A stretch of 64,000 nucleotides of DNA from Micromonospora coerulea (lineage in GTDB: Bacteria > Actinomycetota > Actinomycetes > Mycobacteriales > Micromonosporaceae). The translations under genes were made by a program, and so were the position numbers. A model generated the notes under the pieces. It did no database searches and had not been told where the DNA came from. It saw nothing but the letters and a program-made list of their open reading frames with translations. Position 1 is the first letter of the stretch. Each line of letters opens with the position of its first letter. Positions 1 through 64,000 of the stretch are shown one piece after another. Where the stretch lies: NCBI RefSeq assembly GCF_016598485.1, contig NZ_JAEMUW010000002.1:248001-312000 (forward strand), written 5' to 3'.

Positions 1-542
1 CGAAGTCCGAGCTGCTCACCAGCATCTACCGGGAGCTGCTCGCGGAGCAGACCGCGCGGCTGCGGGAGATCGCCGACGGTCCCGCACCGGTCGGCGAGCG
101 GCTGCGCACCGCGGCCCTCGACGTCGTGGAGCACACCGCCGCGCACGTCGACGAGCTCACCGTCTGGGCCCGGTCGGCGCACCTGCTCGACGACGAGCAG
201 GCCGAGGCGACCCGCCGGGAACGCCGCCACTACCACGATCTCTTCCGCGACCTGGTCCGCGAGGGCCAGGAGCGTGGCGTGGTCCGCACCGACGTCTCCG
301 CCACGGTGATCACCCACACCTTCCTCAGCGCCCTGGGCAACACGCACACCTGGTTCCGTCCCGACGGGCCGCTGACCTTCGCCGAGGTCGGCCACCAGCT
401 CGTCGCGCTCTTCCTCGGCGGCCTGCGCCCGCCGGGACCGGAGCCGGTGGCGCCGCGCTCCCCCGAGCCGGTGCCGGCCGGGCGGCGCACGGCCGGCGGC
501 GCGCGGCGGCCCCGGCGGGGCCCGGTGGGCAAGAACCCGTGA
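1..542 (+). CDS. TetR-family transcriptional regulator, C-terminal part (start lies before the window)
   Basis: The reading frame is open from base 3 of the window, and its first residues (KSELLTSIYRELLAEQ) follow the pattern just after the helix-turn-helix of TetR proteins, where a GKxEL motif leads into the ligand-binding helices. The DNA-binding domain itself is therefore off the left edge. The visible part is the helical ligand/dimer domain followed by a Pro/Arg-rich tail from about residue 145 onward that looks disordered. Its TGA overlaps the GTG of the next gene (GTGA), so the regulator is translationally coupled to the carboxyltransferase and probably controls it. The ligand is unknown; an acyl-CoA is a reasonable guess from the neighbour only. 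Confidence 0.8.
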   Translation, partial: KSELLTSIYRELLAEQTARLREIADGPAPVGERLRTAALDVVEHTAAHVDELTVWARSAHLLDDEQAEATRRERRHYHDLFRDLVREGQERGVVRTDVSATVITHTFLSALGNTHTWFRPDGPLTFAEVGHQLVALFLGGLRPPGPEPVAPRSPEPVPAGRRTAGGARRPRRGPVGKNP

Positions 543-2053
543 GCGGACAGGAGCCCCCGGCCGCCGAATCCGGCCAACCCGTTCGGGCCGAGCTGGCCGA
601 GGTGCTCCAGCGCCAGGCCGCGCTGCACGACGAGGCCCGCGCGGAGGCGACGGCGAAGCGGCACGCGGCCGGGCGGCGCACCGTACGGGAGAATCTCGCG
701 GACCTGATCGACGAGGGCAGCTGGCTGGAGTACGGCGGCCTGGCCGTGGCGGCACAGCGGTCCCGGCGGCCGCTCGCGGAACTCGCCGCGGCGACCCCCG
801 CCGACGGCGTCGTCGTGGGCGTCGGCCGGGTCGGCGGTACGCGCGTCGGCGCGGTGGCGTACGACTACACCGTCCTCGCCGGCACCCAGGGCGTCACCGG
901 TCACCGCAAGACCGACCGCCTCCTCGACGTCGCCGCCCGGCAGGAGCTGCCGGTCGTCGTCTTCGCCGAGGGCGGCGGCGGTCGCCCGAGCGACACCGAC
1001 CATCCGACCGTCGCCGGTCTGGAGCTGACCACCTTCGCGTCGTTGGCCCGGCTGCGCTCGCTGCGGGTCGGGATCGCGGCCGGCTACTGCTTCGCCGGCA
1101 ACGCGGCGCTGCTCGGCATGTGTGACGTCGTCATCGGCGTCGCGGAGGCCAGCATCGGCATGGGCGGACCGGCCATGGTGGAGGCCGCCGGGCTCGGCGC
1201 GGTCGCACCGGGAGACGTCGGCCCGCTCGACGTGCACCTGGCCAGCGGCGCCGTCGATCTCGCCGCGGCCGACGACGCCGACGCGGTCCACCTGGCCCGA
1301 CGCGTCCTCGGCCTCGCGGCCGGCACGCGCACGGACGGCCGCTGCGCGGACCAGCGCCGGCTACGCGACGTCCTGCCGGACAACCGCCGGCGCGCCTACG
1401 ACGTGCGGGCCGTCCTGCGCCTGCTCTTCGACGTCGACTCGGTGCTCGAACTGCGCGAGCGGCACGGCCGGTCCCTGGTGACGGCCCTGGCCCGCCTCGA
1501 CGGTCGGCCGGTGGGGGTGCTCGCCAACAACCCACTGCACCGGGCCGGGGCCATCGACGCCACCGCCGCCGGCAAGGCCACCCGGTTCCTGCGGCTCTGC
1601 GAGCGGTTGGGCCTGCCCGTGGTGAGCCTCTGCGACACCCCCGGAATCATGGTCGGGCCCGACGCCGAGCGGACCGGGCTGATGCGCGCGGTGGGCGACC
1701 TGTTCACCGCCGGCGCGTCGCTGCGTACGCCGCTGGCGGCCGTGGTGCTGCGCAAGGCGTACGGACTCGGCGCGATGGCGATGGCCGGCGGGAGCTTCCA
1801 CACCACCCGCCTCACCCTGGCCTGGCCGACCGGCGAGGTCGGCGCGATGGGCCTGGAGGGCGCGGTGCGGCTCGGTCACCGCCGGGAGCTGGCCGCGATC
1901 GCCGACGAGGACGAGCGCCGGCGCCGCTACGACGAGCTGGTCGCCGACGCCTACGACCGGGGCCGGGCGCTCTCCGCCGCGGCGAGCTTCGAACTCGACG
2001 ATGTCGTCGACCCCGCCGACACCCGGCACCGGCTCCTCGCGGCGCTGTTCTGA
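539..2053 (+). CDS. acyl-CoA carboxylase carboxyltransferase (beta) subunit-like protein
   Basis: 504-residue carboxyltransferase of the crotonase-fold family that moves CO2 from carboxybiotin to an acyl-CoA. Both halves of the fold are present: an N-terminal half with a Gly-rich loop (VFAEGGGGRPSDTD) and the oxyanion-type segment GNAALLGMCDVVIG, and a C-terminal half with CDTPGIMVGPDAE and the AYGLGAMAMAGG loop that normally binds acyl-CoA or biotin. The length matches propionyl/acetyl-CoA carboxylase beta chains. No biotin carboxylase or BCCP gene is next to it, so it must pair with a subunit encoded elsewhere or act on its own. The GTG start overlaps the TetR stop by 4 nt. The exact acyl-CoA substrate cannot be read from the sequence. 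Confidence 0.85.
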   Translation: MSGQEPPAAESGQPVRAELAEVLQRQAALHDEARAEATAKRHAAGRRTVRENLADLIDEGSWLEYGGLAVAAQRSRRPLAELAAATPADGVVVGVGRVGGTRVGAVAYDYTVLAGTQGVTGHRKTDRLLDVAARQELPVVVFAEGGGGRPSDTDHPTVAGLELTTFASLARLRSLRVGIAAGYCFAGNAALLGMCDVVIGVAEASIGMGGPAMVEAAGLGAVAPGDVGPLDVHLASGAVDLAAADDADAVHLARRVLGLAAGTRTDGRCADQRRLRDVLPDNRRRAYDVRAVLRLLFDVDSVLELRERHGRSLVTALARLDGRPVGVLANNPLHRAGAIDATAAGKATRFLRLCERLGLPVVSLCDTPGIMVGPDAERTGLMRAVGDLFTAGASLRTPLAAVVLRKAYGLGAMAMAGGSFHTTRLTLAWPTGEVGAMGLEGAVRLGHRRELAAIADEDERRRRYDELVADAYDRGRALSAAASFELDDVVDPADTRHRLLAALF

Positions 2054-2200
2054 CCGGGTACGGCGCTCAACCCGCCGCCGGCACCGCCGCGGTGCTGGTC
2101 AAACGGGCCACCCCCGGATCGACATGCCGCTCGGAATGATTTCCTCGGGGCGCCGACGTGCTCGCCGCCGTCCCCGGCTGGGCCGCGCCGCCCCCCTCGC

Positions 2201-2239
2201 ATGGAAAATCTTCCATACATCTATTGAAGTTAATCTTCA
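2201..2239. promoter_or_regulatory. two adjacent dyads in the lysozyme upstream region
   Basis: In an otherwise GC-rich gap there is an AT-rich patch with two inverted repeats. ATGGAA-aatc-TTCCAT lies at 2201-2216 and TGAAG-ttaat-CTTCA at 2225-2239. They lie about 75-110 nt before the lysozyme ATG and just upstream of a TAATAC hexamer (2250-2255) that could be a -10. Their position and symmetry suggest operators for a repressor or activator of the wall hydrolase. The regulator is not identifiable here. Confidence 0.4.
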
Positions 2240-2312
2240 TCCTGTGACCTAATACTGACAGTTCCTTTCGCCCCTCTCCCGCCGCCGACGCGGCATCCCC
2301 CAGGGAGGAAAG

Positions 2313-3059
2313 ATGAACCGTCCCCTCCGATCGGCGCTGCGCACCGCCGCGGCCGCCCTGCTCGCCACGGTGACCCTGGCCGCCTCGGCCACCCTCGGCG
2401 CGACCCCCGCCAGCGCGGCGCCGGCCGGCCTGCCCGGCATGGACGTCTCCAGTCACCAGGGCAACGTCAACTGGTCCGCCGCCTGGAACAACGGCGCCCG
2501 GTTCGCGTACGTCAAGGCCACCGAGGGCACCTACTACACCAACCCGTACTTCGCCCAGCAGTACAACGGCTCCTACAACGTCGGGATGATCAGGGGCTCC
2601 TACCACTTCGCCCGTCCGGACACCACCAGCGGCGCCACCCAGGCCAACTACTTCGTCGACCACGGGGGCGGCTGGTCCAAGGACGGCAAGACGCTGCCCG
2701 GCGCGCTCGACATCGAGTACAACCCGTACGGCTCGACCTGCTACGGGCTGAGCCAGGCCTCGATGCGCAGCTGGATCGCCTCGTTCGTGAACCAGTACTA
2801 CTCCCGCACCGGCCGGTGGGCCACCATCTACACCACCACCGACTGGTGGACCACCTGCACCGGCAACACCTCGCAGTTCGCCGCCAACAACCCGCTCTGG
2901 ATCGCCCGGTACTCCAGCAGCGTCGGCACCCTGCCGGCCGGCTGGCCGACGTACTCGTTCTGGCAGTGGGCCTCCTCCGGCATCTTCCCCGGCGACCAGA
3001 ACGTCTGGAACGGCACCCTGGACCGGCTCAGGGTGCTGGCCTGCAACGGACCCTGCTGA
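2313..3059 (+). CDS. secreted GH25 lysozyme (N-acetylmuramidase)
   Basis: Cleaves the beta-1,4 bond between N-acetylmuramic acid and N-acetylglucosamine in peptidoglycan. Residues 1-35 form a Sec signal peptide ending in ASA. The mature protein begins near GLPGMDVSSHQG, the hallmark start of GH25 enzymes of the cellosyl/mutanolysin type, with the catalytic acidic residues in MDVS and in LDIEYNP. A conserved aromatic-rich end (YSFWQWASSG) completes the single GH25 domain; there is no cell-wall-binding domain. Length 248 residues is typical. The start is fixed by a strong GGGAGGAAAG ribosome site at 2303-2312. An amidase follows 64 bp downstream, so the pair makes a wall-turnover unit. Confidence 0.93.
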   Translation: MNRPLRSALRTAAAALLATVTLAASATLGATPASAAPAGLPGMDVSSHQGNVNWSAAWNNGARFAYVKATEGTYYTNPYFAQQYNGSYNVGMIRGSYHFARPDTTSGATQANYFVDHGGGWSKDGKTLPGALDIEYNPYGSTCYGLSQASMRSWIASFVNQYYSRTGRWATIYTTTDWWTTCTGNTSQFAANNPLWIARYSSSVGTLPAGWPTYSFWQWASSGIFPGDQNVWNGTLDRLRVLACNGPC

Positions 3060-3067
3060 CGCACCGC

Positions 3068-3097
3068 CCGGTGGCGGGCCGGCCGGCCCGCCACCGG
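3068..3097. terminator. perfect 30-bp palindrome between lysozyme and amidase genes
   Basis: Two 15-nt arms abut with no loop. The left arm is CCGGTGGCGGGCCGG and the right arm its exact reverse complement. It starts 9 nt after the lysozyme stop. It fits a U-less, GC-rich actinobacterial terminator or an RNA processing and stability hairpin between two cistrons. It leaves the amidase ribosome site (3111-3116) outside the stem. Confidence 0.55.
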
Positions 3098-3123
3098 CAC
3101 CGCTCTTCGTGAGGAGGTCCCCG

Positions 3124-3795
3124 ATGTCCGTCCCCGTACCCCGGCGAGCCGTGCTGCGCGGCGCCGTCCTGCTCGGTGCCGCCGCCGGCGTCACCGCCCT
3201 CGGCCAGCTCGCCGGCGACCGCGGCGCCCGAGCACTGGGCACCCGGGTCGACCAGCCGACGATCGCCAACTGCGCGACCTGGGGCGCCCGGCCGCCGTCG
3301 TCGGCGGTGACCGTGGTGCAGAACCGCCCCAACAAGATCATCATTCACCACACGGCGTTCCCGAACTCGACCGACTACAGCCTGGCCCACGCGTACCAGA
3401 ACTCCCGGGACATTCAGAACCTGCACATGGACACCAACGGCTGGCTCGACTCCGGGCAGCACTTCACCAACAGCCGGGCCGGCTACCTGACCGAGGGGCG
3501 GCACGGCAGCCTCTACGGGCTGCTGCACGGGCAGACCATGGTGCAGGGGGCGCACTGCGTCGGACAGAACAGCCAGGCCATCGGCATCGAGAACGAGGGC
3601 ATCTACCTCGACGTGCAGCCGCCGCAGGCGCTCTGGGACAGCCTGGTGCTCTTCTGCGCGTTCACCTGCCAGCAGTACGCCATCCCGGCGACCGAGATCT
3701 ACGGGCACAAGGACTTCAACAGCACCCAGTGCCCGGGGCTGCTGCACGGCCGGCTCCCCGAGCTGCGCAGCGCGGTGGCGGCCCGGCTCGGTTGA
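3124..3795 (+). CDS. secreted N-acetylmuramoyl-L-alanine amidase, PGRP/amidase-2 fold, Tat signal
   Basis: Cuts the amide bond between muramic acid and the stem peptide of peptidoglycan. The N-terminus VPRRAVLRGAVLLGAAAGV is a twin-arginine (Tat) signal. The mature domain has the PGRP/amidase-2 zinc site: the first His in IIIHHTAF, a His in the central part, and the closing GHKDFNSTQCPG with the His/Cys pair. This suggests a folded zinc enzyme exported through Tat. A GTG at 3109 is in frame, but the GAGGAG ribosome site at 3111-3116 sits correctly for the ATG at 3124. It lies 64 bp behind the lysozyme gene on the same strand; the two enzymes attack different peptidoglycan bonds. Confidence 0.88.
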   Translation: MSVPVPRRAVLRGAVLLGAAAGVTALGQLAGDRGARALGTRVDQPTIANCATWGARPPSSAVTVVQNRPNKIIIHHTAFPNSTDYSLAHAYQNSRDIQNLHMDTNGWLDSGQHFTNSRAGYLTEGRHGSLYGLLHGQTMVQGAHCVGQNSQAIGIENEGIYLDVQPPQALWDSLVLFCAFTCQQYAIPATEIYGHKDFNSTQCPGLLHGRLPELRSAVAARLG

Positions 3796-3857
3796 CCACG
3801 GCCGGCCCGGCCGGCGGGGCGCGGCATTGGCACCCGCCGGCCTTACCGCCACTGCTC

Positions 3858-3869
3858 GCTTATATAAGC
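3858..3869. promoter_or_regulatory. probable ArsR-family operator (GCTTAT-ATAAGC)
   Basis: A perfect 12-bp AT-rich palindrome 21 nt before the GTG of the ArsR gene, in the place where the -10 element would be. ArsR repressors normally bind AT-rich dyads over their own promoter, so this is the likely autoregulatory site of the ArsR/SRPBCC operon. Confidence 0.5.
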
Positions 3870-3890
3870 CCGATCTGATAGAAAGAGGTC

Positions 3891-4253
3891 GTGCACGCCT
3901 TCGACGTCCTCGGGGACCCGGTCCGCCGCCGGATCCTGGAACTCCTGGCCGAGGGCGAGCAGACCGCCGGCAGCATCTGCGCGGCGGTCCAGCGGGAGTT
4001 CGGCATCTCCCAACCGGCCGTGTCGCAGCACCTCAAGGTGCTGCGCGACAACGGCTTCGCGACCGTACGACCCGAGGGCACCCGCCGCCTCTACGCGGTG
4101 GACCCGCAGCCGCTCCGCCAGGTCGACGCCTGGCTGGACCATTTCCGCCGATTCTGGACCCCGCCGCTGGAGGCGCTCGCCACCGAACTGGCCCGGGGCC
4201 GGCGGGAGCGGCGGCTGCGCGGAAGCGGCCCCGACGAGAGGAAGACACCATGA
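3891..4253 (+). CDS. ArsR-family winged-helix repressor
   Basis: 120 residues. Opens with the typical ArsR beginning HAFDVLGDPVRRRILELL and has the recognition helix in ISQPAVSQHLKVLRDNGF, followed by the wing (GTRRLYAVDP). No cysteine cluster for metal sensing is seen, so this is the non-metal subgroup usually paired with an SRPBCC (AHSA1) protein, as here. GTG start with GAAAGAGG at 3881-3888. Its TGA overlaps the ATG of the next gene by 4 nt, giving a coupled two-gene operon. The C-terminal 20 residues are charged and probably disordered. Confidence 0.88.
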   Translation: MHAFDVLGDPVRRRILELLAEGEQTAGSICAAVQREFGISQPAVSQHLKVLRDNGFATVRPEGTRRLYAVDPQPLRQVDAWLDHFRRFWTPPLEALATELARGRRERRLRGSGPDERKTP

Positions 4254-4891
4254 TCGACGTGATCGGGCAGATCAGCGCCGTCGAACGCACCGTCGGCAGC
4301 CGTACGCTGCCCGCCGGGCAGGCGCGCGTGAGCATCATCAGCCAGACGTACGACGCGCCGCTGGAGGACGTCTGGGACGCCTGCACCAGCGCCGAGCGGA
4401 TCCCCCGCTGGTTCCTGCCGATCTCCGGCGAGCTGCGGCTCGGCGGCCGCTACCAGCTGGAGGGGAACGCCGGCGGCACCGTCGAACGCTGCGACCCGCC
4501 ACACAGCTTCGCCGCGACCTGGGAGTACGGCGGCGAGGTGAGCTGGATCGAGGTACGGCTCAGCCCGGCGGGCGCGGGGCGTACCCGGTTCGAGCTGGAA
4601 CACGTCGCGCACGTGGACGACCAGCGCTGGGCCGAGTTCGGCCCGGGCGCCACCGGCGTGGGCTGGGACATGGGCCTGCTCGGCCTGGCCTCCCACCTGG
4701 CGGGCGACGGCAGCGGGGTCAGCCCCGACCAGGCCGCCGCGTGGATGGGCTCCGACGAGGGCCGCCGGTTCATGACGCTGAGCAGCGAGCGCTGGAGCGA
4801 GGCGAGCGTGGCGGCCGGCACCCCGGCCGACGAGGCGCGGGCGGCGGCGCAGCGGACCACCGCCGCGTACACCGGAGTGCCGGCCTCCTGA
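4250..4891 (+). CDS. SRPBCC/AHSA1-family protein
   Basis: 213 residues of the START-like SRPBCC fold, the Aha1-C-terminal-like subgroup (motifs DAPLEDVWDACTSAERIPRWF, LRLGGRYQLEGNAGG, WEYGG). These proteins form a hydrophobic pocket and are often encoded directly after an ArsR repressor. Ligand and role are unknown. The start overlaps the ArsR stop (ATGA), so expression should follow the repressor. The C-terminal 45 residues extend past the usual domain and contain a GSDEGRRFM helix, a common extension in actinobacterial members. Confidence 0.82.
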   Translation: MIDVIGQISAVERTVGSRTLPAGQARVSIISQTYDAPLEDVWDACTSAERIPRWFLPISGELRLGGRYQLEGNAGGTVERCDPPHSFAATWEYGGEVSWIEVRLSPAGAGRTRFELEHVAHVDDQRWAEFGPGATGVGWDMGLLGLASHLAGDGSGVSPDQAAAWMGSDEGRRFMTLSSERWSEASVAAGTPADEARAAAQRTTAAYTGVPAS

Positions 4892-4929
4892 CCCACGGCG
4901 CGGGGCGCCCGGTGACCCGGGCGCCCCGC

Positions 4930-5292
4930 TCAGCCGGCCGTGACCGGGTCGGCGCGGAACTCGTGGACGACCTCGATCCGGCCCACGATGTGCCGGTTGA
5001 ACAGCTCCAGCTCCTCGGCGGGCACCCAGAGTTCGAGAATGTCCCGGCCACCCACCTGGCGTATCGGGTAGCGCGCGGCGAAGTCACGCTCCACCTCGAA
5101 GCGGGTTACGTAGCCGACGCCCGAGGCCGGCACGTTCCAGTCCCGGGCGATCATGACCGCGTACGCCTCGTTGAGCACCGGGTAGAAGATCGGCTGGTCC
5201 GGCAGCCGGGGCGGCCAGGCCCGCCGCCCGGACGCCTCGACCAGGGCCAGCTCCTGCGGCCCGGTCGGCCGCCACAGCGTGCTGGTCTCCAT
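4930..5292 (-). CDS. small conserved protein of the type annotated as ADP-ribosylation/crystallin J1
   Basis: 120 residues. I recognise the pattern WRPTGPQELALVEASG, QPIFYPVLNEAYA and ELWVPAEELELFNRHIVG from a family of short actinobacterial proteins carrying the database name ADP-ribosylation/crystallin J1. That name is inherited and the biochemical role is not established. No signal peptide or membrane segment is present. The ATG at 5292 is chosen for its AAGGAGAG ribosome site; in-frame codons further upstream lack one. It is divergent from a NADAR gene 119 bp away, which is itself linked to ADP-ribosylation. Confidence 0.65.
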   Translation of the reverse strand: METSTLWRPTGPQELALVEASGRRAWPPRLPDQPIFYPVLNEAYAVMIARDWNVPASGVGYVTRFEVERDFAARYPIRQVGGRDILELWVPAEELELFNRHIVGRIEVVHEFRADPVTAG

Positions 5293-5411
5293 CGTCTCTC
5301 CTTCCCCTCGGTGGACGCACGCTACCGGCTGGGATCTCCGCCTCACCAACCGTTTCGCCCGTCGGGAAACGCGGCGGCGGGTTGTCGGTGCCCTCAGGCA
5401 GACTGTCGGCC

Positions 5412-5978
5412 ATGTCGCCACGATCCGTCGCCGACCTCATCGAGACCGTCCAGACTGGACGGCGCGTGAAGTACCTGCACTTTTGGGGGCACCAGCCGCA
5501 GCGCGACGGCAGCGTCGGCCTCGGCTGCCTGAGTCAGTGGTGGCCGGCGCCGTTCGCCGTGGACGGCCGGACGTACGCCACCGCTGAGCACTGGATGATG
5601 TGGCACAAGGCGGCCCTCTTCGGGGACACCGGGATCGCCCAGCGGATCCTCACCACCGCCCACCCGCACCGGGTCAAGTCCCTCGGCCGGCAGGTACGCG
5701 GCTTCGACGAGGCGACCTGGGTGGCGCACCGCTACGACATCGTGGTGGCTGGCAGCGTCGCCAAGTTCGGGCAGCACGCCGACCTGGCGGCGTACCTGCT
5801 CGGCACCGGGGACCGCGTGCTGGTCGAGGCCAGTCCGGTGGACCGGGTCTGGGGCGTCGGCCTGGCCGCCGACGACCCGCGGGCCGACGACCCGACCCGG
5901 TGGCGGGGCGCGAACCTGCTCGGCTTCGCGCTGATGGAGGCCCGCGCCGTTCTGTGCAACCGACGCGGCCGGGAGTGA
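5412..5978 (+). CDS. NADAR-family protein (YbiA-like N-glycosidase)
   Basis: 188 residues with the NADAR (DUF1768) signature: FWGHQPQRDGSVGLGCLSQWWPAPF, then TYATAEHWMMWHKAALFGD, and the closing WRGANLLGFALMEAR with a WGVGL element. Known members hydrolyse N-glycosidic bonds in riboflavin-pathway intermediates (YbiA) or remove ADP-ribose from guanine bases. Which of these applies here cannot be decided from sequence. An upstream in-frame TTG (5382) exists, but ATG 5412 is the conserved beginning. No clear ribosome site is visible, so a leaderless transcript is possible. Divergent neighbour: the crystallin-J1-like gene. Confidence 0.8.
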   Translation: MSPRSVADLIETVQTGRRVKYLHFWGHQPQRDGSVGLGCLSQWWPAPFAVDGRTYATAEHWMMWHKAALFGDTGIAQRILTTAHPHRVKSLGRQVRGFDEATWVAHRYDIVVAGSVAKFGQHADLAAYLLGTGDRVLVEASPVDRVWGVGLAADDPRADDPTRWRGANLLGFALMEARAVLCNRRGRE

Positions 5979-5983
5979 TCGGC

Positions 5984-5989
5984 TAGGGT
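5984..5989 (+). promoter_or_regulatory. leaderless -10 element TAGGGT
   Basis: Six nucleotides separate this hexamer from the GTG at 5996, so transcription should begin at or next to the start codon. No ribosome site is present. Confidence 0.5.
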
Positions 5990-5995
5990 CGGCCG

Positions 5996-6526
5996 GTGCG
6001 TGACACCCCCGGATACACCTGCGTGACCTGCGGCCGGCGGCACGACGACCTGCCGCTCTCCTACCGCACCCAGGCGCCCGCGTTCTGGTCGCAGGAGCTG
6101 GCGGCGGACGACGAGAGCGAGCTGACCCCCGACCTCTGCGTCATCCGTGGTGAGCACTTCTTCGTCCAGGGCAGTCTGGAGATCCCCCTACAGGACGCGG
6201 AGGGGAGCTTCTCCTGGGGAGTGTGGGTCTCGCTGAGCGCCGCGAACTTCGGCCGCACGGTGCAGCTGTGGGAGACCCCGGGCCGGGAGTCGGAGCTGCC
6301 CTACTTCAGCTGGCTCTCCACCGAGCTGCCGTTCTACGGGGTGAGCACCCTGGAGCTCAAGACCCACGTGCACACCCGGCCGGTGGGCGAGAAGCCGGCG
6401 GTGGAGGTGGAGCCGACCGACCACCCGCTGGCGGTGGCGCAACGGACCGGCATGACCATGGCGGACGTCCAGCGGATCGCCGAACAGCTCCGCCACCCCG
6501 AGACGCGCCGCGAGCCGGCCGGGTGA
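5996..6526 (+). CDS. DUF2199-type protein
   Basis: 176-residue soluble protein. A CxxC pair at the N-terminus (YTCVTCGRRHDDLPLSY) starts a short zinc-ribbon-like segment. It is followed by the DUF2199 body with ELTPDLCVIRGEHFFVQGSLEIPL and FSWGVWVSLS. The function of the family is unknown. The GTG start is leaderless (TAGGGT six nt upstream). It lies 17 nt after the NADAR gene on the same strand but has its own promoter. Confidence 0.78.
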   Translation: MRDTPGYTCVTCGRRHDDLPLSYRTQAPAFWSQELAADDESELTPDLCVIRGEHFFVQGSLEIPLQDAEGSFSWGVWVSLSAANFGRTVQLWETPGRESELPYFSWLSTELPFYGVSTLELKTHVHTRPVGEKPAVEVEPTDHPLAVAQRTGMTMADVQRIAEQLRHPETRREPAG

Positions 6527-6552
6527 CGGGAGCGCCCCGCCGGCCCGGCGGG

Positions 6553-6558
6553 TAACGT
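6553..6558 (+). promoter_or_regulatory. leaderless -10 element TAACGT
   Basis: Eight nucleotides before the GTG of the Nudix gene at 6567, with no ribosome site between. Same architecture as the promoter of the preceding gene. Confidence 0.5.
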
Positions 6559-6566
6559 GCTGCGGC

Positions 6567-7082
6567 GTGACCAGCGCACCGTACTCGCACTGCTCGTACT
6601 GCGGTGCGGCCTACCGGGCGGAAGCCGGCTGGCCGCGCGTCTGCGCGGTCTGCGGCCAGACCGTCTGGCGCAACCCGTTGCCGGTCGCGGTGGCGATTCT
6701 GCCGGTACGCACGGCGACCGGTCTGGGCGTGGTGGTGGTCCGCCGCGACATCGAGCCGGCCCGGGGCCGGCTCGCGCTGCCCGGCGGGTTCATCGAGTAC
6801 GGCGAGGAGTGGTCGGAGGCGCTGGTCCGGGAGCTGCGCGAGGAGACCGGCCTGCTGGCCGAGCCCGAGCAAGCACGGCTCTTCGCGGTGCACGGGGCGC
6901 CGGCCGGCGGCACCATGATGGTCTTCGGCGTGCTGCCCGAGCGGGCGGCCGAGGAGTTGCCGCCGTCCGCGCCGACCGAGGAGGCCACCGAGTGGCTGGT
7001 GCTCACCGAACCGGTCGAACTGGCCTTCTCCACCCACACCCGGGCGCTGGCCGACTTCTTCGCCGGTCGGCCCCCGGTCTGA
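6567..7082 (+). CDS. Nudix hydrolase with N-terminal zinc ribbon
   Basis: 171 residues. Four cysteines in two CxxC pairs (C9/C12 and C26/C29) form a zinc ribbon like that of NudC-type and ADP-ribose pyrophosphatase-like enzymes. The Nudix box is complete at residues 74-96 (G-x5-E-x7-REL-x-EE-x-GL), so Mg-dependent cleavage of a nucleoside diphosphate linked to another group is expected. The substrate is not readable. Candidates by family are NADH, ADP-ribose or capped RNA. Leaderless GTG start. Located between NADAR and KptA genes, which also act on NAD-derived compounds. Confidence 0.87.
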   Translation: MTSAPYSHCSYCGAAYRAEAGWPRVCAVCGQTVWRNPLPVAVAILPVRTATGLGVVVVRRDIEPARGRLALPGGFIEYGEEWSEALVRELREETGLLAEPEQARLFAVHGAPAGGTMMVFGVLPERAAEELPPSAPTEEATEWLVLTEPVELAFSTHTRALADFFAGRPPV

Positions 7083-7269
7083 TCCCGGTCACCCCGTGCC
7101 GCGGCCGGCCGCGCCGGGCGTGGTGCAACGTCGACCCGGCTCCGGGCGCTCGTGGTCACCGGGTGCTGACGCTGATCGACGCGACCTGAGGGGCCGCCAC
7201 CGGCTCTGATCGACGGCTATTTCTACTGATTGAATAGGAATGCAGCGTCGCCGAGCCCGGAGGTCCCCC

Positions 7270-8571
7270 GTGTCACGCCCTCAGTTCCCAGACGAAGTCG
7301 AGCACGACGCCCACCGGACCCGGCAGTGGCTCGCCGGGGAGGCCCGCTGCGACGGGGTCTCCCGCCCGGAGCTGCTGGAGCTGGGCGCGGCCATGGCCGC
7401 CGTCACCGCCGCCGCCGAGGAGCGCGAGCCGGTCGCCGTCACCCGCGCCCCGGTCGGCGTCGACCCCGGAGCCGGAGCCGCCGCGGCGCCCATCGCCAAG
7501 CCGCTGCCGCCGCAGCTGTTCCGGCGGCTGGACACCAACGCCGAGATGCGCTGGGAGGCGATGGCCGGACGGGGGCACGTCGTCCCCAACGACCGGTTCT
7601 TCGTCCGCAACCACACCGTGACACCCAGGCTGGACGCCGACGCCTGGCGGCTGCGCCTGTTCGGCACCGGGCTGCGCGGTACGCCGACCCGGCACGACCC
7701 GGTCGAGTTCGACCTCTCCGACCTGCGGGGGCTGCCTGCCGAGGAGCACACCGCGCTGATCGAGTGCGCGGGCAACGGACGCCGCTATTTCGCCGAGCAG
7801 CAGGACGATCCCGCCCCCGGCGTGGCCTGGGGCCTCGGCGGGGTCGGCGTCGCGCGCTGGCGGGGCGTACGGCTGGGCACCGTGCTCCGGCGGGCCGGCC
7901 TCACCGACGCGGCGGTCGACGTGATGCCCGAAGGGCTGGACCCGGAGTACGTCACCGGCGGGGTGAACCTCGGCCGGGTACGCCGGCCGATCCCGATCGG
8001 CAAGGCCCTCGACGACGTGCTGCTGGCGTACGAGATGAACGGCGAGCCGCTCCCGGCCGACCACGGCTACCCGGTGCGGGTGGTGGTGCCCGGCTGGATC
8101 GGCATCTCCTCGATCAAGTGGGTGGGGGCGGTGGAGGTCTCCGCCACTCCCCTCTTCTCGCCCTGGAACACCCAGTTCTACCGGATGTTCGGCTCCGGGC
8201 ATCCCACCGGGGGTGGGGTGCTGGCCGCCCAGTCGGTGAAGAGCGCCTTCGAGCTGGCCTGGGACGCCCGCATCCCGGCCGGCACCGGGGTGCTGCTGCG
8301 CGGCCGGTCCTGGTCGGGCCAGGGGCCGATCGCCCGGGTCGAGGTCAGCGCGGGCGACGACGACTGGCGCCCCGCCGAGCTGGTCGACGCCGACCGGGGC
8401 GGGGCATGGCAGCGCTGGACGGCGGTGTGGCGGCCGCCGGCACCGGGTCGGTGGACGCTGCGCGCCCGGGCCACCGACGTGACCGGCGCCGGCCAGCCCG
8501 ACACCGCGGGTCACAACGACCTCGGGTACCTCTTCGACGGCGTCGTCCGGCACCCGGTGACCGTGGCCTGA
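7270..8571 (+). CDS. sulfite oxidase-family molybdopterin oxidoreductase
   Basis: 433 residues. Residues about 85-285 form the oxidoreductase molybdopterin-binding domain, with the molybdenum-ligand cysteine C166 in IECAGNGRR and conserved PNDRFFVRNH. The C-terminal part from about residue 300 is the immunoglobulin-like Mo-co dimerisation domain. There is no Tat signal, so a cytoplasmic enzyme is likely, and no cytochrome b5-type heme domain. GTG 7270 is chosen over the ATG at 7240 because CGGAGG lies six nt before it. An AT-rich stretch at 7217-7242 holds the promoter. The modABC genes at 37-40 kb could supply its cofactor metal. Confidence 0.87.
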   Translation: MSRPQFPDEVEHDAHRTRQWLAGEARCDGVSRPELLELGAAMAAVTAAAEEREPVAVTRAPVGVDPGAGAAAAPIAKPLPPQLFRRLDTNAEMRWEAMAGRGHVVPNDRFFVRNHTVTPRLDADAWRLRLFGTGLRGTPTRHDPVEFDLSDLRGLPAEEHTALIECAGNGRRYFAEQQDDPAPGVAWGLGGVGVARWRGVRLGTVLRRAGLTDAAVDVMPEGLDPEYVTGGVNLGRVRRPIPIGKALDDVLLAYEMNGEPLPADHGYPVRVVVPGWIGISSIKWVGAVEVSATPLFSPWNTQFYRMFGSGHPTGGGVLAAQSVKSAFELAWDARIPAGTGVLLRGRSWSGQGPIARVEVSAGDDDWRPAELVDADRGGAWQRWTAVWRPPAPGRWTLRARATDVTGAGQPDTAGHNDLGYLFDGVVRHPVTVA

Positions 8572-8634
8572 CCCCGCGACCCGCCCGACCCGAAGGGACG
8601 CTACGGGGAGGGACCCCCGGCGGGTGGGGGTCAG
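8568..8634. terminator. bidirectional hairpin between convergent sulfite oxidase and kptA genes
   Basis: CTGACCCC-gcg-ACCCGCC (8568-8585) pairs with GGCGGGT-g-GGGGTCAG (8619-8634), two stem blocks with a small internal loop. The stem covers the stop codons of both convergent genes, as expected of a shared terminator. Confidence 0.55.
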
Positions 8635-9188
8635 CCGGTCAGGTAGGCGGCGGGGACGGCGTCGGCGAGCCAGACGCCGTTCGCGCTGCGGTAGAAGAGG
8701 TGGCCGTCGCGGGCCATCGCCGCCGCGTCGACGGTCAGGATCGCCATCGGGCCGCCCCGGCGGGCGCCCACCCGCCGGGCGGTCTCCACGTCCGGCGACA
8801 GGTGCACGTGGTGCCGGCCGCCGCGCCGCAGTCCCTCCGCCATGATGGCCGGCACGACGGCGCCGCTGGTGCCGTGGTAGAGCCGGTCCGGCGGTGGCGC
8901 CGGGGCCAGCCCGAGGTCGACGGGGATGGAGTGGCCCTGGCTGGCCCGGATCCGCTCGACGCCGTCGGCCCCCCGGACGACCGCGAAGCGCTGCTTGTCG
9001 TTGCCCGCCACCACGGCGTCGAGCACGGCGCGGCCGACCCGCAGCGCGCCGAGCAGGTCGGCGACCGGCACCCAGCCGCCCGGGTCCGGCGTCAGCCCGA
9101 ACCGCTCCGGCCGGTGCCGCAGCGCCAGGGACATCTTCTTGCTCACCCGGACCAGGTCGCGATGATCCACGGCGACAGTGTGTCCCAC
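8631..9188 (-). CDS. kptA: RNA 2'-phosphotransferase (Tpt1/KptA family)
   Basis: 185 residues. Tpt1 enzymes use NAD+ to remove a 2'-phosphate from RNA, releasing nicotinamide and ADP-ribose 1'',2''-cyclic phosphate. The winged-helix N-half shows SKKMSLALRHRPE with the catalytic Arg-His, and GGWVPVADLL. The C-half has the NAD-binding LYHGTSG and the Arg-rich RRGGRHHVHLS motif of the family. Full length. GTG start with GGGAGGGG upstream. Bacterial members have no known tRNA-splicing partner, so the physiological RNA substrate is unclear. Confidence 0.9.
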   Translation of the reverse strand: MGHTVAVDHRDLVRVSKKMSLALRHRPERFGLTPDPGGWVPVADLLGALRVGRAVLDAVVAGNDKQRFAVVRGADGVERIRASQGHSIPVDLGLAPAPPPDRLYHGTSGAVVPAIMAEGLRRGGRHHVHLSPDVETARRVGARRGGPMAILTVDAAAMARDGHLFYRSANGVWLADAVPAAYLTG

Positions 9189-9218
9189 GCCGCCCCTCCC
9201 GTCGACGGATATCGGTGC

Positions 9219-9392
9219 TCAGCGGGTGGCGCCCGAGGTCCGGCCGACCATCAGGCCGGCCGCGTCCACCACCTCGAAGTCGCTGCCGCGCAGGCCGCCC
9301 AGCGTCCGCAGGGCGTCGTTGTCCCACCGGTCGTCGGGCGCCCCGGAGAGGAACCAGGCCGAGCCGGTCGGCTTGCGGGCAGGCCCGCTCAA
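9219..9392 (-). CDS. small hypothetical protein (57 residues)
   Basis: Short open frame with a plausible protein composition (SAWFLSGAPDDRWDNDALRT, then FEVVDAAGLMVG) rather than the Arg/Pro-rich pattern of antisense frames here. The only start in frame is TTG at 9392, directly after an in-frame TAG. I see no ribosome site, and a TAGCCT hexamer abuts the TTG too closely for a leaderless start, so the real beginning is uncertain. It lies 30 nt upstream of kptA on the same strand. No family recognised. It could also be the tail of a decayed gene. Confidence 0.4.
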   Translation of the reverse strand: MSGPARKPTGSAWFLSGAPDDRWDNDALRTLGGLRGSDFEVVDAAGLMVGRTSGATR

Positions 9393-9485
9393 AGGCTACC
9401 GGGCCGACGTTTCGGGTCCGGCGGCCTCGCGGCCACCGGACTGGCGGGTTCGCCGCCGCCGGCCCTGCGGGCGAGGTCGGCGCAG

Positions 9486-10535
9486 TCAGGCGGCGGCGCG
9501 GTCCGGCAGCGGACGCCGCCGGCGGGCCGGGTCGGTGAGCACCCGCGGCGACCAGGCCCCGTCCGGCTGGTAGAGGTTCACCCCGGGCGGGACGATCTCG
9601 TCGATCCGATCGAGGACCGCGTCGTCGAGGGTGAGCGCCGCGCCCTTGAGCAGCCCCTCCAGCTGCTCCATGGTGCGGGGTCCGATGATCGCCGAGGCGA
9701 CCGCCGGGTGCGCCACGGTGAACGCCACGGCCAGCTCGGGCAGGGTGCAGCCGACCTCGTCGGCGAGCGCGAGCAACTGCTCGACCGCGGCGTACTTCGC
9801 GGCGTTGCCGGCGATCGCCGGGTCGAACCGGGCCGGGGTGAGGGCGGCCCGGCCGGCGGTGAGGTCGACCGCCTGGCCCGGGCGGTACCGGCCGGAGAGG
9901 AACCCCGAGGCGAGCGGGCTCCAGACCAGGACCCCCATGCCGTACCGCTGGCAGACCGGCAGCACCGCGGCCTCGATTCCCCGGGCCAGGATCGAGTACG
10001 GCGGCTGCTCGGTGCGGAACCGCCCGAGCGCCCGCCGCTCGGCGACGTGGTGCGACTCCACGATCTCCTCGGCCGGAAACGTCGAGCAGCCGAAGGCCCG
10101 GATCTTGCCGGCCCGGACGAGGTCGCTGAGCGCGCCCAGGGTCTCCTCGACGTCGGTGGTGTGGTCCGGCCGGTGCACCTGGTAGAGGTCGATCCAGTCG
10201 GTATCCAGGCGGCGCAGGCTCTCCTCGACCTCGCGGACGATCCAGCGCCGGGAGTTGCCGCTCCGGTTGGGCCCCTCCCCCATCGGGAAGTGCACCTTGG
10301 TCGCGAGCACCACCTCGTCCCGCCGGCCCCGCAGCGCTTTGCCGACGATCGTCTCCGACTCGCCGGCGGAGTACATGTCGGCCGTGTCCACGAAGTTGAT
10401 CCCCTGGTCTAGGGCGGCGTGGACGATCCGGACGCAGTCGTCGTGGTCGGGGTTGCCGACCGCGCCGAACATCATTGTGCCGAGACAGTGGACGCTCACC
10501 TCGATGCCGGTGCCGCCGAGCACGCGGTAACGCAT
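9486..10535 (-). CDS. aldo/keto reductase
   Basis: 349 residues, NADPH-dependent (alpha/beta)8-barrel reductase of carbonyl compounds. The complete catalytic tetrad is visible: D50 and Y55 in NFVDTADMYS, K80 in LATKVHF and H121 in DLYQVHRPD. The NADPH-binding end carries the usual IIGPRTMEQLEG. ATG 10535 is picked for its GGGGAGG ribosome site rather than the in-frame start 57 nt upstream. It has its own MerR-type promoter (10591-10621), suggesting induction by an electrophile or oxidant. Substrate unknown. Confidence 0.92.
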   Translation of the reverse strand: MRYRVLGGTGIEVSVHCLGTMMFGAVGNPDHDDCVRIVHAALDQGINFVDTADMYSAGESETIVGKALRGRRDEVVLATKVHFPMGEGPNRSGNSRRWIVREVEESLRRLDTDWIDLYQVHRPDHTTDVEETLGALSDLVRAGKIRAFGCSTFPAEEIVESHHVAERRALGRFRTEQPPYSILARGIEAAVLPVCQRYGMGVLVWSPLASGFLSGRYRPGQAVDLTAGRAALTPARFDPAIAGNAAKYAAVEQLLALADEVGCTLPELAVAFTVAHPAVASAIIGPRTMEQLEGLLKGAALTLDDAVLDRIDEIVPPGVNLYQPDGAWSPRVLTDPARRRRPLPDRAAA

Positions 10536-10590
10536 GGGTCCTCCCCGAGGGTGTGCGCCGCGCTGGCCGGGCGGCGGGGCCGGTCCGGCC

Positions 10591-10621
10591 AACCTACGAA
10601 TTCGAGTGCACTCGAGGTCAA
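10591..10621 (-). promoter_or_regulatory. MerR-type promoter with 19-bp spacer and central dyad
   Basis: Reading the minus strand, -35 TTGACC (10621-10616) and -10 TAGGTT (10596-10591) are separated by exactly 19 bp instead of 17. The spacer carries a perfect 14-bp palindrome, TCGAGTG-CACTCGA (10602-10615). Over-long spacers with a central dyad are the hallmark of promoters untwisted by MerR-family activators. The matching MerR gene is not in the window. Confidence 0.6.
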
Positions 10622-10635
10622 GGCGGCGGCACCGG

Positions 10636-12582
10636 TCAGCCGGTGGCCTCCCCCGCCCCCGCCAGGTAGCCGGCGGCCTGCAGCTCGAACAGCTCCCGGT
10701 AGGGGCCGTCCTGCGCCATCAGCTCATCGTGGTTGCCCTGCTGGATCAGCCGGCCGTGGTCCAGCACGAAGATCCGGTCGGCATGCCGGACGTTGGCCAG
10801 CCGGTGGGTGATCAGCACGATCGCCCGCTCGGGGTGCCGCCGCAGGTGCTGGAAGAGCGCGTGTTCGGCCCGGGCGTCGAGGGCCGCGGAGGGCTCGTCG
10901 CAGATCAGCAGCGGTGCGTCCCGGTAGAGGCCGCGGGCGGCCACGAGGCGCTGCCACTGGCCGCCGGAGAGGTCCTGGCCGTCCTTGAACTGCCGGTCGA
11001 GCAGTGTGTCGTAGCCGTACGGCAGATCGGTGATCATGTCATGCGCGGCCGCGCCGCGGGCGGCGTCCTCGACGCTCGGACCGGGCCGGTCGGCCGGCCG
11101 GTCGTGCCGGCCGACCCGGATGTTCTGCCCGGCGGTGAACGGAAACCTCCACCAGTCCTGGCTCATCACCGCGACCTGGGCGCCGGTCTGCCGCGGGTCC
11201 AGCTCGTCGACATCGACGCCGTCCCAGCGGATGGCCCCGTCGGTCGGCCGGTAGAGACCCGCGATCAGTTTGGCCAGCGTGGTCTTGCCGGAGCCGTTCT
11301 CACCCACCAGGGCGACCACCTCGCCGCGCCGGATGCTGAGGCTGACCCCGTCCACGGCGGCCTTGTCGGTGTCCGGGTAACGCAGGGTCACCCGGTCCAG
11401 CTCGATCCGGTCGAAGCCGTCGACGGGCCGGCCGCCGCCGATCGGGACGCGCTGCCGGGCCCGGTCGAGGAAGTCCCGGTAGTCCTGGTAGTAGAGCGCG
11501 TCCTCGTAGAGGGAGTTCGTGGCGAACACTGCGATCCGCAGCGAGGACCGGGCGGACTGCAACGCCAGCAGGGCGGTGGCCGCGGCGGCCAGCGCGACCA
11601 CGCCGCCCAGCAGCAAGCCGCCGAGTACCGCGTAGACGCCGAAGGCGGCGATGCCGGTCACCGACATGCCGGCCGCCCGGGTGGTGCTCTGCGAGCGGGC
11701 CAGCCGCAGCTCGGCCCGGGTTTCCGCCGCCATCATCCGGCGGAACTCGGTGAGCAGGAACTCCCGCATCTGGTACGCGCGGACCTCGGCGGCCGTGCGC
11801 CGCTCCGCCATCAGGTGAGCCAGCATCCACATCCGACGGCGGCGGGTGATCCGGGCCAGCATGGCGAGGTACTGGCGGCGGGCCATCCGCACCGCCGTCA
11901 CCGCCTCCGGCACCGCGGCGAGCAGCAGGCAGGGCAGCAGCACCGGTTGGACCACCGCCACCGCGGCGGCGGTGGCCAGCACGCCGACCACCCCGGTGAC
12001 CAGGTTGACGGTGTGGTCGACGATCGACGCCGCCTCCGCCATGCCGCGGTCCCGGGCGCGGTCCATCTCCTCGGCGAACCCGGCGTCGTCGAACGCTGCC
12101 AGCTCCACCGCGGTGGTCGTCTCGAAGAGCCGCAGCTCCACCTGGTAGTTGATCTGCGGGATCAGCCGGGCCTGCGCCCAACCGGCGGTCACGGTCAACG
12201 CGCCCTTGACCGTCACCGCGATCGCGGCGAGAGCCAGCGCGGGCAGCGCGGCGCGGATCCGGTCGGGCGTCGGGCCGGTGGCGAAGAGCTGACGGAGTAC
12301 GCCGGTCGTGGCCAGCAGACCCAGGGTGGTCATCACGCCGGCCGCGACGTTGAGCCCGATGGAGGCGACGGTGTCCCGGCGGCTGGTTCCCCAGGCCAGC
12401 ACGACCGCCTCCCGGACCAGCGCCGGCAGGCGCCGGGCCACGGACTTGAAGCTGGTGTGCGCGAACTCGGTCGCCCGGTGCATCCAGTGACCGTCCTCCA
12501 GCTCCGGCAACGCCGGGCCGACGTCGCCGTCGGCTGGGTCGTCCTCCTCGGCCGGGTGGCGGGGACCGATCACCGTCGCCAT
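10636..12582 (-). CDS. ABC exporter, fused permease and ATPase (half-transporter)
   Basis: 648 residues. The N-terminal half (about residues 60-345) has several hydrophobic segments of an exporter-type membrane domain. The ATPase half has Walker A GENGSGKTT near residue 427, signature LSGGQ near 539, Walker B LLICDEPS near 562 and the H-loop ITHR. It should work as a homodimer or with a partner not encoded here. Cargo unknown; the distribution of helices resembles lipid/peptide exporters. Start supported by AGGAGG before the ATG. Transcribed toward the aldo/keto reductase, which has its own promoter. Confidence 0.88.
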   Translation of the reverse strand: MATVIGPRHPAEEDDPADGDVGPALPELEDGHWMHRATEFAHTSFKSVARRLPALVREAVVLAWGTSRRDTVASIGLNVAAGVMTTLGLLATTGVLRQLFATGPTPDRIRAALPALALAAIAVTVKGALTVTAGWAQARLIPQINYQVELRLFETTTAVELAAFDDAGFAEEMDRARDRGMAEAASIVDHTVNLVTGVVGVLATAAAVAVVQPVLLPCLLLAAVPEAVTAVRMARRQYLAMLARITRRRRMWMLAHLMAERRTAAEVRAYQMREFLLTEFRRMMAAETRAELRLARSQSTTRAAGMSVTGIAAFGVYAVLGGLLLGGVVALAAAATALLALQSARSSLRIAVFATNSLYEDALYYQDYRDFLDRARQRVPIGGGRPVDGFDRIELDRVTLRYPDTDKAAVDGVSLSIRRGEVVALVGENGSGKTTLAKLIAGLYRPTDGAIRWDGVDVDELDPRQTGAQVAVMSQDWWRFPFTAGQNIRVGRHDRPADRPGPSVEDAARGAAAHDMITDLPYGYDTLLDRQFKDGQDLSGGQWQRLVAARGLYRDAPLLICDEPSAALDARAEHALFQHLRRHPERAIVLITHRLANVRHADRIFVLDHGRLIQQGNHDELMAQDGPYRELFELQAAGYLAGAGEATG

Positions 12583-12640
12583 GGCGCCTCCTCACCGGTA
12601 CGAACCACAACCGACCCGCAGCTTACGTTCCGCGACTGGC

Positions 12641-12646
12641 TACTGT
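12641..12646 (+). promoter_or_regulatory. -10 element TACTGT upstream of the pgi region
   Basis: Six nt before a GTG at 12653, with the same spacing as the leaderless promoters elsewhere in the window. It either drives a small leaderless ORF or marks the start of a roughly 190-nt leader of pgi. Confidence 0.4.
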
Positions 12647-12652
12647 CTCCGG

Positions 12653-12811
12653 GTGATCGGCGTGTCGAACAGGCGTCCCAACCACGTGCCGCCCGGCGAC
12701 CACCCCTGGGCAGTTCTACGGGGTGCGCGATGTCGGGTCGCGTCGCGCCGACCCGCGCCGGGTGGCAGGCTGGTGGAGTCGCCGGCAGCGGGCGCGACGA
12801 CGGCCCGCTGA
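12653..12811 (+). CDS. possible leaderless small ORF before pgi (52 residues)
   Basis: Begins GTG at 12653, six nt after TACTGT, and ends 31 nt before the pgi ATG. The peptide ([20 protein letters not shown] at the start) is Arg/Pro-rich and matches nothing I know. It may be a regulatory leader or simply a chance frame in the pgi 5' leader. It is reported because spacing and promoter match the true leaderless genes nearby. Confidence 0.25.
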
Positions 12812-12842
12812 CAGACCCGTCGTGAAGGAGAAGATCGACCCG

Positions 12843-14477
12843 ATGGCTGTGGACGTCACCACCACGGACGAATGGCAGGCCCTGCGCAAGCACGCCGAGG
12901 CGCTGCGCGGCACCCACCTGCGGGAGCTGTTCGCCGCCGACGGGCAACGGGGTGAGCGGCTCACCGGCGACGTCGCCGACCTGCACGTCGACTACAGCAA
13001 GAACCTCGTCACCGACGAAACGTTGACCCTGCTCACCGCCCTCGCCGAGCGGGTCCGGCTGACCGACCGGATCGCCGCGATGTTCGCCGGTGAACACATC
13101 AACTCCACCGAGGACCGGGCCGTGCTGCACACCGCGCTGCGGCTGCCGCGCGACGCGTCGCTGACGGTGGACGGGCAGGACGTGGTCGCCGACGTGCACG
13201 CCCTGCACGACCGGATGTCCGCCTTCGCCGAGCGGGTCCGCTCCGGCAACTGGCGCGGGCACACCGGCGAGCGGATCAGCACCGTGGTGAACATCGGCAT
13301 CGGCGGGTCGGACCTCGGCCCGGTGATGGCGTACGAGGCGTTGAAGGCCTACCGGGACGCCGGCATCAGCTGCCGCTTCGTCTCCAACATCGACCCCACC
13401 GACATCCACGACAAGACCACCGACCTGGACCCGGCGACCACGCTGTTCATCGTGGCCAGCAAGACGTTCTCCACCCAGGAGACGCTGGCCAACGCCGACC
13501 AGGCGCGCCGCTGGCTGCTCGCCGGACTGGACGCCGACGACTCGGCGATCGCCCGGCACTTCGTCGCGGTCAGCACCAACGAGCAGCGGGTACGCGACTT
13601 CGGCATCGACCCGGAGAACATGTTCGGCTTCTGGGACTGGGTGGGCGGCCGGTACTCGCTGCCGTCCGCCGTCGGGCTGTCGGTGATGCTGGCCATCGGG
13701 CCGGCCCGGTTCCGGGAGATGCTGGCCGGCTACCACGCCGTCGACGAACACTTCCGCAGCACGCCGGTGGAACGGAACGTGCCGGCCCTGCTGGGCCTGC
13801 TCAACGTCTGGTACACCGACTTCCTCGGCGCGCAGACCCACGCGGTGCTGCCGTACTCGCAGTACCTGCACCGGTTCCCGGCGTACCTCCAGCAGCTCAC
13901 CATGGAGAGCAACGGCAAGTCGGTGACCGTCGATGGCAGGCCGGTCACGTACCCGACCGGGGAGATCTTCTGGGGCGAGCCCGGCACCAACGGCCAGCAC
14001 GCCTTCTACCAGCTCATCCACCAGGGAACGCGGCTCATCCCGGCGGACTTCATCGCGTTCAGCAAGCCCAATCACGACCTCGGCGACATGCACGACCTGT
14101 TCATGTCGAACTTCTTCGCGCAGACCGCGGCGCTGGCCTTCGGTCGTACCAAGGAGCAGGTCGAGGCGGAGGGCACCCCGGCCGACGTGGTGCCGCACCG
14201 GGTGATGCCGGGCAACCACCCGACCACCTCGATCATCGCGCCGAAGCTCACCCCGGCCACCCTCGGCCAGCTCATCGCCCTCTACGAGCACATCGTCTTC
14301 ACCGAGGGCACGATCTGGGACATCAACCCGTTCGACCAGTGGGGTGTGGAGCTGGGCAAGGTGATGGCCAACCAGCTCGCGCCGAAGCTGACTGGGACCG
14401 GCCCCGACCTGGCCGACGTGGACTCCTCCACCGCGGCGCTGATCCGCCGCTACCGCAGGCAGCGCGACCGGGACTGA
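12843..14477 (+). CDS. pgi: glucose-6-phosphate isomerase
   Basis: Interconverts glucose-6-phosphate and fructose-6-phosphate in glycolysis and gluconeogenesis. 544 residues, usual for the long bacterial/eukaryotic type. Signature segments are present: [14 protein letters not shown], the SIS-fold phosphate site [33 protein letters not shown], the catalytic Glu/His region TMESNGKSV and [16 protein letters not shown], and the C-terminal [15 protein letters not shown] with the conserved Lys. ATG 12843 follows an AAGGAG at 12825; an in-frame GTG at 12822 would add seven residues. It stands alone, with a hairpin terminator after it. Confidence 0.97.
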
Positions 14478-14493
14478 CGCGGACCGCGCCGGT

Positions 14494-14520
14494 GGTGGCG
14501 GCCCGCTGTCGGTCGCCACC
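14494..14520 (+). terminator. hairpin after pgi
   Basis: GGTGGCG (14494-14500) and CGCCACC (14514-14520) form a 7-bp GC stem with a 13-nt loop 17 nt after the pgi stop, before the convergent Phd-like gene. Confidence 0.4.
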
Positions 14521-14612
14521 GTCGGCGGTGTCAGCGCGGATCGGACGGGACGGCGTCCCGCGCGGGCACCGGACGGCGACAGCGGCCGAGCGGTGACCCC
14601 ATCGTGTTCGGG

Positions 14613-15023
14613 TCAGTCGCGCAGCAGGTCGGCGTGCGCGGCGCGCAGCCGGGCCAGCGCCGGATCGCCGGCCGGCGCCCGGCGGTCCAGCTCGGCCCAG
14701 ACCTCGGCCAGGGCGTCGGTGACGGCGCGCAGCTCGGCCGCGTGCCGCCGGCTGCTCTGCCGGTGCAGCTCCTCCAGGCGGCGGGCCCAGCCGGCGGTGA
14801 CCGCGGCGACCCGTTCGGCGTCGGCGCGGGCCTGGGCGGCCGTGCGGGCGGCGGAGGCGGGCACGATCGCCGCGACCGGGCGGGGATCACCGTCGCGGGT
14901 GACCACGGTGACCGTGTCGGTCAGCTCGGCCAGGGCGACGAGCTGGGTGAGCCGGGTGCGGACCTCCCGCAGCGGCAGGGCGCGCGGCGGGTCGGTCCGG
15001 TGGGCCAGGGCGGGGAGAGCCAT
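14613..15023 (-). CDS. Phd/YefM-like antitoxin-domain protein, solitary
   Basis: 136 residues. The N-terminal part (PLREVRTRLTQLVALA, then DTVTVVTRDGDPRPVAAIVP) has the shape of the Phd/YefM DNA-binding fold: a conserved Arg helix followed by a beta hairpin with a GxPxAxI-like end. The C-terminal 75 residues form a charged amphipathic helix pair. Phd proteins repress their own operon and neutralise a toxin, but no Doc, YoeB or other small toxin gene is adjacent. It may therefore act as a plain regulator or be an orphan. No clear ribosome site before the ATG. Confidence 0.6.
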   Translation of the reverse strand: MALPALAHRTDPPRALPLREVRTRLTQLVALAELTDTVTVVTRDGDPRPVAAIVPASAARTAAQARADAERVAAVTAGWARRLEELHRQSSRRHAAELRAVTDALAEVWAELDRRAPAGDPALARLRAAHADLLRD

Positions 15024-15094
15024 GGACGCATGTTGACGTCCGGGTACGACAAAACCTCGCGTCGTCCGTCGCCGGGGCCGGGAGGCGGGGTGGG

Positions 15095-15637
15095 TCAGGC
15101 CGTCCACTCCGGGGCCAGCACCGACCAGATCTGCACGTCGATCCGGCCGTCGGGGCCGGGCAGGAGCTGGCGGAGCGTACCGTCGTGGCGCATGCCGAGG
15201 CGGCGAGCCACGGCGATGCTGGGGGCGTTGCCCGCGTTGGTGTGCCACTCCACCCGGTGGATGCCGCGCTCCCGGATCGCCCAGTCGATGATCCGGCGGG
15301 CAGCGAGCGTGGCCAGACCGCGGCCCTCCGCGCCCGGCTCCAGCCAGCAGCCGGCTTCGCAGACCCCGGTCGTCACGTCGAAGGACACGAAGAGCACGCC
15401 GCCGACCAGGGTGCCGTCGAGCCAGATGCCCCAGATGCCGCCGCCGTCGCGGGCCCACCGGTCGGCGTAGTTCTGCAGCACCCGGCGCGCCGACGCCGGG
15501 TCGGTGGCGACGAAGGACGGCGACACCCAGGGGGCGATGTGTTCCCGGCACCGGTCCAGGTTGGCCAGGAACTCGTCGGCCCGCCAGGGGTCGAGCGGAC
15601 GCAACTCGGCGTCAGGGGTCAGGGGCAGCGCGAACAC
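15095..15637 (-). CDS. GNAT acetyltransferase, RimJ/RimL type
   Basis: 180 residues, acetyl-CoA-dependent N-acetyltransferase. The acetyl-CoA pyrophosphate loop is GAEGRGLATLAARRIIDWA and the C-terminal beta bulge is RVEWHTNAGNAPSIAVARRLG, the RimJ/L arrangement with a conserved Asn. The protein opens LRPLDPWRADEFLANL, typical for acetyltransferases acting on protein N-termini or small amines. Substrate unknown. Leaderless GTG start with TAGTTT six nt upstream. Convergent with nothing; divergent from the SWIM gene 68 bp away. Confidence 0.87.
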   Translation of the reverse strand: MFALPLTPDAELRPLDPWRADEFLANLDRCREHIAPWVSPSFVATDPASARRVLQNYADRWARDGGGIWGIWLDGTLVGGVLFVSFDVTTGVCEAGCWLEPGAEGRGLATLAARRIIDWAIRERGIHRVEWHTNAGNAPSIAVARRLGMRHDGTLRQLLPGPDGRIDVQIWSVLAPEWTA

Positions 15638-15643
15638 CCGAGC

Positions 15644-15649
15644 AAACTA
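15644..15649 (-). promoter_or_regulatory. leaderless -10 element TAGTTT for the GNAT gene
   Basis: Six nt upstream of the GTG at 15637 on the minus strand. It is back to back with the promoter of the SWIM gene. Confidence 0.5.
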
Positions 15650-15692
15650 GCAGCCCGGCGGCCAGGCGCCGGACGTTGTCGGTCGGTGGCCC

Positions 15693-15698
15693 TACGGT
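15693..15698 (+). promoter_or_regulatory. leaderless -10 element TACGGT for the SWIM gene
   Basis: Seven nt upstream of the GTG at 15706. No ribosome site between. Confidence 0.5.
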
Positions 15699-15705
15699 GT
15701 GCGCC

Positions 15706-17040
15706 GTGAACGCCGTTCAGACCTACCGATACCTCCAGCCGTCCGCGTTGCACCCCGCCGGTCTCGACCTGCAGACCTGCGGCGGCCCGGCGGCCAACCC
15801 GCGGTTCTTCTCCGGGTTCCTCACCGCGCCGGCGGCTGCGGCCGCCGGGCTGCTGGCCGTCGCGGAGGTGGCCCGCACCCGCTACCACCAGCCGGTCAAT
15901 CCGGCCAGCCTGGACCCGGTGGTGACGGGCAGCCGCGACCGGCTGCGCTTCGAGTCCTTCTCCGGCTGCTGCGGGGTGTACGCCCGGATGGACGTGCTGC
16001 CGGCCGGCTTCGACGGCGAGATCGTCGGGCACGGCACCACCAACGTCGACGTCAACCCGCCGTTGCGGGAGGCGCTGGCCCGGGTCGGCGGGATCGAGCC
16101 GCTGCACGTGGCCGTCGGCCCGGACGACCTGACCGTCTGCACCATGGACGGCGCGGTGGTGGAGAAGAAGGTCCCGCTGCCGGGGCGTTGGCTGCGCGGC
16201 TTCGCCGAGGTGCAGGTGCTCACCGCGGCGTTCGAGCCGCGCGCCGAGATCCCCGCCGCGGAGGCCACCGCCTTCCTGCGCCGGCTTCCCGGTGGCACCG
16301 ACCGTTCGGTGCTCTGGGCGGTGCCCGCCGGGCGTACGCTGCGGCTGACCTCGCGACCCGCGCCGGGCGCCGTCTGCCTGGCCGGGGCGGGCCGGCTCGC
16401 GGCGCTGCGCGGCCTGCTGCGGCACGCGCGCACCCTGCGGGTGTACGGCCCGCCGGTGCGGGCCGGCTTCCCCGCAGTGCCGAGCACCTGGGAACTCGAC
16501 ACCGGGGCGCTGCGGCTGTCGCTGACCCTCTCCCCCGAGCCGTACCGGGGGTTCTCCGGCGAGGGGGCGGCCCTGCTCGCGCTCGCCGGTGACGAGGTGG
16601 TCGACGACGCGGAGCTGATCGGCGCCCTGCTCTCCTGGGATCCGACGATCGACGTCGCCGCGCTCGCCGACGGGGCCGGCCTGCCCGACGACCGGGTACG
16701 CGCCGCGCTGGCCCAGCTCGGCACCGCCGGGCGGGTCGGCTACGACGTGGCCGAGGGCGGGTACTTCCACCGGGTCATGCCGTACGACGCGGGGCGCGCC
16801 GAGCGGGACAACCCCCGCCTGGTCGGGGCACGGGTGCTGGCCGAGCGCGGCGCGGTCGTCCGCGAGGGCGAACACACCACGGTACGCAGCGGCGACGAGG
16901 TCTACCGGGTGCGCCGGCTGCCGGACGGGACGTACACCTGCTCCTGTCGATGGTGGGCGCGGCACCGGGGGCAGCGCGGTCCGTGCAGGCACGCCCTGGC
17001 GGTGTCGATGGTCGCGGCTCCGGCGGAGGTGACGGCGTGA
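15706..17040 (+). CDS. SWIM zinc-finger protein
   Basis: 444 residues. A SWIM zinc finger lies at the very C-terminus: C412-x-C414, then C427-x-H429 (CSCRWW...GPCRHA). SWIM fingers bind DNA or mediate protein contacts. The long N-terminal region (LQTCGGPAANPRFFSGFL, FESFSGCCGVYARMDVLP, GHGTTNVDVNPPLREALARV) is conserved in actinobacterial relatives and recalls proteins encoded with MoxR ATPases and VWA proteins (E. coli yehQ-type loci). GTG 15706 is preferred to the upstream in-frame start because it has a leaderless promoter. The stop overlaps the next gene's GTG, so the two products are probably made in equal amounts. Confidence 0.82.
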   Translation: MNAVQTYRYLQPSALHPAGLDLQTCGGPAANPRFFSGFLTAPAAAAAGLLAVAEVARTRYHQPVNPASLDPVVTGSRDRLRFESFSGCCGVYARMDVLPAGFDGEIVGHGTTNVDVNPPLREALARVGGIEPLHVAVGPDDLTVCTMDGAVVEKKVPLPGRWLRGFAEVQVLTAAFEPRAEIPAAEATAFLRRLPGGTDRSVLWAVPAGRTLRLTSRPAPGAVCLAGAGRLAALRGLLRHARTLRVYGPPVRAGFPAVPSTWELDTGALRLSLTLSPEPYRGFSGEGAALLALAGDEVVDDAELIGALLSWDPTIDVAALADGAGLPDDRVRAALAQLGTAGRVGYDVAEGGYFHRVMPYDAGRAERDNPRLVGARVLAERGAVVREGEHTTVRSGDEVYRVRRLPDGTYTCSCRWWARHRGQRGPCRHALAVSMVAAPAEVTA

Positions 17041-19583
17041 CGGACTTCTTCGAGTCCCTGGTCCGCGGGGACGTGCCCGCCGTCCGGGCGGTGCTCGAAG
17101 GGCTGGACGAGCCGGCCCGCCGGGCGCTCGGCGACGAGCTGGTCGCCCACGTCCGGCGACGGCGGGACAACTGGTGGTGGGGGAAGGAAGCGACCGCGCT
17201 CGCGGTGGCGGCCGTGGGCACCCTCACCACCGCGACGAAGGCCGCTTCGCTGCTCGGCCGGCGCTCGGTCATGCTGCGGGACGCCGACCCGGAACCGGTA
17301 GTGGCCATGGCCCGTCGACGGCGCCTGACCTGGCTGGCCGCCCTGGCGTACAAGCTGGCCGACCGGCTGTCCCGCAGCGAGCCGTGGGACGGCTGGCTGT
17401 TCCTCGAAGGGCTGCTCCTGGCGGAGAAGGCACCGCCACCGACCGGGGACGCGTTCGTGGCGGGCTGGGCCCACGCAATGTGGGATCCGTTCCGGGGTCG
17501 GCAGCACGTCCCGCTGGTGGACCGGCTGCGCGCCGACCCGTTCCTGGACGTGCTGCTCCCCCGGCTGTTCGAGGTGGACGGCGTCGGCCACGACCTGACA
17601 CCCGGCTACGGCGCCGACCGGCACCTGGTGCCCGAGACACTGGCCGCGCTGGCGGCCGAGGGACGGCTCGACCGGATGGCCCTGCTGGACGGGATCATCG
17701 GCCGGCTCCTGCGCGGGGACCGGCCGGCCGCGCTGCGCCCGTTCCTCGCCCTGCACGACCTGCTGGCGCCCACCGCGGACGAGGTGACGGAGCGGGCGGC
17801 GGCGTACCTGCGGCTGCTCGCCGACGCGCCCGGGCCGGTCGCCACGACGGCCCAGCGGGCGCTGCGCGAGGTGGGTGACGCCGTGGAGCTGGCGGCCCTG
17901 GCGGAGGCCGCCCGGACGGTGCTGACCCGGCCGGAGAAGGCGCTGGTGCGGGCGCAACTGTCCTGGCTGGACCGGCTCGCCCGGCAGCGGCCCGACGGGG
18001 CGGCGGAGATCGCAGCGGTCCTCGCCGTGGGCGGCGACCACCCGGCGGCCGACCTGCGGGACCGAGCGGTGGCGCTTGCGGAGCGGCACGGGCACCGTCC
18101 GGTCCGGTCCGTCGCGGTGACGATGGCCGGCGACGAGCTGCCGCCGCCGGTGCCGGCGGCGGATGCCCCACCCCCGATCACCGAGGTGGACGAGCTGGTC
18201 GAGGAGGTGTCGGCGCTGCTCGGCCGGCGCTGGCCGGCGCCGGCGGTCGAGAGAGTCCTCGACGGGCTGGTCCGGCTGAGGACCACCGACCGGGGCCGGC
18301 TCGAGGGGGCCCTGCTGCCGGTGCTGCGCCGCGAGCAGGTGGGGGCGTACGACCACATGTGGGCGGTGTTCAACCTGTCGGTCCAGCTGCACGGGGTCCT
18401 GCTGGCCGCCGCCGCGCCGGCCGAGGCGGCCACCCGCCGGGACCAGTGGGTCGGCATCCTCACCGAGTCCCGCCCCCGGACACTGCGCCCGTTCCGGGGC
18501 CGGCCGACCGTCGAGGCGGCCCGCCGGCCGGCGTTGACGCAGGTGTACTGCGCCCGGCTCGCCGAGATTGGGCAGCGGCTGGACGGGCGGGACGACCCCG
18601 GCCTGCTCGCCGCGCCCACCTCGGCCACCGGCGCCGTCGACCCGATCGCGCTCTACGAACGATTGGCCGCCCTCGGCGGCCGCCCGGTCTGGCGATGGGA
18701 TCTCACCCAGGCGCTGCTGCGGCTGCCGGCCGGCGTGGACGAGGCGCTGGCGGCCCGGGCCGCGGCGCTCGGCACACCGGCCGGCGCCGAGCTGGCCGGC
18801 TGGCTGCGCGGGGACGCCCTCCCGGCGCCGGTCCAGGACGTGGTGACGGTCGGCCGCCGGGAACCGATGGGCAACTACGACTTCCGGTACGACCGGTTGC
18901 CCGGACGGCGGACCGTCGTCGCCACCAGCCCACCGGAGGGCGTGGCGGACCCGCTCGGCCTGCTCACCGTGCCGGCGCACCAGGTCGGGCGGGGGCACGG
19001 CGGCTGGGCCGACCTATGGCCGGCCCTGTTGCCCGGGCACCGGGGCCTGGTCGCCGCACACCTGCTCCGCGAGGTCGCTCAGGCCGCGCAGGAGGACGTC
19101 CGGGGGGCCGCCACGTTCCTGCCGGTCCTGGCCGAATGCACCGGCGCGGGCGGCCCGGCGCTCGACCTGGCACTGGCTTACGGGCTGTGCGCCCGGCACG
19201 AGGTGGACCGCGTCGCCGCGGTCGACGCCCTGCTGATGCTGGCGGCGGCCGGGGACCTGGACGCGCCGGCGATGGGCGCGCAGCTCGGCGCGCTGGCGGC
19301 GGACGGCCAGGTGACGCTGACCCGGGCGGCGACCCCGCTGCGCGACGCGGCCGCAGCCGGTGCCCGGCTGAGCACCTGGCGGCTGCTCGCCGGGGCGCTG
19401 CCGGCGCTGCTGGCCGCGCCGACGCCGCCCCGCGGCACCCCGGACCTGCTCACCCTCGCCGCGGAGACCGCCACCGCGACCGGGGTACGGATCGAGGTGC
19501 AGGGTTTGGCCGACGTGGTGGCCCGGGGCGGCGGCAGCCGGCTGGTGACCGAGGCCCGGCGCCTCGCCACCGCCCTCACCTAA
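17037..19583 (+). CDS. large helical-repeat protein coupled to the SWIM gene (DUF6493-like)
   Basis: 848 residues, no membrane segment or signal. Begins MTDFFESLVRGDVPAVRAVL and is made almost wholly of alpha helices rich in Leu/Ala/Asp, with repeated D-x-A-L/L-A-x-L blocks suggesting HEAT/ARM-like or ankyrin-like solenoid repeats. I believe it belongs to the DUF6493 family seen beside SWIM proteins in Streptomyces, but I cannot confirm by search. GGAGG precedes the GTG, which overlaps the SWIM stop by 4 nt. The function is unknown; a scaffold working with the SWIM protein is an inference. It ends before a long hairpin shared with the convergent acyl-CoA dehydrogenase gene. Confidence 0.7.
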   Translation: MTDFFESLVRGDVPAVRAVLEGLDEPARRALGDELVAHVRRRRDNWWWGKEATALAVAAVGTLTTATKAASLLGRRSVMLRDADPEPVVAMARRRRLTWLAALAYKLADRLSRSEPWDGWLFLEGLLLAEKAPPPTGDAFVAGWAHAMWDPFRGRQHVPLVDRLRADPFLDVLLPRLFEVDGVGHDLTPGYGADRHLVPETLAALAAEGRLDRMALLDGIIGRLLRGDRPAALRPFLALHDLLAPTADEVTERAAAYLRLLADAPGPVATTAQRALREVGDAVELAALAEAARTVLTRPEKALVRAQLSWLDRLARQRPDGAAEIAAVLAVGGDHPAADLRDRAVALAERHGHRPVRSVAVTMAGDELPPPVPAADAPPPITEVDELVEEVSALLGRRWPAPAVERVLDGLVRLRTTDRGRLEGALLPVLRREQVGAYDHMWAVFNLSVQLHGVLLAAAAPAEAATRRDQWVGILTESRPRTLRPFRGRPTVEAARRPALTQVYCARLAEIGQRLDGRDDPGLLAAPTSATGAVDPIALYERLAALGGRPVWRWDLTQALLRLPAGVDEALAARAAALGTPAGAELAGWLRGDALPAPVQDVVTVGRREPMGNYDFRYDRLPGRRTVVATSPPEGVADPLGLLTVPAHQVGRGHGGWADLWPALLPGHRGLVAAHLLREVAQAAQEDVRGAATFLPVLAECTGAGGPALDLALAYGLCARHEVDRVAAVDALLMLAAAGDLDAPAMGAQLGALAADGQVTLTRAATPLRDAAAAGARLSTWRLLAGALPALLAAPTPPRGTPDLLTLAAETATATGVRIEVQGLADVVARGGGSRLVTEARRLATALT

Positions 19584-19633
19584 CCGGCCGGGACGCGGTT
19601 CGGGCCGGGCAACCCGTTCCCCTGCTCCGCCTA

Positions 19634-19700
19634 CGAACCTGATGACGTGAACGGATCGGCGGTCACCCCCGGAGGTGATCCGTCCACATCATCAGGTTCG
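19634..19700 (-). terminator. long hairpin between convergent genes
   Basis: Two 24-nt arms (19634-19657 and 19677-19700) flank a 19-nt loop. Twenty-two pairs are Watson-Crick. The two others (19646/19688 and 19650/19684) are C-A type in plus-strand RNA but G-U wobbles in minus-strand RNA, so the stem is unbroken only in the minus-strand transcript. That is the direction of the acyl-CoA dehydrogenase gene ending at 19728. No U tract follows. Likely terminator or 3' stabiliser of the minus-strand operon. Confidence 0.6.
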
Positions 19701-19727
19701 CCGCGCCGGAGGGGCAGTCGGGACCGG

Positions 19728-21449
19728 TCAGGGGTGCATCTCGTACGCGCCGGCGAGGGCGACCACCCGCTCCCACACCCGGGCGGTGCGCTCGGCGTCG
19801 CCGACCGGGCGGCGGACGTGGGCGAGCGCCCAGGCGGCCTGCTCGGCGCTGCTGGCCGGCTTGCCGTGCAGCTCGGTCGCGTACCCGGAGAAGTCCCGGA
19901 CGAGCAGGTCGAAGATCTCGTCGAGCACGTCGCCGTCCAGCCCGGTCAGCTCGGCCTGCTCGAGGATGAGGTGGCCGTAGACGACCAGCGCGAAGAGCTG
20001 CCCGAGGGCGAGCAGGAAGTCCAGGTCAGTTTGCTGGGCCTCGTCGGGCGCGTGCGCGGTGAGCAGGGTGCAGAGCCCGTCGGCCTGCTCCCGGAACCGG
20101 GCCACGTTCGGCACGTGGGCGTGGGCGTCGTACGCGGCGCGCCAGTCGTGGAAGCGGATCGCGCCGAGGCCGCGGGCCGGGCCCTGCCGGAACAGGAACT
20201 CGTCGTCGGCGGCGTCGTGGCGGGTGGGCACCGGGGGGAACTCGGCCGGCTGGAACAGGTAGTTCGCCATGAACTTGAGGATCAGCGCCAGGTTGACGTG
20301 CACCGTCCCCTCCAGCTTCGGCAGGCCGCGGATGTCCTTGGCGGCCTTGTCGAAGTAGGTGTCGGCCTCGAAGCCCTTGGCGGCGATGACGTCCCAGAGC
20401 AGGTCGATGACCTTCTCGCCCTCGGTGGTGACCTTCATCTTCGTCATCGGGTTGAACAGCAGGTACCGCCGGTCGTCCGGGCCGGCCGAGCGGAAGTAGT
20501 CGACCGCCCGGTCGCTGAACAGCTTCATCGCCACCAGGCGGGCGTACGCGTCGGTGAGCTCGCGGCGGACATGCGGGAAGTCGGTGACGCGCCGGCCGTA
20601 GAGCACTCGATTGTGGGCGTGGCTGACCGCCTCGTACGTGGCGTGCTCGCAGATGCCGATGGAGGCGGTGCAGAGGTTGAACTTGCCGACGTTGACGGTG
20701 TTCAGGGCGGCGTCGAAGGCGGCCTTCCCGGTGTGCAGCACGTCCTCGGCGCGTACCGGGTAGTCCTCCAGGCGGAACTCGCTGACGTACATCTGCCCGT
20801 TCACCACGTTGCGGACCAGGTGGTATGCCGGGTGGCGGCTGTCGGCGGCGAAGAAGACGTACCCGTCGGGGCCCTCGACGTCGGCCCGGCGGCCGAAGAC
20901 GGAGACCAGCCCGGCGACGTTGCCGTTGCCGATGTAGAACTTGCCGCCGGTGGCGCGGAAACCGCCGTCGCCGTCGGGGGTGAGCAGCATGTCGGTGGAG
21001 TAGATGTCGGCGCCGTGCGGCCGCTCGGAGAGGCCGAAGGCCATCACGTGCCCGGCGTCGAGCAGCTCGGCGGCGCGGGCCCGGGCGGCGGCGTTGTCGC
21101 TCTGCCAGACCGGGCCGAGGCCGAGCACGGTGACCTGCCAGGTGTACCAGTAGCCGAGGCCGTAGAAGCCGAGGATCTCGCTCAACGCGGCGTTGCGCGC
21201 GGTGTCCCAGCGCTTGTCCGGGTGGGCGCCGCCGTCAGCCGCCGGGGTGAGGAAGGTGGCGAAGAGCCCCTCCTTGGCGGCGAAGTCGAGGAAGTCGCCG
21301 TACCACTCGCGGCGGTTGTAGCTGTCGACGAGCGCCTGCTTGCCGCGCGACTCGAACCAGTCGACGGTGGCCCGCAGCAGCCGGCGCGACTCGTCGTCGA
21401 GGTGCGCCGGGTCGTAGGTGCGGGGGTTGAACAGCAGCGGGTCGGTCAC
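19728..21449 (-). CDS. acyl-CoA dehydrogenase-family flavoprotein
   Basis: 573 residues, FAD-dependent alpha/beta-unsaturation of an acyl-CoA or a related reaction. The acyl-CoA dehydrogenase fold is seen in GHVMAFGLSERPHGADIYST, GGFRATGGKFYIGNGNVAG and the helical C-domain (LNTVNVGKFNLCTASIGICEHAT). The C-terminal extension of about 150 residues resembles the long ACAD subgroup. The catalytic Glu cannot be placed with certainty. The GTG start overlaps the stop of the PadR gene upstream (GTGA), so the enzyme lies in the PadR operon and is probably its target. Substrate unknown. Confidence 0.85.
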   Translation of the reverse strand: MTDPLLFNPRTYDPAHLDDESRRLLRATVDWFESRGKQALVDSYNRREWYGDFLDFAAKEGLFATFLTPAADGGAHPDKRWDTARNAALSEILGFYGLGYWYTWQVTVLGLGPVWQSDNAAARARAAELLDAGHVMAFGLSERPHGADIYSTDMLLTPDGDGGFRATGGKFYIGNGNVAGLVSVFGRRADVEGPDGYVFFAADSRHPAYHLVRNVVNGQMYVSEFRLEDYPVRAEDVLHTGKAAFDAALNTVNVGKFNLCTASIGICEHATYEAVSHAHNRVLYGRRVTDFPHVRRELTDAYARLVAMKLFSDRAVDYFRSAGPDDRRYLLFNPMTKMKVTTEGEKVIDLLWDVIAAKGFEADTYFDKAAKDIRGLPKLEGTVHVNLALILKFMANYLFQPAEFPPVPTRHDAADDEFLFRQGPARGLGAIRFHDWRAAYDAHAHVPNVARFREQADGLCTLLTAHAPDEAQQTDLDFLLALGQLFALVVYGHLILEQAELTGLDGDVLDEIFDLLVRDFSGYATELHGKPASSAEQAAWALAHVRRPVGDAERTARVWERVVALAGAYEMHP

Positions 21450-22021
21450 GGCGTTGCCTTCCGGTCGGGGGCGGGGTCGAGGCCGCGGAGGGTGGCGAGG
21501 ACGTCGTCGAGCCAGGCCAGCACCATTCGCTCGTACGCGATGCCGCCGCGCAGCACGACGTGCTGGAGCGACCCGCGGGCGTCGAGCGGGTCGGGGTCGG
21601 GAAAGTCGCGGCGCTCGCCGGCCAGGTAGCCGGCGAGCGTGCTCTCGTGGTCGGCGCGGTAGCGCTCGACCTCGGCGACCAGCGCGGCGCGGCCGGCCGG
21701 GTCGGCGAACGCGGCGCCGCGGATCTTGACGGCCAGCTCGTGCCGGACCGCCTCGGGCTGCACCGGGGCGCGCAGCCAGGTGACCAGCGCGGCCCGGCCG
21801 GCCGGGGTGGCCGACCAGACCTTCTTGTCCGGCAGCCCGTCCTGGCCGATCTCCTCGCCCGCGATCCAGGCGTCCGCCGCCATCCGCTTGAGCACCCGGT
21901 AGATCTGCTGGTGGGTGGCGGTCCAGAAGCGGCCGATCGAGCGGTCGAAGCGCCGCGCCAGCTCGTATCCGGAGGCGGGCCGCTCCAGCAGCGAGACCAG
22001 GATGGCGTGCTCCAGGGACAT
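21446..22021 (-). CDS. PadR-family transcriptional regulator
   Basis: 191 residues. The PadR winged helix opens MSLEHAILVSLLERPASGYELARRFDRS and continues with the typical HQQIYRVLKRMAADAWI and a wing (LPDKKVWSATPAGRAAL). The C-terminal helical domain (Vir_C-like) mediates dimerisation. ATG 22021 has AGGA nine nt upstream and matches the usual family beginning; starts at 22030 and 22057 are in frame. A near-perfect dyad (22033-22056) sits just before the gene, so it probably represses itself and the coupled acyl-CoA dehydrogenase. Confidence 0.88.
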   Translation of the reverse strand: MSLEHAILVSLLERPASGYELARRFDRSIGRFWTATHQQIYRVLKRMAADAWIAGEEIGQDGLPDKKVWSATPAGRAALVTWLRAPVQPEAVRHELAVKIRGAAFADPAGRAALVAEVERYRADHESTLAGYLAGERRDFPDPDPLDARGSLQHVVLRGGIAYERMVLAWLDDVLATLRGLDPAPDRKATP

Positions 22022-22032
22022 GCCAGGCATCC

Positions 22033-22056
22033 TGCTATGCAACTCGTTGCATAGCA
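22033..22056. promoter_or_regulatory. PadR operator candidate
   Basis: TGCTATGCAA-ctcg-TTGCATAGCA, ten-base perfect arms with a 4-bp centre, 12 nt before the PadR ATG and covering the expected core promoter. PadR proteins bind dyads of this kind at their own promoters. Confidence 0.6.
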
Positions 22057-22063
22057 ACCCCGG

Positions 22064-23338
22064 TCAGATGATGAAGTGCGTCCAGTAGGTCAGCCAGATC
22101 ACGAACAGCGCCCCCTGGAGCACGGCCAGGGCGGCGGTCAGCCAGGTGTCGAGGGTGACCCGGCGGGCCCAGCGGGCCAGCACCAGAGCGACCGGGAACG
22201 CGGCGAGCAGGTAGCGCAGCAGGCTCTTGTGCACCGGCGGCCCCATCGACAGCGGCACCAGCACCACGATCACCGTGTAGACCAGGTACGGCAGCTCGGC
22301 CCGGCGAAACCCGGCCAGGACGACCGCCAGGACCGCCACGGCGCACCACACCCGCAGCGCGTCTGCGCTGTTCTCCCCGGTCAGTGCTCGGTACGCCACC
22401 GCGAACGGGTTCTGCACGCTGATCCCCCAGCCCTTCTCCTGGGCGTGCTTGTACGCGTACCAGTCGCCGGACTGCCACCGGCAGAACGCCATGAAGGTCA
22501 GCCAGCCGGCCGGCACCAGCAGCAGCGGCCAGCCCTGGCGCAGGTAACGCAGGAGCGTGCGAGGGTCGAGCCGGTAGCCGTGCTGGCGCAGCAGGACCAG
22601 GGCGAGCGGGACGACCACCAGGAAGCCGACCGAGCGGCTCAGCGCCAGGAAGTAGCCGGCGATCCCGACCAGCAGCCAGCGGCGGCACTCGGCGTACCAG
22701 AAGGCGGCCAGCGCCAGGCAGACGAAGAGCGACTCGGTCAGCGCCGCCTGGAACAGGAACGCGGTCGGCAGCAGCAGCAGGTAGCGGACGAACCGGCGCC
22801 CCGCCGCGGGGTCGTCCCCCGCCGCGCCCCCGCCGAGCAGCCGGGCGCCGAGCTGGTGGGCGTAGTAGAGCTGGAGGATCAGCGCCACGTTGCTGATCAC
22901 CAGCAGGGCCCACGCGGTGTGGCCGCCGAGCAGCGGGGCGACCGGCCGGGCCAGGAAGGGGTAGAGCAGCGGGAAGCCGAAGTCCCGCCAGGGCTGGTCG
23001 AGCGGGAGCTGGACCAGGTGGTCGTAGAGGAACGAGTCCCAGGCGAACCAGAGCGAGATCCACCGGTACGGCGTGACGGCGTGCTGCTGGGCCAGCATCA
23101 TCGTCTCGTCGGCCGGCGGCGCCCCGGGTACGTCGTCCCAGGCGCTCAACGCGAGCACCCCGACCAGGCTGAGCACGACCTTGGAGCCGACGAACACCGC
23201 CAGCACGAAGCCCCACGGCGCGGGCACCCGGGCGGCGAGCCGGGTCACGCCTCGCCCGGCACGGCGGAACCGGGCGGTCGGTCCCCGCCGGTCCGTGGCG
23301 GGACCGCCGGCCACGCCGGCCCCTCGCCCGTCCACCAT
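22064..23338 (-). CDS. GT-C fold membrane glycosyltransferase (mannosyltransferase, PIG-V-like)
   Basis: 424 residues with about ten hydrophobic segments from residue 30 to the C-terminus. The loop after the first helix contains the acidic region [16 protein letters not shown], which fits the catalytic DxD-type loop of GT-C transferases that use polyprenyl-phosphate sugars. [19 protein letters not shown] and [14 protein letters not shown] are typical of the PIG-V/Dol-P-Man family. Expected to add a sugar, probably mannose, to an extracytoplasmic acceptor. The start at 23338 follows a G-rich ribosome site. Divergent from an FAD protein gene 291 bp away. Confidence 0.75.
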
Positions 23339-23629
23339 CAGTCCCCCACGCGTCGGCCCGCCCGCGACCACCCGGACCGCGAACCGTCGCCCCGCATCCC
23401 CGTTCCGCGGCCGTTGACACCCGCGGAACGAGGGGCATCGTCCGCGGGCGGCGGCCGGGCCGATGTCCCGAGGCGTCCGAGCCCCGCGACACCGGCGATC
23501 CGGCGGCGCGGGGCGGCGCGGGCGGCGCCGACCGGCGAGAATCGCCCGGCACAAACAGGTGAGATCGGGGGCAGGCCGGGTAACCGCGCTGCCGCAACTG
23601 ACAGGCGGGCGGCGGAGGGCGCGGACAGC

Positions 23630-25189
23630 ATGGGCGACAAGAACGGCACCGTGGTCATCGGGGCGGGGCCGGCGGGGCTCACCGCGGCTTACGAGCTGCT
23701 CCGGTACGGCGAGCCGGTCCGGGTCTTCGAGGCCGACGACGTGGTCGGCGGGATCAGCCGCACCGTCGAGCGGGACGGCTGGCGCTTCGACATCGGCGGG
23801 CACCGATTCTTCACCAAGGTGTCCCGGGTGGAGGAGTTCTGGCACGAGATCCTGGCCGACGAGGACTTCCTGCGCCGGCCGCGGATGAGCCGGATCTACT
23901 ATCGGGGCGCGCTCTACGACTACCCGCTCAACGCCGGCAACGCCCTGCGCAACCTCGGTCTCCTCGAGGCGTTGCGCTGCGTCGGCTCGTACGGGCGGGC
24001 CCGGCTGCGGCCGCCGAAGGACCAGTCGCACTTCGAGGGCTGGGTGTCTGCCCGGTTCGGCTGGCGCCTCTACTCGATCTTCTTCAAGACGTACACCGAG
24101 AAGGTCTGGGGGATGCCGGCCGACCAGTTGCAGGCCGACTGGGCCGCGCAGCGGATCAAGAACATGTCGCTGTCCACGGCGGTGCTCAACGCGCTGCTGC
24201 CCCGGCGCAACCGCACGGACGTGACCAGCCTGATCGAGGAGTTCCAGTACCCGAAGCACGGGCCCGGAATGATGTGGGAACGCTGCACGGAGCTGGTGGA
24301 GAAGCGGGGCGGCTCGGTGCGTACCGGCACCGGGGTGACGGCCGTGCACCGCGACCCGGCGGCCCGGCGCGCGACCGGCGTGACGGTGGCCGACGGGGAC
24401 GGGGAACGGACCGAGCCGGCCGACCACGTCATCTCTTCCATGCCGATCTCCGCGCTGGTCCGCGTGCTGCGCCCGGCGCCGCCGCCGGAGGTGCTCGCCG
24501 CCGCCGACGACCTGCGCTACCGCGACTTCCTGACCGTCGCGCTGGTGGTGCCGGAGGAGTTCTCGTTCCCCGACAACTGGATCTACGTGCACGACCCGGC
24601 GGCGAAGGTGGGGCGGATCCAGAACTTCGGCTCCTGGTCGCCGTACCTGGTCAAGGACGGGCGGACCTGCCTGGGGCTGGAGTACTTCGTCTTCGAGGAC
24701 GACGAGATGTGGCGGACCCCCGACACGCAGCTGATCGCGCTCGCCACCGCGGAGCTGGAGCGGCTCGGCCTGGTCCGGCCCGGCTGTGTGGAGGCCGGCC
24801 ACGTGGTCCGGATGCCGAAGGCGTACCCGGTGTACGACGAGCGGTACCAGCAGAACCTGGACGTGATCCGGGACTGGCTGGCCCGCGAGGTGCCCAACGT
24901 GCACCCGGTCGGGCGCAACGGCATGCACCGCTACAACAACCAGGACCATTCGATGCTGACGGCGATGCTGACCGCCGAGAACATCGCCCACGGCGCCGGC
25001 CACGACGTGTGGACGGTCAACGTGGAGCAGGACTACCACGAGCAGCGGGCGTCCGCCGCCGACGGCGGGCGCGCCGACGGCCGGCACGGCACCGGCCGGG
25101 ACGCGCCGATCATGCCCGCGCGCCCGGACGGGCACCGACGGGTCGCCAAGGTCGGCACGGCCACCCCCGCGGCGGTGCGCCGGCCCTGA
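23630..25189 (+). CDS. FAD-dependent oxidoreductase, UDP-galactopyranose mutase/protoporphyrinogen-oxidase-like
   Basis: 519 residues. The Rossmann dinucleotide site [20 protein letters not shown] is followed by an acidic residue that binds ribose ([10 protein letters not shown]) and the [10 protein letters not shown] motif shared by amine-oxidase-like flavoproteins that act on sugar nucleotides or porphyrins. Conserved [14 protein letters not shown] and [15 protein letters not shown] suggest the NAD(P)-binding flavoproteins found in polysaccharide loci. The last 50 residues are low-complexity. Start with GGAGGG upstream. Its neighbour is a divergent GT-C transferase, consistent with envelope glycan work. 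Exact reaction not known. Confidence 0.75.
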
Positions 25190-25336
25190 ACCACCCGGCG
25201 GGACCCCGCCGGGGCCGGCGGGACCCCGCCCCCGCGCCCGACTCCGACTCCGCCGCCTGAGCCGCGGTAACGGGCGTACGTGAGGGTGGTCATAACGGCT
25301 GGACGATCACCGCGGTGCTGCTGCTAGCCTTCTCGG

Positions 25337-25456
25337 CAGGTCATGAGCGCCAGCGCCAAGCCCCGGCTCGCTGGCCGGCAACCCTCCTCCGCGGTGGGGT
25401 GCCCCGGGTGAGGACCAGGCACCGGCAGCACGCCGGTGCAAGCGTGGCCTGGTACC
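25337..25456 (+). promoter_or_regulatory. SAM-IV riboswitch
   Basis: S-adenosylmethionine-sensing aptamer of actinobacteria. The diagnostic core is present: GGTCATGAGCGCC at 25339, CTGGCCGGCAACCC around 25371, and GGTGGGGTGCCCCGGGTGA at 25393 ending in GACC (25413-25416), which pairs with the opening GGTC. A further stem, GCACCGGC-agcac-GCCGGTGC, follows. This is the SAM-I-like core with the SAM-IV peripheral layout. It lies upstream of a leader peptide and a three-gene amino-acid ABC transporter, so SAM sufficiency should turn off their expression. The class assignment rests on recalled consensus, not a covariance search. Confidence 0.85.
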
Positions 25457-25482
25457 CAGGTCATCACCGACCCGAGGGAACC

Positions 25483-25614
25483 ATGTCTGCTCACTCTCGC
25501 GCCCCGCTCGCCGACAACCTCGCGTACCCGGCCGGCTTCGCGCTGGTCAAGCGCCGGCACGTCGACCTGATGCGGGTGTGCAGCGACGCCTGTCGCCGCC
25601 CCGACGCGCGCTGA
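25483..25614 (+). CDS. putative leader peptide, cysteine-attenuator type
   Basis: 43 residues. The C-terminal part [19 protein letters not shown] follows the conserved RRHVDLxRV-x-S-x-x-C pattern of short actinobacterial leader peptides placed before sulfur-metabolism genes. In mycobacteria, polycysteine-type upstream ORFs are known to couple cysteine supply to downstream expression. Two Cys codons lie near the end. ATG 25483 has GAGGGA at 25474. It begins about 27 nt after the riboswitch and ends 101 nt before the substrate-binding protein gene, so the two sensors are in series. Confidence 0.75.
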
Positions 25615-25715
25615 GCGCCACAACCCCCTTCTCGTACCACCCACTCCGGCTCGCCCGCCCCGGGCGCGCCGTCGGCGGCGTGCGCCCACGTCGCCCACCG
25701 ACCCTGGAGACACCT

Positions 25716-26573
25716 GTGCGATTCCTCCCTGCCCTGACCCGCGTCGCCGCGCTCGGCGCCGCCGCCGTGCTCGCCGCGACCGCGCTCACCGCCTGCGGCG
25801 ACGACGCCTCCACCAGCGAGGCGGCCAACCCGTACGGCCTGCTCCAGCCCGGCGTGCTGCGGGCCGGCACGCTCACCGACGCCCCGCCGAACGTGTACCT
25901 CAAGGACGGGAAGTTCACCGGCTTCGACAACGACCTGCTCACCGCGGTCGCCGCCAAGGCGGGCCTGAAGGTGGAGTTCGTCGGCACCGACTTCTCGGCG
26001 CTGCTGTCCCAGGTGAACAACCACAAGTTCGACGTCGGCAGTTCCTCGATCACCATCACCGAGGCGCGGAAGAAGACCGTCGACTTCGGCAACGGCTACG
26101 ACTTCGGCTACTTCGGGCTCGACGTCCCGGCCGGCTCACCGATCACCGGCTTCGACCAGCTCGCCGGCAAGCGCGTGGTGGTCGTGCAGGGCACCGTGCA
26201 GGACGACTACGCCACCGGCCAGCACCTGAACCCGGTGCGGGTGCCCGACTACAACGGCGCGATCAACCAGCTCAAGGCCGGGACCGCCGACGCCTGGATC
26301 GCCCCCGCCGAGATCGGCGAGAAGTCGGCCGCCGACAGCAGCGGCAAGATCACCGTGGCCGCCAAGCAGCTCAGCCCGGCCCCGACCGCGTACGCGTTCG
26401 CCAAGGGCAACGACAAGCTCCGCGCGGCGCTGAACAAAGGCCTCGACGAGGTCATCGCCGACGGCACCTGGACGAAGCTCCAGGCGCAGTACTACCCGGG
26501 CCGGCCGATCCCGGCCGACTTCACGCCGGGCAGCGGCACCGTGCCGGTGCCCACCGCTTCGGCGGCTTCCTGA
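25716..26573 (+). CDS. amino-acid ABC transporter substrate-binding lipoprotein
   Basis: 285 residues, solute-binding protein family 3. Signal peptide with lipobox LTAC, lipidated Cys27. The two-lobed binding domain includes [40 protein letters not shown] and GTVQDDYAT. It should capture an amino acid outside the membrane for the permease and ATPase encoded next. The SAM-IV riboswitch and the cysteine leader peptide upstream point to a sulfur amino acid (methionine, cystine or a derivative); this is inference. GTG start with GGAGA upstream. Confidence 0.87.
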
Positions 26574-26603
26574 CCGGCGGACACGAGCAGGGCGGACGGC
26601 GAC

Positions 26604-27407
26604 ATGGATTCACTGAGCACCCTCTGGGAGACCTTCTTCGACTGGGACTCCATGCGCGAGGCGCTACCCGACATGCTGACCGTCGGGTTGCCCAACACGC
26701 TGGTCCTGGCGGTCTCCGCCGCCCTGCTCGGCTCCCTGCTGGGCATGCTGCTGGCCATCGCCGGCATCTCCCGTACCCGGTGGCTGCGCTGGCCGGCCCG
26801 GGTCTACACCGACATCTTCCGGGGGCTGCCCGCCGCCGCGACCATCCTGCTCATCGGCGTCGGCCTGGCGCCGCTGGGCATGGAGGTCTGGGGGCCGAAC
26901 CCGTACCCGCTGGGGATCCTGGCGTTGTCGCTGATCGCCGCCGCGTACATCGGGGAGATCTTCCGGGCCGGCATCCAGAGCGTCGAGGCGGCGCAGCTGG
27001 AGGGGGCCCGGGCGCTCGGCTTCTCCTGGGGCGAGGCGATGCGCCTGGTGATCGTCCCGCAGGGCGTCCGCCGGGTGCTGCCGGCCTGGGTGAACCAGCT
27101 GATCGCCCTGATCAAGGACTCCAGCCTGGTCTACTTCCTCGGCCTGCTGGCCAGCCAGCGGGAGCTGTTCCGAATCGGGCAGGACTACGCGGCGAACACC
27201 GGCAACCAGTCGGCCCTGCTGCTGGCGGGCCTCTTCTACCTGGCGTTGACCGTGCCGCTGACCCACGCGGTCAACGCGATCGACCGGCGGCTGCGGCAGG
27301 GTCGGGCGGTCACCGTCGACCCCGACGACGACGGTGGGCTGGCCGTGGCCGGCCAGGTCGCCCTGCCCCCGGAGACCGCCGCGCCGACGCGAGAGGACCA
27401 ACGATGA
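26604..27407 (+). CDS. amino-acid ABC transporter permease
   Basis: 267 residues, HisM/GlnP-type inner-membrane subunit with about five transmembrane segments ([20 protein letters not shown] opens the first). The EAA loop that docks to the ATPase is [20 protein letters not shown]. The C-terminal 40 residues are cytoplasmic and acidic. It is 30 nt behind the binding-protein gene and overlaps the ATPase start by 4 nt, so all three form one operon under the riboswitch. Confidence 0.9.
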
Positions 27408-28156
27408 CCGCCACCACCAGCAACACCACCACCTCGGTCAGCCTCGGCGTCCGCGACGTGCACCTCGCCTTCGGCGCACACAAGGTGCTGCGCGGCGCCG
27501 AGCTGGACGTGGCCCGGGGCGCGACGGCCTGCGTGATCGGCCCGTCCGGTTCCGGCAAGTCCACCCTGCTGCGCACCATCAACCGCCTCATCGAGCCGGA
27601 CTCCGGCGACGTGCTGCTCGACGGCCGCAGCGTGCTGCGCGACGACCCGGACGCCCTGCGGCAGCGGGTCGGCATGGTGTTCCAGCAGTTCAATCTCTTC
27701 CCGCACATGACGGTGCTGCGCAACATCACCCTCGCCCTGCGGAAGCTCCGGAAGCTCTCCGAGGACGAGGCGGTGCAGCTGGCCCGGGCGCAGCTCGACC
27801 TGGTCGGGCTGGCCGCCAAGGCCGACTCCCGGCCGGCGCACCTCTCCGGCGGCCAGCAGCAGCGGGTGGCGATCGCCCGCGCGCTGGCCCTGCGGCCGCA
27901 GGTGATGCTCTTCGACGAGGCCACCTCGGCGCTCGACCCGGAACTGGTCAAGGGCGTGCTCGGAGTGATGGCGGACCTCGCCGCCGGCGGCATGACCATG
28001 GTGGTGGTGACCCACGAGATGGGCTTCGCCCGCGAGGTTGCCGACACGGTGGCCTTCATGGACCGCGGCGTGGTCCTCGAGGCCGGCGAGCCGGCCGCGA
28101 TCTTCGAGTCCCCCGAGCATCCGCGGCTACGCCGCTTCCTCTCCCAGGTGCTCTGA
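27404..28156 (+). CDS. amino-acid ABC transporter ATP-binding protein (GlnQ type)
   Basis: 250 residues. Walker [14 protein letters not shown]-loop [13 protein letters not shown], signature LSGGQQQR, Walker [15 protein letters not shown] and H-loop VTHEMGFA are all present, giving a complete amino-acid-uptake ATPase. Powers the permease encoded upstream. Start overlaps the permease stop (ATGA). An AT-rich inverted repeat follows 58 nt after the stop. Confidence 0.93.
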
Positions 28157-28213
28157 CCCCGCCCTCGACCCGGCGGTGTGGACGTGGGCGGGGTCGGCTC
28201 CCGACATGCCTGG

Positions 28214-28263
28214 TGAGCGATATACCTGAGAGGCATATTTATGACGCCCAGGTATATCGCTCA
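28214..28263. repeat. AT-rich inverted repeat with 15-bp perfect arms
   Basis: TGAGCGATATACCTG (28214-28228) and its exact reverse complement (28249-28263) enclose a 20-nt centre that itself contains CATA-tt-TATG. The block is far richer in A+T than its surroundings. It lies between the convergent ABC transporter operon and the RibD-like gene, so it may be a two-way terminator. Yet its AT content and nested half sites (ATATACCT, AGGCATAT, AGGTATAT) look more like an operator array or a short mobile remnant. Confidence 0.55.
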
Positions 28264-28309
28264 GGAAGACGAGGCCGCCCGCGGACGGTTCCCCAGCTGA
28301 TGTGCCGGG

Positions 28310-29002
28310 TCAGGGCCCCGGGCAGCGGTCGGAGAGGGCGTACCGGGTCAGCACGACGTCGTCGATCTGGCGGACCTCCAGCACCCGGGCCCGTCGGCCG
28401 GGATGCCAGGGGAAGCGGCCGTCCCCGACGAAGCGCGGCGCCCGGCCGTCGCCGACGAAGAACGGCGCGACCACCAGGTGCAGCTCGTCGGCGAGCCCGG
28501 CGCTGAGGAACTGGGCGTGCACGATGCCGCCCCCCTCGACCATCAGCCGGCGCACGCCCCGGGCGGCCAGGTCGGCCAGCACCGCCGCCGGCCCGACCGG
28601 CTCGCCGACGTCGACCACGGCGGCCACCGCGCCCAACCGCTCGCGGGTCTTCTCCAGCGCCCCGCTCGGGCAGTAGACCAGCTTCGTCGCCTCGCCCATG
28701 GTGAAGAAGCGGGCGGTCGGGTCGAGGTCCCCGCTCGCGGTGACGGTCACCTTCACCGGGGACGGCGGCAGGCCGCGGGCCGCCCGCTCGGCCCGGCGCC
28801 GATCGGAGCGCACCAGCAGCCGCGGGTCGTCCCGACGTACGGTGCCCGCGCCGACCAGGATGGCGTCGCAGCCGGCGCGGACCTCGTCGATCCGGTCCAG
28901 GTCCTCGGCATTGGACAGCAGCAGCCGCTCGGTCGAGGCGTCGTCGATGTACCCGTCGATCGACATGGCGCAGCTGAGCAGCACGTACGGTCGGGCGGTC
29001 AC
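28310..29002 (-). CDS. RibD C-terminal/dihydrofolate reductase-like NADPH reductase
   Basis: 230 residues of the RibD_C fold, the reductase part of riboflavin synthesis (pyrimidinone reductase), without the deaminase domain. Visible motifs: YVLLSCAMSIDGYIDD, DAILVGAGTVRRDDPRLLVR and VRRLMVEGGGIVHAQFL, the last being the NADPH and substrate loop of RibD reductases. The GTG start overlaps the GTP cyclohydrolase II stop by 4 nt. It is the last gene of a seven-gene minus-strand operon. It could reduce a ribitylated pyrimidine or a pterin-like product of the upstream genes. Confidence 0.85.
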   Translation of the reverse strand: MTARPYVLLSCAMSIDGYIDDASTERLLLSNAEDLDRIDEVRAGCDAILVGAGTVRRDDPRLLVRSDRRRAERAARGLPPSPVKVTVTASGDLDPTARFFTMGEATKLVYCPSGALEKTRERLGAVAAVVDVGEPVGPAAVLADLAARGVRRLMVEGGGIVHAQFLSAGLADELHLVVAPFFVGDGRAPRFVGDGRFPWHPGRRARVLEVRQIDDVVLTRYALSDRCPGP

Positions 29003-29652
29003 GGCACGAACGGCAGGTCGAGGGCGTGGTCGCCGCGGCTGACCTTCGCGGCCAGGTAGCCGGCGTTGGCCGGGGACAGGTGCACTCCCGTGGGCACCCG
29101 GTCGGCCACCGTGACGCCGAGCCGGTCGAGTTGGGCGGCCTTGTCCGGGTTGTTGCTGAGCAGGACGACGCGGGAAACCCCGAGCGCGGCGAGCATCTGC
29201 GCGGCCACCGTGTAGTCCCGCTCGTCCGCTCCCCGGCCCAGCGCCAGGTTCGCCTCGTACGTGTCCAACCCGGCGTCCTGGAGGGCGTACGCGTCGAGCT
29301 TGGCGTACAGGCCGATGCCGCGGCCCTCCTGGCGCAGGTAGAGCAGGAAGCCGTCGGCCTCGGCGATCCGCTCGACCGCCTCGCGCAACTGTGGGCCGCA
29401 GTCGCAGCGCTGGCTGCCGAAGACGTCGCCGGTCAGGCACTCGCTGTGCGGCCGGACCATCGGTGGCGGCCCACCGGCGGTGTGCCCGGCCACGGCCGCT
29501 GCCCACTCACCGAGGCCGAACGCGAGATGTTCCCGGCCGTCGACCAGGCCCTCGAACGAGAAGACCCGGGCCGTCGTGACGTACCCGTCGGGAAACCGCA
29601 GTGGAACCGTGACCTGGGTCCGGACCGTCGCCGCCGGCAGGGTTTCGTCCAT
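28999..29652 (-). CDS. GTP cyclohydrolase II (RibA-type), single domain
   Basis: 217 residues. Opens the imidazole ring of GTP, releasing formate and pyrophosphate, to give a diaminopyrimidine. The zinc site C72/C83/C85 is intact in HSECLTGDVFGSQRCDCG and the catalytic loop is RQEGRGIGLYAKLDAYALQD. It is not fused to the DHBP synthase RibB, unlike most actinobacterial riboflavin enzymes, and sits outside a complete rib operon. It may therefore be a paralogue dedicated to this cluster. ATG with AGGAG upstream; the stop overlaps the reductase start. Confidence 0.88.
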   Translation of the reverse strand: MDETLPAATVRTQVTVPLRFPDGYVTTARVFSFEGLVDGREHLAFGLGEWAAAVAGHTAGGPPPMVRPHSECLTGDVFGSQRCDCGPQLREAVERIAEADGFLLYLRQEGRGIGLYAKLDAYALQDAGLDTYEANLALGRGADERDYTVAAQMLAALGVSRVVLLSNNPDKAAQLDRLGVTVADRVPTGVHLSPANAGYLAAKVSRGDHALDLPFVP

Positions 29653-29717
29653 CGTTCTCCTCCGTCCGGCGCTGCCGGACGTGCCGGCGGCGCACACCAA
29701 GGTCCACGGTATGCCGA

Positions 29718-30866
29718 TCAGGGCGCGCAGTGGGTCCTCGGAATCCGGAGCTGGCGCCGCAGCAGCACGGCCGCACCGGGCAGGCTGGCGACGAGCACCA
29801 GCGCGCCGTACACCGTGGCGGCCGCGACGCCCTGCGCCGCGGTCAGCCCGGCGGCGGCGAACGCCCACGCGGCCACCCCCTCGCGCGGGCCGAAGCCGCC
29901 GACGTTGGCCGGTACTCCCATCGCGAGCAGGGCCAGCAGCGTCAACGGCACCAGTTGGGTCAGCGGCGCGTCGGCCCCGGCGGTGCGCGCCGCGACCACG
30001 AAGGTGGCCAGGTGCCCGGCCACCACCACCGCGGAGGCGACCAGCACGCCGGCCCAGGTACGCCGGGCGAGCAGTCCGGCCCGCACGTCGGCGATGCCGG
30101 TGCGCAGCGCCCGCCCCCACGCCGACGTCCCACCGCGGGGTGCCACCCGGGCGAGCAGGACCAGGCCGAGCCCGGCGGCCAGCAGCGCGCCGGCCACCGC
30201 GGGCAGGTACCGCCGCACCGGGGAGGGCAGCGCGGCCAGCACCAACACCGCGATGACGAGCTGGACGACCTGCCCGGCGGTGCGTTCCCAGACCACCGCG
30301 CGGACACCCCGGCCGACGTCGCCGGCGTCCCGGCCGTGCCGCACCGCCCGGTGCACGTCGCCGAGCACCCCACCCGGGAGCGTCGAGTTGAGGAAGACGG
30401 CGCGGTAGCAGTGGGCCACCGCCACGCCGAGCGGCAGCCGGATCCCGAGGCCCTCCGCGACCAGCGCCCACCGCCAGGCGCAGCAGACGGTGGTGACCAG
30501 GCCGATGGCGAGGGCAGCGGCGATCGCGGGCCCGTCGATCAGTCGCAGCCCGGCGAGGAACGGCCCGGTGCCCACCGACCAGACCAGCGCGGCGAGCACC
30601 GCGAGCCCGGCGAGGGTGCGCACCCAGGGCCACGGCGACCGCGCCACGCGGGCCGGCACCGCCGCGCCGGTCCCGGCGGGCGCGGGCCGCGGGGCGGACA
30701 CCGGGGTGGGCGCGGGCACTGCGGCGGGCACCGGGGCTGCCGGCGCGGCGGGCGCGGGCGCGGCCGGCCTTGTCCGGGGTACGCCGGGCGGGGCGATGGT
30801 CGCGGGTGGCAAGCGGTCCTCCCTCGGTCCACCCGTTGTCACGCACCGCAGGGCGGTCCGGTTCAC
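29718..30866 (-). CDS. lysylphosphatidylglycerol synthase/flippase-like membrane protein (UPF0104)
   Basis: 382 residues. The first 75 are a Pro/Ala-rich disordered cytoplasmic stretch. The rest carries about eight hydrophobic helices with the family markers FLNSTLPGGVLGDVHRAVRHGRDAG and ANVGGFGPREGVAAWAF. These are the membrane part of MprF-like and related proteins that move or modify lipid-linked molecules; no catalytic LPG synthase domain is attached. GTG overlaps the methyltransferase stop by 4 nt. Within the cluster it is the likely membrane export or flipping step. The N-terminal start is uncertain because of the low-complexity tail. Confidence 0.78.
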   Translation of the reverse strand: MNRTALRCVTTGGPREDRLPPATIAPPGVPRTRPAAPAPAAPAAPVPAAVPAPTPVSAPRPAPAGTGAAVPARVARSPWPWVRTLAGLAVLAALVWSVGTGPFLAGLRLIDGPAIAAALAIGLVTTVCCAWRWALVAEGLGIRLPLGVAVAHCYRAVFLNSTLPGGVLGDVHRAVRHGRDAGDVGRGVRAVVWERTAGQVVQLVIAVLVLAALPSPVRRYLPAVAGALLAAGLGLVLLARVAPRGGTSAWGRALRTGIADVRAGLLARRTWAGVLVASAVVVAGHLATFVVAARTAGADAPLTQLVPLTLLALLAMGVPANVGGFGPREGVAAWAFAAAGLTAAQGVAAATVYGALVLVASLPGAAVLLRRQLRIPRTHCAP

Positions 30867-31678
30867 CCGCCGGCCAGCAGGTCGGCGTGGTGCAGCAGCA
30901 CCCGCAGCCGCCCCTGCGCCGCCTCGGCGAGCCGCCGCCGCCGGTATGCCCGGGCCCGGCCGGCCAGCTCCGGCCGCTGCTCGCCGGCCGCGTCGAGCCA
31001 GCCGGTCAGCCATGCCGCGGTCAGCGCCGCCTGCTCCGGGCCGAGCCGCCACGGGCTGGGCCGGGTCCGTACGTCCACCCCCCGCCGGCCGAACGCGGCC
31101 CGGGTGGCCTCGACGGCGTCCGGCCCGAGGAGGGCGCGGCCGCCGACGGTACGGCGCTGGTGCGCGTTGAACGCCGCGGCGAACTCCGCGTCGAGCGGGT
31201 CGGCGGGGGTGAACTCGACCCGGCCGACCACGGTCAGCATGAACATCGTCGGGTGCCCGGCGCAGGCCGCCACCACCCGCTCGACCTCCTCGGCGGTGAG
31301 CATGTCCAGCAGCGCCGAGGCGGTGACCAGGCCGGCGTCGGCGAGGTCGGCGGCGGTCAACCGGGTGATGTCGGCGCGCCGGGTCTCCACGGTGACCGGG
31401 CTGCCGTCGGCGGCGGCGTCCACCAAGTCGGCGGCGGCCCGGTCCAGCAGGCCGGCGTCCTGGTCGTACAGGATCCAGTGCTGCGGGCCGGGCAGCAGCG
31501 GCGCCAGCCACCGCCCCATCGAGCCGGTGCCGGTGCCCAGGTCGTGCACCACCACCGGCCGGTCGCCGGTGAGCCCGCGGCGGACCGCGTCGGCCAGCTC
31601 GGTGGCCCGGGCCGCGGCGTCGGCGGGCTCGCGCAGCCGCAGCCAGTCCGCGAAGTCGGGCGGAAGTTGCGTGGTCAT
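30863..31678 (-). CDS. class I SAM-dependent methyltransferase
   Basis: 271 residues. Motif I VVHDLGTGTGSMGRWLAPLL binds S-adenosylmethionine, the acidic motif II is WILYDQDAGLLDRA, and the later motif VTASALLDMLTAEEVERVV completes the Rossmann-like domain. The target is unknown; neighbours suggest a glycosylated, GTP-derived small molecule. The ATG overlaps the glycosyltransferase stop (ATGA) and its own stop overlaps the flippase-like gene start, so expression is tightly coupled. Confidence 0.85.
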   Translation of the reverse strand: MTTQLPPDFADWLRLREPADAAARATELADAVRRGLTGDRPVVVHDLGTGTGSMGRWLAPLLPGPQHWILYDQDAGLLDRAAADLVDAAADGSPVTVETRRADITRLTAADLADAGLVTASALLDMLTAEEVERVVAACAGHPTMFMLTVVGRVEFTPADPLDAEFAAAFNAHQRRTVGGRALLGPDAVEATRAAFGRRGVDVRTRPSPWRLGPEQAALTAAWLTGWLDAAGEQRPELAGRARAYRRRRLAEAAQGRLRVLLHHADLLAGG

Positions 31679-32712
31679 GCCGCCGTTGCCTCCTTCAGTA
31701 CTGTCGCCAGGCGGTTCGTGGTGACCGTCCAGTCGGTGAGGGTGGCCCGCCGGTCCCGCGCCGACCGGCGCAGCCGGGCCCGCAGCGCGGGCTCGGTGAG
31801 CCAGCGGCGCAGCGCGCCGGCCAGCGCGGCCGGGTCGTCGGGCGGCACCAGCAGGCCGGGGCGGCTGCCGTCGGGAGCCTGCCCGAGCGCCTCGGGCAGC
31901 CCGCCGACGTCGCTGCCCAGCACCGGTACGCCCCGGGCCAGCGCCTCGGTGACCACCATCCCGTACGTCTCCCCGCGCGAGGGCAGCACCAGCAAATCGG
32001 CGGCGGCGTACGCGGCGGCCAGCGCCGGGCCGGTGCGCGGGCCGGCCAGCGGGACCCGGTCGTCGAGTCCGGTGTCGGCGAGCTGCCGGCGCAGCGCGTC
32101 GACGAAGGCGGGGTCCCGGGTCAGTGGGCCGACGAGCTGGCAGGTCCAGGGCAGGTCGGCGATCGTGGCCAGGGCGGCGACCAGCACGTCGTGTCCCTTG
32201 TGCGGGCTGACCGCCGCGACGCAGAGCAGCGCCGTGCCGGCGACCGAGGCGGCGGCCGGGGGCGCGGGGTCCACGCCGGGTGGGGCCGCGCGGACCCGGT
32301 CGGCGGGCAGCGGGTACCGGTCGAGCAGCCGGCGGCGGGTCCACTCGCTGGTGGTGACCACGGCGGTGGCGGTGGCCAACGCCCCCGCCTCGGCGTGGGT
32401 CTCCAGGGGCAGGTGCACGAGCACCACCAGGCGCAGCCGGCGGGCCTGTGGGCCGAGCACCTCCGGCACGGTGGCGGCGACGAGCCCGTCGAGCAGGACC
32501 GGCGCGCCGTCGGGCAGGGCGGCGAGCACCCCGGCGAGCGCGGCCCGCTCCCCCGCGCCCGGTCGTGGCCATCGGCCGGGCACCGGGTGCTCGCGGACGG
32601 TCCAGCCGGCCGCGGCGAGCCCGGCGCAGACCCGGCGGTCGTAGCGGTTGCCGCCGCTCGGGGTGGCCGGGTCGTCGATGTCGCCCGGCAGCACCACGTG
32701 CACCGCGGTCAT
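31675..32712 (-). CDS. GT4-family glycosyltransferase
   Basis: 345 residues, GT-B fold. The C-terminal half has the nucleotide-sugar site of family 4: CVAAVSPHKGHDVLVAAL and LVLPSRGETYGMVVTEALARGVPVLGSDVGG with the E-x7-E motif. No signal or membrane anchor. Transfers a sugar from a nucleotide donor to an unknown acceptor. Located between the PTPS-fold gene and the methyltransferase in the minus-strand operon, 3 nt after the former. Confidence 0.88.
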   Translation of the reverse strand: MTAVHVVLPGDIDDPATPSGGNRYDRRVCAGLAAAGWTVREHPVPGRWPRPGAGERAALAGVLAALPDGAPVLLDGLVAATVPEVLGPQARRLRLVVLVHLPLETHAEAGALATATAVVTTSEWTRRRLLDRYPLPADRVRAAPPGVDPAPPAAASVAGTALLCVAAVSPHKGHDVLVAALATIADLPWTCQLVGPLTRDPAFVDALRRQLADTGLDDRVPLAGPRTGPALAAAYAAADLLVLPSRGETYGMVVTEALARGVPVLGSDVGGLPEALGQAPDGSRPGLLVPPDDPAALAGALRRWLTEPALRARLRRSARDRRATLTDWTVTTNRLATVLKEATAA

Positions 32713-32715
32713 CGG

Positions 32716-33114
32716 TTACAACGACCGCTCGTAGCTGGCCCAGGCGACGTGCGACTCGTGCAGGGTGACGGTGATCCCGGCCAGGCCGCGCGCGCCGTCG
32801 CCGAGCCGGCCGGCGCGCGCCCGCTCGGCGAGCCGGTCGGCGACCGTGCGGGCCAGCACCTCGGTGGTGGTGTTCACGCCCGTGAAGTCGGGCTCGTCGT
32901 CCAGGTTGCGGTAGGTCAGCTCGCCGAGGACGGCCTTGAGCTGCACGGTGGCCAGGCCGATGTCGACCACGATGCCGTCGGCGTCGAGGTCCGGCCGGCG
33001 GAAGGTGGCGTCGACGACGAAGGTGGCGCCGTGCAGCCGCTGGGCTGGGCCGAAGACCTCACCGGTGAAGCTGTGGGCCACCATCATGTGGTCCCGGACG
33101 GTCACGCTGAACAC
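32716..33114 (-). CDS. 6-pyruvoyl-tetrahydropterin synthase (PTPS/QueD)-fold protein with altered zinc site
   Basis: 132 residues. The overall PTPS pattern is kept: [53 protein letters not shown], and the C-terminal [10 protein letters not shown]. True PTPS and QueD enzymes use three zinc histidines (one early, then HxH) and a Cys just before the HxH. Here H14 and H28 remain, but position 30 is Ala instead of His and the catalytic Cys is missing. It therefore probably does something other than the classic pterin lyase reaction. GTG start three nt after the dehydrogenase stop. Confidence 0.75.
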
Positions 33115-33117
33115 GGA

Positions 33118-34095
33118 TCACTCCTCGTCGTAGGTGATGAGCTGGCACAGCGCGGGCAGCCGGCCCGAGCCGAGCCGGTCGAGCACGTCGGGCAGCTCCG
33201 CGAAGCGGGAGCGGCCGGTGAGCAGCGCGTCGAAGGCCGGGTCGGCGAGCAGGTCGAGCGCCAGCGCCAGCCGGTCGGTGAAACTCCGGTCGGCCCGGCG
33301 CGGCGACACCGTGCCCACCTGGCTGCTGCGGATGCTCAGCCGACGCGAGTGGAACGTCCCGCCGAGCGACAGCGTGATCGGACGGTCGCCGTACCAGCTC
33401 AGCTCCAGCACTGTGCCCTCCGGGCGGAGCAGCTCCAGCGACCGTTGCAGGCCGGCGGCGCTGGCGCTGGCGTGCACCACCAGGTCCCGCCCGCCGGCCG
33501 CGTCGGCGGGCAGGGCGAAGTCGACGCCGAGCGCGGCGGCCACCGCGGCCCGTGCGGGGTCGGCGTCGACCAGCTCGGCGCGTACGCCGGGGAAGCGGGC
33601 CAGCAGGGCGGCGACGCAGCAGCCGACCATGCCGCCGCCGACCACGGTGACCCGGTCGCCGACCAGCGGCGCGGCGTCCCACAGCGCGTTCACCGCGGTC
33701 TCCACCGTGCCCGCGAGGACCGCCCGGGCCGCCGGCACGCCCTCCGGTACGACCACCACCGCGTCGGCCGGCACGACGTACGCGGTCTGGTGCGGGTACA
33801 GGCAGAAGACCGTGCGCCCGCGCAGCGCGTCGGGCCCCTCCTCGACCACGCCGACACTGAGGTAGCCGTACTTGACCGGGGCCGGGAAGTCGCCCTCCTG
33901 GAACGGGGCGCGCATGGTGACGTACTGGTCGGCGGGAACCCGGCCGGCGAAGACAACGCTCTCGGTGCCCCGGCTGACGCCCGAATAGCGGGTGCGGACG
34001 AGGACCTCGTGGGGGCCGGGGTCGGGGACGGTCACCGGCCGGATCTCGCCCTCGCCGGGGGCGCGGAGCCAGAAGGCACGGGCGTCGCGGGTCAC
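33118..34095 (-). CDS. medium-chain dehydrogenase/reductase family protein
   Basis: 325 residues. GroES-like N-domain with the subgroup motif YSGVSRGTESVVFAG and a Rossmann NAD(P) site VTVVGGGMVGCCVAALLARF. The lone acidic and Cys residues expected for catalytic zinc are not all visible, so it may be a zinc-independent member resembling the BchC-type dehydrogenases. First gene of the seven-gene minus operon; GTG with GAGGGA upstream. Divergent from a CDP-alcohol phosphotransferase 91 bp away. Likely oxidises or reduces an intermediate of the cluster product. Confidence 0.8.
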   Translation of the reverse strand: MTRDARAFWLRAPGEGEIRPVTVPDPGPHEVLVRTRYSGVSRGTESVVFAGRVPADQYVTMRAPFQEGDFPAPVKYGYLSVGVVEEGPDALRGRTVFCLYPHQTAYVVPADAVVVVPEGVPAARAVLAGTVETAVNALWDAAPLVGDRVTVVGGGMVGCCVAALLARFPGVRAELVDADPARAAVAAALGVDFALPADAAGGRDLVVHASASAAGLQRSLELLRPEGTVLELSWYGDRPITLSLGGTFHSRRLSIRSSQVGTVSPRRADRSFTDRLALALDLLADPAFDALLTGRSRFAELPDVLDRLGSGRLPALCQLITYDEE

Positions 34096-34147
34096 GAATT
34101 CCCTCTTTTCCGCATCCGGGCCGAACCGGACGGCCGTATTTCCCGTG

Positions 34148-34176
34148 TTGACTGGCAGGGTTGTCGATCATAGACA
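34148..34176 (+). promoter_or_regulatory. consensus promoter for the CDP-alcohol phosphotransferase operon
   Basis: TTGACT (34148-34153), 17-bp spacer, TAGACA (34171-34176). This is one of the few SigA-like -35/-10 pairs with ideal spacing in the window. The start codon is only 11 nt past the -10, so the leader is very short. Confidence 0.6.
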
Positions 34177-34186
34177 CGGAGGCAGG

Positions 34187-35032
34187 GTGTCCACGGTTCG
34201 GAAGGGCCCGGTACTCGGGTTCGTCGCCCAGTTCGTCCTGCTGGCCGGGCTCGCCGGCACGGTCGGCCTCGGCCCGGCCGGTTGGCTGGCCGGCCTGGCG
34301 TACGGCGCCGCCCTGTGCGTCCTGTTGCGACGGGGCCTGCGGGCCGCCGGGGCGGACGGGCTGGGCCCGGCGGACCGGGTGACCCTGACCCGGGCGGTCC
34401 TGGTCGGCGGGGTGCTGGCCCTGACCGTGGCCGGCTGGGGACGGCCGGCGCCGGTGGCGGTGCTGGTGCCGCTCACCGCCGTCGCGCTGGCGCTGGACGC
34501 GGTCGACGGCCGGGTGGCCCGGCGTACCGGGACCGCGAGCGACCTCGGCGCGCGGTTCGACATGGAGGTCGACGCCTTCCTGATCCTGGTGCTCAGCGTC
34601 CACCTGGTGCCCGCTGTCGGCGGCTGGGTGCTGGCCATCGGCGCGATGCGGTACGCCTTCGTCGCCGCGAGCTGGCTGCTGCCGTGGATGCGGGGCACGC
34701 TGCCGCCGCGCTACTGGCGCAAGGTCGTCGCGGCCGCGCAGGGCGTGGTGCTGGCCGCCGCGGCCACGACGGCGCTGCCCCCGACGGCGACGGCCGTGCT
34801 GGTGGCGGGCGCCCTGGCCATGCTGGTCGAGTCGTTCGGCCACGACGTCGCCTGGCTGTGGCGGCACCGCCCGGCCCGCCGCGTCGTCGCCGTCCCGGGC
34901 GGACACGTCGCCGTCCCGGCCGGGCATGTCACCGGCCCGCGCGCCATGCGGGTCACCGTCACCCGCGTCAGGTCCGTCGCTTCCGCCGGCGAACCGGCCG
35001 CCGCCCGGTGGACGGCCCACCAGCCGGTCTGA
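34187..35032 (+). CDS. CDP-alcohol phosphatidyltransferase-family enzyme
   Basis: 281 residues. The full catalytic motif D107-G-x2-A111-R112-x8-G121-x3-D125-x3-D129 is present, so it should join a CDP-alcohol to an acceptor alcohol with release of CMP. About six hydrophobic segments surround it; the N-terminus (residues 10-45) holds the first two. The C-terminal 60 residues are Val/His/Arg-rich and extra to the family. Products made by the family range from phosphatidylglycerophosphate to inositol lipids; which applies is not visible. GTG start after GGAGG; followed by a sulfatase-fold gene 50 nt downstream. Confidence 0.87.
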   Translation: MSTVRKGPVLGFVAQFVLLAGLAGTVGLGPAGWLAGLAYGAALCVLLRRGLRAAGADGLGPADRVTLTRAVLVGGVLALTVAGWGRPAPVAVLVPLTAVALALDAVDGRVARRTGTASDLGARFDMEVDAFLILVLSVHLVPAVGGWVLAIGAMRYAFVAASWLLPWMRGTLPPRYWRKVVAAAQGVVLAAAATTALPPTATAVLVAGALAMLVESFGHDVAWLWRHRPARRVVAVPGGHVAVPAGHVTGPRAMRVTVTRVRSVASAGEPAAARWTAHQPV

Positions 35033-35082
35033 GCCGACCGGCCCGCGAACCCGCCCGCCGGCACCGAAGGGAAGGACCGAGG

Positions 35083-36795
35083 ATGTCACTCATCACCCGC
35101 CTGCGTCGATCGGGGACGGCGTCGGCAACCGACGGCGACCCCGCGCCCGACGACGCGCCGGTCGCGGCGTCCCGGGGCCGCCGGGTCGCGGCGGGCGTGC
35201 TCACCGGGCTCGCCGCGGCGCTGGTGCTGGCCGCGCTCGTCGTACCGGACCAGCTCGCCCGGCTGCACCCCGGCGCGTTCCTGCGGATCCCGGTGGAGGC
35301 GCTGGTCGCGGTCGCGCTGCTGCTCGTCCTGCCGGTCCGGGCCCGCCGGCCGGTGGCCGTGGCGTTCGGTCTGGCGCTCGGCCTGCTGACCGTGCTCAAG
35401 CTCCTCGACATGGGCTTCTTCGTGGCCCGGGACCGGCCGTTCGACGTGCTGCTCGACTGGCGGCTCCTCGACGACGGCTTCGGCTTCCTCACCGACTCGG
35501 TCGGGCGGGGCGCGGCGGTCGCCGCCGCGGCCGGGGTGCTGCTGCTCGCCGCCGCGCTGTTCGTCCTGCTGACCCTGGCCGTGCTGCGGCTGACCCGGCT
35601 GGTGGTCCGGCACCACACGGGGGCGGTCCGCGCGGTCGCGGCGCTGGCGGTGCTCTGGCTCGGCTGCGCCGTGTTCGGGGTACGGCTCTCCCCGGGGATG
35701 CCGGTCGCGGACCGGGCGGCGACCACGCTGGTGGCGGCGCACGCCGCCCAGGTCCCGGCCGGGCTGCGGGACCGGAAGGCGTTCGCCGGCGAGGCGGCCA
35801 CCGACGCCTTCCGGGACGTCCCCGGCGACCGGCTGCTGACCGGGCTGCGCGGCAAGGACGTGCTGGTCGCGTTCGTGGAGAGCTACGGCCGGGACGCGGT
35901 CGAGGACCCCGAGTTCGCCCCGCACGTCGACGCGGTGCTCGACGACGGCTACCGCCGGCTGCGGGCGGCCGGGTACGACGCGCGCAGCGGCTTCCTCACC
36001 TCCCCCACGTTCGGCGGCGGGAGCTGGCTGGCCCACGCCACCCTGCTCTCCGGACTCTGGATCGACAACGACCAGCGGCACCGCGACCTGCTGGCCGGGG
36101 ACCGGCTCACCCTCAACGGCGCGTTCCACCGGGCCGGCTGGCAGACGGTCGGCGTCATGCCCGCCGCCACCCAACCCTGGCCGGAGGGGAAGTTCTTCGG
36201 GTACGACCGCTACTACGACGCGGAGAAGCTGGCCTACCGGGGCCCGAAGTTCAGCTACGCGCCGATGCCCGACCAGTACACCCTCGCCCAGTTCCAGCAG
36301 CGGGAGCGGGCGCGTCCACACCCGCCGCTGATGGCGGAGGTTCCGCTGGTCTCCAGCCACTCGCCCTGGTCGGCCATTCCGGAGCTGGTCGACTGGGACG
36401 CGGTCGGCGACGGCTCGATCTTCCACACCGCGTCCACCAGCACCGGCGGCAGCCGGGACGTCGTGCAGCGGGACGCCACGCAGGTCCGGACCGACTACCG
36501 GCACTCCATCGAGTACAGCCTGGAGACCCTGGTCTCGTACGTGCTGACCTACGGCGGGGACGATCTGGTGCTGGTCTTTCTCGGCGACCACCAGCCGGCC
36601 ACCGCGGTCACCGGTGAGGGCGCCAGCCGGGACGTCCCGATCACCGTGGTGGCGCACGACCCGGCGGTGTTCGACCGGATCGCCGGCTGGGGCTGGCAGG
36701 ACGGGCTGCGCCCCGGGCCGCGGGCCCCGGTCTGGCGGATGGACACCTTCCGGGACCACTTCCTCAGCGCCTTCGGTCCGGGGCTCGCCCGCTGA
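35083..36795 (+). CDS. membrane-bound sulfatase/LTA-synthase-like phosphotransferase
   Basis: 570 residues. Four or five transmembrane helices fill residues 35-215. The extracytoplasmic catalytic domain of the alkaline phosphatase superfamily follows: FVESYGRD (metal ligand Glu), a nucleophile region in SPTFGGGSWLAHATLLSGL, VSSHSPW and the metal-binding GDHQPA near the end. This layout resembles lipoteichoic acid synthase and other phosphoethanolamine or phosphoglycerol transferases rather than soluble sulfatases. Coupled with the CDP-alcohol enzyme, it may transfer a lipid head group at the cell surface. Ribosome site GAAGGGAAGG upstream. Confidence 0.82.
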   Translation: MSLITRLRRSGTASATDGDPAPDDAPVAASRGRRVAAGVLTGLAAALVLAALVVPDQLARLHPGAFLRIPVEALVAVALLLVLPVRARRPVAVAFGLALGLLTVLKLLDMGFFVARDRPFDVLLDWRLLDDGFGFLTDSVGRGAAVAAAAGVLLLAAALFVLLTLAVLRLTRLVVRHHTGAVRAVAALAVLWLGCAVFGVRLSPGMPVADRAATTLVAAHAAQVPAGLRDRKAFAGEAATDAFRDVPGDRLLTGLRGKDVLVAFVESYGRDAVEDPEFAPHVDAVLDDGYRRLRAAGYDARSGFLTSPTFGGGSWLAHATLLSGLWIDNDQRHRDLLAGDRLTLNGAFHRAGWQTVGVMPAATQPWPEGKFFGYDRYYDAEKLAYRGPKFSYAPMPDQYTLAQFQQRERARPHPPLMAEVPLVSSHSPWSAIPELVDWDAVGDGSIFHTASTSTGGSRDVVQRDATQVRTDYRHSIEYSLETLVSYVLTYGGDDLVLVFLGDHQPATAVTGEGASRDVPITVVAHDPAVFDRIAGWGWQDGLRPGPRAPVWRMDTFRDHFLSAFGPGLAR

Positions 36796-36798
36796 CCG

Positions 36799-37089
36799 TC
36801 AGGCCGCCTCGCGGCGCCGGTTCCGGGACCGGGGCGCCGGCGTCTCGCGGGACCCCGACCGTCGGCCCGCCGGCGCGCCGCCGCGGGCCAGGCGCATCGC
36901 CCGGCGCGCGTTGACCAGCGGCTCGCACGGGGCGCTCTGCCGGGCGCAGAGCAGGCTGGGACACCGGCCCTCGGCGTCCGGCTGGTGCGCGGCGGCGACG
37001 TCGTACGCCACTCGCCACAGCAGCGGGTCCGTCACGTCGTCCGGCAGGACGGCGTCGTGGCTGGACCGGGTGTGTGTCGTGTCGGGCAC
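36799..37089 (-). CDS. small conserved actinobacterial protein
   Basis: 96 residues, convergent with the sulfatase-fold gene. The core DPLLWRVAYDVAAAHQPD and CPSLLCARQSAPCEP contains three cysteines (C-x4-C-x6-C) that could bind zinc. The last 25 residues are Arg/Pro-rich. The family is common in actinomycetes as short hypothetical proteins of no known function. GTG start with GAGAGGGG upstream and a palindrome (37123-37134) in its promoter region. Confidence 0.7.
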   Translation of the reverse strand: MPDTTHTRSSHDAVLPDDVTDPLLWRVAYDVAAAHQPDAEGRCPSLLCARQSAPCEPLVNARRAMRLARGGAPAGRRSGSRETPAPRSRNRRREAA

Positions 37090-37122
37090 GCCGAACCCCT
37101 CTCGTCGTCGCTGTCTGTCTCA

Positions 37123-37134
37123 CTGACCGGTCAG
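37123..37134. promoter_or_regulatory. palindrome CTGACC-GGTCAG before the small Cys protein gene
   Basis: Perfect 12-bp dyad 34 nt upstream of the GTG at 37089. Size and sequence resemble TetR-type operators. No regulator gene is adjacent. Confidence 0.35.
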
Positions 37135-37205
37135 GACCAGGTCAAACCTCCCTCGGGCGGGCGATGACGGCCACGAGGCGACGGTCACGTCGAGCCGCGT
37201 CCGCT

Positions 37206-38267
37206 TCAGGCCGGGTAGGCGTGGGTCTCGGCGGCCTTGACCGCCGCCCAGACCCGCTGCCCAGGGGTGAGCCGCAGGTGGGCCGCCGCGCCGGGAGTGA
37301 CGTCCGCGGCGACGGTGATCGGGCCGTCGAGCTGGACCCGCAGATTGTCGCCGTGCCGCTGCACGCCGACCACGGTGGCCGGCCAGACGTTGCGCGGGCT
37401 GCCGTCGGGCCGGCTCGGGTGCAGGGCGACGGCGGCGGGTGCGAACGCCACGAAGGCGTCCCCGACGACCCGGTCCGCCGCGGTGAGGGTCAGCTCGCCG
37501 ACCCGGACGGTGTGCCCGTCGGCGCGTCCACGGTGCAGGTTCAGCCCGACCAGCCGGGCCACGTAGTCGGTGCGGGGCCGGGCGGTGACGGCGGCCCCGT
37601 CGCCCTCCTGGACCACCCGCCCGTGCTCGACGATGATCAGCCGGTCGGCGAGCACCAGGGCGTCGAGCGGGTCGTGGGTGACCAGCAGCGTCGCACCGGC
37701 GTGCTCGCCGAGGTGCCGCTGGAGTTCCGCGCGGGTGTCCAGCCGGGTGCCCGCGTCGAGAGCGGCCAGCGGCTCGTCGAGCAGCAGCAGGGTCGGGTCG
37801 ACGGCGAGGGCCCGGGCCAGGGCGACCCGCTGGGCCTGCCCGCCGGAGAGCTGCCGGGGCCGGCGGCGGGCCAGCTCGGCCAGGCCGACCCGGTCCAGCC
37901 AGCGTTGCGCCCGGTCCCGGGCGGTACGCCGGTCGGCGCCGTGGCGGCGCGGTCCGAACGCGACGTTGTCCAGCGCGCTCAGGTGCGGGAAGAGCAGGTA
38001 GTCCTGGAACACCACGCCCACCGGACGCCGCTCGGGCGGGGTCCAGCGCCGCCGGTCGGGGCGGTCCAGCTCAACGCCGTCGAGGGTCAGGTGCCCGGCG
38101 GTGAGCGGGTGCAGCCCGGCGAGCACGCGCAGGGCGGTGCTCTTGCCGGCGCCGTTCGGGCCGAGCAGCGCGACGACCTCGCCGGCGCCGATGCGCAGCC
38201 GGACGTCGAGGTGGAAGGCGCCCCGGTCGGCGACCAGGTGCGCGTCCAGCAGGGGTGCGGCGGTCAC
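37206..38267 (-). CDS. modC: molybdate ABC transporter ATP-binding protein with TOBE domain
   Basis: 353 residues. ATPase domain with Walker A GPNGAGKSTALR, Q-loop VFQDYLLFPHLS, signature LSGGQAQR and Walker B LLLLDEPLAALD, then a C-terminal TOBE/Mop domain (VVGVQRHGDNLRVQL) that senses molybdate in ModC proteins. Energises ModAB. The GTG start overlaps the modB stop (GTGA). Gene order regulator-modA-modB-modC is intact and fully overlapping. Confidence 0.92.
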   Translation of the reverse strand: MTAAPLLDAHLVADRGAFHLDVRLRIGAGEVVALLGPNGAGKSTALRVLAGLHPLTAGHLTLDGVELDRPDRRRWTPPERRPVGVVFQDYLLFPHLSALDNVAFGPRRHGADRRTARDRAQRWLDRVGLAELARRRPRQLSGGQAQRVALARALAVDPTLLLLDEPLAALDAGTRLDTRAELQRHLGEHAGATLLVTHDPLDALVLADRLIIVEHGRVVQEGDGAAVTARPRTDYVARLVGLNLHRGRADGHTVRVGELTLTAADRVVGDAFVAFAPAAVALHPSRPDGSPRNVWPATVVGVQRHGDNLRVQLDGPITVAADVTPGAAAHLRLTPGQRVWAAVKAAETHAYPA

Positions 38268-39085
38268 GGGGCGCTGACCCAGCGGTCGCGCAGCCCGGCG
38301 AGGATGGCCACGGAGACGGTGAGCAGGATGAGGCTCAGTACGATCGCGGCCGGCGGGTCGGTCTCCAGGGCCAGGTAGACGGCGAGCGGCATGGTCTGCG
38401 TCCGGCCGGGATAGTTGCCGGCGAAGGTGATGGTGGCGCCGAACTCGCCGAGCGCCCGGGCCCAGCAGAGCACGGCGCCGGCGGCGATGCCGGGGGCGAC
38501 CAGCGGCAGGGTGACGTGGGTGAAGGTGGTCCACCGGCCGGCGCCGAGGGTGGCGGCGGCCTCCTCGTAGCGGGGGTCCGCGCCGCGCAGCGCGCCCTCC
38601 ACGGCGATGACCAGGAACGGCATGGCGACGAACGCCTCGGCGAGCACCACCCCGGCGGTGGTGAACGGCAGGGTCACCCCGAAGGTGGCGTCCAGCCAGG
38701 ACCCGAGCAGCCCGCGGCGGCCGAAGACCAGCAGCAGCGCCACCCCGCCGACCACCGGGGGCAGCACCAGCGGCACGGTCACCAGCGCGCGGACCAGGCG
38801 CCGGCCGGGGAACTCGACCCGGGACAGCAGCCACGCCAGCGGTACGCCAAGGCCGACGCAGAGCAGCGTGGCGAGGGTGGCGGTCTGCAGGGACAGCCGC
38901 AACGCGGTGAGCACGCCGGGCTCGGTCAGCCGCTGCGGCAGGGTGCTCCAGGGCGCCCGGGCGAGCAGTCCGGCCAGCGGGAGGACGAGGAAGAGCAGCC
39001 CCAGCCCGGCCGGTACGAGCAGCGCGAGGGGCACCCGGCGGCGGGGCCGGGCCGGCCGGGGCGCGGCGACGTCACGGGCCGGCAC
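38264..39085 (-). CDS. modB: molybdate ABC transporter permease
   Basis: 273 residues with five to six transmembrane helices starting at LALLVPAGLGLLFLVLPLAG. The ATPase docking loop is EEAAATLGAGRWTTFTHVTLP and the family-specific ALGEFGATITFAGN follows it, as in ModB. Moves molybdate delivered by ModA. The GTG start shares its G with the modA TAG stop (TAGTG), so translation is coupled. Confidence 0.93.
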   Translation of the reverse strand: MPARDVAAPRPARPRRRVPLALLVPAGLGLLFLVLPLAGLLARAPWSTLPQRLTEPGVLTALRLSLQTATLATLLCVGLGVPLAWLLSRVEFPGRRLVRALVTVPLVLPPVVGGVALLLVFGRRGLLGSWLDATFGVTLPFTTAGVVLAEAFVAMPFLVIAVEGALRGADPRYEEAAATLGAGRWTTFTHVTLPLVAPGIAAGAVLCWARALGEFGATITFAGNYPGRTQTMPLAVYLALETDPPAAIVLSLILLTVSVAILAGLRDRWVSAP

Positions 39086-39864
39086 TACGCCTGCGGGGGC
39101 TGGAACCCGGCGGCGGCGAGCACCGCCCGGCCGGCGTCGGAGCGGACGTAGTCGACGAAGGCGCGGGCGTCGGCCGGGTCGCCCGCCCGCTTCAGCACCA
39201 CGATCGGGTAGTCGTTGACCGCGCCGGCGGACTCCGGGAACTCGACGGCGTCCACGTCGGACGCCGCGGCGCGGGCGTCGGTGCGGTAGACCAGCGCGGC
39301 ATCGACCTCGCCGAGCCGCACCTTGGCCAGCGCGCCCCTGACGTCCTGTTCCAGGGTGGCCGGGGTGAGCCGGATGCCGGCCGCGTCGAGGGCCTTGACC
39401 GTCGCCGCCCCGCAGGGCACCTGTTCGGCGCAGAGCGCGACCTTCACCGCGGGCCGGGTCAGGTCCGCCAGGCCGGAGACCCGGCCGGGGTTGCCCTCGG
39501 GCACCGCGATGACGAGCTGGTTGCGGGCCAGGGTGACCGGCGTGTCGCTCGCCTCACCGGCGTCGGTCACCGTCCTCATGGTGGCCGGCGAGGCGGCGGC
39601 GAAAACGTCGGCCGGGGCGCCCTGGGTGATCTGGGTGGCCAGCGCGGAACTGCCGGCGAAGTTGAAGGCCACCGTGGTGCCGGGGTGGGCGGCCTCGAAG
39701 TCCCGGCCGAGCCGGGTGAACGTCTCGGTCAGCGAGGCGGCGGCGAAGACGGTGACCCGTCCGCCGCCGGCCTGCCCGGAGGGCTCCCCGCCACCGCAGC
39801 CGGCCAGGCCGAGGGTCAGTGCGGCCAGGCCGGCGAGCGCGGCGCGGATCCCGCGTACGGTCAC
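39085..39864 (-). CDS. modA: molybdate-binding lipoprotein
   Basis: 259 residues. Signal peptide with lipobox LAGC, lipidated C23. The periplasmic-type oxyanion-binding domain has VTVFAAASLTETFTRLG and FAGSSALATQITQGAPADVFAAA, the loops holding molybdate or tungstate in ModA. GTG 39864 overlaps the stop of the regulator gene upstream (GTGA) and has AGGAAGG before it. Confidence 0.93.
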   Translation of the reverse strand: MTVRGIRAALAGLAALTLGLAGCGGGEPSGQAGGGRVTVFAAASLTETFTRLGRDFEAAHPGTTVAFNFAGSSALATQITQGAPADVFAAASPATMRTVTDAGEASDTPVTLARNQLVIAVPEGNPGRVSGLADLTRPAVKVALCAEQVPCGAATVKALDAAGIRLTPATLEQDVRGALAKVRLGEVDAALVYRTDARAAASDVDAVEFPESAGAVNDYPIVVLKRAGDPADARAFVDYVRSDAGRAVLAAAGFQPPQA

Positions 39865-40262
39865 GGGCCGGTCCTTCCTCTTGGCGCGGTGGCGCGTTCC
39901 ACCACCACGGTCGTCGACTTGATCACCGCGACGGCCACCGAACCGACGGTCAGGTCGAGGTCGTCGACGGCCTCGCGGCTCATCAGCGAGACGATCCGGA
40001 ACGGCCCGGCCTGGATGTCGACCTGCGCCATCACGGTGTCCTTGACGACCGCGGTGACGATGCCGCGCAGCCGGTTGCGGGCGGACGACAGCTCGGGGTG
40101 GCCCGGGGCGCGGACGAACGCGGCCAGGTCGACGCCGTCGACGACCCGATGGCCGTGGTCGTCGCGGGTGGCGGCGAGCCGGCCGGCGTCGATCCAGCGG
40201 CGCACCGTGTCGGGGCTGACCCCGAGCAGTTCGGCGGCCTCGCCGATCCGGAACACCGTCAC
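39861..40262 (-). CDS. MerR-like helix-turn-helix protein with molybdate-binding (Mop/TOBE) domain
   Basis: 133 residues. Residues 1-55 are an excisionase/MerR-like winged helix (FRIGEAAELLGVSPDTVRRW, then DAGRLAATRDDHGHR). Residues about 62-128 are a single Mop/TOBE domain (NRLRGIVTAVVKDTVMAQVDIQAGPFRIVSLMSREAV) that binds molybdate. This one-component sensor most likely controls the modABC genes it is joined to. Its GTG is leaderless (TAGGGT six nt upstream), so it heads the operon. Confidence 0.88.
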   Translation of the reverse strand: MTVFRIGEAAELLGVSPDTVRRWIDAGRLAATRDDHGHRVVDGVDLAAFVRAPGHPELSSARNRLRGIVTAVVKDTVMAQVDIQAGPFRIVSLMSREAVDDLDLTVGSVAVAVIKSTTVVVERATAPRGRTGP

Positions 40263-40268
40263 CCGGCC

Positions 40269-40274
40269 ACCCTA
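40269..40274 (-). promoter_or_regulatory. leaderless -10 element TAGGGT of the molybdate operon
   Basis: Six nt upstream of the GTG at 40262 on the minus strand. It is identical in sequence and spacing to the promoter of the DUF2199 gene. Confidence 0.5.
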
Positions 40275-40524
40275 ACGGTCCGCACCTGCGAGGCGAAAGC
40301 CGCCGAGGCCCTGGCATTCTCCGACCACCGCAGCCCTAAAGTGCCAGCGCCTGCGGTCACCGTCCCGCCCACCGGGTGCGGCCGGTGGTCCACGACGTCC
40401 GGGTCGGCCCCTGGCCAAGGCCGTCCTTCCCGCTTCAGGAGCCCCGGGACCGGAGCAACGTGGAGTTCGCGGACCGACCCGACCGGCCGGGCCGGGGATC
40501 CGCCGGGGCGGAGCCGAGCTTGGC

Positions 40525-40599
40525 TTAACCGGTCGGTACAGAATTAGGGAATGGATGGCGCCCCTGCCAGGTTGAGTTGTGTACCAAGCGGTACAGAAT
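40525..40599 (+). promoter_or_regulatory. two copies of an operator/promoter block before the LLM oxidoreductase
   Basis: The block ACC-N4-GGTACAGAAT occurs at 40528-40544 and again at 40583-40599. The second copy is a full dyad, TGTACC-aagc-GGTACA (40580-40595); in the first the left half is degraded (TTAACC). Symmetry and size suit a TetR-type repressor. The copies are 55 bp apart and each is followed by ATGGATGGC, so the promoter together with the gene start has been duplicated. Confidence 0.55.
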
Positions 40600-40615
40600 A
40601 TGGGAGGCGCTTGAC

Positions 40616-41524
40616 ATGGATGGCACCCGGACCGCCCTCGGAGCGGTGGGCATCTGGAGCATGGAGCTGCGCGGGGCGTCCCGCCCGGAGGTCCGGGAGG
40701 CCGCCGCGGAGCTGGACGAGCGGGGATACCGCGCGCTGTGGATCCCCGGCCTGGACGGCCGCGGGGCGCTGGACGACCTGGGTCAGCTGCTCGACGCCGC
40801 CCCGCACGCCGGCGTCGTCCTCGGCGTGCTGTCGATGTGGGGCCAGCAGCCCGAGGCCCTCGGCGACCGGCTGGCCGCGCTGGACGCCGCGTACGGGCCA
40901 CGAACCCTGCTGGGCTTCGGGGTCAGCAATCCCGACTCCGCCGCCCACGCCGGCCAGGACTACGGCAACCCCATCGCCTCGATGGCCCACTTCCTCGACC
41001 AGCTCGACACGGCGGCGCACCCCGTACCGGCCGACCGGCGCCTGCTCGGCGCGCTCGGCCCGAAGATGGTCGACCTCGCCGCCGCCCGCACCGCCGGATG
41101 GCACCCGTTCCTGGTGAGCCCGGAGTACGTGGCGGGACAGCGCGCGCGGGTGGGCGACGGCCCGCTCATCGCCCCGCACCTCGCCGTCGTGCTCGATGCG
41201 GACCCGTCGCGGGCGCGGGCGGCGGCCCGGGCCGGGGTCGGCATGTTCATCGGCTTCCCCGCCTACCGGGCCAACCTGGCCCGCCTCGGCTACACCGAGG
41301 AGGACCTGATCCCCGGCGGCAGTGACCGGCTCATCGACGCCCTGGTCGCCTGGGGCGACCTCGACGACGTCGCCCGGCGGATCCGGGCGCACCTCGACGC
41401 CGGCGCCGACCACGTGGCCCTGCACGTCCTGCGCCCGAACGGCGGCGGCGCGCTGCCGCTGCCGCAGTGGCGGGAGCTCGCCGCGCTGCTGCCGACCTTC
41501 GCCCCCGGTGCGGGCGGCCGCTGA
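40616..41524 (+). CDS. LLM-class F420-dependent oxidoreductase
   Basis: 302 residues, bacterial luciferase-like TIM barrel of the F420 subgroup (LGAVGIWSMELRGA, then LGVLSMWGQQPEALGDRLAALDAAYG, then LLGFGVSN). These enzymes transfer hydride to or from F420, or use FMN. The C-terminal part ADHVALHVLRPNGGGALPL is typical of actinobacterial members annotated TIGR03620-like. ATG with TGGGAGG upstream. The promoter-start duplication leaves a second ATGGATGGC at 40551 in a different frame. It is next to a fossil gene start and the polyketide tailoring operon but transcribed toward it. Confidence 0.85.
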   Translation: MDGTRTALGAVGIWSMELRGASRPEVREAAAELDERGYRALWIPGLDGRGALDDLGQLLDAAPHAGVVLGVLSMWGQQPEALGDRLAALDAAYGPRTLLGFGVSNPDSAAHAGQDYGNPIASMAHFLDQLDTAAHPVPADRRLLGALGPKMVDLAAARTAGWHPFLVSPEYVAGQRARVGDGPLIAPHLAVVLDADPSRARAAARAGVGMFIGFPAYRANLARLGYTEEDLIPGGSDRLIDALVAWGDLDDVARRIRAHLDAGADHVALHVLRPNGGGALPLPQWRELAALLPTFAPGAGGR

Positions 41525-41576
41525 TCGCCCTCGATCAGCTCGCTCCATCCCGCAACCGGCGAAGGACAACACCGCC

Positions 41577-41633
41577 ATGGGTCAGCTCAACGGAAAGAGC
41601 GCTGCGCGGATCGCGGGTCAGCCTCGCCCGTGA
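41577..41633 (+). pseudogene. fossil start of a short-chain dehydrogenase gene
   Basis: A ribosome site (GAAGGA) and ATG introduce MGQLNGKSAARIAGQPRP and then a stop. The first eight residues match the usual beginning of actinobacterial SDR enzymes (MGQLDGKVALITG...), after which similarity is lost and the frame ends three bases before the stop of the convergent cyclase gene. It looks like a gene cut off by a deletion between the LLM oxidoreductase and the polyketide operon. Confidence 0.35.
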
Positions 41634-42308
41634 TCAGTCCTCGGCGCGCCAGCGGTAGAACTCCCGGGCCACCGCGTCCTGCGGGCCGTGCCAGGTCTCG
41701 GGGTTGTACGGGCTGATGAACGGGCTGAGCTCCTCCATGATCTTGGCGAAGACCGGCTGGTCGTGGTCCTCCCCCGCGCCCTCGGCGACCGCCGCGTCGG
41801 TGCGCTCCAACAGGTGCACGTAGACGTCGTCAATGGAGTACAGCCACCGCCCGGTGACGCCCAGCTGGACCGGCAGCGGCCCGGCGTCGGACTCGCCGAA
41901 GACGCGCGCGATGTCGGGCTCCGCGCCGGGCTTGATGCGTCCGACGATCACCGTGAGATTCCTGCCGGCCGACTCCGGCGCCACGTCGGTGTCCGGCACC
42001 CAGCGGTAGAACTCCTTGGCGACCGAGTCGGACGGGTTCTGCCAGTTCCTCGGGTACGGCGTCACGTACGGGCCGATGGCTTCGGCGATCTTCTGGAACG
42101 CAGGCAGTCCCCGCGTCTGGCCGGTCACCTTCGGGTCCGCCTTGCGCTCGATCACGTGGATGTAGAGGTCGTCGAGCGTGAGCAGCCTCCGGCCGATCAC
42201 GCCGAGGTCCTGGGGTCGGGTCGTCTTGTCGTAGTGGCCGAAGACATCGCCGACGATCCCGTCACTGCCCGGAACCATGTGACAGACGATCACGTTTCGG
42301 AAGACCAT
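41634..42308 (-). CDS. tandem-domain TcmI-family polyketide cyclase
   Basis: 224 residues made of two copies of the TcmI fold (ferredoxin-like, about 105 residues each). Copy 1 has VFGHYDKTTRPQDLGVIGRR, LDDLYIHVIER and PYPRNWQNPSDSVAKEFYRW. Copy 2 has VFGESDAGPLPVQLGVTGRW, IDDVYVHLLER and PYNPETWHGPQDAVAREFYRW. TcmI-type enzymes direct ring closure of aromatic polyketides. The doubled form could be a fused dimer. ATG with GAGGAG upstream; overlaps the P450 gene by 19 nt. Last gene of the tailoring operon. Confidence 0.85.
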   Translation of the reverse strand: MVFRNVIVCHMVPGSDGIVGDVFGHYDKTTRPQDLGVIGRRLLTLDDLYIHVIERKADPKVTGQTRGLPAFQKIAEAIGPYVTPYPRNWQNPSDSVAKEFYRWVPDTDVAPESAGRNLTVIVGRIKPGAEPDIARVFGESDAGPLPVQLGVTGRWLYSIDDVYVHLLERTDAAVAEGAGEDHDQPVFAKIMEELSPFISPYNPETWHGPQDAVAREFYRWRAED

Positions 42309-43615
42309 GACTGCTCCTCGGGTGAATGGACGAGCGACGGGGTGGACGGTGATCTCTGGTTGCCGATCGGGGCGGGCGGTCCGGCGGGTCGCGCGGTGAA
42401 CCGGACCGGAAGCTCCAGCAGGCCCCGGAACGGAGAGGCCGCCGGCAGCCGGCGCAGCTCGTCGACCGGCACCCCGAGCCGCAGCTCCGGCAGCCGGCGC
42501 AGCAGCGCCCCGATGCCGATCTGCGCCTCCATCCGGGCCAGCGAGACCCCCAGGCAGTAGTGGACGCCGTGACCGAAGCCGATGTGCGCGCCGCGCTCGC
42601 GGCACAGGTCCAGCCGGTCCGGCTCGGCGAAGTGCGCCGGGTCGTGGTTCGCCGCGTTGATCACCACGCCGACGATCGACCCGCGCGGAATGTGTACGCC
42701 CTGGTACTCGATGTCCTCGGTGGCGATCCGCGGGCTGGCCACCGGCAACGGGCCGTCGAACCGGAGGAGCTCCTCGATCGCCGCCGGCAGCAGCTCCGGC
42801 GAGGCGCGCAGCAGTTCGAGCTGGTCGGGATGGGTCAACAGGGCCACCGTCGCGTTGCCGATGAAGTCCGCGGTGGTCTGGTGCCCGGCGAACAGCAGCA
42901 GGAACGTGGTGGTGACCAGTTCCCGTTCGGACAGTTTCCCCTCGTGGTCGCAGGCGTCGATCAGCGCGCTGATCAGGTCGTCGGCAAGGTGCGCGCGTTT
43001 CGCCTGCACCAGGTCGGCGAGATAGTGGTGCAGCCGCAGCTGGGCCTCCTGCACGGCCGCGCGGTCCTCCGCGGGGCTGCGCCCGGAGGAGCCGGACGTC
43101 CTGATCACCTGGGTCCAGTCGAGGACCCGCTCGTGGTCGGTCTCCGGTATCCCGAGCAGTTGGCCGATCACCATCATCGGCAGCGGGATCGCGAAGTCGT
43201 GCATCAGTTCGGACTCGCCCTGCGGGATGATCCGGTCGAGCAGGCCGTCCACGATCTCCGCCACGCGGGGGCGCAGCGCCTCGATCCGGCGCGGCGCGAA
43301 CGCCTGCGACACGATCCGGCGCAGCCGGGTGTGCTCGGGCGGGTCCGCGTTGAGCATGTTCCTGTTCAACGCCTCCGAGTTCGGCCCGAAGATCCGCAGG
43401 TAGTGCTGGCCGGGCCCGTAGAGATCCTTGGAGAGCCGGGGATCGGTCAGCGCCGCCTTGGCGTCGTCCAACCTCGTGATCAGGTAGGAGTCGAACCGCG
43501 GCGAACTGACCGGGCAGACCGGGGTGTCGGCCCGCAGCCGCGCGAAGGCGGGATAGGGGTCCGCCGCGAACTCCTCGGTGTAGAGCTCCGACGCGGGTAG
43601 GGCCTGGTCGGTCAT
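42290..43615 (-). CDS. cytochrome P450
   Basis: 441 residues. Heme-binding loop FGHGVHYCLG with the thiolate Cys near residue 353, oxygen-binding I-helix FAGHQTT, and the ExxR pair in EELLRF. Soluble bacterial class, needing ferredoxin and reductase from elsewhere. Hydroxylates or couples the aromatic product of the pathway, judging from neighbours. The ATG overlaps the small monooxygenase gene stop (ATGA). The last 25 residues are a low-complexity tail running into the cyclase gene. Confidence 0.93.
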   Translation of the reverse strand: MTDQALPASELYTEEFAADPYPAFARLRADTPVCPVSSPRFDSYLITRLDDAKAALTDPRLSKDLYGPGQHYLRIFGPNSEALNRNMLNADPPEHTRLRRIVSQAFAPRRIEALRPRVAEIVDGLLDRIIPQGESELMHDFAIPLPMMVIGQLLGIPETDHERVLDWTQVIRTSGSSGRSPAEDRAAVQEAQLRLHHYLADLVQAKRAHLADDLISALIDACDHEGKLSERELVTTTFLLLFAGHQTTADFIGNATVALLTHPDQLELLRASPELLPAAIEELLRFDGPLPVASPRIATEDIEYQGVHIPRGSIVGVVINAANHDPAHFAEPDRLDLCRERGAHIGFGHGVHYCLGVSLARMEAQIGIGALLRRLPELRLGVPVDELRRLPAASPFRGLLELPVRFTARPAGPPAPIGNQRSPSTPSLVHSPEEQSWSSET

Positions 43616-43932
43616 CTCGCCCCCTCGGGCTCACTCCGTACGCTGTGCAGCACCTGGTACGTGTGCCGTTGCGCGGATTCGCGAAGCTCACGGACCACGC
43701 GCAGCAACTGGTCCCGGTGTTCGCTGCGGCCGAAGGCGTCCAGCCGGTCGCGGTCCGCCCAGTCGCTGATGATGAGATAGCTGCGCGGGTCATCGGCGTC
43801 GCGGACCAGGTCCTGATGCAGGCATCCGTCCAGCGTGCGGATCTTCTCGGCCGCCGAGAGCCACTCCGCCTCGAACCGTTCCTCGCAGCCTTCCCTGGTG
43901 CGCATCGCGAGCACGGTGCGTACCGTCGTCAT
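43612..43932 (-). CDS. antibiotic biosynthesis monooxygenase (ABM) domain protein
   Basis: 106 residues, single ABM ferredoxin-like domain (VRTVLAMRTREGCEERFEAEW, then LVRDADDPRSYLIISDWADR). ABM proteins include cofactor-free quinone-forming oxygenases and polyketide cyclases. Both ends are coupled by ATGA overlaps to the FAD monooxygenase and the P450. Its sequence resembles the N-terminal halves of the fused gene upstream, so it may be a third copy arising by duplication. Confidence 0.85.
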   Translation of the reverse strand: MTTVRTVLAMRTREGCEERFEAEWLSAAEKIRTLDGCLHQDLVRDADDPRSYLIISDWADRDRLDAFGRSEHRDQLLRVVRELRESAQRHTYQVLHSVRSEPEGAR

Positions 43933-46208
43933 CGGGTGCCTCCGAACACGAACTGGAGGTTCTTGCTGAGCGCGTCGGCGTCGATCGGCTGGCTGCGGAA
44001 CCCGACGTGCCCGTCGGGGCGGACCAGGTACAGGGCCGCGCCGGTAAGGCCGTAGGCGGCCCGGAACTCGCCCGCGGTGTCCCGCACCACCGGCGGATCG
44101 AGCAGCCGCGGCGCGCGGGCGTCCGGGCTGAGCAGCAGGTACACGTCGATCTGGCCGGACGCCTGCCGGCGGACGTCGGCGCACAGCTTCCCCACGGCGG
44201 TCCCCAGCCCCTCGTCGGCCGAGCCGTCGGCGTACACCAGCAGCGTGTGCTTCGTGCCGCCGGTCAGCTCGTGCAGCCGCAGCGGGTGGCCGACGCCCTG
44301 CCGGTCCAGGCCGCCGGCGTCGGGAGCGCGGTCGCCGGGCCCGGGGCCGTTGCGCAGGGCGTCCGGCGCCGACAGGGACTCGCCGACGAGCGGGCTGTCG
44401 GAGTAGCTGAGCAGCATCGACATCTCCTGGAGGAACTGCCGCTTCAGGTCGTCCCGGTCCAGCTCGTCGGTGAAGGCCATCCGCACCGCACGCCCGACGA
44501 TCTCCTCGCCCTCCGGGCGCCGTTCGGTCTCGTAGCTGTCCAGCAGCCCGGGCGCGGCGACGCCCCGCACCGCCAGCGCCAGCTTCCACGCCAGGTTCCA
44601 GGCGTCCTGGATTCCGGTGTTCATGCCCTGGCCACCCGCGGGCGGGTGCAGGTGCGCCGCGTCGCCGGCCACGAACACCCGGCCGGCGCCGTACCGGTCC
44701 ACGATGCCGTGGCTGATCCGGAACACCGACGACCAGCGCAGGTTCGACGCCAGAGTGCCGGGCGGGGCCAGGTGGTCCAGCGCGGCCTGGACGTCGGCGA
44801 GGGTCGGCTCGGCGAGCTCCTCGCTGAACCCCGGCGGGGCGTCCTGCCCGCCGGTCTGGGCGAAGAACCGGGGCGGCGCCAGCGTCGCGATCCGGTACCG
44901 GGACTCGCCCCGCAACGGGACGCACACCAGCATGCCGTCCATCCGGCCGTCGGTTTCGTGCATGAACCGGAGCAGGTGGCCCGCCGGCATGTCCCAGTCC
45001 ACGTCCACGTCGCCGAGCATGAACAGCTGCGGGAACCGACCCAGCCCACCGGAGAACGTCAGCCCGAGCAGCTCGCGGACCCGGCTGTGCGCGCCGTCGC
45101 AGCCGACCAGGTACTTCGCGCGGATCGTCTCCTCGCCGGCGGCGGTCGCCACCGTGGCCAGCACGCCGTCGTCGTCCTGGGTGAACGTGATCAGCTCGAC
45201 ACCGCGCCGCGGACGCACGCCGAGCGTGGCCAGCCGTTCGGTGAGGATCCGCTCGGTCTCGTACTGGGGCAGGCCGAGGTGCGCGTACGGCAGCTCCGGC
45301 AGCTCCCAGCTCATCCGGTGCGTCTGCACGCCGTTGACGAAGACCATGTTCCCGGTCAGCCAGATCCCGGCGTCCATCGCGTCCCGCACGATGCCCTGCT
45401 CCGCCCAGATCTCCATCGTGCGGCAGTGCACACCGATCGCCTTGTCGGCATGCCCGGGCGGGGTGGCCTGCTTCTCGATCACCCGGCACTCGATGCCGCG
45501 CCGGGCCAGCTCGACGGCGGCGGTCAGCCCGGTGGGCCCCGCCCCGACGATGAGGACGTCCGTTGTCGTGTGCACGTTGATCTCCTTGCCCGTGCTCGGT
45601 GCTCGGCTGCTGTCGGGGCGGGCCGCACTGTGGAAGAGGCGGCGCCGGAAGTCGCGGAGGAGGAACGGCGCGATCGGCCCGGCCTCCTCCTGTGCGTGGG
45701 CCGGGTTGCCGATCCAGCGGAAGAACTCCGCGGCGCTGGCCCACTCGGCAAAGATGTGGAAGGTGTCCGAGTCCGGCTCGCGCAGCAGGTCTTCACGCAG
45801 GTAGCCGGGCACCCCCGCCATCCGCGCCCGAACCTGTGGGTAGCCGTGTTGGAACTCCGCGAGCCGGGCGGCCGGCACGGTGACCTCCACGTCCACGAAG
45901 AGCGTGGACGCCTCGCCTTCGGGGTCGCGCATCACCAGCTCGCGTTCCGCCGCGGACGGTTCGCGCAGCGGGCGGACGGTGTCGGCGAAACGCGCGGCGA
46001 CCGGCCCGTTCCGGTAGTCGCGCAGCGCGGCCTCGTCGGCCCACTCGGTGACGACGACGAACGAGCGCGGATCGTGGGCGTCGAGCAGCAGTTCCTGCCG
46101 GAGGTTGCCGGCCAGGCCGCCGACCTGTCCGGCGACCGCTCGCCAGGCGGACTGCACGGCCTGCTCGCACCCCGGGCGCGCCCGTAGCCGGGCCATCGTC
46201 CTGATCAT
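43929..46208 (-). CDS. fusion: tandem ABM domains (SchA/CurD-like) plus aromatic-polyketide FAD monooxygenase
   Basis: A single open frame of 759 residues. Residues 1-210 hold two ABM-like domains (TMARLRARPGCEQAVQSAW; VEVTVPAARLAEFQHGYPQV) as in the SchA/CurD proteins of spore-pigment clusters. Residues about 212-759 are a class A flavin hydroxylase with GAGPTGLTAAVELARRG, the DG motif VGCDGAHSRVRELLG, the GD motif VFVAGDAAHLHPPAGGQGMN and a thioredoxin-like C-terminal domain. A strong ribosome site and GTG at 45575 lie at the junction, so the hydroxylase (548 residues) may also be made alone. ATGA overlap with a small ORF upstream. Likely hydroxylates an aromatic ring. Confidence 0.83.
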   Translation of the reverse strand: MIRTMARLRARPGCEQAVQSAWRAVAGQVGGLAGNLRQELLLDAHDPRSFVVVTEWADEAALRDYRNGPVAARFADTVRPLREPSAAERELVMRDPEGEASTLFVDVEVTVPAARLAEFQHGYPQVRARMAGVPGYLREDLLREPDSDTFHIFAEWASAAEFFRWIGNPAHAQEEAGPIAPFLLRDFRRRLFHSAARPDSSRAPSTGKEINVHTTTDVLIVGAGPTGLTAAVELARRGIECRVIEKQATPPGHADKAIGVHCRTMEIWAEQGIVRDAMDAGIWLTGNMVFVNGVQTHRMSWELPELPYAHLGLPQYETERILTERLATLGVRPRRGVELITFTQDDDGVLATVATAAGEETIRAKYLVGCDGAHSRVRELLGLTFSGGLGRFPQLFMLGDVDVDWDMPAGHLLRFMHETDGRMDGMLVCVPLRGESRYRIATLAPPRFFAQTGGQDAPPGFSEELAEPTLADVQAALDHLAPPGTLASNLRWSSVFRISHGIVDRYGAGRVFVAGDAAHLHPPAGGQGMNTGIQDAWNLAWKLALAVRGVAAPGLLDSYETERRPEGEEIVGRAVRMAFTDELDRDDLKRQFLQEMSMLLSYSDSPLVGESLSAPDALRNGPGPGDRAPDAGGLDRQGVGHPLRLHELTGGTKHTLLVYADGSADEGLGTAVGKLCADVRRQASGQIDVYLLLSPDARAPRLLDPPVVRDTAGEFRAAYGLTGAALYLVRPDGHVGFRSQPIDADALSKNLQFVFGGTR
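45573..45587 (-). promoter_or_regulatory. internal ribosome site and GTG start inside the ABM-FAD fusion
   Basis: AAGGAG (45587-45582), six-nt spacer, GTG (45575-45573), opening MHTTTDVLIVGAGPTG, which is how free-standing aromatic hydroxylases begin. It sits within the uninterrupted fusion frame, so the ancestral two genes seem to have merged by loss of the first stop while keeping the second start signal. Confidence 0.6.
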
Positions 46209-46339
46209 GAATTCTCCTTCGGCGGCCTGCGGAAGACGATCGGGCTGATGAAGCCGCCGTAGCCGCGCGCGGCGACCAGGAAGACATCGACAGCCATCCG
46301 GCAGGACTCGCGAACGACGAGCAGCAGGGTGCGGATCAT
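46205..46339 (-). CDS. small ORF at the head of the polyketide tailoring operon (44 residues)
   Basis: Starts ATG 46339 with GAGGT five nt upstream and ends ATGA-overlapped with the fusion gene, the same coupling as every other junction in the operon, which argues that it is translated. The peptide has a hydrophobic opening (MIRTLLLVV) and a basic end (FRRPPKENS). No family recognised. An ATG at 46351 is also in frame. It could be a translational leader for the operon, a small functional peptide, or a remnant of a lost gene. Confidence 0.4.
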   Translation of the reverse strand: MIRTLLLVVRESCRMAVDVFLVAARGYGGFISPIVFRRPPKENS

Positions 46340-46538
46340 CACGGACCTCATTCCTGGTCCCCGGAGGTTCTTGCGCCGGTGCCGGCAAGGTCCCGACCGG
46401 TACCACCGGACCACGACGACGCCGTGGTGCGACCGTGCCGGATGTCGCGTCACCCGGCCGTCACCGGCGACCGGTGCCGAGTCCCCGGCCGTTGACGCCG
46501 CGGGGACGGGCCCCGGCACAGTGGGGCGTCGGTCCGGC

Positions 46539-47696
46539 CTACTTCGCCAGCTCGGTACGCGGCAGCATGGCCGGCGACCAAGTCAAGTCGTACCGGGGGG
46601 CGGCGACCGCCGTGGCGAAGGCGTCCGCCGCGGCCGGTGAGCTCACGATGCGCCAGTCCGCCTCCTTGTCCACCTCGAACCAGATGAGGCCGATGATCTC
46701 CTGGTGGCCGGGCAGCACCCGGAACATCTCGGTGATCCATTGCGCCTTGCGGCCGTTGCCGTCGGAGGCACCGGTCTCGGTGATGACCAGCGGCCGGCGG
46801 CTGAAGGCGCGGATCTCCGTGATGGTCGGGTTGAAGATCGAGTCGAAGGACCGCCACTTCGTGAAGGCCCCCGTGCCGTAGTAGCCCGTGATGCCCACCC
46901 AGTCGACGTAGTCGTCACCGGGATAGAGCGTCGAGAGTTTCGGGGTCGAGTTGCTCCATCTGGCGTTCGGGCTCCACACCCAGATGACGTTGGTGACCCC
47001 GGCGGCCCGGAACAGATCATGGACGTGGCGCCAGGCCTTGACGTAGTCGCCCGGCCGGTTGCCGTTGACCTTCTCGCACCACGGGTACCAGTCGCCGTTC
47101 ATCTCGTGTGCGAACCGGATGGCCACCGGGTAGCCGAGGGACCTGATCCCGTCCGCCCAGGACCGTAGGTAGCTGTCGAAGTCCCCGCGCGCGATGCGGG
47201 ACAACCGGTAGTCGGGTTGGGTGGACCGGATGTCGTCGACCTTGTCGGTGGGCAACCGCTTCCGGCGGGCTTGGACGTCCAGTTGGTAGTCCCATGGTTC
47301 CCAGCCGAGGATGGGCAGCATGCCGCGACCGCTGATCCGGTCGAAGAGCGTCCGGTCGAAGGTGTCCGCCGCCCATCCGGCGCCGAAGAGCATGGCCTGG
47401 GGTTGGCGCCGCGCAGCGGCCGTGAAGGTGTCCACCGCCGTGAAGTCGTGCGGGCCCTTGTCGGTCATGACGCCGATGAACGCCTTTCCGGCGGGAGGGA
47501 AGAGTTCCCGGACCGGCCGGGGTGATGCGCTGGGCTGGGCCGGCGCCACCGCGCCCGGTTCGGCCGCCGCCCGCCGGTCGGGACCGCCGGCCTCCCGGCC
47601 CTGCGACGTGGTGGCTGGCGCGATGACGAAGGCGTAGGTCAGCAGCAGCGCCGAGATCATCGCCAGCGTGACCCGCGGTACGGTCAGCCTCACCAT
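46539..47696 (-). CDS. GH26-like glycoside hydrolase, exported
   Basis: 385 residues. An N-terminal hydrophobic segment (VTLAMISALLLTYAFVIAPA) is a signal or membrane anchor, then a Pro/Ala linker. The catalytic barrel has the acid/base Glu in AIRFAHEMNGDWYPW and the nucleophile Glu in LVITETGASDGNG, the GH26 (beta-mannanase and related endo-glycanase) arrangement. It is transcribed right after a cellulose-synthase-like GT2 gene with a 7-nt overlap, so it probably trims or releases the polysaccharide made by that synthase. The substrate is not certain. Confidence 0.83.
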   Translation of the reverse strand: MVRLTVPRVTLAMISALLLTYAFVIAPATTSQGREAGGPDRRAAAEPGAVAPAQPSASPRPVRELFPPAGKAFIGVMTDKGPHDFTAVDTFTAAARRQPQAMLFGAGWAADTFDRTLFDRISGRGMLPILGWEPWDYQLDVQARRKRLPTDKVDDIRSTQPDYRLSRIARGDFDSYLRSWADGIRSLGYPVAIRFAHEMNGDWYPWCEKVNGNRPGDYVKAWRHVHDLFRAAGVTNVIWVWSPNARWSNSTPKLSTLYPGDDYVDWVGITGYYGTGAFTKWRSFDSIFNPTITEIRAFSRRPLVITETGASDGNGRKAQWITEMFRVLPGHQEIIGLIWFEVDKEADWRIVSSPAAADAFATAVAAPRYDLTWSPAMLPRTELAK

Positions 47697-49594
47697 GGCA
47701 GACCCCCGTCAACCGCCACCCGCGACTTCGGCGGGTGGCGCTCCTCGCTCCCGGCGCGGGCGGCGGGCCCGGCCGTCTGGTCGTGCCGCCGCGCGAGCCG
47801 GGCCGTGACGCTCGACGCGAGCGCGACCAGCGGCGGAACCAGGCCGGTCAGGAGGGTCAGCACCGGCCACACCCGGAGCAGGGTGACGTCGTTGCCCAGT
47901 AGGAAACTCGCGCCGAGCAGGCCGGCGGCGAAGGCCGCCCACCAAAAGTGCAGGCGGAAGGTGGCGAGCGACTCCGTGGTACGCAATGTGCCCTTGGCCG
48001 TCACCACGAACGCGAGCTTTCGTCGCAGCAGCGCGCCGACCCCGGCGGCCACGTAGACGGGCCCGGTGAACAAGGCCAGCGCCATGCCGACCAGGCCGAT
48101 CTCTTCGCGTTCGTGGGGTGCGATGTTGAAGCGGCGGAGCCAGAGCCACAGCACGAACCAGGTGCCGATGGTCGAGCCCCACAGCGCCGACCAGACGGTG
48201 ACGTCGAGCTGGGCCGTGCTGACCCCGGTGAGCAGGTACATGGCCGTGGCCAGGTTGCCCAGCAGCAGGCTGACCGCCACGCTCGGGTAGTAGAACTGGA
48301 GCAGCCGGTACGCCCAGCGGCGCCGCGATCCCAGCTCGCGCGGCGCGCGCAGGTCGGGGCGTACCAGGATCTCGCAGATGCCGGCCGCCCAGCGCTTCTG
48401 CTGGTTGAAGTAGTCCGCCCACGACGTCGGGCCCTCCCCGATGGCCACCACGTCGGGGGTGTAGACGCCCTTCCAGCGCCTGCCCGTCTTTGGGTTGACC
48501 GCCGCGTGGACCCGGATGCTGGTGAGATGGTCCTCGATGATCGAGTCCTGGTAGCCGCCGACGCTCTGCCACGCCGCCGGCCGGTAGAGGTGGCCGGTGC
48601 CGGTGAGCAGGGGCGCGTCCAGACCGTTTCCGCCCCGGGCGATGAGCCCGTTGTAGAGGTACTGCTGGACCGACGCGCCGTGCGCGACCCAGTTCTGGTG
48701 CATGTTGCCGTATACCTGCGGTGTCACCACGAAGGCGACGTCCGGGTCGCGGAAGTAACCGAGCGTCCGCTCGAGGAAGCCGGGCAACGGCACGTGGTCC
48801 GGGTCGACGTTGGCGACCACGTCGTAGTCGTGCTCGTGCTCCGCCCGCCAGGCGTTGTGGTTGCCCGACTTCGTCCTGGCCCGAAACTCACCGCTCGGCT
48901 GGTTGTACTCCGGTCGACCCCGACGGCTGAAGTGACGCACCCCGAGCCGGGCGGCCATCTCCTTCACCGCCGGGTCGTCGCCCTCGTCGAGGATCCAGAC
49001 GTCGACCCGACCGCAGTACATGAGCTGCGTCATCCTGCGCAGCGTCCGCTCGGCCACCTCGATCGGCTCCTTGCTGGGCACGATGGTGGTGAGCAGGGCG
49101 ACCCGCAGGCCGACCGGCGGGTCGACCGGAACCGGGTCCCTGGCGTGGAAGGCGAACACCCAGATCACCACGTTCTGCGCGAGGCGGATCAGCTCCACGC
49201 AGACGACCACGCAGAAGCCGAGCCGCGCCGCCATCGTCTGCCAGCCGCCGACCCCGATCACGCCCGGTCCTGGTACGTGCTCGGGACGCAGCAGCCAGCC
49301 GATGAACAGCAGGCCGGCCGCGCTGTTGACGAGGACGAGCAGGGTCAGGACCACCCGGGCCGCCGGCGGAACGGCAGGGCGGAACTCGACCGCCGCCCGC
49401 GGGTGCCGGGGCGCGACCAAGGGTCCGGCGGTGGTCCCACACTTCGCGTACGCGAGCCGAGCCCGGATGTTCAGCTGGCGACGGTCGGGGCGCTCACCCG
49501 ATGGCGGCTCGGCCGAGCTGATCGCCGGCGGGCTGCCGCCGGACGCCCCGTTCCGCGTGGTCGAAGACAGGCGTGTATCGGCGACGACGCCCAC
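47690..49594 (-). CDS. cellulose-synthase-like processive GT2 glycosyltransferase
   Basis: 634 residues. A family 2 catalytic domain lies between transmembrane regions: two helices near residues 85-150 and about five after residue 430. The D,D,D,QxxRW signature is complete (VWILDEGDD, NVDPDHVPLPG, SIIEDHLTS, QQKRW), so it should polymerise a beta-linked sugar and move the chain out. The first 80 residues are a hydrophilic extension. GTG 49594 is chosen because GGGGGGC precedes it; an in-frame TTG lies 12 nt upstream. No PilZ or BcsB-type partner is adjacent. Partner: the GH26-like enzyme. Confidence 0.87.
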   Translation of the reverse strand: MGVVADTRLSSTTRNGASGGSPPAISSAEPPSGERPDRRQLNIRARLAYAKCGTTAGPLVAPRHPRAAVEFRPAVPPAARVVLTLLVLVNSAAGLLFIGWLLRPEHVPGPGVIGVGGWQTMAARLGFCVVVCVELIRLAQNVVIWVFAFHARDPVPVDPPVGLRVALLTTIVPSKEPIEVAERTLRRMTQLMYCGRVDVWILDEGDDPAVKEMAARLGVRHFSRRGRPEYNQPSGEFRARTKSGNHNAWRAEHEHDYDVVANVDPDHVPLPGFLERTLGYFRDPDVAFVVTPQVYGNMHQNWVAHGASVQQYLYNGLIARGGNGLDAPLLTGTGHLYRPAAWQSVGGYQDSIIEDHLTSIRVHAAVNPKTGRRWKGVYTPDVVAIGEGPTSWADYFNQQKRWAAGICEILVRPDLRAPRELGSRRRWAYRLLQFYYPSVAVSLLLGNLATAMYLLTGVSTAQLDVTVWSALWGSTIGTWFVLWLWLRRFNIAPHEREEIGLVGMALALFTGPVYVAAGVGALLRRKLAFVVTAKGTLRTTESLATFRLHFWWAAFAAGLLGASFLLGNDVTLLRVWPVLTLLTGLVPPLVALASSVTARLARRHDQTAGPAARAGSEERHPPKSRVAVDGGLPW

Positions 49595-49722
49595 ATTGCC
49601 CCCCAAGGGTCCGACTCCTGCTCGCCACGACGCGACTGTGGCCGAGCCTAAGTGTCCAAAAAGTCCGAATCACCTGAATCGGCGCATCGGCCAGTACGTT
49701 CGCTGCCGGGCGCGTCACCGGG

Positions 49723-51243
49723 TCACAGCTCCGCCCGCTCGTCCACCAGCAGGGCCAGCGTGAGTCCCGTCGGTCGCCAGACCTGCGCCACCTGGTACCT
49801 CGTGCGCAGCAGCCGTTCCCGCGGGCCACCGAGGGCGCGCACCGGGTCCGCCCGCTCGCCGAGCCGGACCACCCACAGCCGGCGCGTCCCCCGCAGGCAG
49901 GCGGCGACGTCAGTGCATTCCGCGACCGGCCGCCGGCCGCCGGCGCGCTGCGGGCCGGCGGCGAGCACGTCTCGCGGCCGGCGGTCGGCGGCGAGATAGT
50001 GCGCCACCAGGTTCCGGCCGACCCATCCACCACCCGCGTCGGTGGCGCTGTAGACGACGCCGTCGCCGGGTTGCAGCCGAGCTTCGATGATCTCCGCGAG
50101 CTGACGGGTGGCCTGCCGATGCCCGTCGGGTTCCCGCAGGGCGACCTGTACCGGCGCACCGATCAGGGCGATCGCCGCCAGCGCCGCCGCGGACCATCGG
50201 GCGCCCGCCCGGGCGAGCGCGGCCGCGGCGAGCGTCGCCCACGCGGGCAGCGTGAAGAGCAGGGACTGGGCCAGCCAGATCGGCGTCGCCTGGGCGATCA
50301 GCAGCAGCCCGAGCGGCGGCACCACCGCCCAGGCGGTGTAGATGGCGGCGGAGTACCGCAGGGGGAGGCTGAACAGCGCCAGCGCGAACAGCAGGGCCGC
50401 CAGCGCGGCGACGCCGAACAGCTCCCTCGGGGTGGCGGCCAGCACGTCCAGGCTCGGCCTGGAGACCTGCGCGAGGTGCGTGCCGTGCCGCACGGCGACC
50501 CGGAGCAGCGCGGCCGCGGGCAGCGCGCCCACCGACGCGGCGACCAGCCAGCGGAGAGCCATCCGTCGCCGGAAGGCGAACACGGCCCAGCCGTGGCCGG
50601 CGAGCAGCAGGAGCGCGGCGACGTCGCACAGACCCAGCACCGCGACCGCACCGGCGTATCCCGCGAAGCGCCAGAACCTTGGCCGGTCGATGGCCGGTAC
50701 GAGCAGCGAGGTGGCGAGCACGGCGGCGAGCAGGGTCAACGCGTACGGCTGGGCCTCCTGCGCGTACCGCGTCGAGGTCGGCAGCAGGGCGAAGACGACA
50801 CCGGCCAGCACGCCGGCGGCCGGCGCGAACATCCGGGCGGCCAGCGTACCGACGAGCGCCGCCGCGGCGGCCATGGCCAGGATGGAGGGTGCGCGCAGGG
50901 CGAGGTCGGAGGTGCCGAAGACCTCGGCCCAGGCGCGCATCAGCAGGTGGTAGGGCGCGAGGGCGGCCTCGCCCCCGCGCAGCGTCGACCAGTTGTCCCG
51001 CCAGGGTGAGCCGGCGGCGCCCCAGGTCGCGAGTTCCTCCATCCGCAGTCCGGGTGCGCCGGCCCTGAGCACACTCAGCGCGCCCATCAGCAGCGCCGGT
51101 ACCAGCCACGCGGCGACCCTCCAGCGCGGGGTGTCGGTGGCCGGACGACCGGGTGCGGTGCCCTGGTCTTCTCCCCAGGGGTCCTCGACACCGGCCTCCG
51201 CCGGTCCGAGCCGGGGCAGGACCAAGGTCTCCGCGTCGTCCAT
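49723..51243 (-). CDS. GT-C fold polytopic glycosyltransferase (PMT/GT39-like)
   Basis: 506 residues with about ten hydrophobic segments and a soluble C-terminal domain from residue 370. The first loop has LRMEELATWG and the later PTSTRYAQEAQPYALTLL matches the family using polyprenyl-phosphate sugars (ArnT/PMT type, with a conserved RYAQExRPY-like segment). Expected to glycosylate a lipid or protein outside the membrane. The start at the ATG 51243 has no strong ribosome site. It lies upstream of the GT2/GH26 pair on the same strand but separated by 128 bp, so linkage in one pathway is likely, not proven. Confidence 0.78.
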   Translation of the reverse strand: MDDAETLVLPRLGPAEAGVEDPWGEDQGTAPGRPATDTPRWRVAAWLVPALLMGALSVLRAGAPGLRMEELATWGAAGSPWRDNWSTLRGGEAALAPYHLLMRAWAEVFGTSDLALRAPSILAMAAAAALVGTLAARMFAPAAGVLAGVVFALLPTSTRYAQEAQPYALTLLAAVLATSLLVPAIDRPRFWRFAGYAGAVAVLGLCDVAALLLLAGHGWAVFAFRRRMALRWLVAASVGALPAAALLRVAVRHGTHLAQVSRPSLDVLAATPRELFGVAALAALLFALALFSLPLRYSAAIYTAWAVVPPLGLLLIAQATPIWLAQSLLFTLPAWATLAAAALARAGARWSAAALAAIALIGAPVQVALREPDGHRQATRQLAEIIEARLQPGDGVVYSATDAGGGWVGRNLVAHYLAADRRPRDVLAAGPQRAGGRRPVAECTDVAACLRGTRRLWVVRLGERADPVRALGGPRERLLRTRYQVAQVWRPTGLTLALLVDERAEL

Positions 51244-51422
51244 CGTGTCTCACGCATCTCCGTGGGTTCCGGCGGTGGAGGCCGGGGGGCCGCTGCGGCG
51301 GGCAGCACGAACCCGGGCCAGCAGGGCCGGGTCGCGCCGTGGATGTCGCCTTGGAGCATATGAAGCCGACCCCGACAAAGATGCGCATATGAGACGAAAG
51401 CCGCCTAACGGGCGCCTGCCGC

Positions 51423-51452
51423 GCGCGCCTCCTCCCCGGGGAGGAGGCGCGC
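51423..51452. repeat. perfect 30-bp palindrome between divergent genes
   Basis: GCGCGCCTCCTCCCC (51423-51437) followed directly by its exact reverse complement (51438-51452). It lies 180 bp before the GT-C gene start and 73 bp before the membrane protein start, where a terminator is not expected. Confidence 0.5.
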
Positions 51453-51524
51453 TCCGACCGCCGGCCGGAACCGGGGCCCACGGTCGGGCGCGGCCCGTGG
51501 CCGAGTTCACCAGCATCTACAGGT

Positions 51525-52454
51525 ATGACTACCGCACTGCACCGGGCGGCACACTGGCACCGCCCCCTGATGGTCTTCGTCTCGGCGATGGCGGTGCTCG
51601 CCGTCGTCGCCGCGGTCGGCGTCCTCGTCGACCCGCGCGTCCTCACCGGCGCACCGATCTGGCTGAAGCCGTTCAAGTTCGCCGTGTCCTTCGTGCTGTA
51701 CGGCACCACCCTGGCCTGGATGCTCTCCCTGCTGCCGCGACGGAGCCGGACCGCGGAGTGGGCGGGCACGACCATCGTCGCGATGTCGCTGGTCGAGATG
51801 GTGGTGATCGTCGGGCAGGTGCTGCGCGGCACTACCAGCCACTACAACGAGACGACCCCGCTGAACGCCGCCCTGTGGCAGGTGATGGGCGCGTCGATCA
51901 TGGTGCTGTTCATCGCGCACTTCGTGATCGGGATCGTGGTACTGCGCCACCCGATCGCGGACCGGGTCGCCGCGTACGCGGTCGGGCTGGGGCTCGGCCT
52001 GTCCCTGCTGGGCATGCTGGTGGCGGTACCGATGGTGCTGCCCAGCCAGGACCCGGGGATCGAGGGGATCGCCGGGGCGCACAGCGTCGGCGTCGCGGAC
52101 GGGGGGCCGGGGCTGCCGCTGATCGGGTGGAGCACCACCGGCGGCGACCTGCGGATCGGGCACTTCGTGGGCCTGCACGCCCTGCAGGCGCTGCCCATCC
52201 TGGCGATGCTGCTGAACCGATTCCTCGGCACGCGGCTCGACGAACGCAGTCGGGTACGGCTGCTGGTCGTCGCCGGCGGGGCGTACGGCGTACTGACGAT
52301 GCTGTTGACCTGGCAGGCACTGCGCGGACAGCCGCTGCTGCGGCCGGACGCGCTGACGTTGGCCGCCGTGGCGGCCCTGGTGGTGACCACCGCGACCGCC
52401 GCCGGCCTGGTTGTGGCTCGCCGCCGCCGCCCGGAACTGGCGCTGGCCGCATGA
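51525..52454 (+). CDS. polytopic membrane protein of unknown function
   Basis: 309 residues with about eight predicted transmembrane helices (MVFVSAMAVLAVVAAVGVLV is the first, VPMVLPSQD is in a loop). Contains IWLKPFKFAVSFVLYGTTLAWML and the conserved GDLRIGHFVGLHALQALP, features of a family of actinobacterial integral membrane proteins without assigned role. No catalytic motif recognised. ATGA overlap with the ABA4-like gene and co-direction with the sensor kinase suggest a four-gene unit. Confidence 0.65.
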   Translation: MTTALHRAAHWHRPLMVFVSAMAVLAVVAAVGVLVDPRVLTGAPIWLKPFKFAVSFVLYGTTLAWMLSLLPRRSRTAEWAGTTIVAMSLVEMVVIVGQVLRGTTSHYNETTPLNAALWQVMGASIMVLFIAHFVIGIVVLRHPIADRVAAYAVGLGLGLSLLGMLVAVPMVLPSQDPGIEGIAGAHSVGVADGGPGLPLIGWSTTGGDLRIGHFVGLHALQALPILAMLLNRFLGTRLDERSRVRLLVVAGGAYGVLTMLLTWQALRGQPLLRPDALTLAAVAALVVTTATAAGLVVARRRRPELALAA

Positions 52455-52906
52455 CCGGGGCGCTGTTCACGCTGACGTTCGCGGTGGCCGCGCCGTTCTG
52501 GGCGCTGATGATCCTGCTGCCGTACTGGTCCTGGACCGCCCGGATCATCTCCTCGCCGTTGATCGTGCTGCCGGTCCTGGTGATCTACGCGCTGCTGGTG
52601 CTCCCGGCGCTCGGCGAGGTGCTGCCGGCCGTGCTGTCGCCGACCCTGGACGGCGTGCGCGACCTGCTCGGCACCGCCGACGGCGCGGCGGCGGCCTGGG
52701 CCCACCTGATCGCGTTCGATCTCTTCGCCGGCCGGTGGGCGTGGCTCGACAGCCGGGAACGGGGGGTGCCGGCGCTGATCATGGCGCCGGCGCTGGTGCT
52801 GACGATCCTGCTCGGGCCACTCGGCCTGGCCGCCTACCTCGGGATCCGGACCAGGTGGGTCCGGCCGACCGCGGCTGCTGCCCGCGCGCCGCAGCGCCTA
52901 GGCTGA
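52451..52906 (+). CDS. ABA4-like membrane protein (DUF4281)
   Basis: 151 residues, four hydrophobic helices. The pattern AAPFWALMILLPYWSWTARI, IVLPVLVIYALLVLP and AWAHLIAFDLFAGRWAWLDS fits the ABA4 family named from the plant neoxanthin-related protein. Bacterial members are of unknown function, and no carotenoid genes lie nearby. Start overlaps the previous gene's stop (ATGA). Only 4 nt separate it from the sensor kinase gene, which nevertheless has its own -10 element inside this gene. Confidence 0.8.
   Translation: MTGALFTLTFAVAAPFWALMILLPYWSWTARIISSPLIVLPVLVIYALLVLPALGEVLPAVLSPTLDGVRDLLGTADGAAAAWAHLIAFDLFAGRWAWLDSRERGVPALIMAPALVLTILLGPLGLAAYLGIRTRWVRPTAAAARAPQRLG
52899..52904 (+). promoter_or_regulatory. 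leaderless -10 element TAGGCT for the sensor kinase
   Basis: Six nt upstream of the ATG at 52911 and overlapping the stop region of the ABA4-like gene. It gives the kinase a leaderless start independent of the upstream pair. Confidence 0.45.
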
Positions 52907-52910
52907 TCCG

Positions 52911-54182
52911 ATGGGCTGGGTGGGACGACTGTTCGACCCGCGCGACACCCTCGCGCGGCTGCTGCTGCTCGACCTCAGCGGCGTCGGCTACCTGGTCTTC
53001 GGCACCCAGTCCGGCGGCTCGCCGACCGCCACGCAGTGGCTCCTCGCGGCGGTCGCGTTCGCCGTCGCGCTGGTGGTCCACCGCCGCCCACTGGTCAACC
53101 TGGTGGCGCAGGCCGCGCTGCTGGCGGTGGCGATCCAGGTCGTCGACGACACCACGATCAACCAGGTGGGTGCCAGCTACGCGCTGCTCGAGCTGGCCAT
53201 GTGGGCGCGCCGGCCGGGACTCATCTGGCTGGCCGCCGGGCTGCTCGCCGCGATCGATCTGACCGACTCGATCGGCGATCCGTTCGGGCGGTTCCTCTCC
53301 GGGGTCTTCGGGCTGACCGTGGAGGTCGGCCTGCCGCTGCTGCTCGGCCTGGTCATCCGGACCACCCGGGAACTCGGCCGGCAGGCCGAGGAACGCGCGG
53401 CGGAGGAGCAGCGCCGGCGCGAGTCGGAGAGCCGGGCCGCGCGCGCCGACGAACGCACCGCCATCGCCCGCGAGTTGCACGACGTGGTCGCGCACCACGT
53501 GGCGTCGATGGTGCTGCGGGTCGGGGTGGCCCGGCACGTCCTCACGGATCTGGATCCGCGGGTGGGCGAGGTGTTCGACGACGTGCACGGCACGGGGACC
53601 GCGGCCCTGGCGGACCTGCGCCGGCTGGTCGCGGTCCTGCGCGACCCCAACGGGGTACGCGGTGACGCGGCGCTGACCGCGATCGAGCCGTCGGCCGTCC
53701 CGGCGGCCCTCGGCGCGGCGGTCGACCGGGCCCGCCAGGCCGGCGTCACGGTGGAGGCCGACATCGACCCGGCGGTCGGCGCCCTCGACGCGGTGCGGGG
53801 CCTGGCCGTGTTGCGCCTGACCCAGGAGGCGTTGACCAACGTGGCCAAGCACGCCGGCACGTCGGCGCTGGCGCGCCTCACGGTCTCCGTGGTCGACGGG
53901 GCCGTCCACTGGGAGGTCTCGGACGACGGGCGCGGCCGGGTGCCGGCGGCGGTGCCGTCCGGCGGTGGCCACGGCCTCACCGGCATGCGGGAACGCGTCG
54001 AGGTCCTCGGCGGTCAGTTGGCGGCGGGCCCGACCGGCGCGGGTTGGCGGGTGCGTACCGTCCTTCCGGCCACGACCCCCGCGCCGACGGCTGCTTCCCT
54101 CTCCCCCGCCGGCACGCCGGCCCAGCCGCCGCCCCGCGACCGCGGGACCTCGGTCGCACCGCGCGCGGCGGAGCCGGCATGA
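52911..54182 (+). CDS. NarL-type sensor histidine kinase
   Basis: 423 residues. Residues 15-150 hold four to six membrane helices with short loops, so sensing is probably within or near the membrane. The HisKA_3 dimerisation helix carries phosphoacceptor H190 in AIARELHDVVAHHV, and the HATPase domain has LTQEALTNVAKHA (N box), VSDDGRG and GHGLTGMRERVEVLGG. The last 45 residues are Pro/Ala-rich. It should phosphorylate the response regulator encoded next, whose ATG overlaps its stop. Signal unknown. Confidence 0.92.
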   Translation: MGWVGRLFDPRDTLARLLLLDLSGVGYLVFGTQSGGSPTATQWLLAAVAFAVALVVHRRPLVNLVAQAALLAVAIQVVDDTTINQVGASYALLELAMWARRPGLIWLAAGLLAAIDLTDSIGDPFGRFLSGVFGLTVEVGLPLLLGLVIRTTRELGRQAEERAAEEQRRRESESRAARADERTAIARELHDVVAHHVASMVLRVGVARHVLTDLDPRVGEVFDDVHGTGTAALADLRRLVAVLRDPNGVRGDAALTAIEPSAVPAALGAAVDRARQAGVTVEADIDPAVGALDAVRGLAVLRLTQEALTNVAKHAGTSALARLTVSVVDGAVHWEVSDDGRGRVPAAVPSGGGHGLTGMRERVEVLGGQLAAGPTGAGWRVRTVLPATTPAPTAASLSPAGTPAQPPPRDRGTSVAPRAAEPA

Positions 54183-54805
54183 TCCGGCTCCTGCTGGTCG
54201 ACGACCAGCACCTCATCCGCGCGGGCCTGCGCATGCTCTGCGACGCCCAGCCCGACATCGAGGTCGTCGGCGAGGCCGACAACGGCCGCGAGGCGATCGC
54301 CCTCGCCGCGCGGCTCATCCCCGACGTCGTCGTCATGGACCTGCGCATGCCCGGCGTCGACGGGATCACCGCGACCAGCCGGATCCTCGCCGACCGCCCG
54401 GCCACCCGCGTCCTGGTGCTGACCACCTTCGGCGACGACGACCACCTCTATCCGGCGCTGACCGCCGGCGCCTGCGGATTCCTGCTCAAGGACGCACCGC
54501 CCGCCGACCTGCTCGACGGCATCCGCCGGGCCGCCGCGGGCGACAGCCCGTTCAGCCAGGAGGTGCTGCGACGCCTGGTCCAGCGTGCGGTGCACGCCCG
54601 CGCCGAGACGCCGCCACCGGCCCAGGGACTGACCGCCCGCGAGCAGGACGTGCTGAACCTCGTCGCCGAGGGGCTGTCCAACACGGAGATCGCCGATCGG
54701 CTGCACATCGGTGTCACCACGGTCAAGACCCACATCACCAGCCTGATGACCAAGACCAACAGCCCCAACCGGGTACGCCTGGCCCTGTTCGCCCGGGGCG
54801 CCTGA
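54179..54805 (+). CDS. NarL/LuxR-family response regulator
   Basis: 208 residues. Receiver domain with phosphoacceptor D54 (VVMDLRMPG), the acidic pocket VDDQ, switch Thr in VLVLTTFGDDDH and the conserved Lys in FLLKDAPPADLL. A GerE/LuxR helix-turn-helix lies at the C-terminus (LTAREQDVLNLVAEGLSNTE, then GVTTVKTHITSLMTK). Partner of the overlapping histidine kinase. Its targets are not visible; the membrane protein pair upstream is one possibility. Confidence 0.94.
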   Translation: MIRLLLVDDQHLIRAGLRMLCDAQPDIEVVGEADNGREAIALAARLIPDVVVMDLRMPGVDGITATSRILADRPATRVLVLTTFGDDDHLYPALTAGACGFLLKDAPPADLLDGIRRAAAGDSPFSQEVLRRLVQRAVHARAETPPPAQGLTAREQDVLNLVAEGLSNTEIADRLHIGVTTVKTHITSLMTKTNSPNRVRLALFARGA

Positions 54806-54964
54806 GGCTGCCAGGCGCGTCGGGTGGGCGGCGCGGCCGACCCGGTCGGGTCGCCGCGGTGACGCGTCCAGGTTGCCCCTGGCGGCAGCTCTGTGGGCCA
54901 CGGCGCGCCTCGATGATCTGGTACGTTGCGGCGGCGAACGCAGGTCACACGGGGGAGCAAGATC

Positions 54965-55453
54965 ATGCGGACGGTCCGGCTTGGACTGTTCAGCTCGGTC
55001 ATCATGGCGGTAGTCGTCATGGCGGGCTGCAACGACGGCAACAACTCGGCGGGCGACTCCGCGAAGTCCGGCGGCAACGCGGCGGCCACGGCGCCGGCGA
55101 TCGCTGCCAGCGCCACCGCATCGGGTGCTCCGGCCACGGACGCCGACACCAAGGCCGCCTGCACCACCATCAGCGGTGACATCAGGACCACCATGGCCAA
55201 GGTCGCCAAGGCGGAGAAGATTGGGCCGCCGGCGGGGCACTCCGCTGTCAGCGCCGAGTATTCCGCTGGTGCCGCCGGACTCTACGCGCACATGTTCACC
55301 GCGAGCACCCAGGTCAACGATGCCGCGAAGCAGGTCGCGACCGCCATGTCGGACCTCGCCGACACGTACGCGACGGCCCCCGGGAAGACGCCGAGCAAGA
55401 CGGCCCTGAACACCGCCGTCAAGCAGTTCCAGGCCACCTGCGCGACCAGCTGA
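54965..55453 (+). CDS. small secreted lipoprotein
   Basis: 162 residues. Signal peptide with lipobox VMAGC, lipidated Cys22, then a Ser/Gly/Ala-rich spacer to about residue 60 and a helical domain with two cysteines (AACTTISGD and the C-terminal ATCATS) that could form a disulfide closing the domain. No known family recognised. GGGGGAGC precedes the ATG. It stands alone between the response regulator and the DUF72 gene. Confidence 0.75.
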   Translation: MRTVRLGLFSSVIMAVVVMAGCNDGNNSAGDSAKSGGNAAATAPAIAASATASGAPATDADTKAACTTISGDIRTTMAKVAKAEKIGPPAGHSAVSAEYSAGAAGLYAHMFTASTQVNDAAKQVATAMSDLADTYATAPGKTPSKTALNTAVKQFQATCATS

Positions 55454-55544
55454 GGAGTGGGCCCCGGTATCCGGCCGCCCGACCGGATACGTATCCGCGG
55501 CGCGAACCGCCGCGCACCAGGGCGTCGAGTGGTGGGAGGGTCGG

Positions 55545-56396
55545 ATGCGCCTGCACGTGGGGTGCGCGATGTGGACGCACAAGTCCTGGCAGGGACGCTT
55601 CCTGGCGCACCCGCTGCCGGCCCACGAGCGGCTGCGCGCCTACGCCGGCTGGTGCACCGCGGTCGAGGGCAACACCACCTTCTACGCGACCCCGTCGCCG
55701 GAGACGGTGGCGTCGTGGGCGCGGCAGACCGACCCCGACTTCCGGTTCGTGCCCAAGCTGCCGAAGGTCGTCACGCACGAACGCCGGCTCACCGGCGCCG
55801 ACGACGAGCTTCGGGCCTTCCTGAACGCGATCGAACCCCTCGGCCCACGAGCCCACGCCCTCTGGATCCAGCTGCCGGGCTCGTTCGGCCCCGCCGACGT
55901 ACCCGCGCTGGCCCGGTTCCTGCGCGGGCTGCCCACGATCCACCGGTACGCCGTGGAGGTCCGCCACCCGGCGTTCTTCGACGACCCCCGGGCAGTGCGG
56001 ACGCTCGAGGAAACGCTTGTCACGGTCGGCGCGGAATGGATCCCCTTCGACACCACCGCGTTCTTCCGCACCCCGCCGACCAGCGACGCGGAACGGGAGG
56101 CGTGGACCAGGAAGCCACGTACGCCGCTGCGCACCCGCGCGCTGACCGACCGGCCGATCGTCCGGTACCTCGGCCGGGACGACCCCGCGCGGACGGTCGA
56201 GGGCTGGCAGCCATGGCTCGACGTGGTGACCGGTTGGCTGCGCGAGGGTCGCTCGCCGACCGTGTTCGTGCACACCCCGGACAACGCCGACGCCCCCGAC
56301 CTCGCCCGCCGCTTCCACGACGAGGTCCGGGCGCGCCTGCCCGAGCTCGAGCCACTGCCGGAGCCGGTGCCCGTGGGGCCGTCGACGCTGTTCTGA
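55545..56396 (+). CDS. DUF72-family TIM-barrel protein
   Basis: 283 residues. DUF72 signature: LHVGCAMWTHKSWQGRF at the start, VEGNTTFYATPSPETVASWA, FVPKLPKVVTHERRL, and YAVEVRHPAF. The fold is a barrel related to endonuclease IV-like proteins; the activity is unknown. GTGGGAGGG lies before the ATG. Monocistronic, convergent with the DUF4386 gene. Confidence 0.88.
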   Translation: MRLHVGCAMWTHKSWQGRFLAHPLPAHERLRAYAGWCTAVEGNTTFYATPSPETVASWARQTDPDFRFVPKLPKVVTHERRLTGADDELRAFLNAIEPLGPRAHALWIQLPGSFGPADVPALARFLRGLPTIHRYAVEVRHPAFFDDPRAVRTLEETLVTVGAEWIPFDTTAFFRTPPTSDAEREAWTRKPRTPLRTRALTDRPIVRYLGRDDPARTVEGWQPWLDVVTGWLREGRSPTVFVHTPDNADAPDLARRFHDEVRARLPELEPLPEPVPVGPSTLF

Positions 56397-56470
56397 CCGG
56401 GCGGGACGGAGGGTGGCAAACCCAGCGTGAGGCTGCCCGCGTTGGCCGCTGAGCCAACCGCTCTTTGCGG

Positions 56471-57190
56471 CTACCCCGCTACGGGATGGGCGTCGGCTAC
56501 AACCGGCGCGGTGGCGAGTCCCCCCGAGGCCGGAGACCGGAAGCCCTTGAGGATCAGGTACAGAGCGAGGCAGAGCTCCCAGGCGAACACTGGGATGGCG
56601 GCGATGGCTGCCCATACCGAGATCTGCTGGTAGATGCCGAACATCTGGGCGGTGCCCGAGGCGAAGACCAGCGGGCCGCCGACCAGTCCCAGCACGGGGA
56701 TGAACCGGGGCACCAGGCCGGACCGGTAGAGCAGGTACGCGAGCAGCACCGTGTTCGTTCCGCAGATGAAGCTGGGCCCGACCAGGAATGTCCAGTTGTG
56801 GAACGCTACGAGGGCGCTTCCCAGCGCGGTCGCGTCGGCGCCGGCCGTCCCCGCCGAGTCCTGCCGCAGGGTCACGACGGCAAGGAGCGGAACGACGCCG
56901 ACGGCAATGACGCCGGCTTCGAGCGTGCGCAGGCCGACATAGCCCAGGGCGACACCCTCGTTCTGCCGCTTGACGATGGGAAACAGCGTGACCGCCGTCC
57001 CGACGATGGCGAGGGCCAGGACCACCTCGAGGAACACACCAAGGAGCACCTGGGTGTCGGGACCCGGGCCGACGACGTAGTCGGCGTGGTGGAGAACCGG
57101 TCCGTAGAGGGCGACCGCCGCGATCGAGGTGACGTGAGTGACCAGGAACAGGACACCGACGACCGTGGCCGTCCTTCTGTTTGATGGCAT
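56471..57190 (-). CDS. DUF4386-type membrane protein
   Basis: 239 residues, about six transmembrane helices (TVVGVLFLVTHVTSIAAVAL first). The opening RRTATVVGVLFLVTHVTS and GLRTLEAGVIAVGVVPLLAV and the sequence FHNWTFLVGPSFICGTNTVLLAYLLYRSGLVPR are characteristic of DUF4386. Function unknown. ATG 57190 has GGAAGAG upstream; a GTG at 57205 is in frame. Divergent from a TetR gene with two strong operators between them, so it is very probably under TetR control. Confidence 0.85.
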   Translation of the reverse strand: MPSNRRTATVVGVLFLVTHVTSIAAVALYGPVLHHADYVVGPGPDTQVLLGVFLEVVLALAIVGTAVTLFPIVKRQNEGVALGYVGLRTLEAGVIAVGVVPLLAVVTLRQDSAGTAGADATALGSALVAFHNWTFLVGPSFICGTNTVLLAYLLYRSGLVPRFIPVLGLVGGPLVFASGTAQMFGIYQQISVWAAIAAIPVFAWELCLALYLILKGFRSPASGGLATAPVVADAHPVAG

Positions 57191-57210
57191 GTGGGTCTCT
57201 TCCACGCAGG

Positions 57211-57263
57211 GAGGTGTACGACGTACACCTCAATGCCCAAACCATAGGTGTACGCTGTACACA
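57211..57263. promoter_or_regulatory. paired TetR operators between DUF4386 and tetR genes
   Basis: Operator 1 is a 21-bp perfect dyad, GAGGTGTACG-a-CGTACACCTC (57211-57231). Operator 2 is GTGTAC-gct-GTACAC (57248-57262) with the same AGGTGTAC half site. They overlap both divergent promoters and the 5' edge of the DUF4386 leader, a standard TetR self- and target-repression layout. Confidence 0.75.
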
Positions 57264-57311
57264 TGTCAAGCGGCGAGATCGATCATCACCGGCACCTGGG
57301 CGGTGGGCGGC

Positions 57312-58031
57312 ATGGCTGAGTCGGCGCAGGCCCCACGGCGTGTCCCGTTGAACCGGGATCGCGTGCTGCGCGCCGCGGTGGCGCTCGCCGACGACGTCGG
57401 CATCGAGGCGCTGAGCATGCGCAACCTGGCCGAACGGCTGGGCGTGGTGCCGATGGCCCTCTACAAGCACGTGGCGAACAAGGAGGAGCTGCTCGACGGC
57501 GTGGTCGAGATCATCGTCGGCGAGATCGATCCACCCGCCCAGGGCGCGGACTGGAAGGACGCCATCCGGCAGCGGATCCTGTCGGCCCGACGCGCGCTGT
57601 TGCGTCACCGCTGGGCATCCCAGGTGATCGAGTCGCGCCTGCACGCCCCACCGGTCGTGCTGGACTACATGAACTCGCTGATCGGAATGTTCCGGGCCGG
57701 CGGTTTTTCCGTTGACCTGACCCACCACGTGATGCACGCCCTCGGCAGCCGGATGTGGGGTTTCACCCAGGAGGTGTTTCCCACCCCACCACCACCCGCT
57801 GACCCGGACGTGCGGGCGGCCATGTTCGGCCAGCTGGCAGCGCAGTATCCCTACATCATCGAGATCGCCACGGCGGGATCGCACGACGAGGAATCGGCCG
57901 TGGGTCGAGGCTGCGACGATCAGTTCGAGTTCGAGTTCGCGTTGGACGTCCTCCTGGACGGGTTCGAGCGACTCCACCAGCAGGGCTGGAGCTCCACCGA
58001 CCGTAGGCGAGCCACACGCGCCAGTGCGTAG
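57312..58031 (+). CDS. TetR-family repressor
   Basis: 239 residues. The N-terminal helix-turn-helix is NRDRVLRAAVALADDVGIEALSMRNLAERLGVVPMALYKHV, the classical TetR(B)-like form with a C-terminal TetR_C_1 domain (HRWASQVIESRLHAPPVVL; HALGSRMWGFTQEVF). It likely binds the two dyads upstream and represses itself and the divergent DUF4386 membrane protein. The ligand is unknown. ATG 57312 is the conserved beginning; the ribosome site is weak (GGTGGG). Confidence 0.9.
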   Translation: MAESAQAPRRVPLNRDRVLRAAVALADDVGIEALSMRNLAERLGVVPMALYKHVANKEELLDGVVEIIVGEIDPPAQGADWKDAIRQRILSARRALLRHRWASQVIESRLHAPPVVLDYMNSLIGMFRAGGFSVDLTHHVMHALGSRMWGFTQEVFPTPPPPADPDVRAAMFGQLAAQYPYIIEIATAGSHDEESAVGRGCDDQFEFEFALDVLLDGFERLHQQGWSSTDRRRATRASA

Positions 58032-58118
58032 CTCGTTCCAGGTCGACAAGCCAGCGGGCATCGACGAAGTCGAGGGCGCGGGAGGCATATGCCATGGCGC
58101 CTCGGGTACCTGCCGGGC

Positions 58119-58670
58119 ATGGCGCGCTACACGAAACCCGAGCTCAGAGAGCAGCTCAAGGAAGAGATCAAGGCTTCCGACAAGGGCGGCAGGCAGGGGC
58201 AGTGGTCGGCGCGTAAGTCGCAGCTACTGACCCGGGAGTACGAGAAGCACGGCGGGGGCTACCAGGGCCCGCGGGACCAGCGGCAGAAATCCTTGCAGCG
58301 CTGGGGCGAAGAGGACTGGCAAACCAGGGAGGGCGCTACCCGGGCGCGCCGCAACGGCGAGACCCGTCGTTACCTTCCCAAGCAGGCATGGGAACAGCTC
58401 TCCGCTGAGCAGCAGCGCGCGACCGACGCCAAGAAGCGGAACGAGTCCAAGTCCGGCAGGCAGTACGTTTCCAATACCCAGCCAGCCAAACGCGCACGAC
58501 GGAACGCCACGTCGGCCCCACGAATCTCGGAAATGACTGTCGCCGAGGCGGCCAAGCTTGTCCGCGGCCTTGACACCCGGCAACTCAAAGGGGCACTGCA
58601 ACTCGAACGCGAGGGCAAGGCTCGCAAGACGCTCATCCAGCGCCTGCAGTCAGAACTTGACCGACGCTGA
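58119..58670 (+). CDS. DUF5872-type basic protein
   Basis: 183 residues, very basic and Gln/Lys/Arg-rich, low in hydrophobic residues. ARYTKPELREQLKEEIKASD, GQWSARKSQLLTREYEKHGGG and QKSLQRWGEEDWQTREG match a short family common in actinobacteria and proteobacteria, called DUF5872. The last 50 residues (EMTVAEAAKLVRGLDTRQLKGALQLEREGKAR) form a helical unit similar to SAP/Rho-N type nucleic-acid-binding domains. Nucleic-acid or nucleoid binding is inferred from charge. Slightly lower GC than neighbours. Start ATG 58119 rather than 58089 because the family begins MARYTK. Confidence 0.78.
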   Translation: MARYTKPELREQLKEEIKASDKGGRQGQWSARKSQLLTREYEKHGGGYQGPRDQRQKSLQRWGEEDWQTREGATRARRNGETRRYLPKQAWEQLSAEQQRATDAKKRNESKSGRQYVSNTQPAKRARRNATSAPRISEMTVAEAAKLVRGLDTRQLKGALQLEREGKARKTLIQRLQSELDRR

Positions 58671-58723
58671 GCCCGCCTAGCTCGGGGGTGGTCGAGGAGG
58701 CGCCACCCCGCTGACCGCACGCC

Positions 58724-59311
58724 TCACGTGGGCAGGTCGGCGCCTGTCTGCTCCTTCACCATGTACTCCGCGTACCAGTCGGGCCAGTTCGGGTCCGCCT
58801 GGCCGATGCGCTTCTCGTGCTCGCCGTGGGCGGCCGCCGCACGCTGCAGCGCACTCGCCAGGTCGCGGGCGGAGCTGAACGAAGTCGCGGCAGCCTCGAC
58901 GCGCCCGGGAAGCCGGGTCGTGATCTCCTGCAGCAGCCAGGTGTTGCCGTCGGGATCGCTGAACGAGGCGCGCGAGTAGTAGCTACGGCGCTCGGGGTCC
59001 AAACCGCTGACCGGGCCTTCCGGGCCGAGGTGATGAGGGTCGCTCACCTCGACACCGACGGCGACCAGCGCGTTCCGGGCCGCCTCGAGGTCGGACACGA
59101 TCAGGTACTCCTTGGCTGAACCAGGCGCCGCCGACGTGAGGTCCGGCCCGAAGTGGACCGAACACTGCGAGCCGGGCGGCGTGAACTGGATCACGCCAGG
59201 CGGTGTCTGGTCGAGCCTCCACCCGAGGCGCCCGTAGAACTCCTTGGCCCGGTCGACGTCCGAGACCGGGAGGACGACCACCTCGAGCTTCATGTCGACC
59301 TTCGTGCTCAT
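58724..59311 (-). CDS. VOC-superfamily (glyoxalase-like) protein
   Basis: 195 residues. One VOC domain at residues 5-125: VVLPVSDVDRAKEFYGRLGW, IQFTPPGSQCSVHFG, EYLIVSDLEAARNALVAVG and SFSDPDGNTWLLQEITTR, with the metal-binding Glu of the last strand. The C-terminal 65 residues are a helical tail ending WYAEYMVKEQTG. Members include glyoxalases, dioxygenases and antibiotic-binding proteins; no choice can be made here. ATG with AGGAGG upstream. Confidence 0.88.
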   Translation of the reverse strand: MSTKVDMKLEVVVLPVSDVDRAKEFYGRLGWRLDQTPPGVIQFTPPGSQCSVHFGPDLTSAAPGSAKEYLIVSDLEAARNALVAVGVEVSDPHHLGPEGPVSGLDPERRSYYSRASFSDPDGNTWLLQEITTRLPGRVEAAATSFSSARDLASALQRAAAAHGEHEKRIGQADPNWPDWYAEYMVKEQTGADLPT

Positions 59312-59617
59312 CGCGGCCTCCTGGACTCGGTGAGGGCGCATCATGCGCTTCCCTGCGGCGTCCCAACAGTGAGACGCCCCGGTCGGTTTCCTGGCCTGGT
59401 CTCGGGTACGACGGTACTGCCTGCGCAGTTGCCACGGGCGCCGTTCTCAGCATCACGGTTACGGCTGCCATCCTGCTGTTTCTCACCGTCGCAGCGGTGC
59501 CAGCACAGGCGACGATCTTCTGCCCGCCGCGGGCCGGGCCATTTCCCCACTGCTGCCACCTCGCCCGGCCGGGCCCGCCATCATCGAACTGGGGCTCGCC
59601 AAGAAGGAGGTCAACCG
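59312..59617. other. 306-bp intergenic region
   Basis: No convincing gene. One plus-strand frame at about 59430-59530 codes for a strikingly hydrophobic run (VLSITVTAAILLFLTVAAVP, then AQA) like a signal peptide but has no start codon or ribosome site. It may be a decayed exported protein gene. The right end holds the AAGGAGG of the next gene. Confidence 0.5.
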
Positions 59618-60523
59618 ATGGTTGACAACGACCTCGTGCTCATCACCGGCGTCGGGGGCGTGGGCCGCACCGTCGTCGACCTACTGCGGGCGCAGGACAT
59701 GCCGGTGCGCGCGATGGTCCGCCGCGACGACGATCGTGCCGCTGAGCTGCGGGCGATCGGCGTGGATGTCGTCCTGGGCGATCTGACCCGACCGGAGAGC
59801 GTCGCGGCCGCGCTGCAGGGTGTCGCACGGATGTACTTCGCGATGCCCGTGTCACCGGACCACCTGCTGGCAGCGACGGTCGTGGCCACCGTGGCGCGGG
59901 AGTACGGGAAGCTGATGGCTCTGGTCGACATGTCCCAAGGGACGGTGTCGCAGATGACCGCCACCAGCACCGCCGAGTCGCACCAGCAGCGGCTGCACTG
60001 GCTGGCGGAGCAGGTGTTCAACTGGTCCGGTCTGCCGGTGGTACACATCCGGCCGACGTCGTTCCTGGACAATCCGCTGTTCACCACGCTGGCAGCGGTC
60101 TCGATCCGGATGAACGGCACCATCGCGCTACCTTTCGGCACCGGGCGCACCTCGCCGATCGCCGTGGAGGACGTCGCCCGGGTGGCCGCCACCGTGCTCC
60201 GCGACCCGGCTCCGCACCTCGGGCACGTCTACGAGCTGACCGGGCCACGCAGCGTCGACATGACGCAGGTGGCCGAGGAGTTCTCCCGGGCACTTGGCCG
60301 CCCGGTCTCCTACGTGGATCTTCCGCCGGAGCAGTGGCAGTCGGAGGTGCTCGCAAAGGCTGGCCTGCCGCCGCACAGCGAACAGCACATCGCCACCATG
60401 GCCCGACTGCACCGCGAAAACCGCTACGACCGCACATCCAACGACGTCGAACGCGTGACGGGTGTGCCCGCGCAGACGATCGAGGCGTTCGTGGCCGCTC
60501 GCAGAGACCTCTACCTGGGCTGA
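59618..60523 (+). CDS. NmrA-like/NAD(P)H-binding Rossmann protein
   Basis: 301 residues, atypical short-chain dehydrogenase of the NmrA/quinone-reductase QOR2 type. The nucleotide loop is LVLITGVGGVGRTVVDLL, followed by MVRRDDDRAAELRAIGVDVVLGDL. The active-site Tyr-x3-Lys pair is absent, as usual for NmrA-like proteins, and VHIRPTSFLDN and the C-terminal VTGVPAQTIEAFV fit the group. Could act as a redox sensor or NADPH-dependent reductase. AAGGAGG directly before the ATG. No operon partner. Confidence 0.86.
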   Translation: MVDNDLVLITGVGGVGRTVVDLLRAQDMPVRAMVRRDDDRAAELRAIGVDVVLGDLTRPESVAAALQGVARMYFAMPVSPDHLLAATVVATVAREYGKLMALVDMSQGTVSQMTATSTAESHQQRLHWLAEQVFNWSGLPVVHIRPTSFLDNPLFTTLAAVSIRMNGTIALPFGTGRTSPIAVEDVARVAATVLRDPAPHLGHVYELTGPRSVDMTQVAEEFSRALGRPVSYVDLPPEQWQSEVLAKAGLPPHSEQHIATMARLHRENRYDRTSNDVERVTGVPAQTIEAFVAARRDLYLG

Positions 60524-60600
60524 GCACCTCGAAACCGCACCACCGAGCGCCACGACAGCCGCCCCTGAGCGACGTGCATGGCAGGCCGGGCCGGTCGCCG

Positions 60601-62268
60601 TCAACCGGAGCCAGAGCGTGCGGCGACGGACATCGGCGCGCTGAGTCGGCCCTCGTTTCCGCTGCGATCCAGTCCGGACACGCAGTAGGAGAGCGGGCGG
60701 TCGACGGGGGCGGTGCGGTCGACCCAGCCGGTACCCCGGGTGGTGCCGACAAGCTGGGCCGCGTCGCCGTCCACGCGGTAGACGGCGAAGCTCGCGGCGC
60801 CGTCTCCGCGCCAGGTCAGCGCCACCCCGCCGGCGTCCGCACGCCGCGCGCCGGTGACCGCGGGTACGGCCGGCGGTGCCGCCGGTAGCTGCGCCATCGC
60901 GGGTACCAACGCCGGGCCGGCGTAGTGGGCAGCGCTGTACCGGCTGACCGCCCCGAGCTTGTCGGCGCGTACCTGCCTGGCGCTGAAGTGCACGCTCCCG
61001 CTCACGCCGTGCCGCCGGTTGAGGGCGAGCTGGCGGTCCAGCTCGGCCGGGTCGCGCCAGGCGCCGCGCTCGCCCACCCGGTAGTCGGCCTGGCCGATGT
61101 AGAGCTGCACCCGGGTGCCCCGCACCGTGGCCGCCCACCACGGCAGCAGCTTGGCGTAGTCGGCCTTGCCGAACCCGATGTGCCAGTAGAGCTGCGGCAC
61201 GACGTAGTCCAGCCACTGCTCCCGGACCCAGAGTCGAGTGTCGGCGTAGATGTCGTCGTAGCTCTGCAAACCTGCGGTCGGTGAACCGGCCGGGTCGGTG
61301 CGCTTGTTGCGCCAGATGCCGAACGGGCTGATGCCGAACTTCACCCACGGCTTGATCGCCTTGATCCGCTCGCTCATCTCCCGGACCAGGGTGTTCACGT
61401 TGTCCCGGCGCCAGGCGTGCTTGTCGGCGTACCCCCGGCCGTAGCGGGCGAACGCCGCGCCGTCCGGGAAGTCCTGCCCGGCCTCCGGGTACGGATAGAA
61501 GAAGTCGTCGAAGTGCACCCCGTCGACGTCGTAGCGCTGGACCGCCTCCAGCATCGCGTCCTCGACGAACGCGCGCGCCTCCGGGATGCCCGGGTTGAAG
61601 TAGAGGCGGCTGCCGGGCCGGTCTGCGCTGGGATAGGTCACCACCCAGTCGCGGTGCCGCCGCAGCGGGTGGGTCGGCGCGAGCTGGTCCAGCCGGGGGC
61701 CGGGCCCGCCCACCGTGGCCGGCTGCCCGCCGCGGTACGGGTTGAACCAGGCGTGGAACTCCAGGTTCCGGGCGTGCGCCTCGGCGACCATGAACTCCAT
61801 CGGATCCCAACCCGGGTCACGGCCGTCGCGGTGTCCGGTCAGCCACTCCGACCACGGGGCGTACCTCGACGGCCAGAGCGCGTCCCCGCTCGGCCGTACG
61901 TGCACGAAGACCGCGTTGTGGTTGTGCCGCACGGCCAGGTCCAGCCAGCCCCGGAACTCCGCCCGCACCGTCTCGGCCGGCAGCCCGCGCCGGCTCGGCC
62001 AGTCGATGTTGTTCACCGTCGTGATCCACATGCCGCGCAGTTCCCGGGGCGCTCGGGCCGGCCGGCCGGCGCAGGCGGGGGTGCCGCCCGCCGTGCCGGC
62101 GTCGGACGCCGCGCCGATGGTCGCCGCGTCGCCAGGTGCACCGCCGTCGCCAGCAACCCGGTCCCGCAGCGACCAGGCTCCGACCGCGGCCGCCACGGCG
62201 AGCGCGGCGACCACCGCGACCAGAGCGCGGGTACGACGGCGGTGAGCGGGCGGAGCGGCGGCGGGCAT
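60601..62268 (-). CDS. exported GH10-like (GHL10/DUF187) glycosidase with C-terminal FnIII-like domain
   Basis: 555 residues. An N-terminal anchor or signal (ALVAVVAALAVAAAVGAWSL) and a low-complexity linker are followed by a TIM barrel of the GHL10 family: RGMWITTVNNIDWPSRRGL, HNAVFVHVRPSGDALWPS, LEFHAWFNPYR, GVHFDDFFYPYP and VPQLYWHIGFGKADY. Family members are thought to act on peptidoglycan or surface glycans. The last 90 residues resemble a fibronectin type III module (VTGARRADAGGVALTWRGD...). Monocistronic. A TetR-like dyad at 62311-62328 lies 43 nt upstream of the start. Confidence 0.87.
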   Translation of the reverse strand: MPAAAPPAHRRRTRALVAVVAALAVAAAVGAWSLRDRVAGDGGAPGDAATIGAASDAGTAGGTPACAGRPARAPRELRGMWITTVNNIDWPSRRGLPAETVRAEFRGWLDLAVRHNHNAVFVHVRPSGDALWPSRYAPWSEWLTGHRDGRDPGWDPMEFMVAEAHARNLEFHAWFNPYRGGQPATVGGPGPRLDQLAPTHPLRRHRDWVVTYPSADRPGSRLYFNPGIPEARAFVEDAMLEAVQRYDVDGVHFDDFFYPYPEAGQDFPDGAAFARYGRGYADKHAWRRDNVNTLVREMSERIKAIKPWVKFGISPFGIWRNKRTDPAGSPTAGLQSYDDIYADTRLWVREQWLDYVVPQLYWHIGFGKADYAKLLPWWAATVRGTRVQLYIGQADYRVGERGAWRDPAELDRQLALNRRHGVSGSVHFSARQVRADKLGAVSRYSAAHYAGPALVPAMAQLPAAPPAVPAVTGARRADAGGVALTWRGDGAASFAVYRVDGDAAQLVGTTRGTGWVDRTAPVDRPLSYCVSGLDRSGNEGRLSAPMSVAARSGSG

Positions 62269-62310
62269 TGGCCCAGTCTGCCCAGTGCGGCCGGCCGGGT
62301 GAACCAGTTG

Positions 62311-62328
62311 GACCGTTACTTAACGGTC
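62311..62328. promoter_or_regulatory. operator-like dyad GACCGTTA-ct-TAACGGTC
   Basis: Perfect eight-base arms with a 2-bp centre in the 115-bp gap between the GHL10 and LLM genes. A TTGGAC hexamer (62308-62313) overlaps its left edge on the plus strand, and a plus-strand ATG (62341) follows 13 nt after it. It may control the GHL10 gene (minus) or the now truncated plus-strand gene starting at 62341. Confidence 0.5.
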
Positions 62329-62383
62329 AGATAAGGCAGCATGACGCAGCCGCCCGATCACCAACACCAACCCCAGGCGGCCG

Positions 62384-63436
62384 CTACCGCTGCTGGAGTT
62401 GCTCGCGCACCCGTGGTGCGACCTCGGTGCCGAAGAGGCGGAGATTCTCCATGAGGGCGGCGTGCGGCATCGGGCCCATGCCGTACTTCAGGTCGAAGCG
62501 GTTCGCGTCGAGGGCGGTCATGGTCTTGACGATGCGTCGGGCGAGCGTCTCGGGCGAGCCGACGTAGAGGGAGCCGTACTCGACCTCGTGTTCGAAGTAG
62601 TCGCGGGTGATCTCCGGGAAGCCGCGCTGCCGGCGGGCGTCGAGCATGAAGGTCTGATAGGTGGGCCAGTACTCCTCCTTCGCCTGTTCGTCGGAGGCCG
62701 CCACGTGCCCCGGCGAGTGCACCCCGATCGGCAGGGGCGCGATCCCCGACTGCTCGGTGGCCGCCCGGTAGAGCGCGGAGAGCCGGGCGAAGCGGGCGGG
62801 ATTGCCGCCGATGATCGCGAGCATCAGGGAGAACCGGTGCCGCGCGGCGCGCACGACGGATGCCGGGTTCCCGCCGACGCCCACCCAGGTCGGTAGCGCG
62901 CCGCCGGCGGTACGCGGGTAGACGTCGAGTCCCGGCAGGGCGGCCCGCGTGGTTCCCGACCAGGTGACCGGTTCTTCGGTCCGCAGTCGGGCGAAAAGTT
63001 CGAGTTTCTCCTCGAACAGGCGGTCGTAGTCGGCGAGGTCGAAGCCGAACAGCGGGAACGACTCGGTGCTGGAGCCGCGGCCGAGGATCACTTCGGCGCG
63101 GCCGGCGGAGAGAGCGTCGAGGGTCGCGTACCGCTGGAACACGCGCACCGGGTCGTCCGAACTCAGCACCGTGACCGCGGACCCCAGGTGGATGCGAGAG
63201 GTTCGGGCCGCGATGGCGGCCAGGACCAGGTCGGGTGCGGAGAGCGGCATCTCGGCGATGTGGTGCTCGCCCAGTCCGAAGAAGTCGAGCCCCGACTCCT
63301 CCGCAAGGACCCCCTCCGCGACCAGTTCGCGGATGTTCTGCGGCTGGCTGAGCAGCTCGCCGTCAGGGCCGAGCGTCATCTCCCCGAAGCTGTCGACACC
63401 GATCACGACCGGGTGTCCGCCACGCGTACTCGCCAT
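62384..63436 (-). CDS. LLM-class flavin-dependent oxidoreductase
   Basis: 350 residues, luciferase-like TIM barrel of the FMN group (VIGVDSFGEMTLGPDGE, LDFFGLGEHHIAEMPLSAPDLVLA and the phosphate-binding EVILGRGSSTESFPLFGF). It probably uses FMNH2 or F420H2 on an unknown substrate; NADH:FMN monooxygenases acting on small organics are close relatives. Divergent from a MarR gene with three MarR-type dyads between, so it is the likely MarR target. Confidence 0.9.
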   Translation of the reverse strand: MASTRGGHPVVIGVDSFGEMTLGPDGELLSQPQNIRELVAEGVLAEESGLDFFGLGEHHIAEMPLSAPDLVLAAIAARTSRIHLGSAVTVLSSDDPVRVFQRYATLDALSAGRAEVILGRGSSTESFPLFGFDLADYDRLFEEKLELFARLRTEEPVTWSGTTRAALPGLDVYPRTAGGALPTWVGVGGNPASVVRAARHRFSLMLAIIGGNPARFARLSALYRAATEQSGIAPLPIGVHSPGHVAASDEQAKEEYWPTYQTFMLDARRQRGFPEITRDYFEHEVEYGSLYVGSPETLARRIVKTMTALDANRFDLKYGMGPMPHAALMENLRLFGTEVAPRVREQLQQR

Positions 63437-63455
63437 TGCCAGCTCCTCCAGTGTG

Positions 63456-63508
63456 ATTGACGCGTCAATGTTGATGCGTCAATCATACGGCTATGCTTGA
63501 CCAGTCAA
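63456..63508. promoter_or_regulatory. three MarR-type operator dyads
   Basis: Site 1 ATTGACG-CGTCAAT (63456-63469, perfect), site 2 TTGATG-CGTCAA (63471-63482, one mismatch) and site 3 CTTGAC-ca-GTCAAG (63496-63509). All share the TTGAC/GTCAA half site known for MarR repressors. Sites 1 and 2 are nearly contiguous and start 20 nt before the LLM gene; site 3 is 19 nt before the marR ATG. Confidence 0.75.
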
Positions 63509-63527
63509 GGGAAGTGAGGTGGACAGC

Positions 63528-64000
63528 ATGAGTGACGAGGGCCTCGCCGCGGCTCCGGTCGCCCGGCAGCGGATGACGAGCGCGGAACTGACGGTCTGGC
63601 GGACGCTGATCGACACCACCGCCGAACTCCGGCGGGTCCTGGGAGCGCAGCTGCTGCAGGATTCGGGCCTCTCACCGGCGGACTATCAGGTGCTCCTCGC
63701 GTTGAGTGAGGCAGCGGACCGGCGGCTGCGCTCGTCGGAGCTGGCGGCAACCATCGACTGGGAGCGGAGTCGGCTCTCCCACCACCTGAACCGGATGGAG
63801 CGGCGCGGGCTGATCCGCAGGGACGACTGCGCCACCGACAGCCGCGGTTCCGAGGTTTCGCTCACGGATGACGGGGCGCGGATGTTCTCCGGCGCGACCG
63901 CACCCCACATGAGGGCCATCAAGAGGCACTTCGCCGACGCCCTGACGCCCGAGCAGTTCGAGGCGCTCGCCGACGTACTGCGGTCCCTGCAGCACCATCT
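63528..64000 (+). CDS. MarR-family regulator (3' end beyond the window)
   Basis: At least 157 residues visible. The winged helix-turn-helix is in LSPADYQVLLALSEAADRRLRSSELAATIDWERSRLSHHLNRMERRGLIRRDDC, with the wing SRGSEVSLTDDGARMF and dimer helices on both sides (AELTVWRTLIDTTAELRRVL). It probably represses itself and the divergent LLM oxidoreductase through the three dyads upstream. ATG with GAGGT in front. The last few residues are cut off by the window end. Confidence 0.9.
   Translation, partial: MSDEGLAAAPVARQRMTSAELTVWRTLIDTTAELRRVLGAQLLQDSGLSPADYQVLLALSEAADRRLRSSELAATIDWERSRLSHHLNRMERRGLIRRDDCATDSRGSEVSLTDDGARMFSGATAPHMRAIKRHFADALTPEQFEALADVLRSLQHH

Follow-up and report, generated by a model that had tools for sequence, protein, structure and literature searches.

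A conserved actinomycete gene cluster with its own GTP cyclohydrolase II may divert a riboflavin precursor into a tailored product

GTP cyclohydrolase II (GCHII) and a RibD_C reductase are common to the bacterial riboflavin operon and to the Micromonospora coerulea locus studied here, whereas the deaminase, RibB, RibE and RibH of that operon are absent from the locus, raising the question of what such an operon makes. In the window, i.e., the whole stretch of 64,000 nucleotides that was analysed, all seven minus-strand genes of the original prediction were found, and their family-level names were correct. They encode a stand-alone RibD_C pyrimidine reductase domain without deaminase (28310..29002; PF01872, 151.6 bits against a gathering cut-off of 24.1), a stand-alone GCHII of the Tyr type (KLDAYALQD; 28999..29652; PF00925, 187 bits), a flippase-like membrane protein of the LPG_synthase_TM/UPF0104 family (29718..30812, start uncertain; PF03706, 96.7 bits), a SAM-dependent methyltransferase of class I fold (30863..31678; PF13649, 29.4 bits, above the cut-off of 27), a GT4-family glycosyltransferase (31675..32712; PF13692, 96.5 bits; PF00534, 95.5 bits), a PTPS-fold (T-fold) protein (32716..33114; PF01242, 78.8 bits) and a BchC-like medium-chain dehydrogenase/reductase (MDR; 33118..34095), the last recognized by sub-threshold matches together with its Rossmann glycines. 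Divergent from them on the plus strand lie a CDP-alcohol phosphotransferase (34187..35032; PF01066, 43.8 bits against a cut-off of 22) and a sulfatase-fold membrane protein resembling LTA synthases and phosphoglycerol transferases (35083..36795; PF00884, 29.0 bits against a cut-off of 25, and no NCBIfam match). The tight coupling claimed for the seven genes is borne out by 4-nt overlaps at the RibD_C/GCHII and methyltransferase/GT4 junctions and 3-nt gaps at the GT4/PTPS and PTPS/MDR junctions; the claim of only one longer gap, the 65-nt gap at the GCHII/flippase junction, has to be amended to two gaps of 50–65 nt, as the TTG flippase start at 30812, preceded by a ribosome-binding-site-like GGGAGG, leaves 50 nt to the methyltransferase gene, and an alternative GTG start at 30719 has no such upstream sequence. 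A Pfam scan of the nine window proteins found no pyrimidine deaminase, RibB, RibE or RibH domain; the predicted absence of a deaminase thus stands for these nine proteins, but not as a general rule, given that the RibD_C relative of one genome placed among Streptomyces by trees (G128), 3.4 Mb from its cluster, is fused to a deaminase domain.

The expectation of a dedicated, widely conserved cluster was confirmed by a comparison of gene neighbourhoods across actinomycetes, in which the group is kept far beyond Micromonospora. We compared 80 named loci from 14 assigned genera, the best 80 of 407 confirmed relatives of the PTPS-like protein, a sampling that under-represents distant cluster versions; genes were called by our own codon-usage script, which missed some of them, e.g., most Streptomyces creatininases. 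Apart from the PTPS-like protein, which as the search query is present in 80/80 by construction, the MDR and GT4 are present in all of these best 80 of 407 loci. The flippase-like protein is found in 77 of them and the methyltransferase in 76, followed by the CDP-alcohol phosphotransferase (73), GCHII (68) and RibD_C (40). The borders are sharp: each of 17 flanking genes occurs in at most 12 of the same 80 loci (the maximum being an ABC ATPase) and in at most 5 of the 59 that come from other genera. Both divergent genes had been proposed to extend the pathway; the CDP-alcohol phosphotransferase does belong to the cluster, while the LTA-synthase-like gene, present in 21 of the best 80 of 407 loci and located at its opposite side in L096, L105 and L119, is only an optional partner. 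Twelve of the 80 loci lack GCHII, and five of these also lack RibD_C and creatininase, three being cut at contig ends (L043, L063 and L072) and two of full length (L078 and L111). In six loci of a deep lineage no GCHII was found near the cluster. Of 121 genomes sampled from the window's family, taken as Micromonosporaceae from trees, 80 carry the PTPS marker of the cluster, as do 67 of 150 genomes from a single genus that was assigned to Streptomyces in the same way.

What the cluster GCHII produces is suggested by one residue and one additional gene. The window enzyme scores 250.7 bits with the NCBIfam RibA model NF001591 (cut-off 148) and 183.7 bits with TIGR00505 (cut-off 205.85), and a zinc-cysteine pattern of the HSECLTGD...CDCG type is present in 68 of 69 cluster GCHIIs. 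The Tyr of AYALQD we take to be the product-switch position, equivalent to E. coli Tyr105; the Tyr of YLRQEG was dropped as a candidate, its column being Tyr in 69/69 cluster enzymes. Within the fetched loci (4–19 kb; Streptomyces creatininases mostly found by tblastn), a creatininase-family gene accompanies none of the 28 Tyr-type GCHIIs, window included, and all of the 44 with Met, His or Cys at the switch. This pairing, observed directly, is the new result of our analysis. In two Pseudonocardia loci already known to lack the creatininase (L077 and L117), the residue was read after the idea had formed and was Tyr, as predicted. In three Actinomadura loci (L089, L095 and L106), the cluster has GCHII at one end and creatininase at the other; the pairing is thus more than adjacency. 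The S. coelicolor enzyme SCO6655 is a biochemically studied GCHII that is reported to stop at the formyl intermediate FAPy, with Met120 as its switch. The archaeal entry into riboflavin and F420 runs through ArfA, ArfB and ArfC from GTP to FAPy, 2,5-diamino-6-ribosylamino-4(3H)-pyrimidinone 5'-phosphate (APy) and the ribityl compound, using a formamidase and a deaminase-less RibD_C. The creatininase-family formamidase BrbF of other bacteria likewise converts FAPy to APy (PMC9478397). The cluster would share this scheme with the Arf and BrbF systems, but uses GCHII instead of GCH III and has tailoring and membrane genes in place of RibB, RibE and RibH. The simplest reading of the pairing is that the sequences reflect two routes to APy. 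The predicted GTP-derived product gains support in turn from the three GCHII lineages that occur in the cluster and from the Tyr-or-creatininase pattern, which indicates APy.

It is possible, though rather doubtful, that the creatininase-family gene encodes another amidohydrolase, an MftE-like peptidase or otherwise, and that the Tyr/Met split marks nothing but two lineages. The creatininase of the sister clusters (PF02633, 214 bits) has MftE as its best NCBIfam match (129–132 bits, under the cut-off of 172) and reaches just 37.9 and 32.4 bits with the archaeal FAPy deformylase ArfB (NF033501), far under the cut-off of 180; BrbF, however, is itself annotated as a creatininase and has no sequence similarity to ArfB, as stated in PMC9478397, where two more distant BrbF homologues are also reported to have failed in complementation. 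On the cluster tree, the pairing comes down to just two independent changes (70 of 72 loci, L047 and L112 being omitted with one gene uncalled each), and a sign test was discarded, as two independent pairs cannot reach significance. Against this, the split of 44/44 versus 0/28 runs across three GCHII lineages, and the creatininase is kept opposite GCHII in Actinomadura and even in L098, where no GCHII is near. In the GCHII tree, which has long branches and leaves out the deep-lineage RibBA rows L149 and L150, none of the three lineages is nested inside the clade of eight RibBA rows (support 95/85), although the two Tyr-type enzymes of Pseudonocardia are attached to this clade by an unstarred branch.

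The next question is whether APy, once formed, is reduced at its ribose or closed to a pterin. The best NCBIfam match of the window RibD_C is the archaeal pyrimidine reductase TIGR01508 (133.8 bits, under the cut-off of 186.45); its nearest solved structure is 5xux (115 bits), and the APy reductase 6p8c follows with 87 bits. Within the best 80 of 407 loci, RibD_C is present in 26/26 Tyr loci and missing from 34/42 Met/His/Cys loci; the reduction step therefore may not apply to every cluster version, and we place moderate confidence in it for the window type. The PTPS-like protein aligns with the S. coelicolor SCO6650 structure 3d7j over 132/132 residues (223.5 bits) and is, as judged from the alignment, the counterpart of SCO6650. 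It shares the T-fold, two of three zinc histidines and a Glu with QueD/PTPS proteins (COG0720) but lacks the catalytic Cys and His. Across 91 aligned rows, with residue roles assigned as in PTPS, the catalytic Cys is replaced by Ala in all 91, the catalytic His by Tyr (90 rows) or Leu (1 row), and the third zinc His by Ala in 85, and the presumed pterin-holding Glu is kept in all 91. The PTPS/QueD catalytic set (three zinc histidines, catalytic Cys and Asp/His) is thus incomplete in the window protein, and a canonical QueD-type protein is encoded elsewhere in the genome, so a role as a queuosine-precursor enzyme was rejected. The neighbouring MDR scores below the cut-offs of PF00107 (27.0 bits against 31.8) and of its best NCBIfam match, the BchC model (44.7 bits against 291), and of 90 family members all keep the Rossmann glycines, 84 have an SRGTE-like sequence, which in the window protein replaces the zinc motif, and none has the GHE zinc motif.

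A pterin product is a tentative alternative to which we give about the same weight as to the other-amidohydrolase explanation. Here the PTPS-like protein would close a second ring on APy by an Amadori rearrangement with cyclisation, as in the latter half of the reaction of GTP cyclohydrolase I, RibD_C, which has a DHFR-superfamily fold, would reduce the pterin and not the ribose, and the glycosylated, methylated pterin would then be lipid-linked or exported. The invariant Glu in the PTPS fold is in keeping with this, as is a FolB-family gene that runs divergently to the cluster in 6/6 deep-lineage loci (assigned by clustering, with Pfam evidence for L124), and the loci lacking RibD_C indicate that ribose reduction may be dispensable. 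However, FolB may belong to ordinary folate metabolism, RibD_C is nearest to ribosylamino-pyrimidine reductases with DHFR (1cz3) as the last row of its structure matches (E 0.0006), and we know of no ring-closing activity for the SCO6650-type PTPS group. An extended form of this idea is improbable: a second GTP-to-pterin route bypassing GTP cyclohydrolase I, in which the imidazole ring would be opened by GCHII, alone or together with a creatininase-type deformylase, the zinc-less T-fold protein would close the pterin ring, and the CDP-alcohol phosphotransferase would join the glycosylated, methylated pterin to phospholipid, yielding a membrane-anchored redox glycolipid of differentiation.

The tailoring and membrane genes give broader hints. 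The GT4 protein scores 84.8 bits with the MshA model, far under its cut-off of 462.5; an E-x7-E motif pattern matched 37/90 family members and was too strict for use. In a Foldseek search, the AlphaFold2 model of the methyltransferase (pLDDT 93.5) matched general methyltransferase folds only, with 3mgg, JHAMT, LahSb and OxaG in the top rows and RebM lower, and gave no hint of a substrate. The motif D-x2-D-G-x2-A-R-x8-G-x3-D-x3-D, in a slightly relaxed pattern, is present in 71/71 called genes of the CDP-alcohol phosphotransferase, whose model (pLDDT 85.3) has as its top two folds phosphatidylglycerophosphate synthase (Z 15.0) and phosphatidylinositol-phosphate synthase (Z 11.8), both enzymes with phospho-polyol acceptors. 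The likeness to these synthases in motif and fold comes with 17% identity, and Z values below about 13 may reflect a common arrangement among helical proteins; Foldseek returned no match at E 0.001, and neither it nor VIA-align singled out an acceptor.

Riboflavin synthesis itself is provided for elsewhere. A search of the M. coerulea genome for the ordinary rib operon, which the original prediction had called for, returned two GCHII matches and a complete RibD-RibE-PnuC-like-RibBA-RibH operon away from the cluster, ruling out that the window cyclohydrolase is the sole RibA. Streptomyces clusters differ from the window, in which a Tyr-type GCHII and RibD_C share one operon: they pair a Met-type GCHII with a creatininase, and RibD_C is usually not in the locus. 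Among the 150 genomes taken as Streptomyces, window-type GCHII (at least 257 bits, a cut of our own choice) is present in 43/67 with the cluster PTPS and 2/83 without, and lies 2.9–3.4 Mb from the PTPS gene in three genomes (G128, G023 and G193); window-type RibD_C is found in 54/67 and 20/83, respectively, and the Fisher tests of such co-occurrence ignore kinship. In five of six tested cluster genomes without window-type RibD_C, a distant RibD_C lies some 3 kb from the PTPS gene and a canonical RibD is present as well, so this PTPS-adjacent RibD_C is not needed for riboflavin. Conversely, canonical RibD is missing in 11/11 tested Streptomyces genomes with both the cluster and window-type RibD_C, and hence the latter may serve riboflavin there; the co-occurrence of RibD_C is confounded and weakened as independent proof. 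A second, differently regulated riboflavin supply, of the kind proposed for BrbF in rhizobia (PMC9478397), with the glycosyltransferase and membrane genes a separate pathway sharing the locus by chance, is the least probable explanation: GCHII and RibD_C do belong to the riboflavin enzymes and a deaminase-bearing Streptomyces RibD_C relative may be the sole RibD, but RibB, RibE and RibH domains are absent from the nine proteins scanned, the MDR-PTPS-GT4 core stays with RibD_C in 6/6 deep-lineage loci, and expression of SCO6655 and SCO2687 in S. coelicolor runs opposite to predicted riboflavin flux (r −0.61 and −0.52; PMC2853524, Table 2).

The S. coelicolor SCO6650–SCO6655 neighbourhood contains the counterpart of the PTPS-like protein, and in two relatives (L079 and L081) the order PTPS-GT4-methyltransferase-flippase-creatininase-GCHII appears to fit the SCO numbering. 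Expression of its SCO6652 increases in mycelium undergoing differentiation, by log2 4.3 and 4.1 (PMC3610822, Table 3). The open-licence literature, to which our search was confined, yielded no description of the cluster or its product; the label "uncharacterised" holds to that extent, but not for SCO6650, whose structure is in the PDB (3d7j), or for the biochemically studied SCO6655.

Taken together, we favour, with a probability of about 0.58, a dedicated cluster whose own GCHII takes GTP to APy, which would be drawn away from riboflavin and then tailored or membrane-linked. APy as the branch point is a strong inference. In Streptomyces and relatives, the Met/His/Cys-type GCHII is predicted to go no further than FAPy, which the creatininase-family amidohydrolase would deformylate to APy; in the window type, RibD_C would reduce the ribose of APy to a ribityl phosphate. 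For all enzymes acting later, both the order and the substrates are suggested only weakly by their families, as is the lipid linkage: the zinc-less T-fold protein might bind the 2-amino-4-oxo edge of the ribityl compound or a derived pterin, the BchC-like MDR might adjust a side-chain alcohol or ketone, glycosylation could be the work of GT4 and methylation that of the methyltransferase, the CDP-alcohol phosphotransferase could place a phosphatidyl-type group onto the polyol (phosphate), the flippase-like protein could carry the product across the membrane and, in some species, the LTA-synthase-like enzyme could decorate it. The use of APy for a specialised product has a bacterial parallel in the 8-azaguanine pathway, where APy is made with E. 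coli RibA, and which differs in forming a triazole with nitrite or nitric oxide (PMC7109123). The pattern suggests a reason for the extra cyclohydrolases found beside a crippled PTPS in S. coelicolor, namely that they would supply FAPy to the adjacent creatininase, and it offers APy as one concrete intermediate for a cluster common in soil actinomycetes. If confirmed, the product might add a new cofactor, pigment or surface lipid to those known from differentiating actinomycetes.

Pfam and NCBIfam scans confirmed that the seven minus-strand genes of the cluster (window 28310-34095) are present and correctly named at the family level: an MDR dehydrogenase, a PTPS-like protein, a GT4 glycosyltransferase, a methyltransferase, a flippase-like protein, a GTP cyclohydrolase II (GCHII) and a RibD_C reductase. 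The predicted tight coupling holds as 4-nt overlaps or 3-nt gaps, but with two larger gaps rather than a single one: GCHII is preceded by 65 nt and the flippase-like gene by about 50 nt, an approximate value since the start of that gene is uncertain. A divergent pair at 34187-36795 encodes a CDP-alcohol phosphotransferase and a sulfatase-fold LTA-synthase-like protein. The cluster's closest named relatives are from Micromonospora. Elsewhere in the 6.8-Mb actinomycete genome are a canonical QueD-type protein and a separate RibD-RibE-PnuC-like-RibBA-RibH operon. The search for this ordinary rib operon having succeeded, the cluster GCHII is a paralogue and not the sole RibA, and the cluster is unlikely to be a riboflavin pathway. 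The ABC ATPase and RibD_C genes converge, and the interval separating them holds a 44-bp palindrome, GCGATATACCT-N22-AGGTATATCGC (window 28217-28260), with 10 exact-arm copies genome-wide and none of the reversed control pattern; it is a putative dispersed repeat or terminator.

Conservation was examined in the best 80 of 407 PTPS relatives, spanning 14 assigned genera and three unassigned genomes (21 Micromonospora loci and 59 others). MDR and GT4 accompany PTPS, itself present by construction, in 80/80 of these loci, followed by the flippase-like gene (77), the methyltransferase (76), the CDP-alcohol phosphotransferase (73), GCHII (68), RibD_C (40) and the LTA-synthase-like gene (21). As the methyltransferase was not found in 4 of the 80, methylation looks like a tailoring step. 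Each of 17 flanking genes was found in at most five of the 59 non-Micromonospora loci; the cluster genes form one unit, conserved outside close relatives, so that neither of the two grounds named for rejecting the original prediction holds. When genomes were sampled irrespective of this gene, 80 of 121 from the window's family (E 1e-25) and 67 of 150 from a genus assigned to Streptomyces (E 1e-20) had the PTPS marker. A distant lineage within the phylum (family code f18, deep loci L123-L128) keeps the order RibD_C-MDR-PTPS-GT4 in 6/6 fetched loci, with proteins ~31-40% identical to their window counterparts, so the cluster is probably old. A methyltransferase-family gene was called in four of these six deep loci, and FolB- and PlsC-type acyltransferase-family genes stand divergent from the cluster in all six (Pfam: L124, L126).

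The equivalent of E. coli GCHII Tyr105 is a product switch, with Tyr giving 2,5-diamino-6-ribosylamino-4(3H)-pyrimidinone 5'-phosphate (APy) and Met, as in SCO6655, reportedly stopping at the formyl intermediate FAPy. Among 69 script-called cluster GCHIIs, 26 carry Tyr (the window, other Micromonosporaceae and Marmoricola), 36 Met (Streptomyces, Actinacidiphila and one Amycolatopsis), six His and one Cys (Pseudonocardia, Actinomadura and one Amycolatopsis); tblastn added three loci, L077 and L117 with Tyr and L090 with Met. A creatininase-family gene (PF02633) is present in 44/44 non-Tyr versus 0/28 Tyr fetched loci, the window among the latter, although these locus counts are not event counts, because a tree of MDR, PTPS and GT4 covering 70 of the 72 loci resolves the pairing into just two independent changes, both concordant. 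Of the 12 GCHII-less loci among the best 80, L098 alone has a creatininase, and none was found in the six deep fetched loci or in L129. In the GCHII tree, cluster enzymes form three lineages: the window type (support 100/99), a type uniting the Met with the His/Cys enzymes (98/86), and a Pseudonocardia Tyr type (100/100), which joins RibBA solely via an unstarred branch. BrbF of rhizobia and Brucella is a creatininase-family formamidase converting FAPy to APy (PMC9478397). Taken with the Tyr/creatininase pattern, the natural reading by analogy is that the cluster would require APy, made directly by a Tyr GCHII or in two steps by GCHII and a creatininase predicted to act as deformylase. Against such deformylase activity, the nearest NCBIfam model of the sister-cluster creatininase is MftE, its score falls far short of the ArfB cut-off, and two distant BrbF homologues failed to complement in the BrbF study (PMC9478397).

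The window RibD_C most resembles reductases whose names refer to the undeaminated ribosylamino-pyrimidine (6p8c, TIGR01508). Within the best 80 of 407, RibD_C occurs in all 26 Tyr loci (24 window-like), in 8/42 non-Tyr loci as a distant form, and in window-like form in 6/12 loci lacking GCHII. At the site that reads DGK in 5xux and DGR in the RibD of the rib operon of this genome, window-type proteins (28310-29002 in the window) have DGY; Y occupies this position in 27/40 family members, the other 13 including the six deep ones. Streptomyces-type genomes keep their window-like GCHII and RibD_C genes together but remote from the cluster (L135, L136, L142), 2.9-3.4 Mb away in G128, G023 and G193. 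Among the 150 Streptomyces-assigned genomes, window-type GCHII (257 bits or more) was found in 43/67 with cluster PTPS versus 2/83 without; the corresponding figures for window-type RibD_C (E 1e-30), 54/67 versus 20/83, are confounded, because canonical RibD (E 1e-10) is absent from 11/11 tested genomes that combine the cluster with window-type RibD_C. It is present in 6/6 genomes with neither, in 5/6 that have the cluster but not this RibD_C, and clearly in 3/5 that have this RibD_C but not the cluster. Among ten rib loci inspected, four from genomes with both cluster and this RibD_C (L145, L146, L147, L154) consist of RibE-PnuC-RibBA-RibH only. An apparent inverted RibD, reductase followed by a C-terminal deaminase domain, is encoded at L135:8830-9966 (Pfam, this locus only), and L136:6942-8069 and L142:8515-9666 are of similar length. 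Given the missing canonical RibD and the four RibD-less operons, the inverted protein may serve as the riboflavin RibD of these genomes. Five genomes with both cluster and canonical RibD (G401, G424, G428, G457, G524) each carry a second, distant RibD_C ~3 kb from the PTPS gene, as if the cluster required its own reductase where the window-type one is missing.

Window-type GCHII also occurs in other settings. In genome G008 it forms one open frame of 610 aa with an acyl-CoA-dehydrogenase-like domain (L141:7858-9690), on a different contig from the PTPS gene; in G419, which has no PTPS cluster, it adjoins carrier-protein-like and adenylation-enzyme-like genes identified by eye (L140:7756-8421).

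None of the 91 aligned PTPS-like sequences has the catalytic Cys, and 85 have also lost the third zinc His, the six exceptions being the deep proteins, which keep all three zinc histidines and have Ala for Cys. The Glu that in this fold holds the 2-amino-4-oxo edge of pterins is retained in all 91 rows. This favours a substrate that would retain its 2-amino group, consistent with the deaminase-free window cluster. The MDR protein lacks the zinc motif, its best NCBIfam match being BchC, below cut-off, and the methyltransferase has a predicted class I fold. All 71 called CDP-alcohol phosphotransferase genes preserve the catalytic motif in full. The modelled window protein aligns best with phosphatidylglycerophosphate synthase (Z 15.0, rmsd 3.1, 166 residues), followed by PIP synthase (Z 11.8, rmsd 3.5, 157 residues), with designed helical proteins reaching up to Z 9.3 in the same list. 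The acceptors of both synthases are phosphorylated polyols, which ribityl phosphate would resemble.

The window PTPS-like protein matches SCO6650 (PDB 3d7j) across all 132 residues, and at L079 and L081 the genes run PTPS, GT4, methyltransferase, flippase, creatininase, GCHII, which would fit SCO6650 to SCO6655 by gene number. In one study, expression of the two GCHII paralogues SCO6655 and SCO2687 opposes predicted flux (r -0.61 and -0.52), and both belong to 15 such genes reported as mostly up in stationary phase (PMC2853524); a second lists SCO6652 as up by log2 0.8, 4.3 and 4.1 at 24, 48 and 72 h of second mycelium (PMC3610822). Both fit a differentiation or secondary-metabolism pathway.

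No pathway with this gene combination was found in the open-licence literature, and to our knowledge no known pathway matches this combination of enzyme families. The novelty is the assembly, known families in a new combination. Collectively, the comparative evidence newly supports the proposed GTP-derived product, and a lipid-linked product is plausible.
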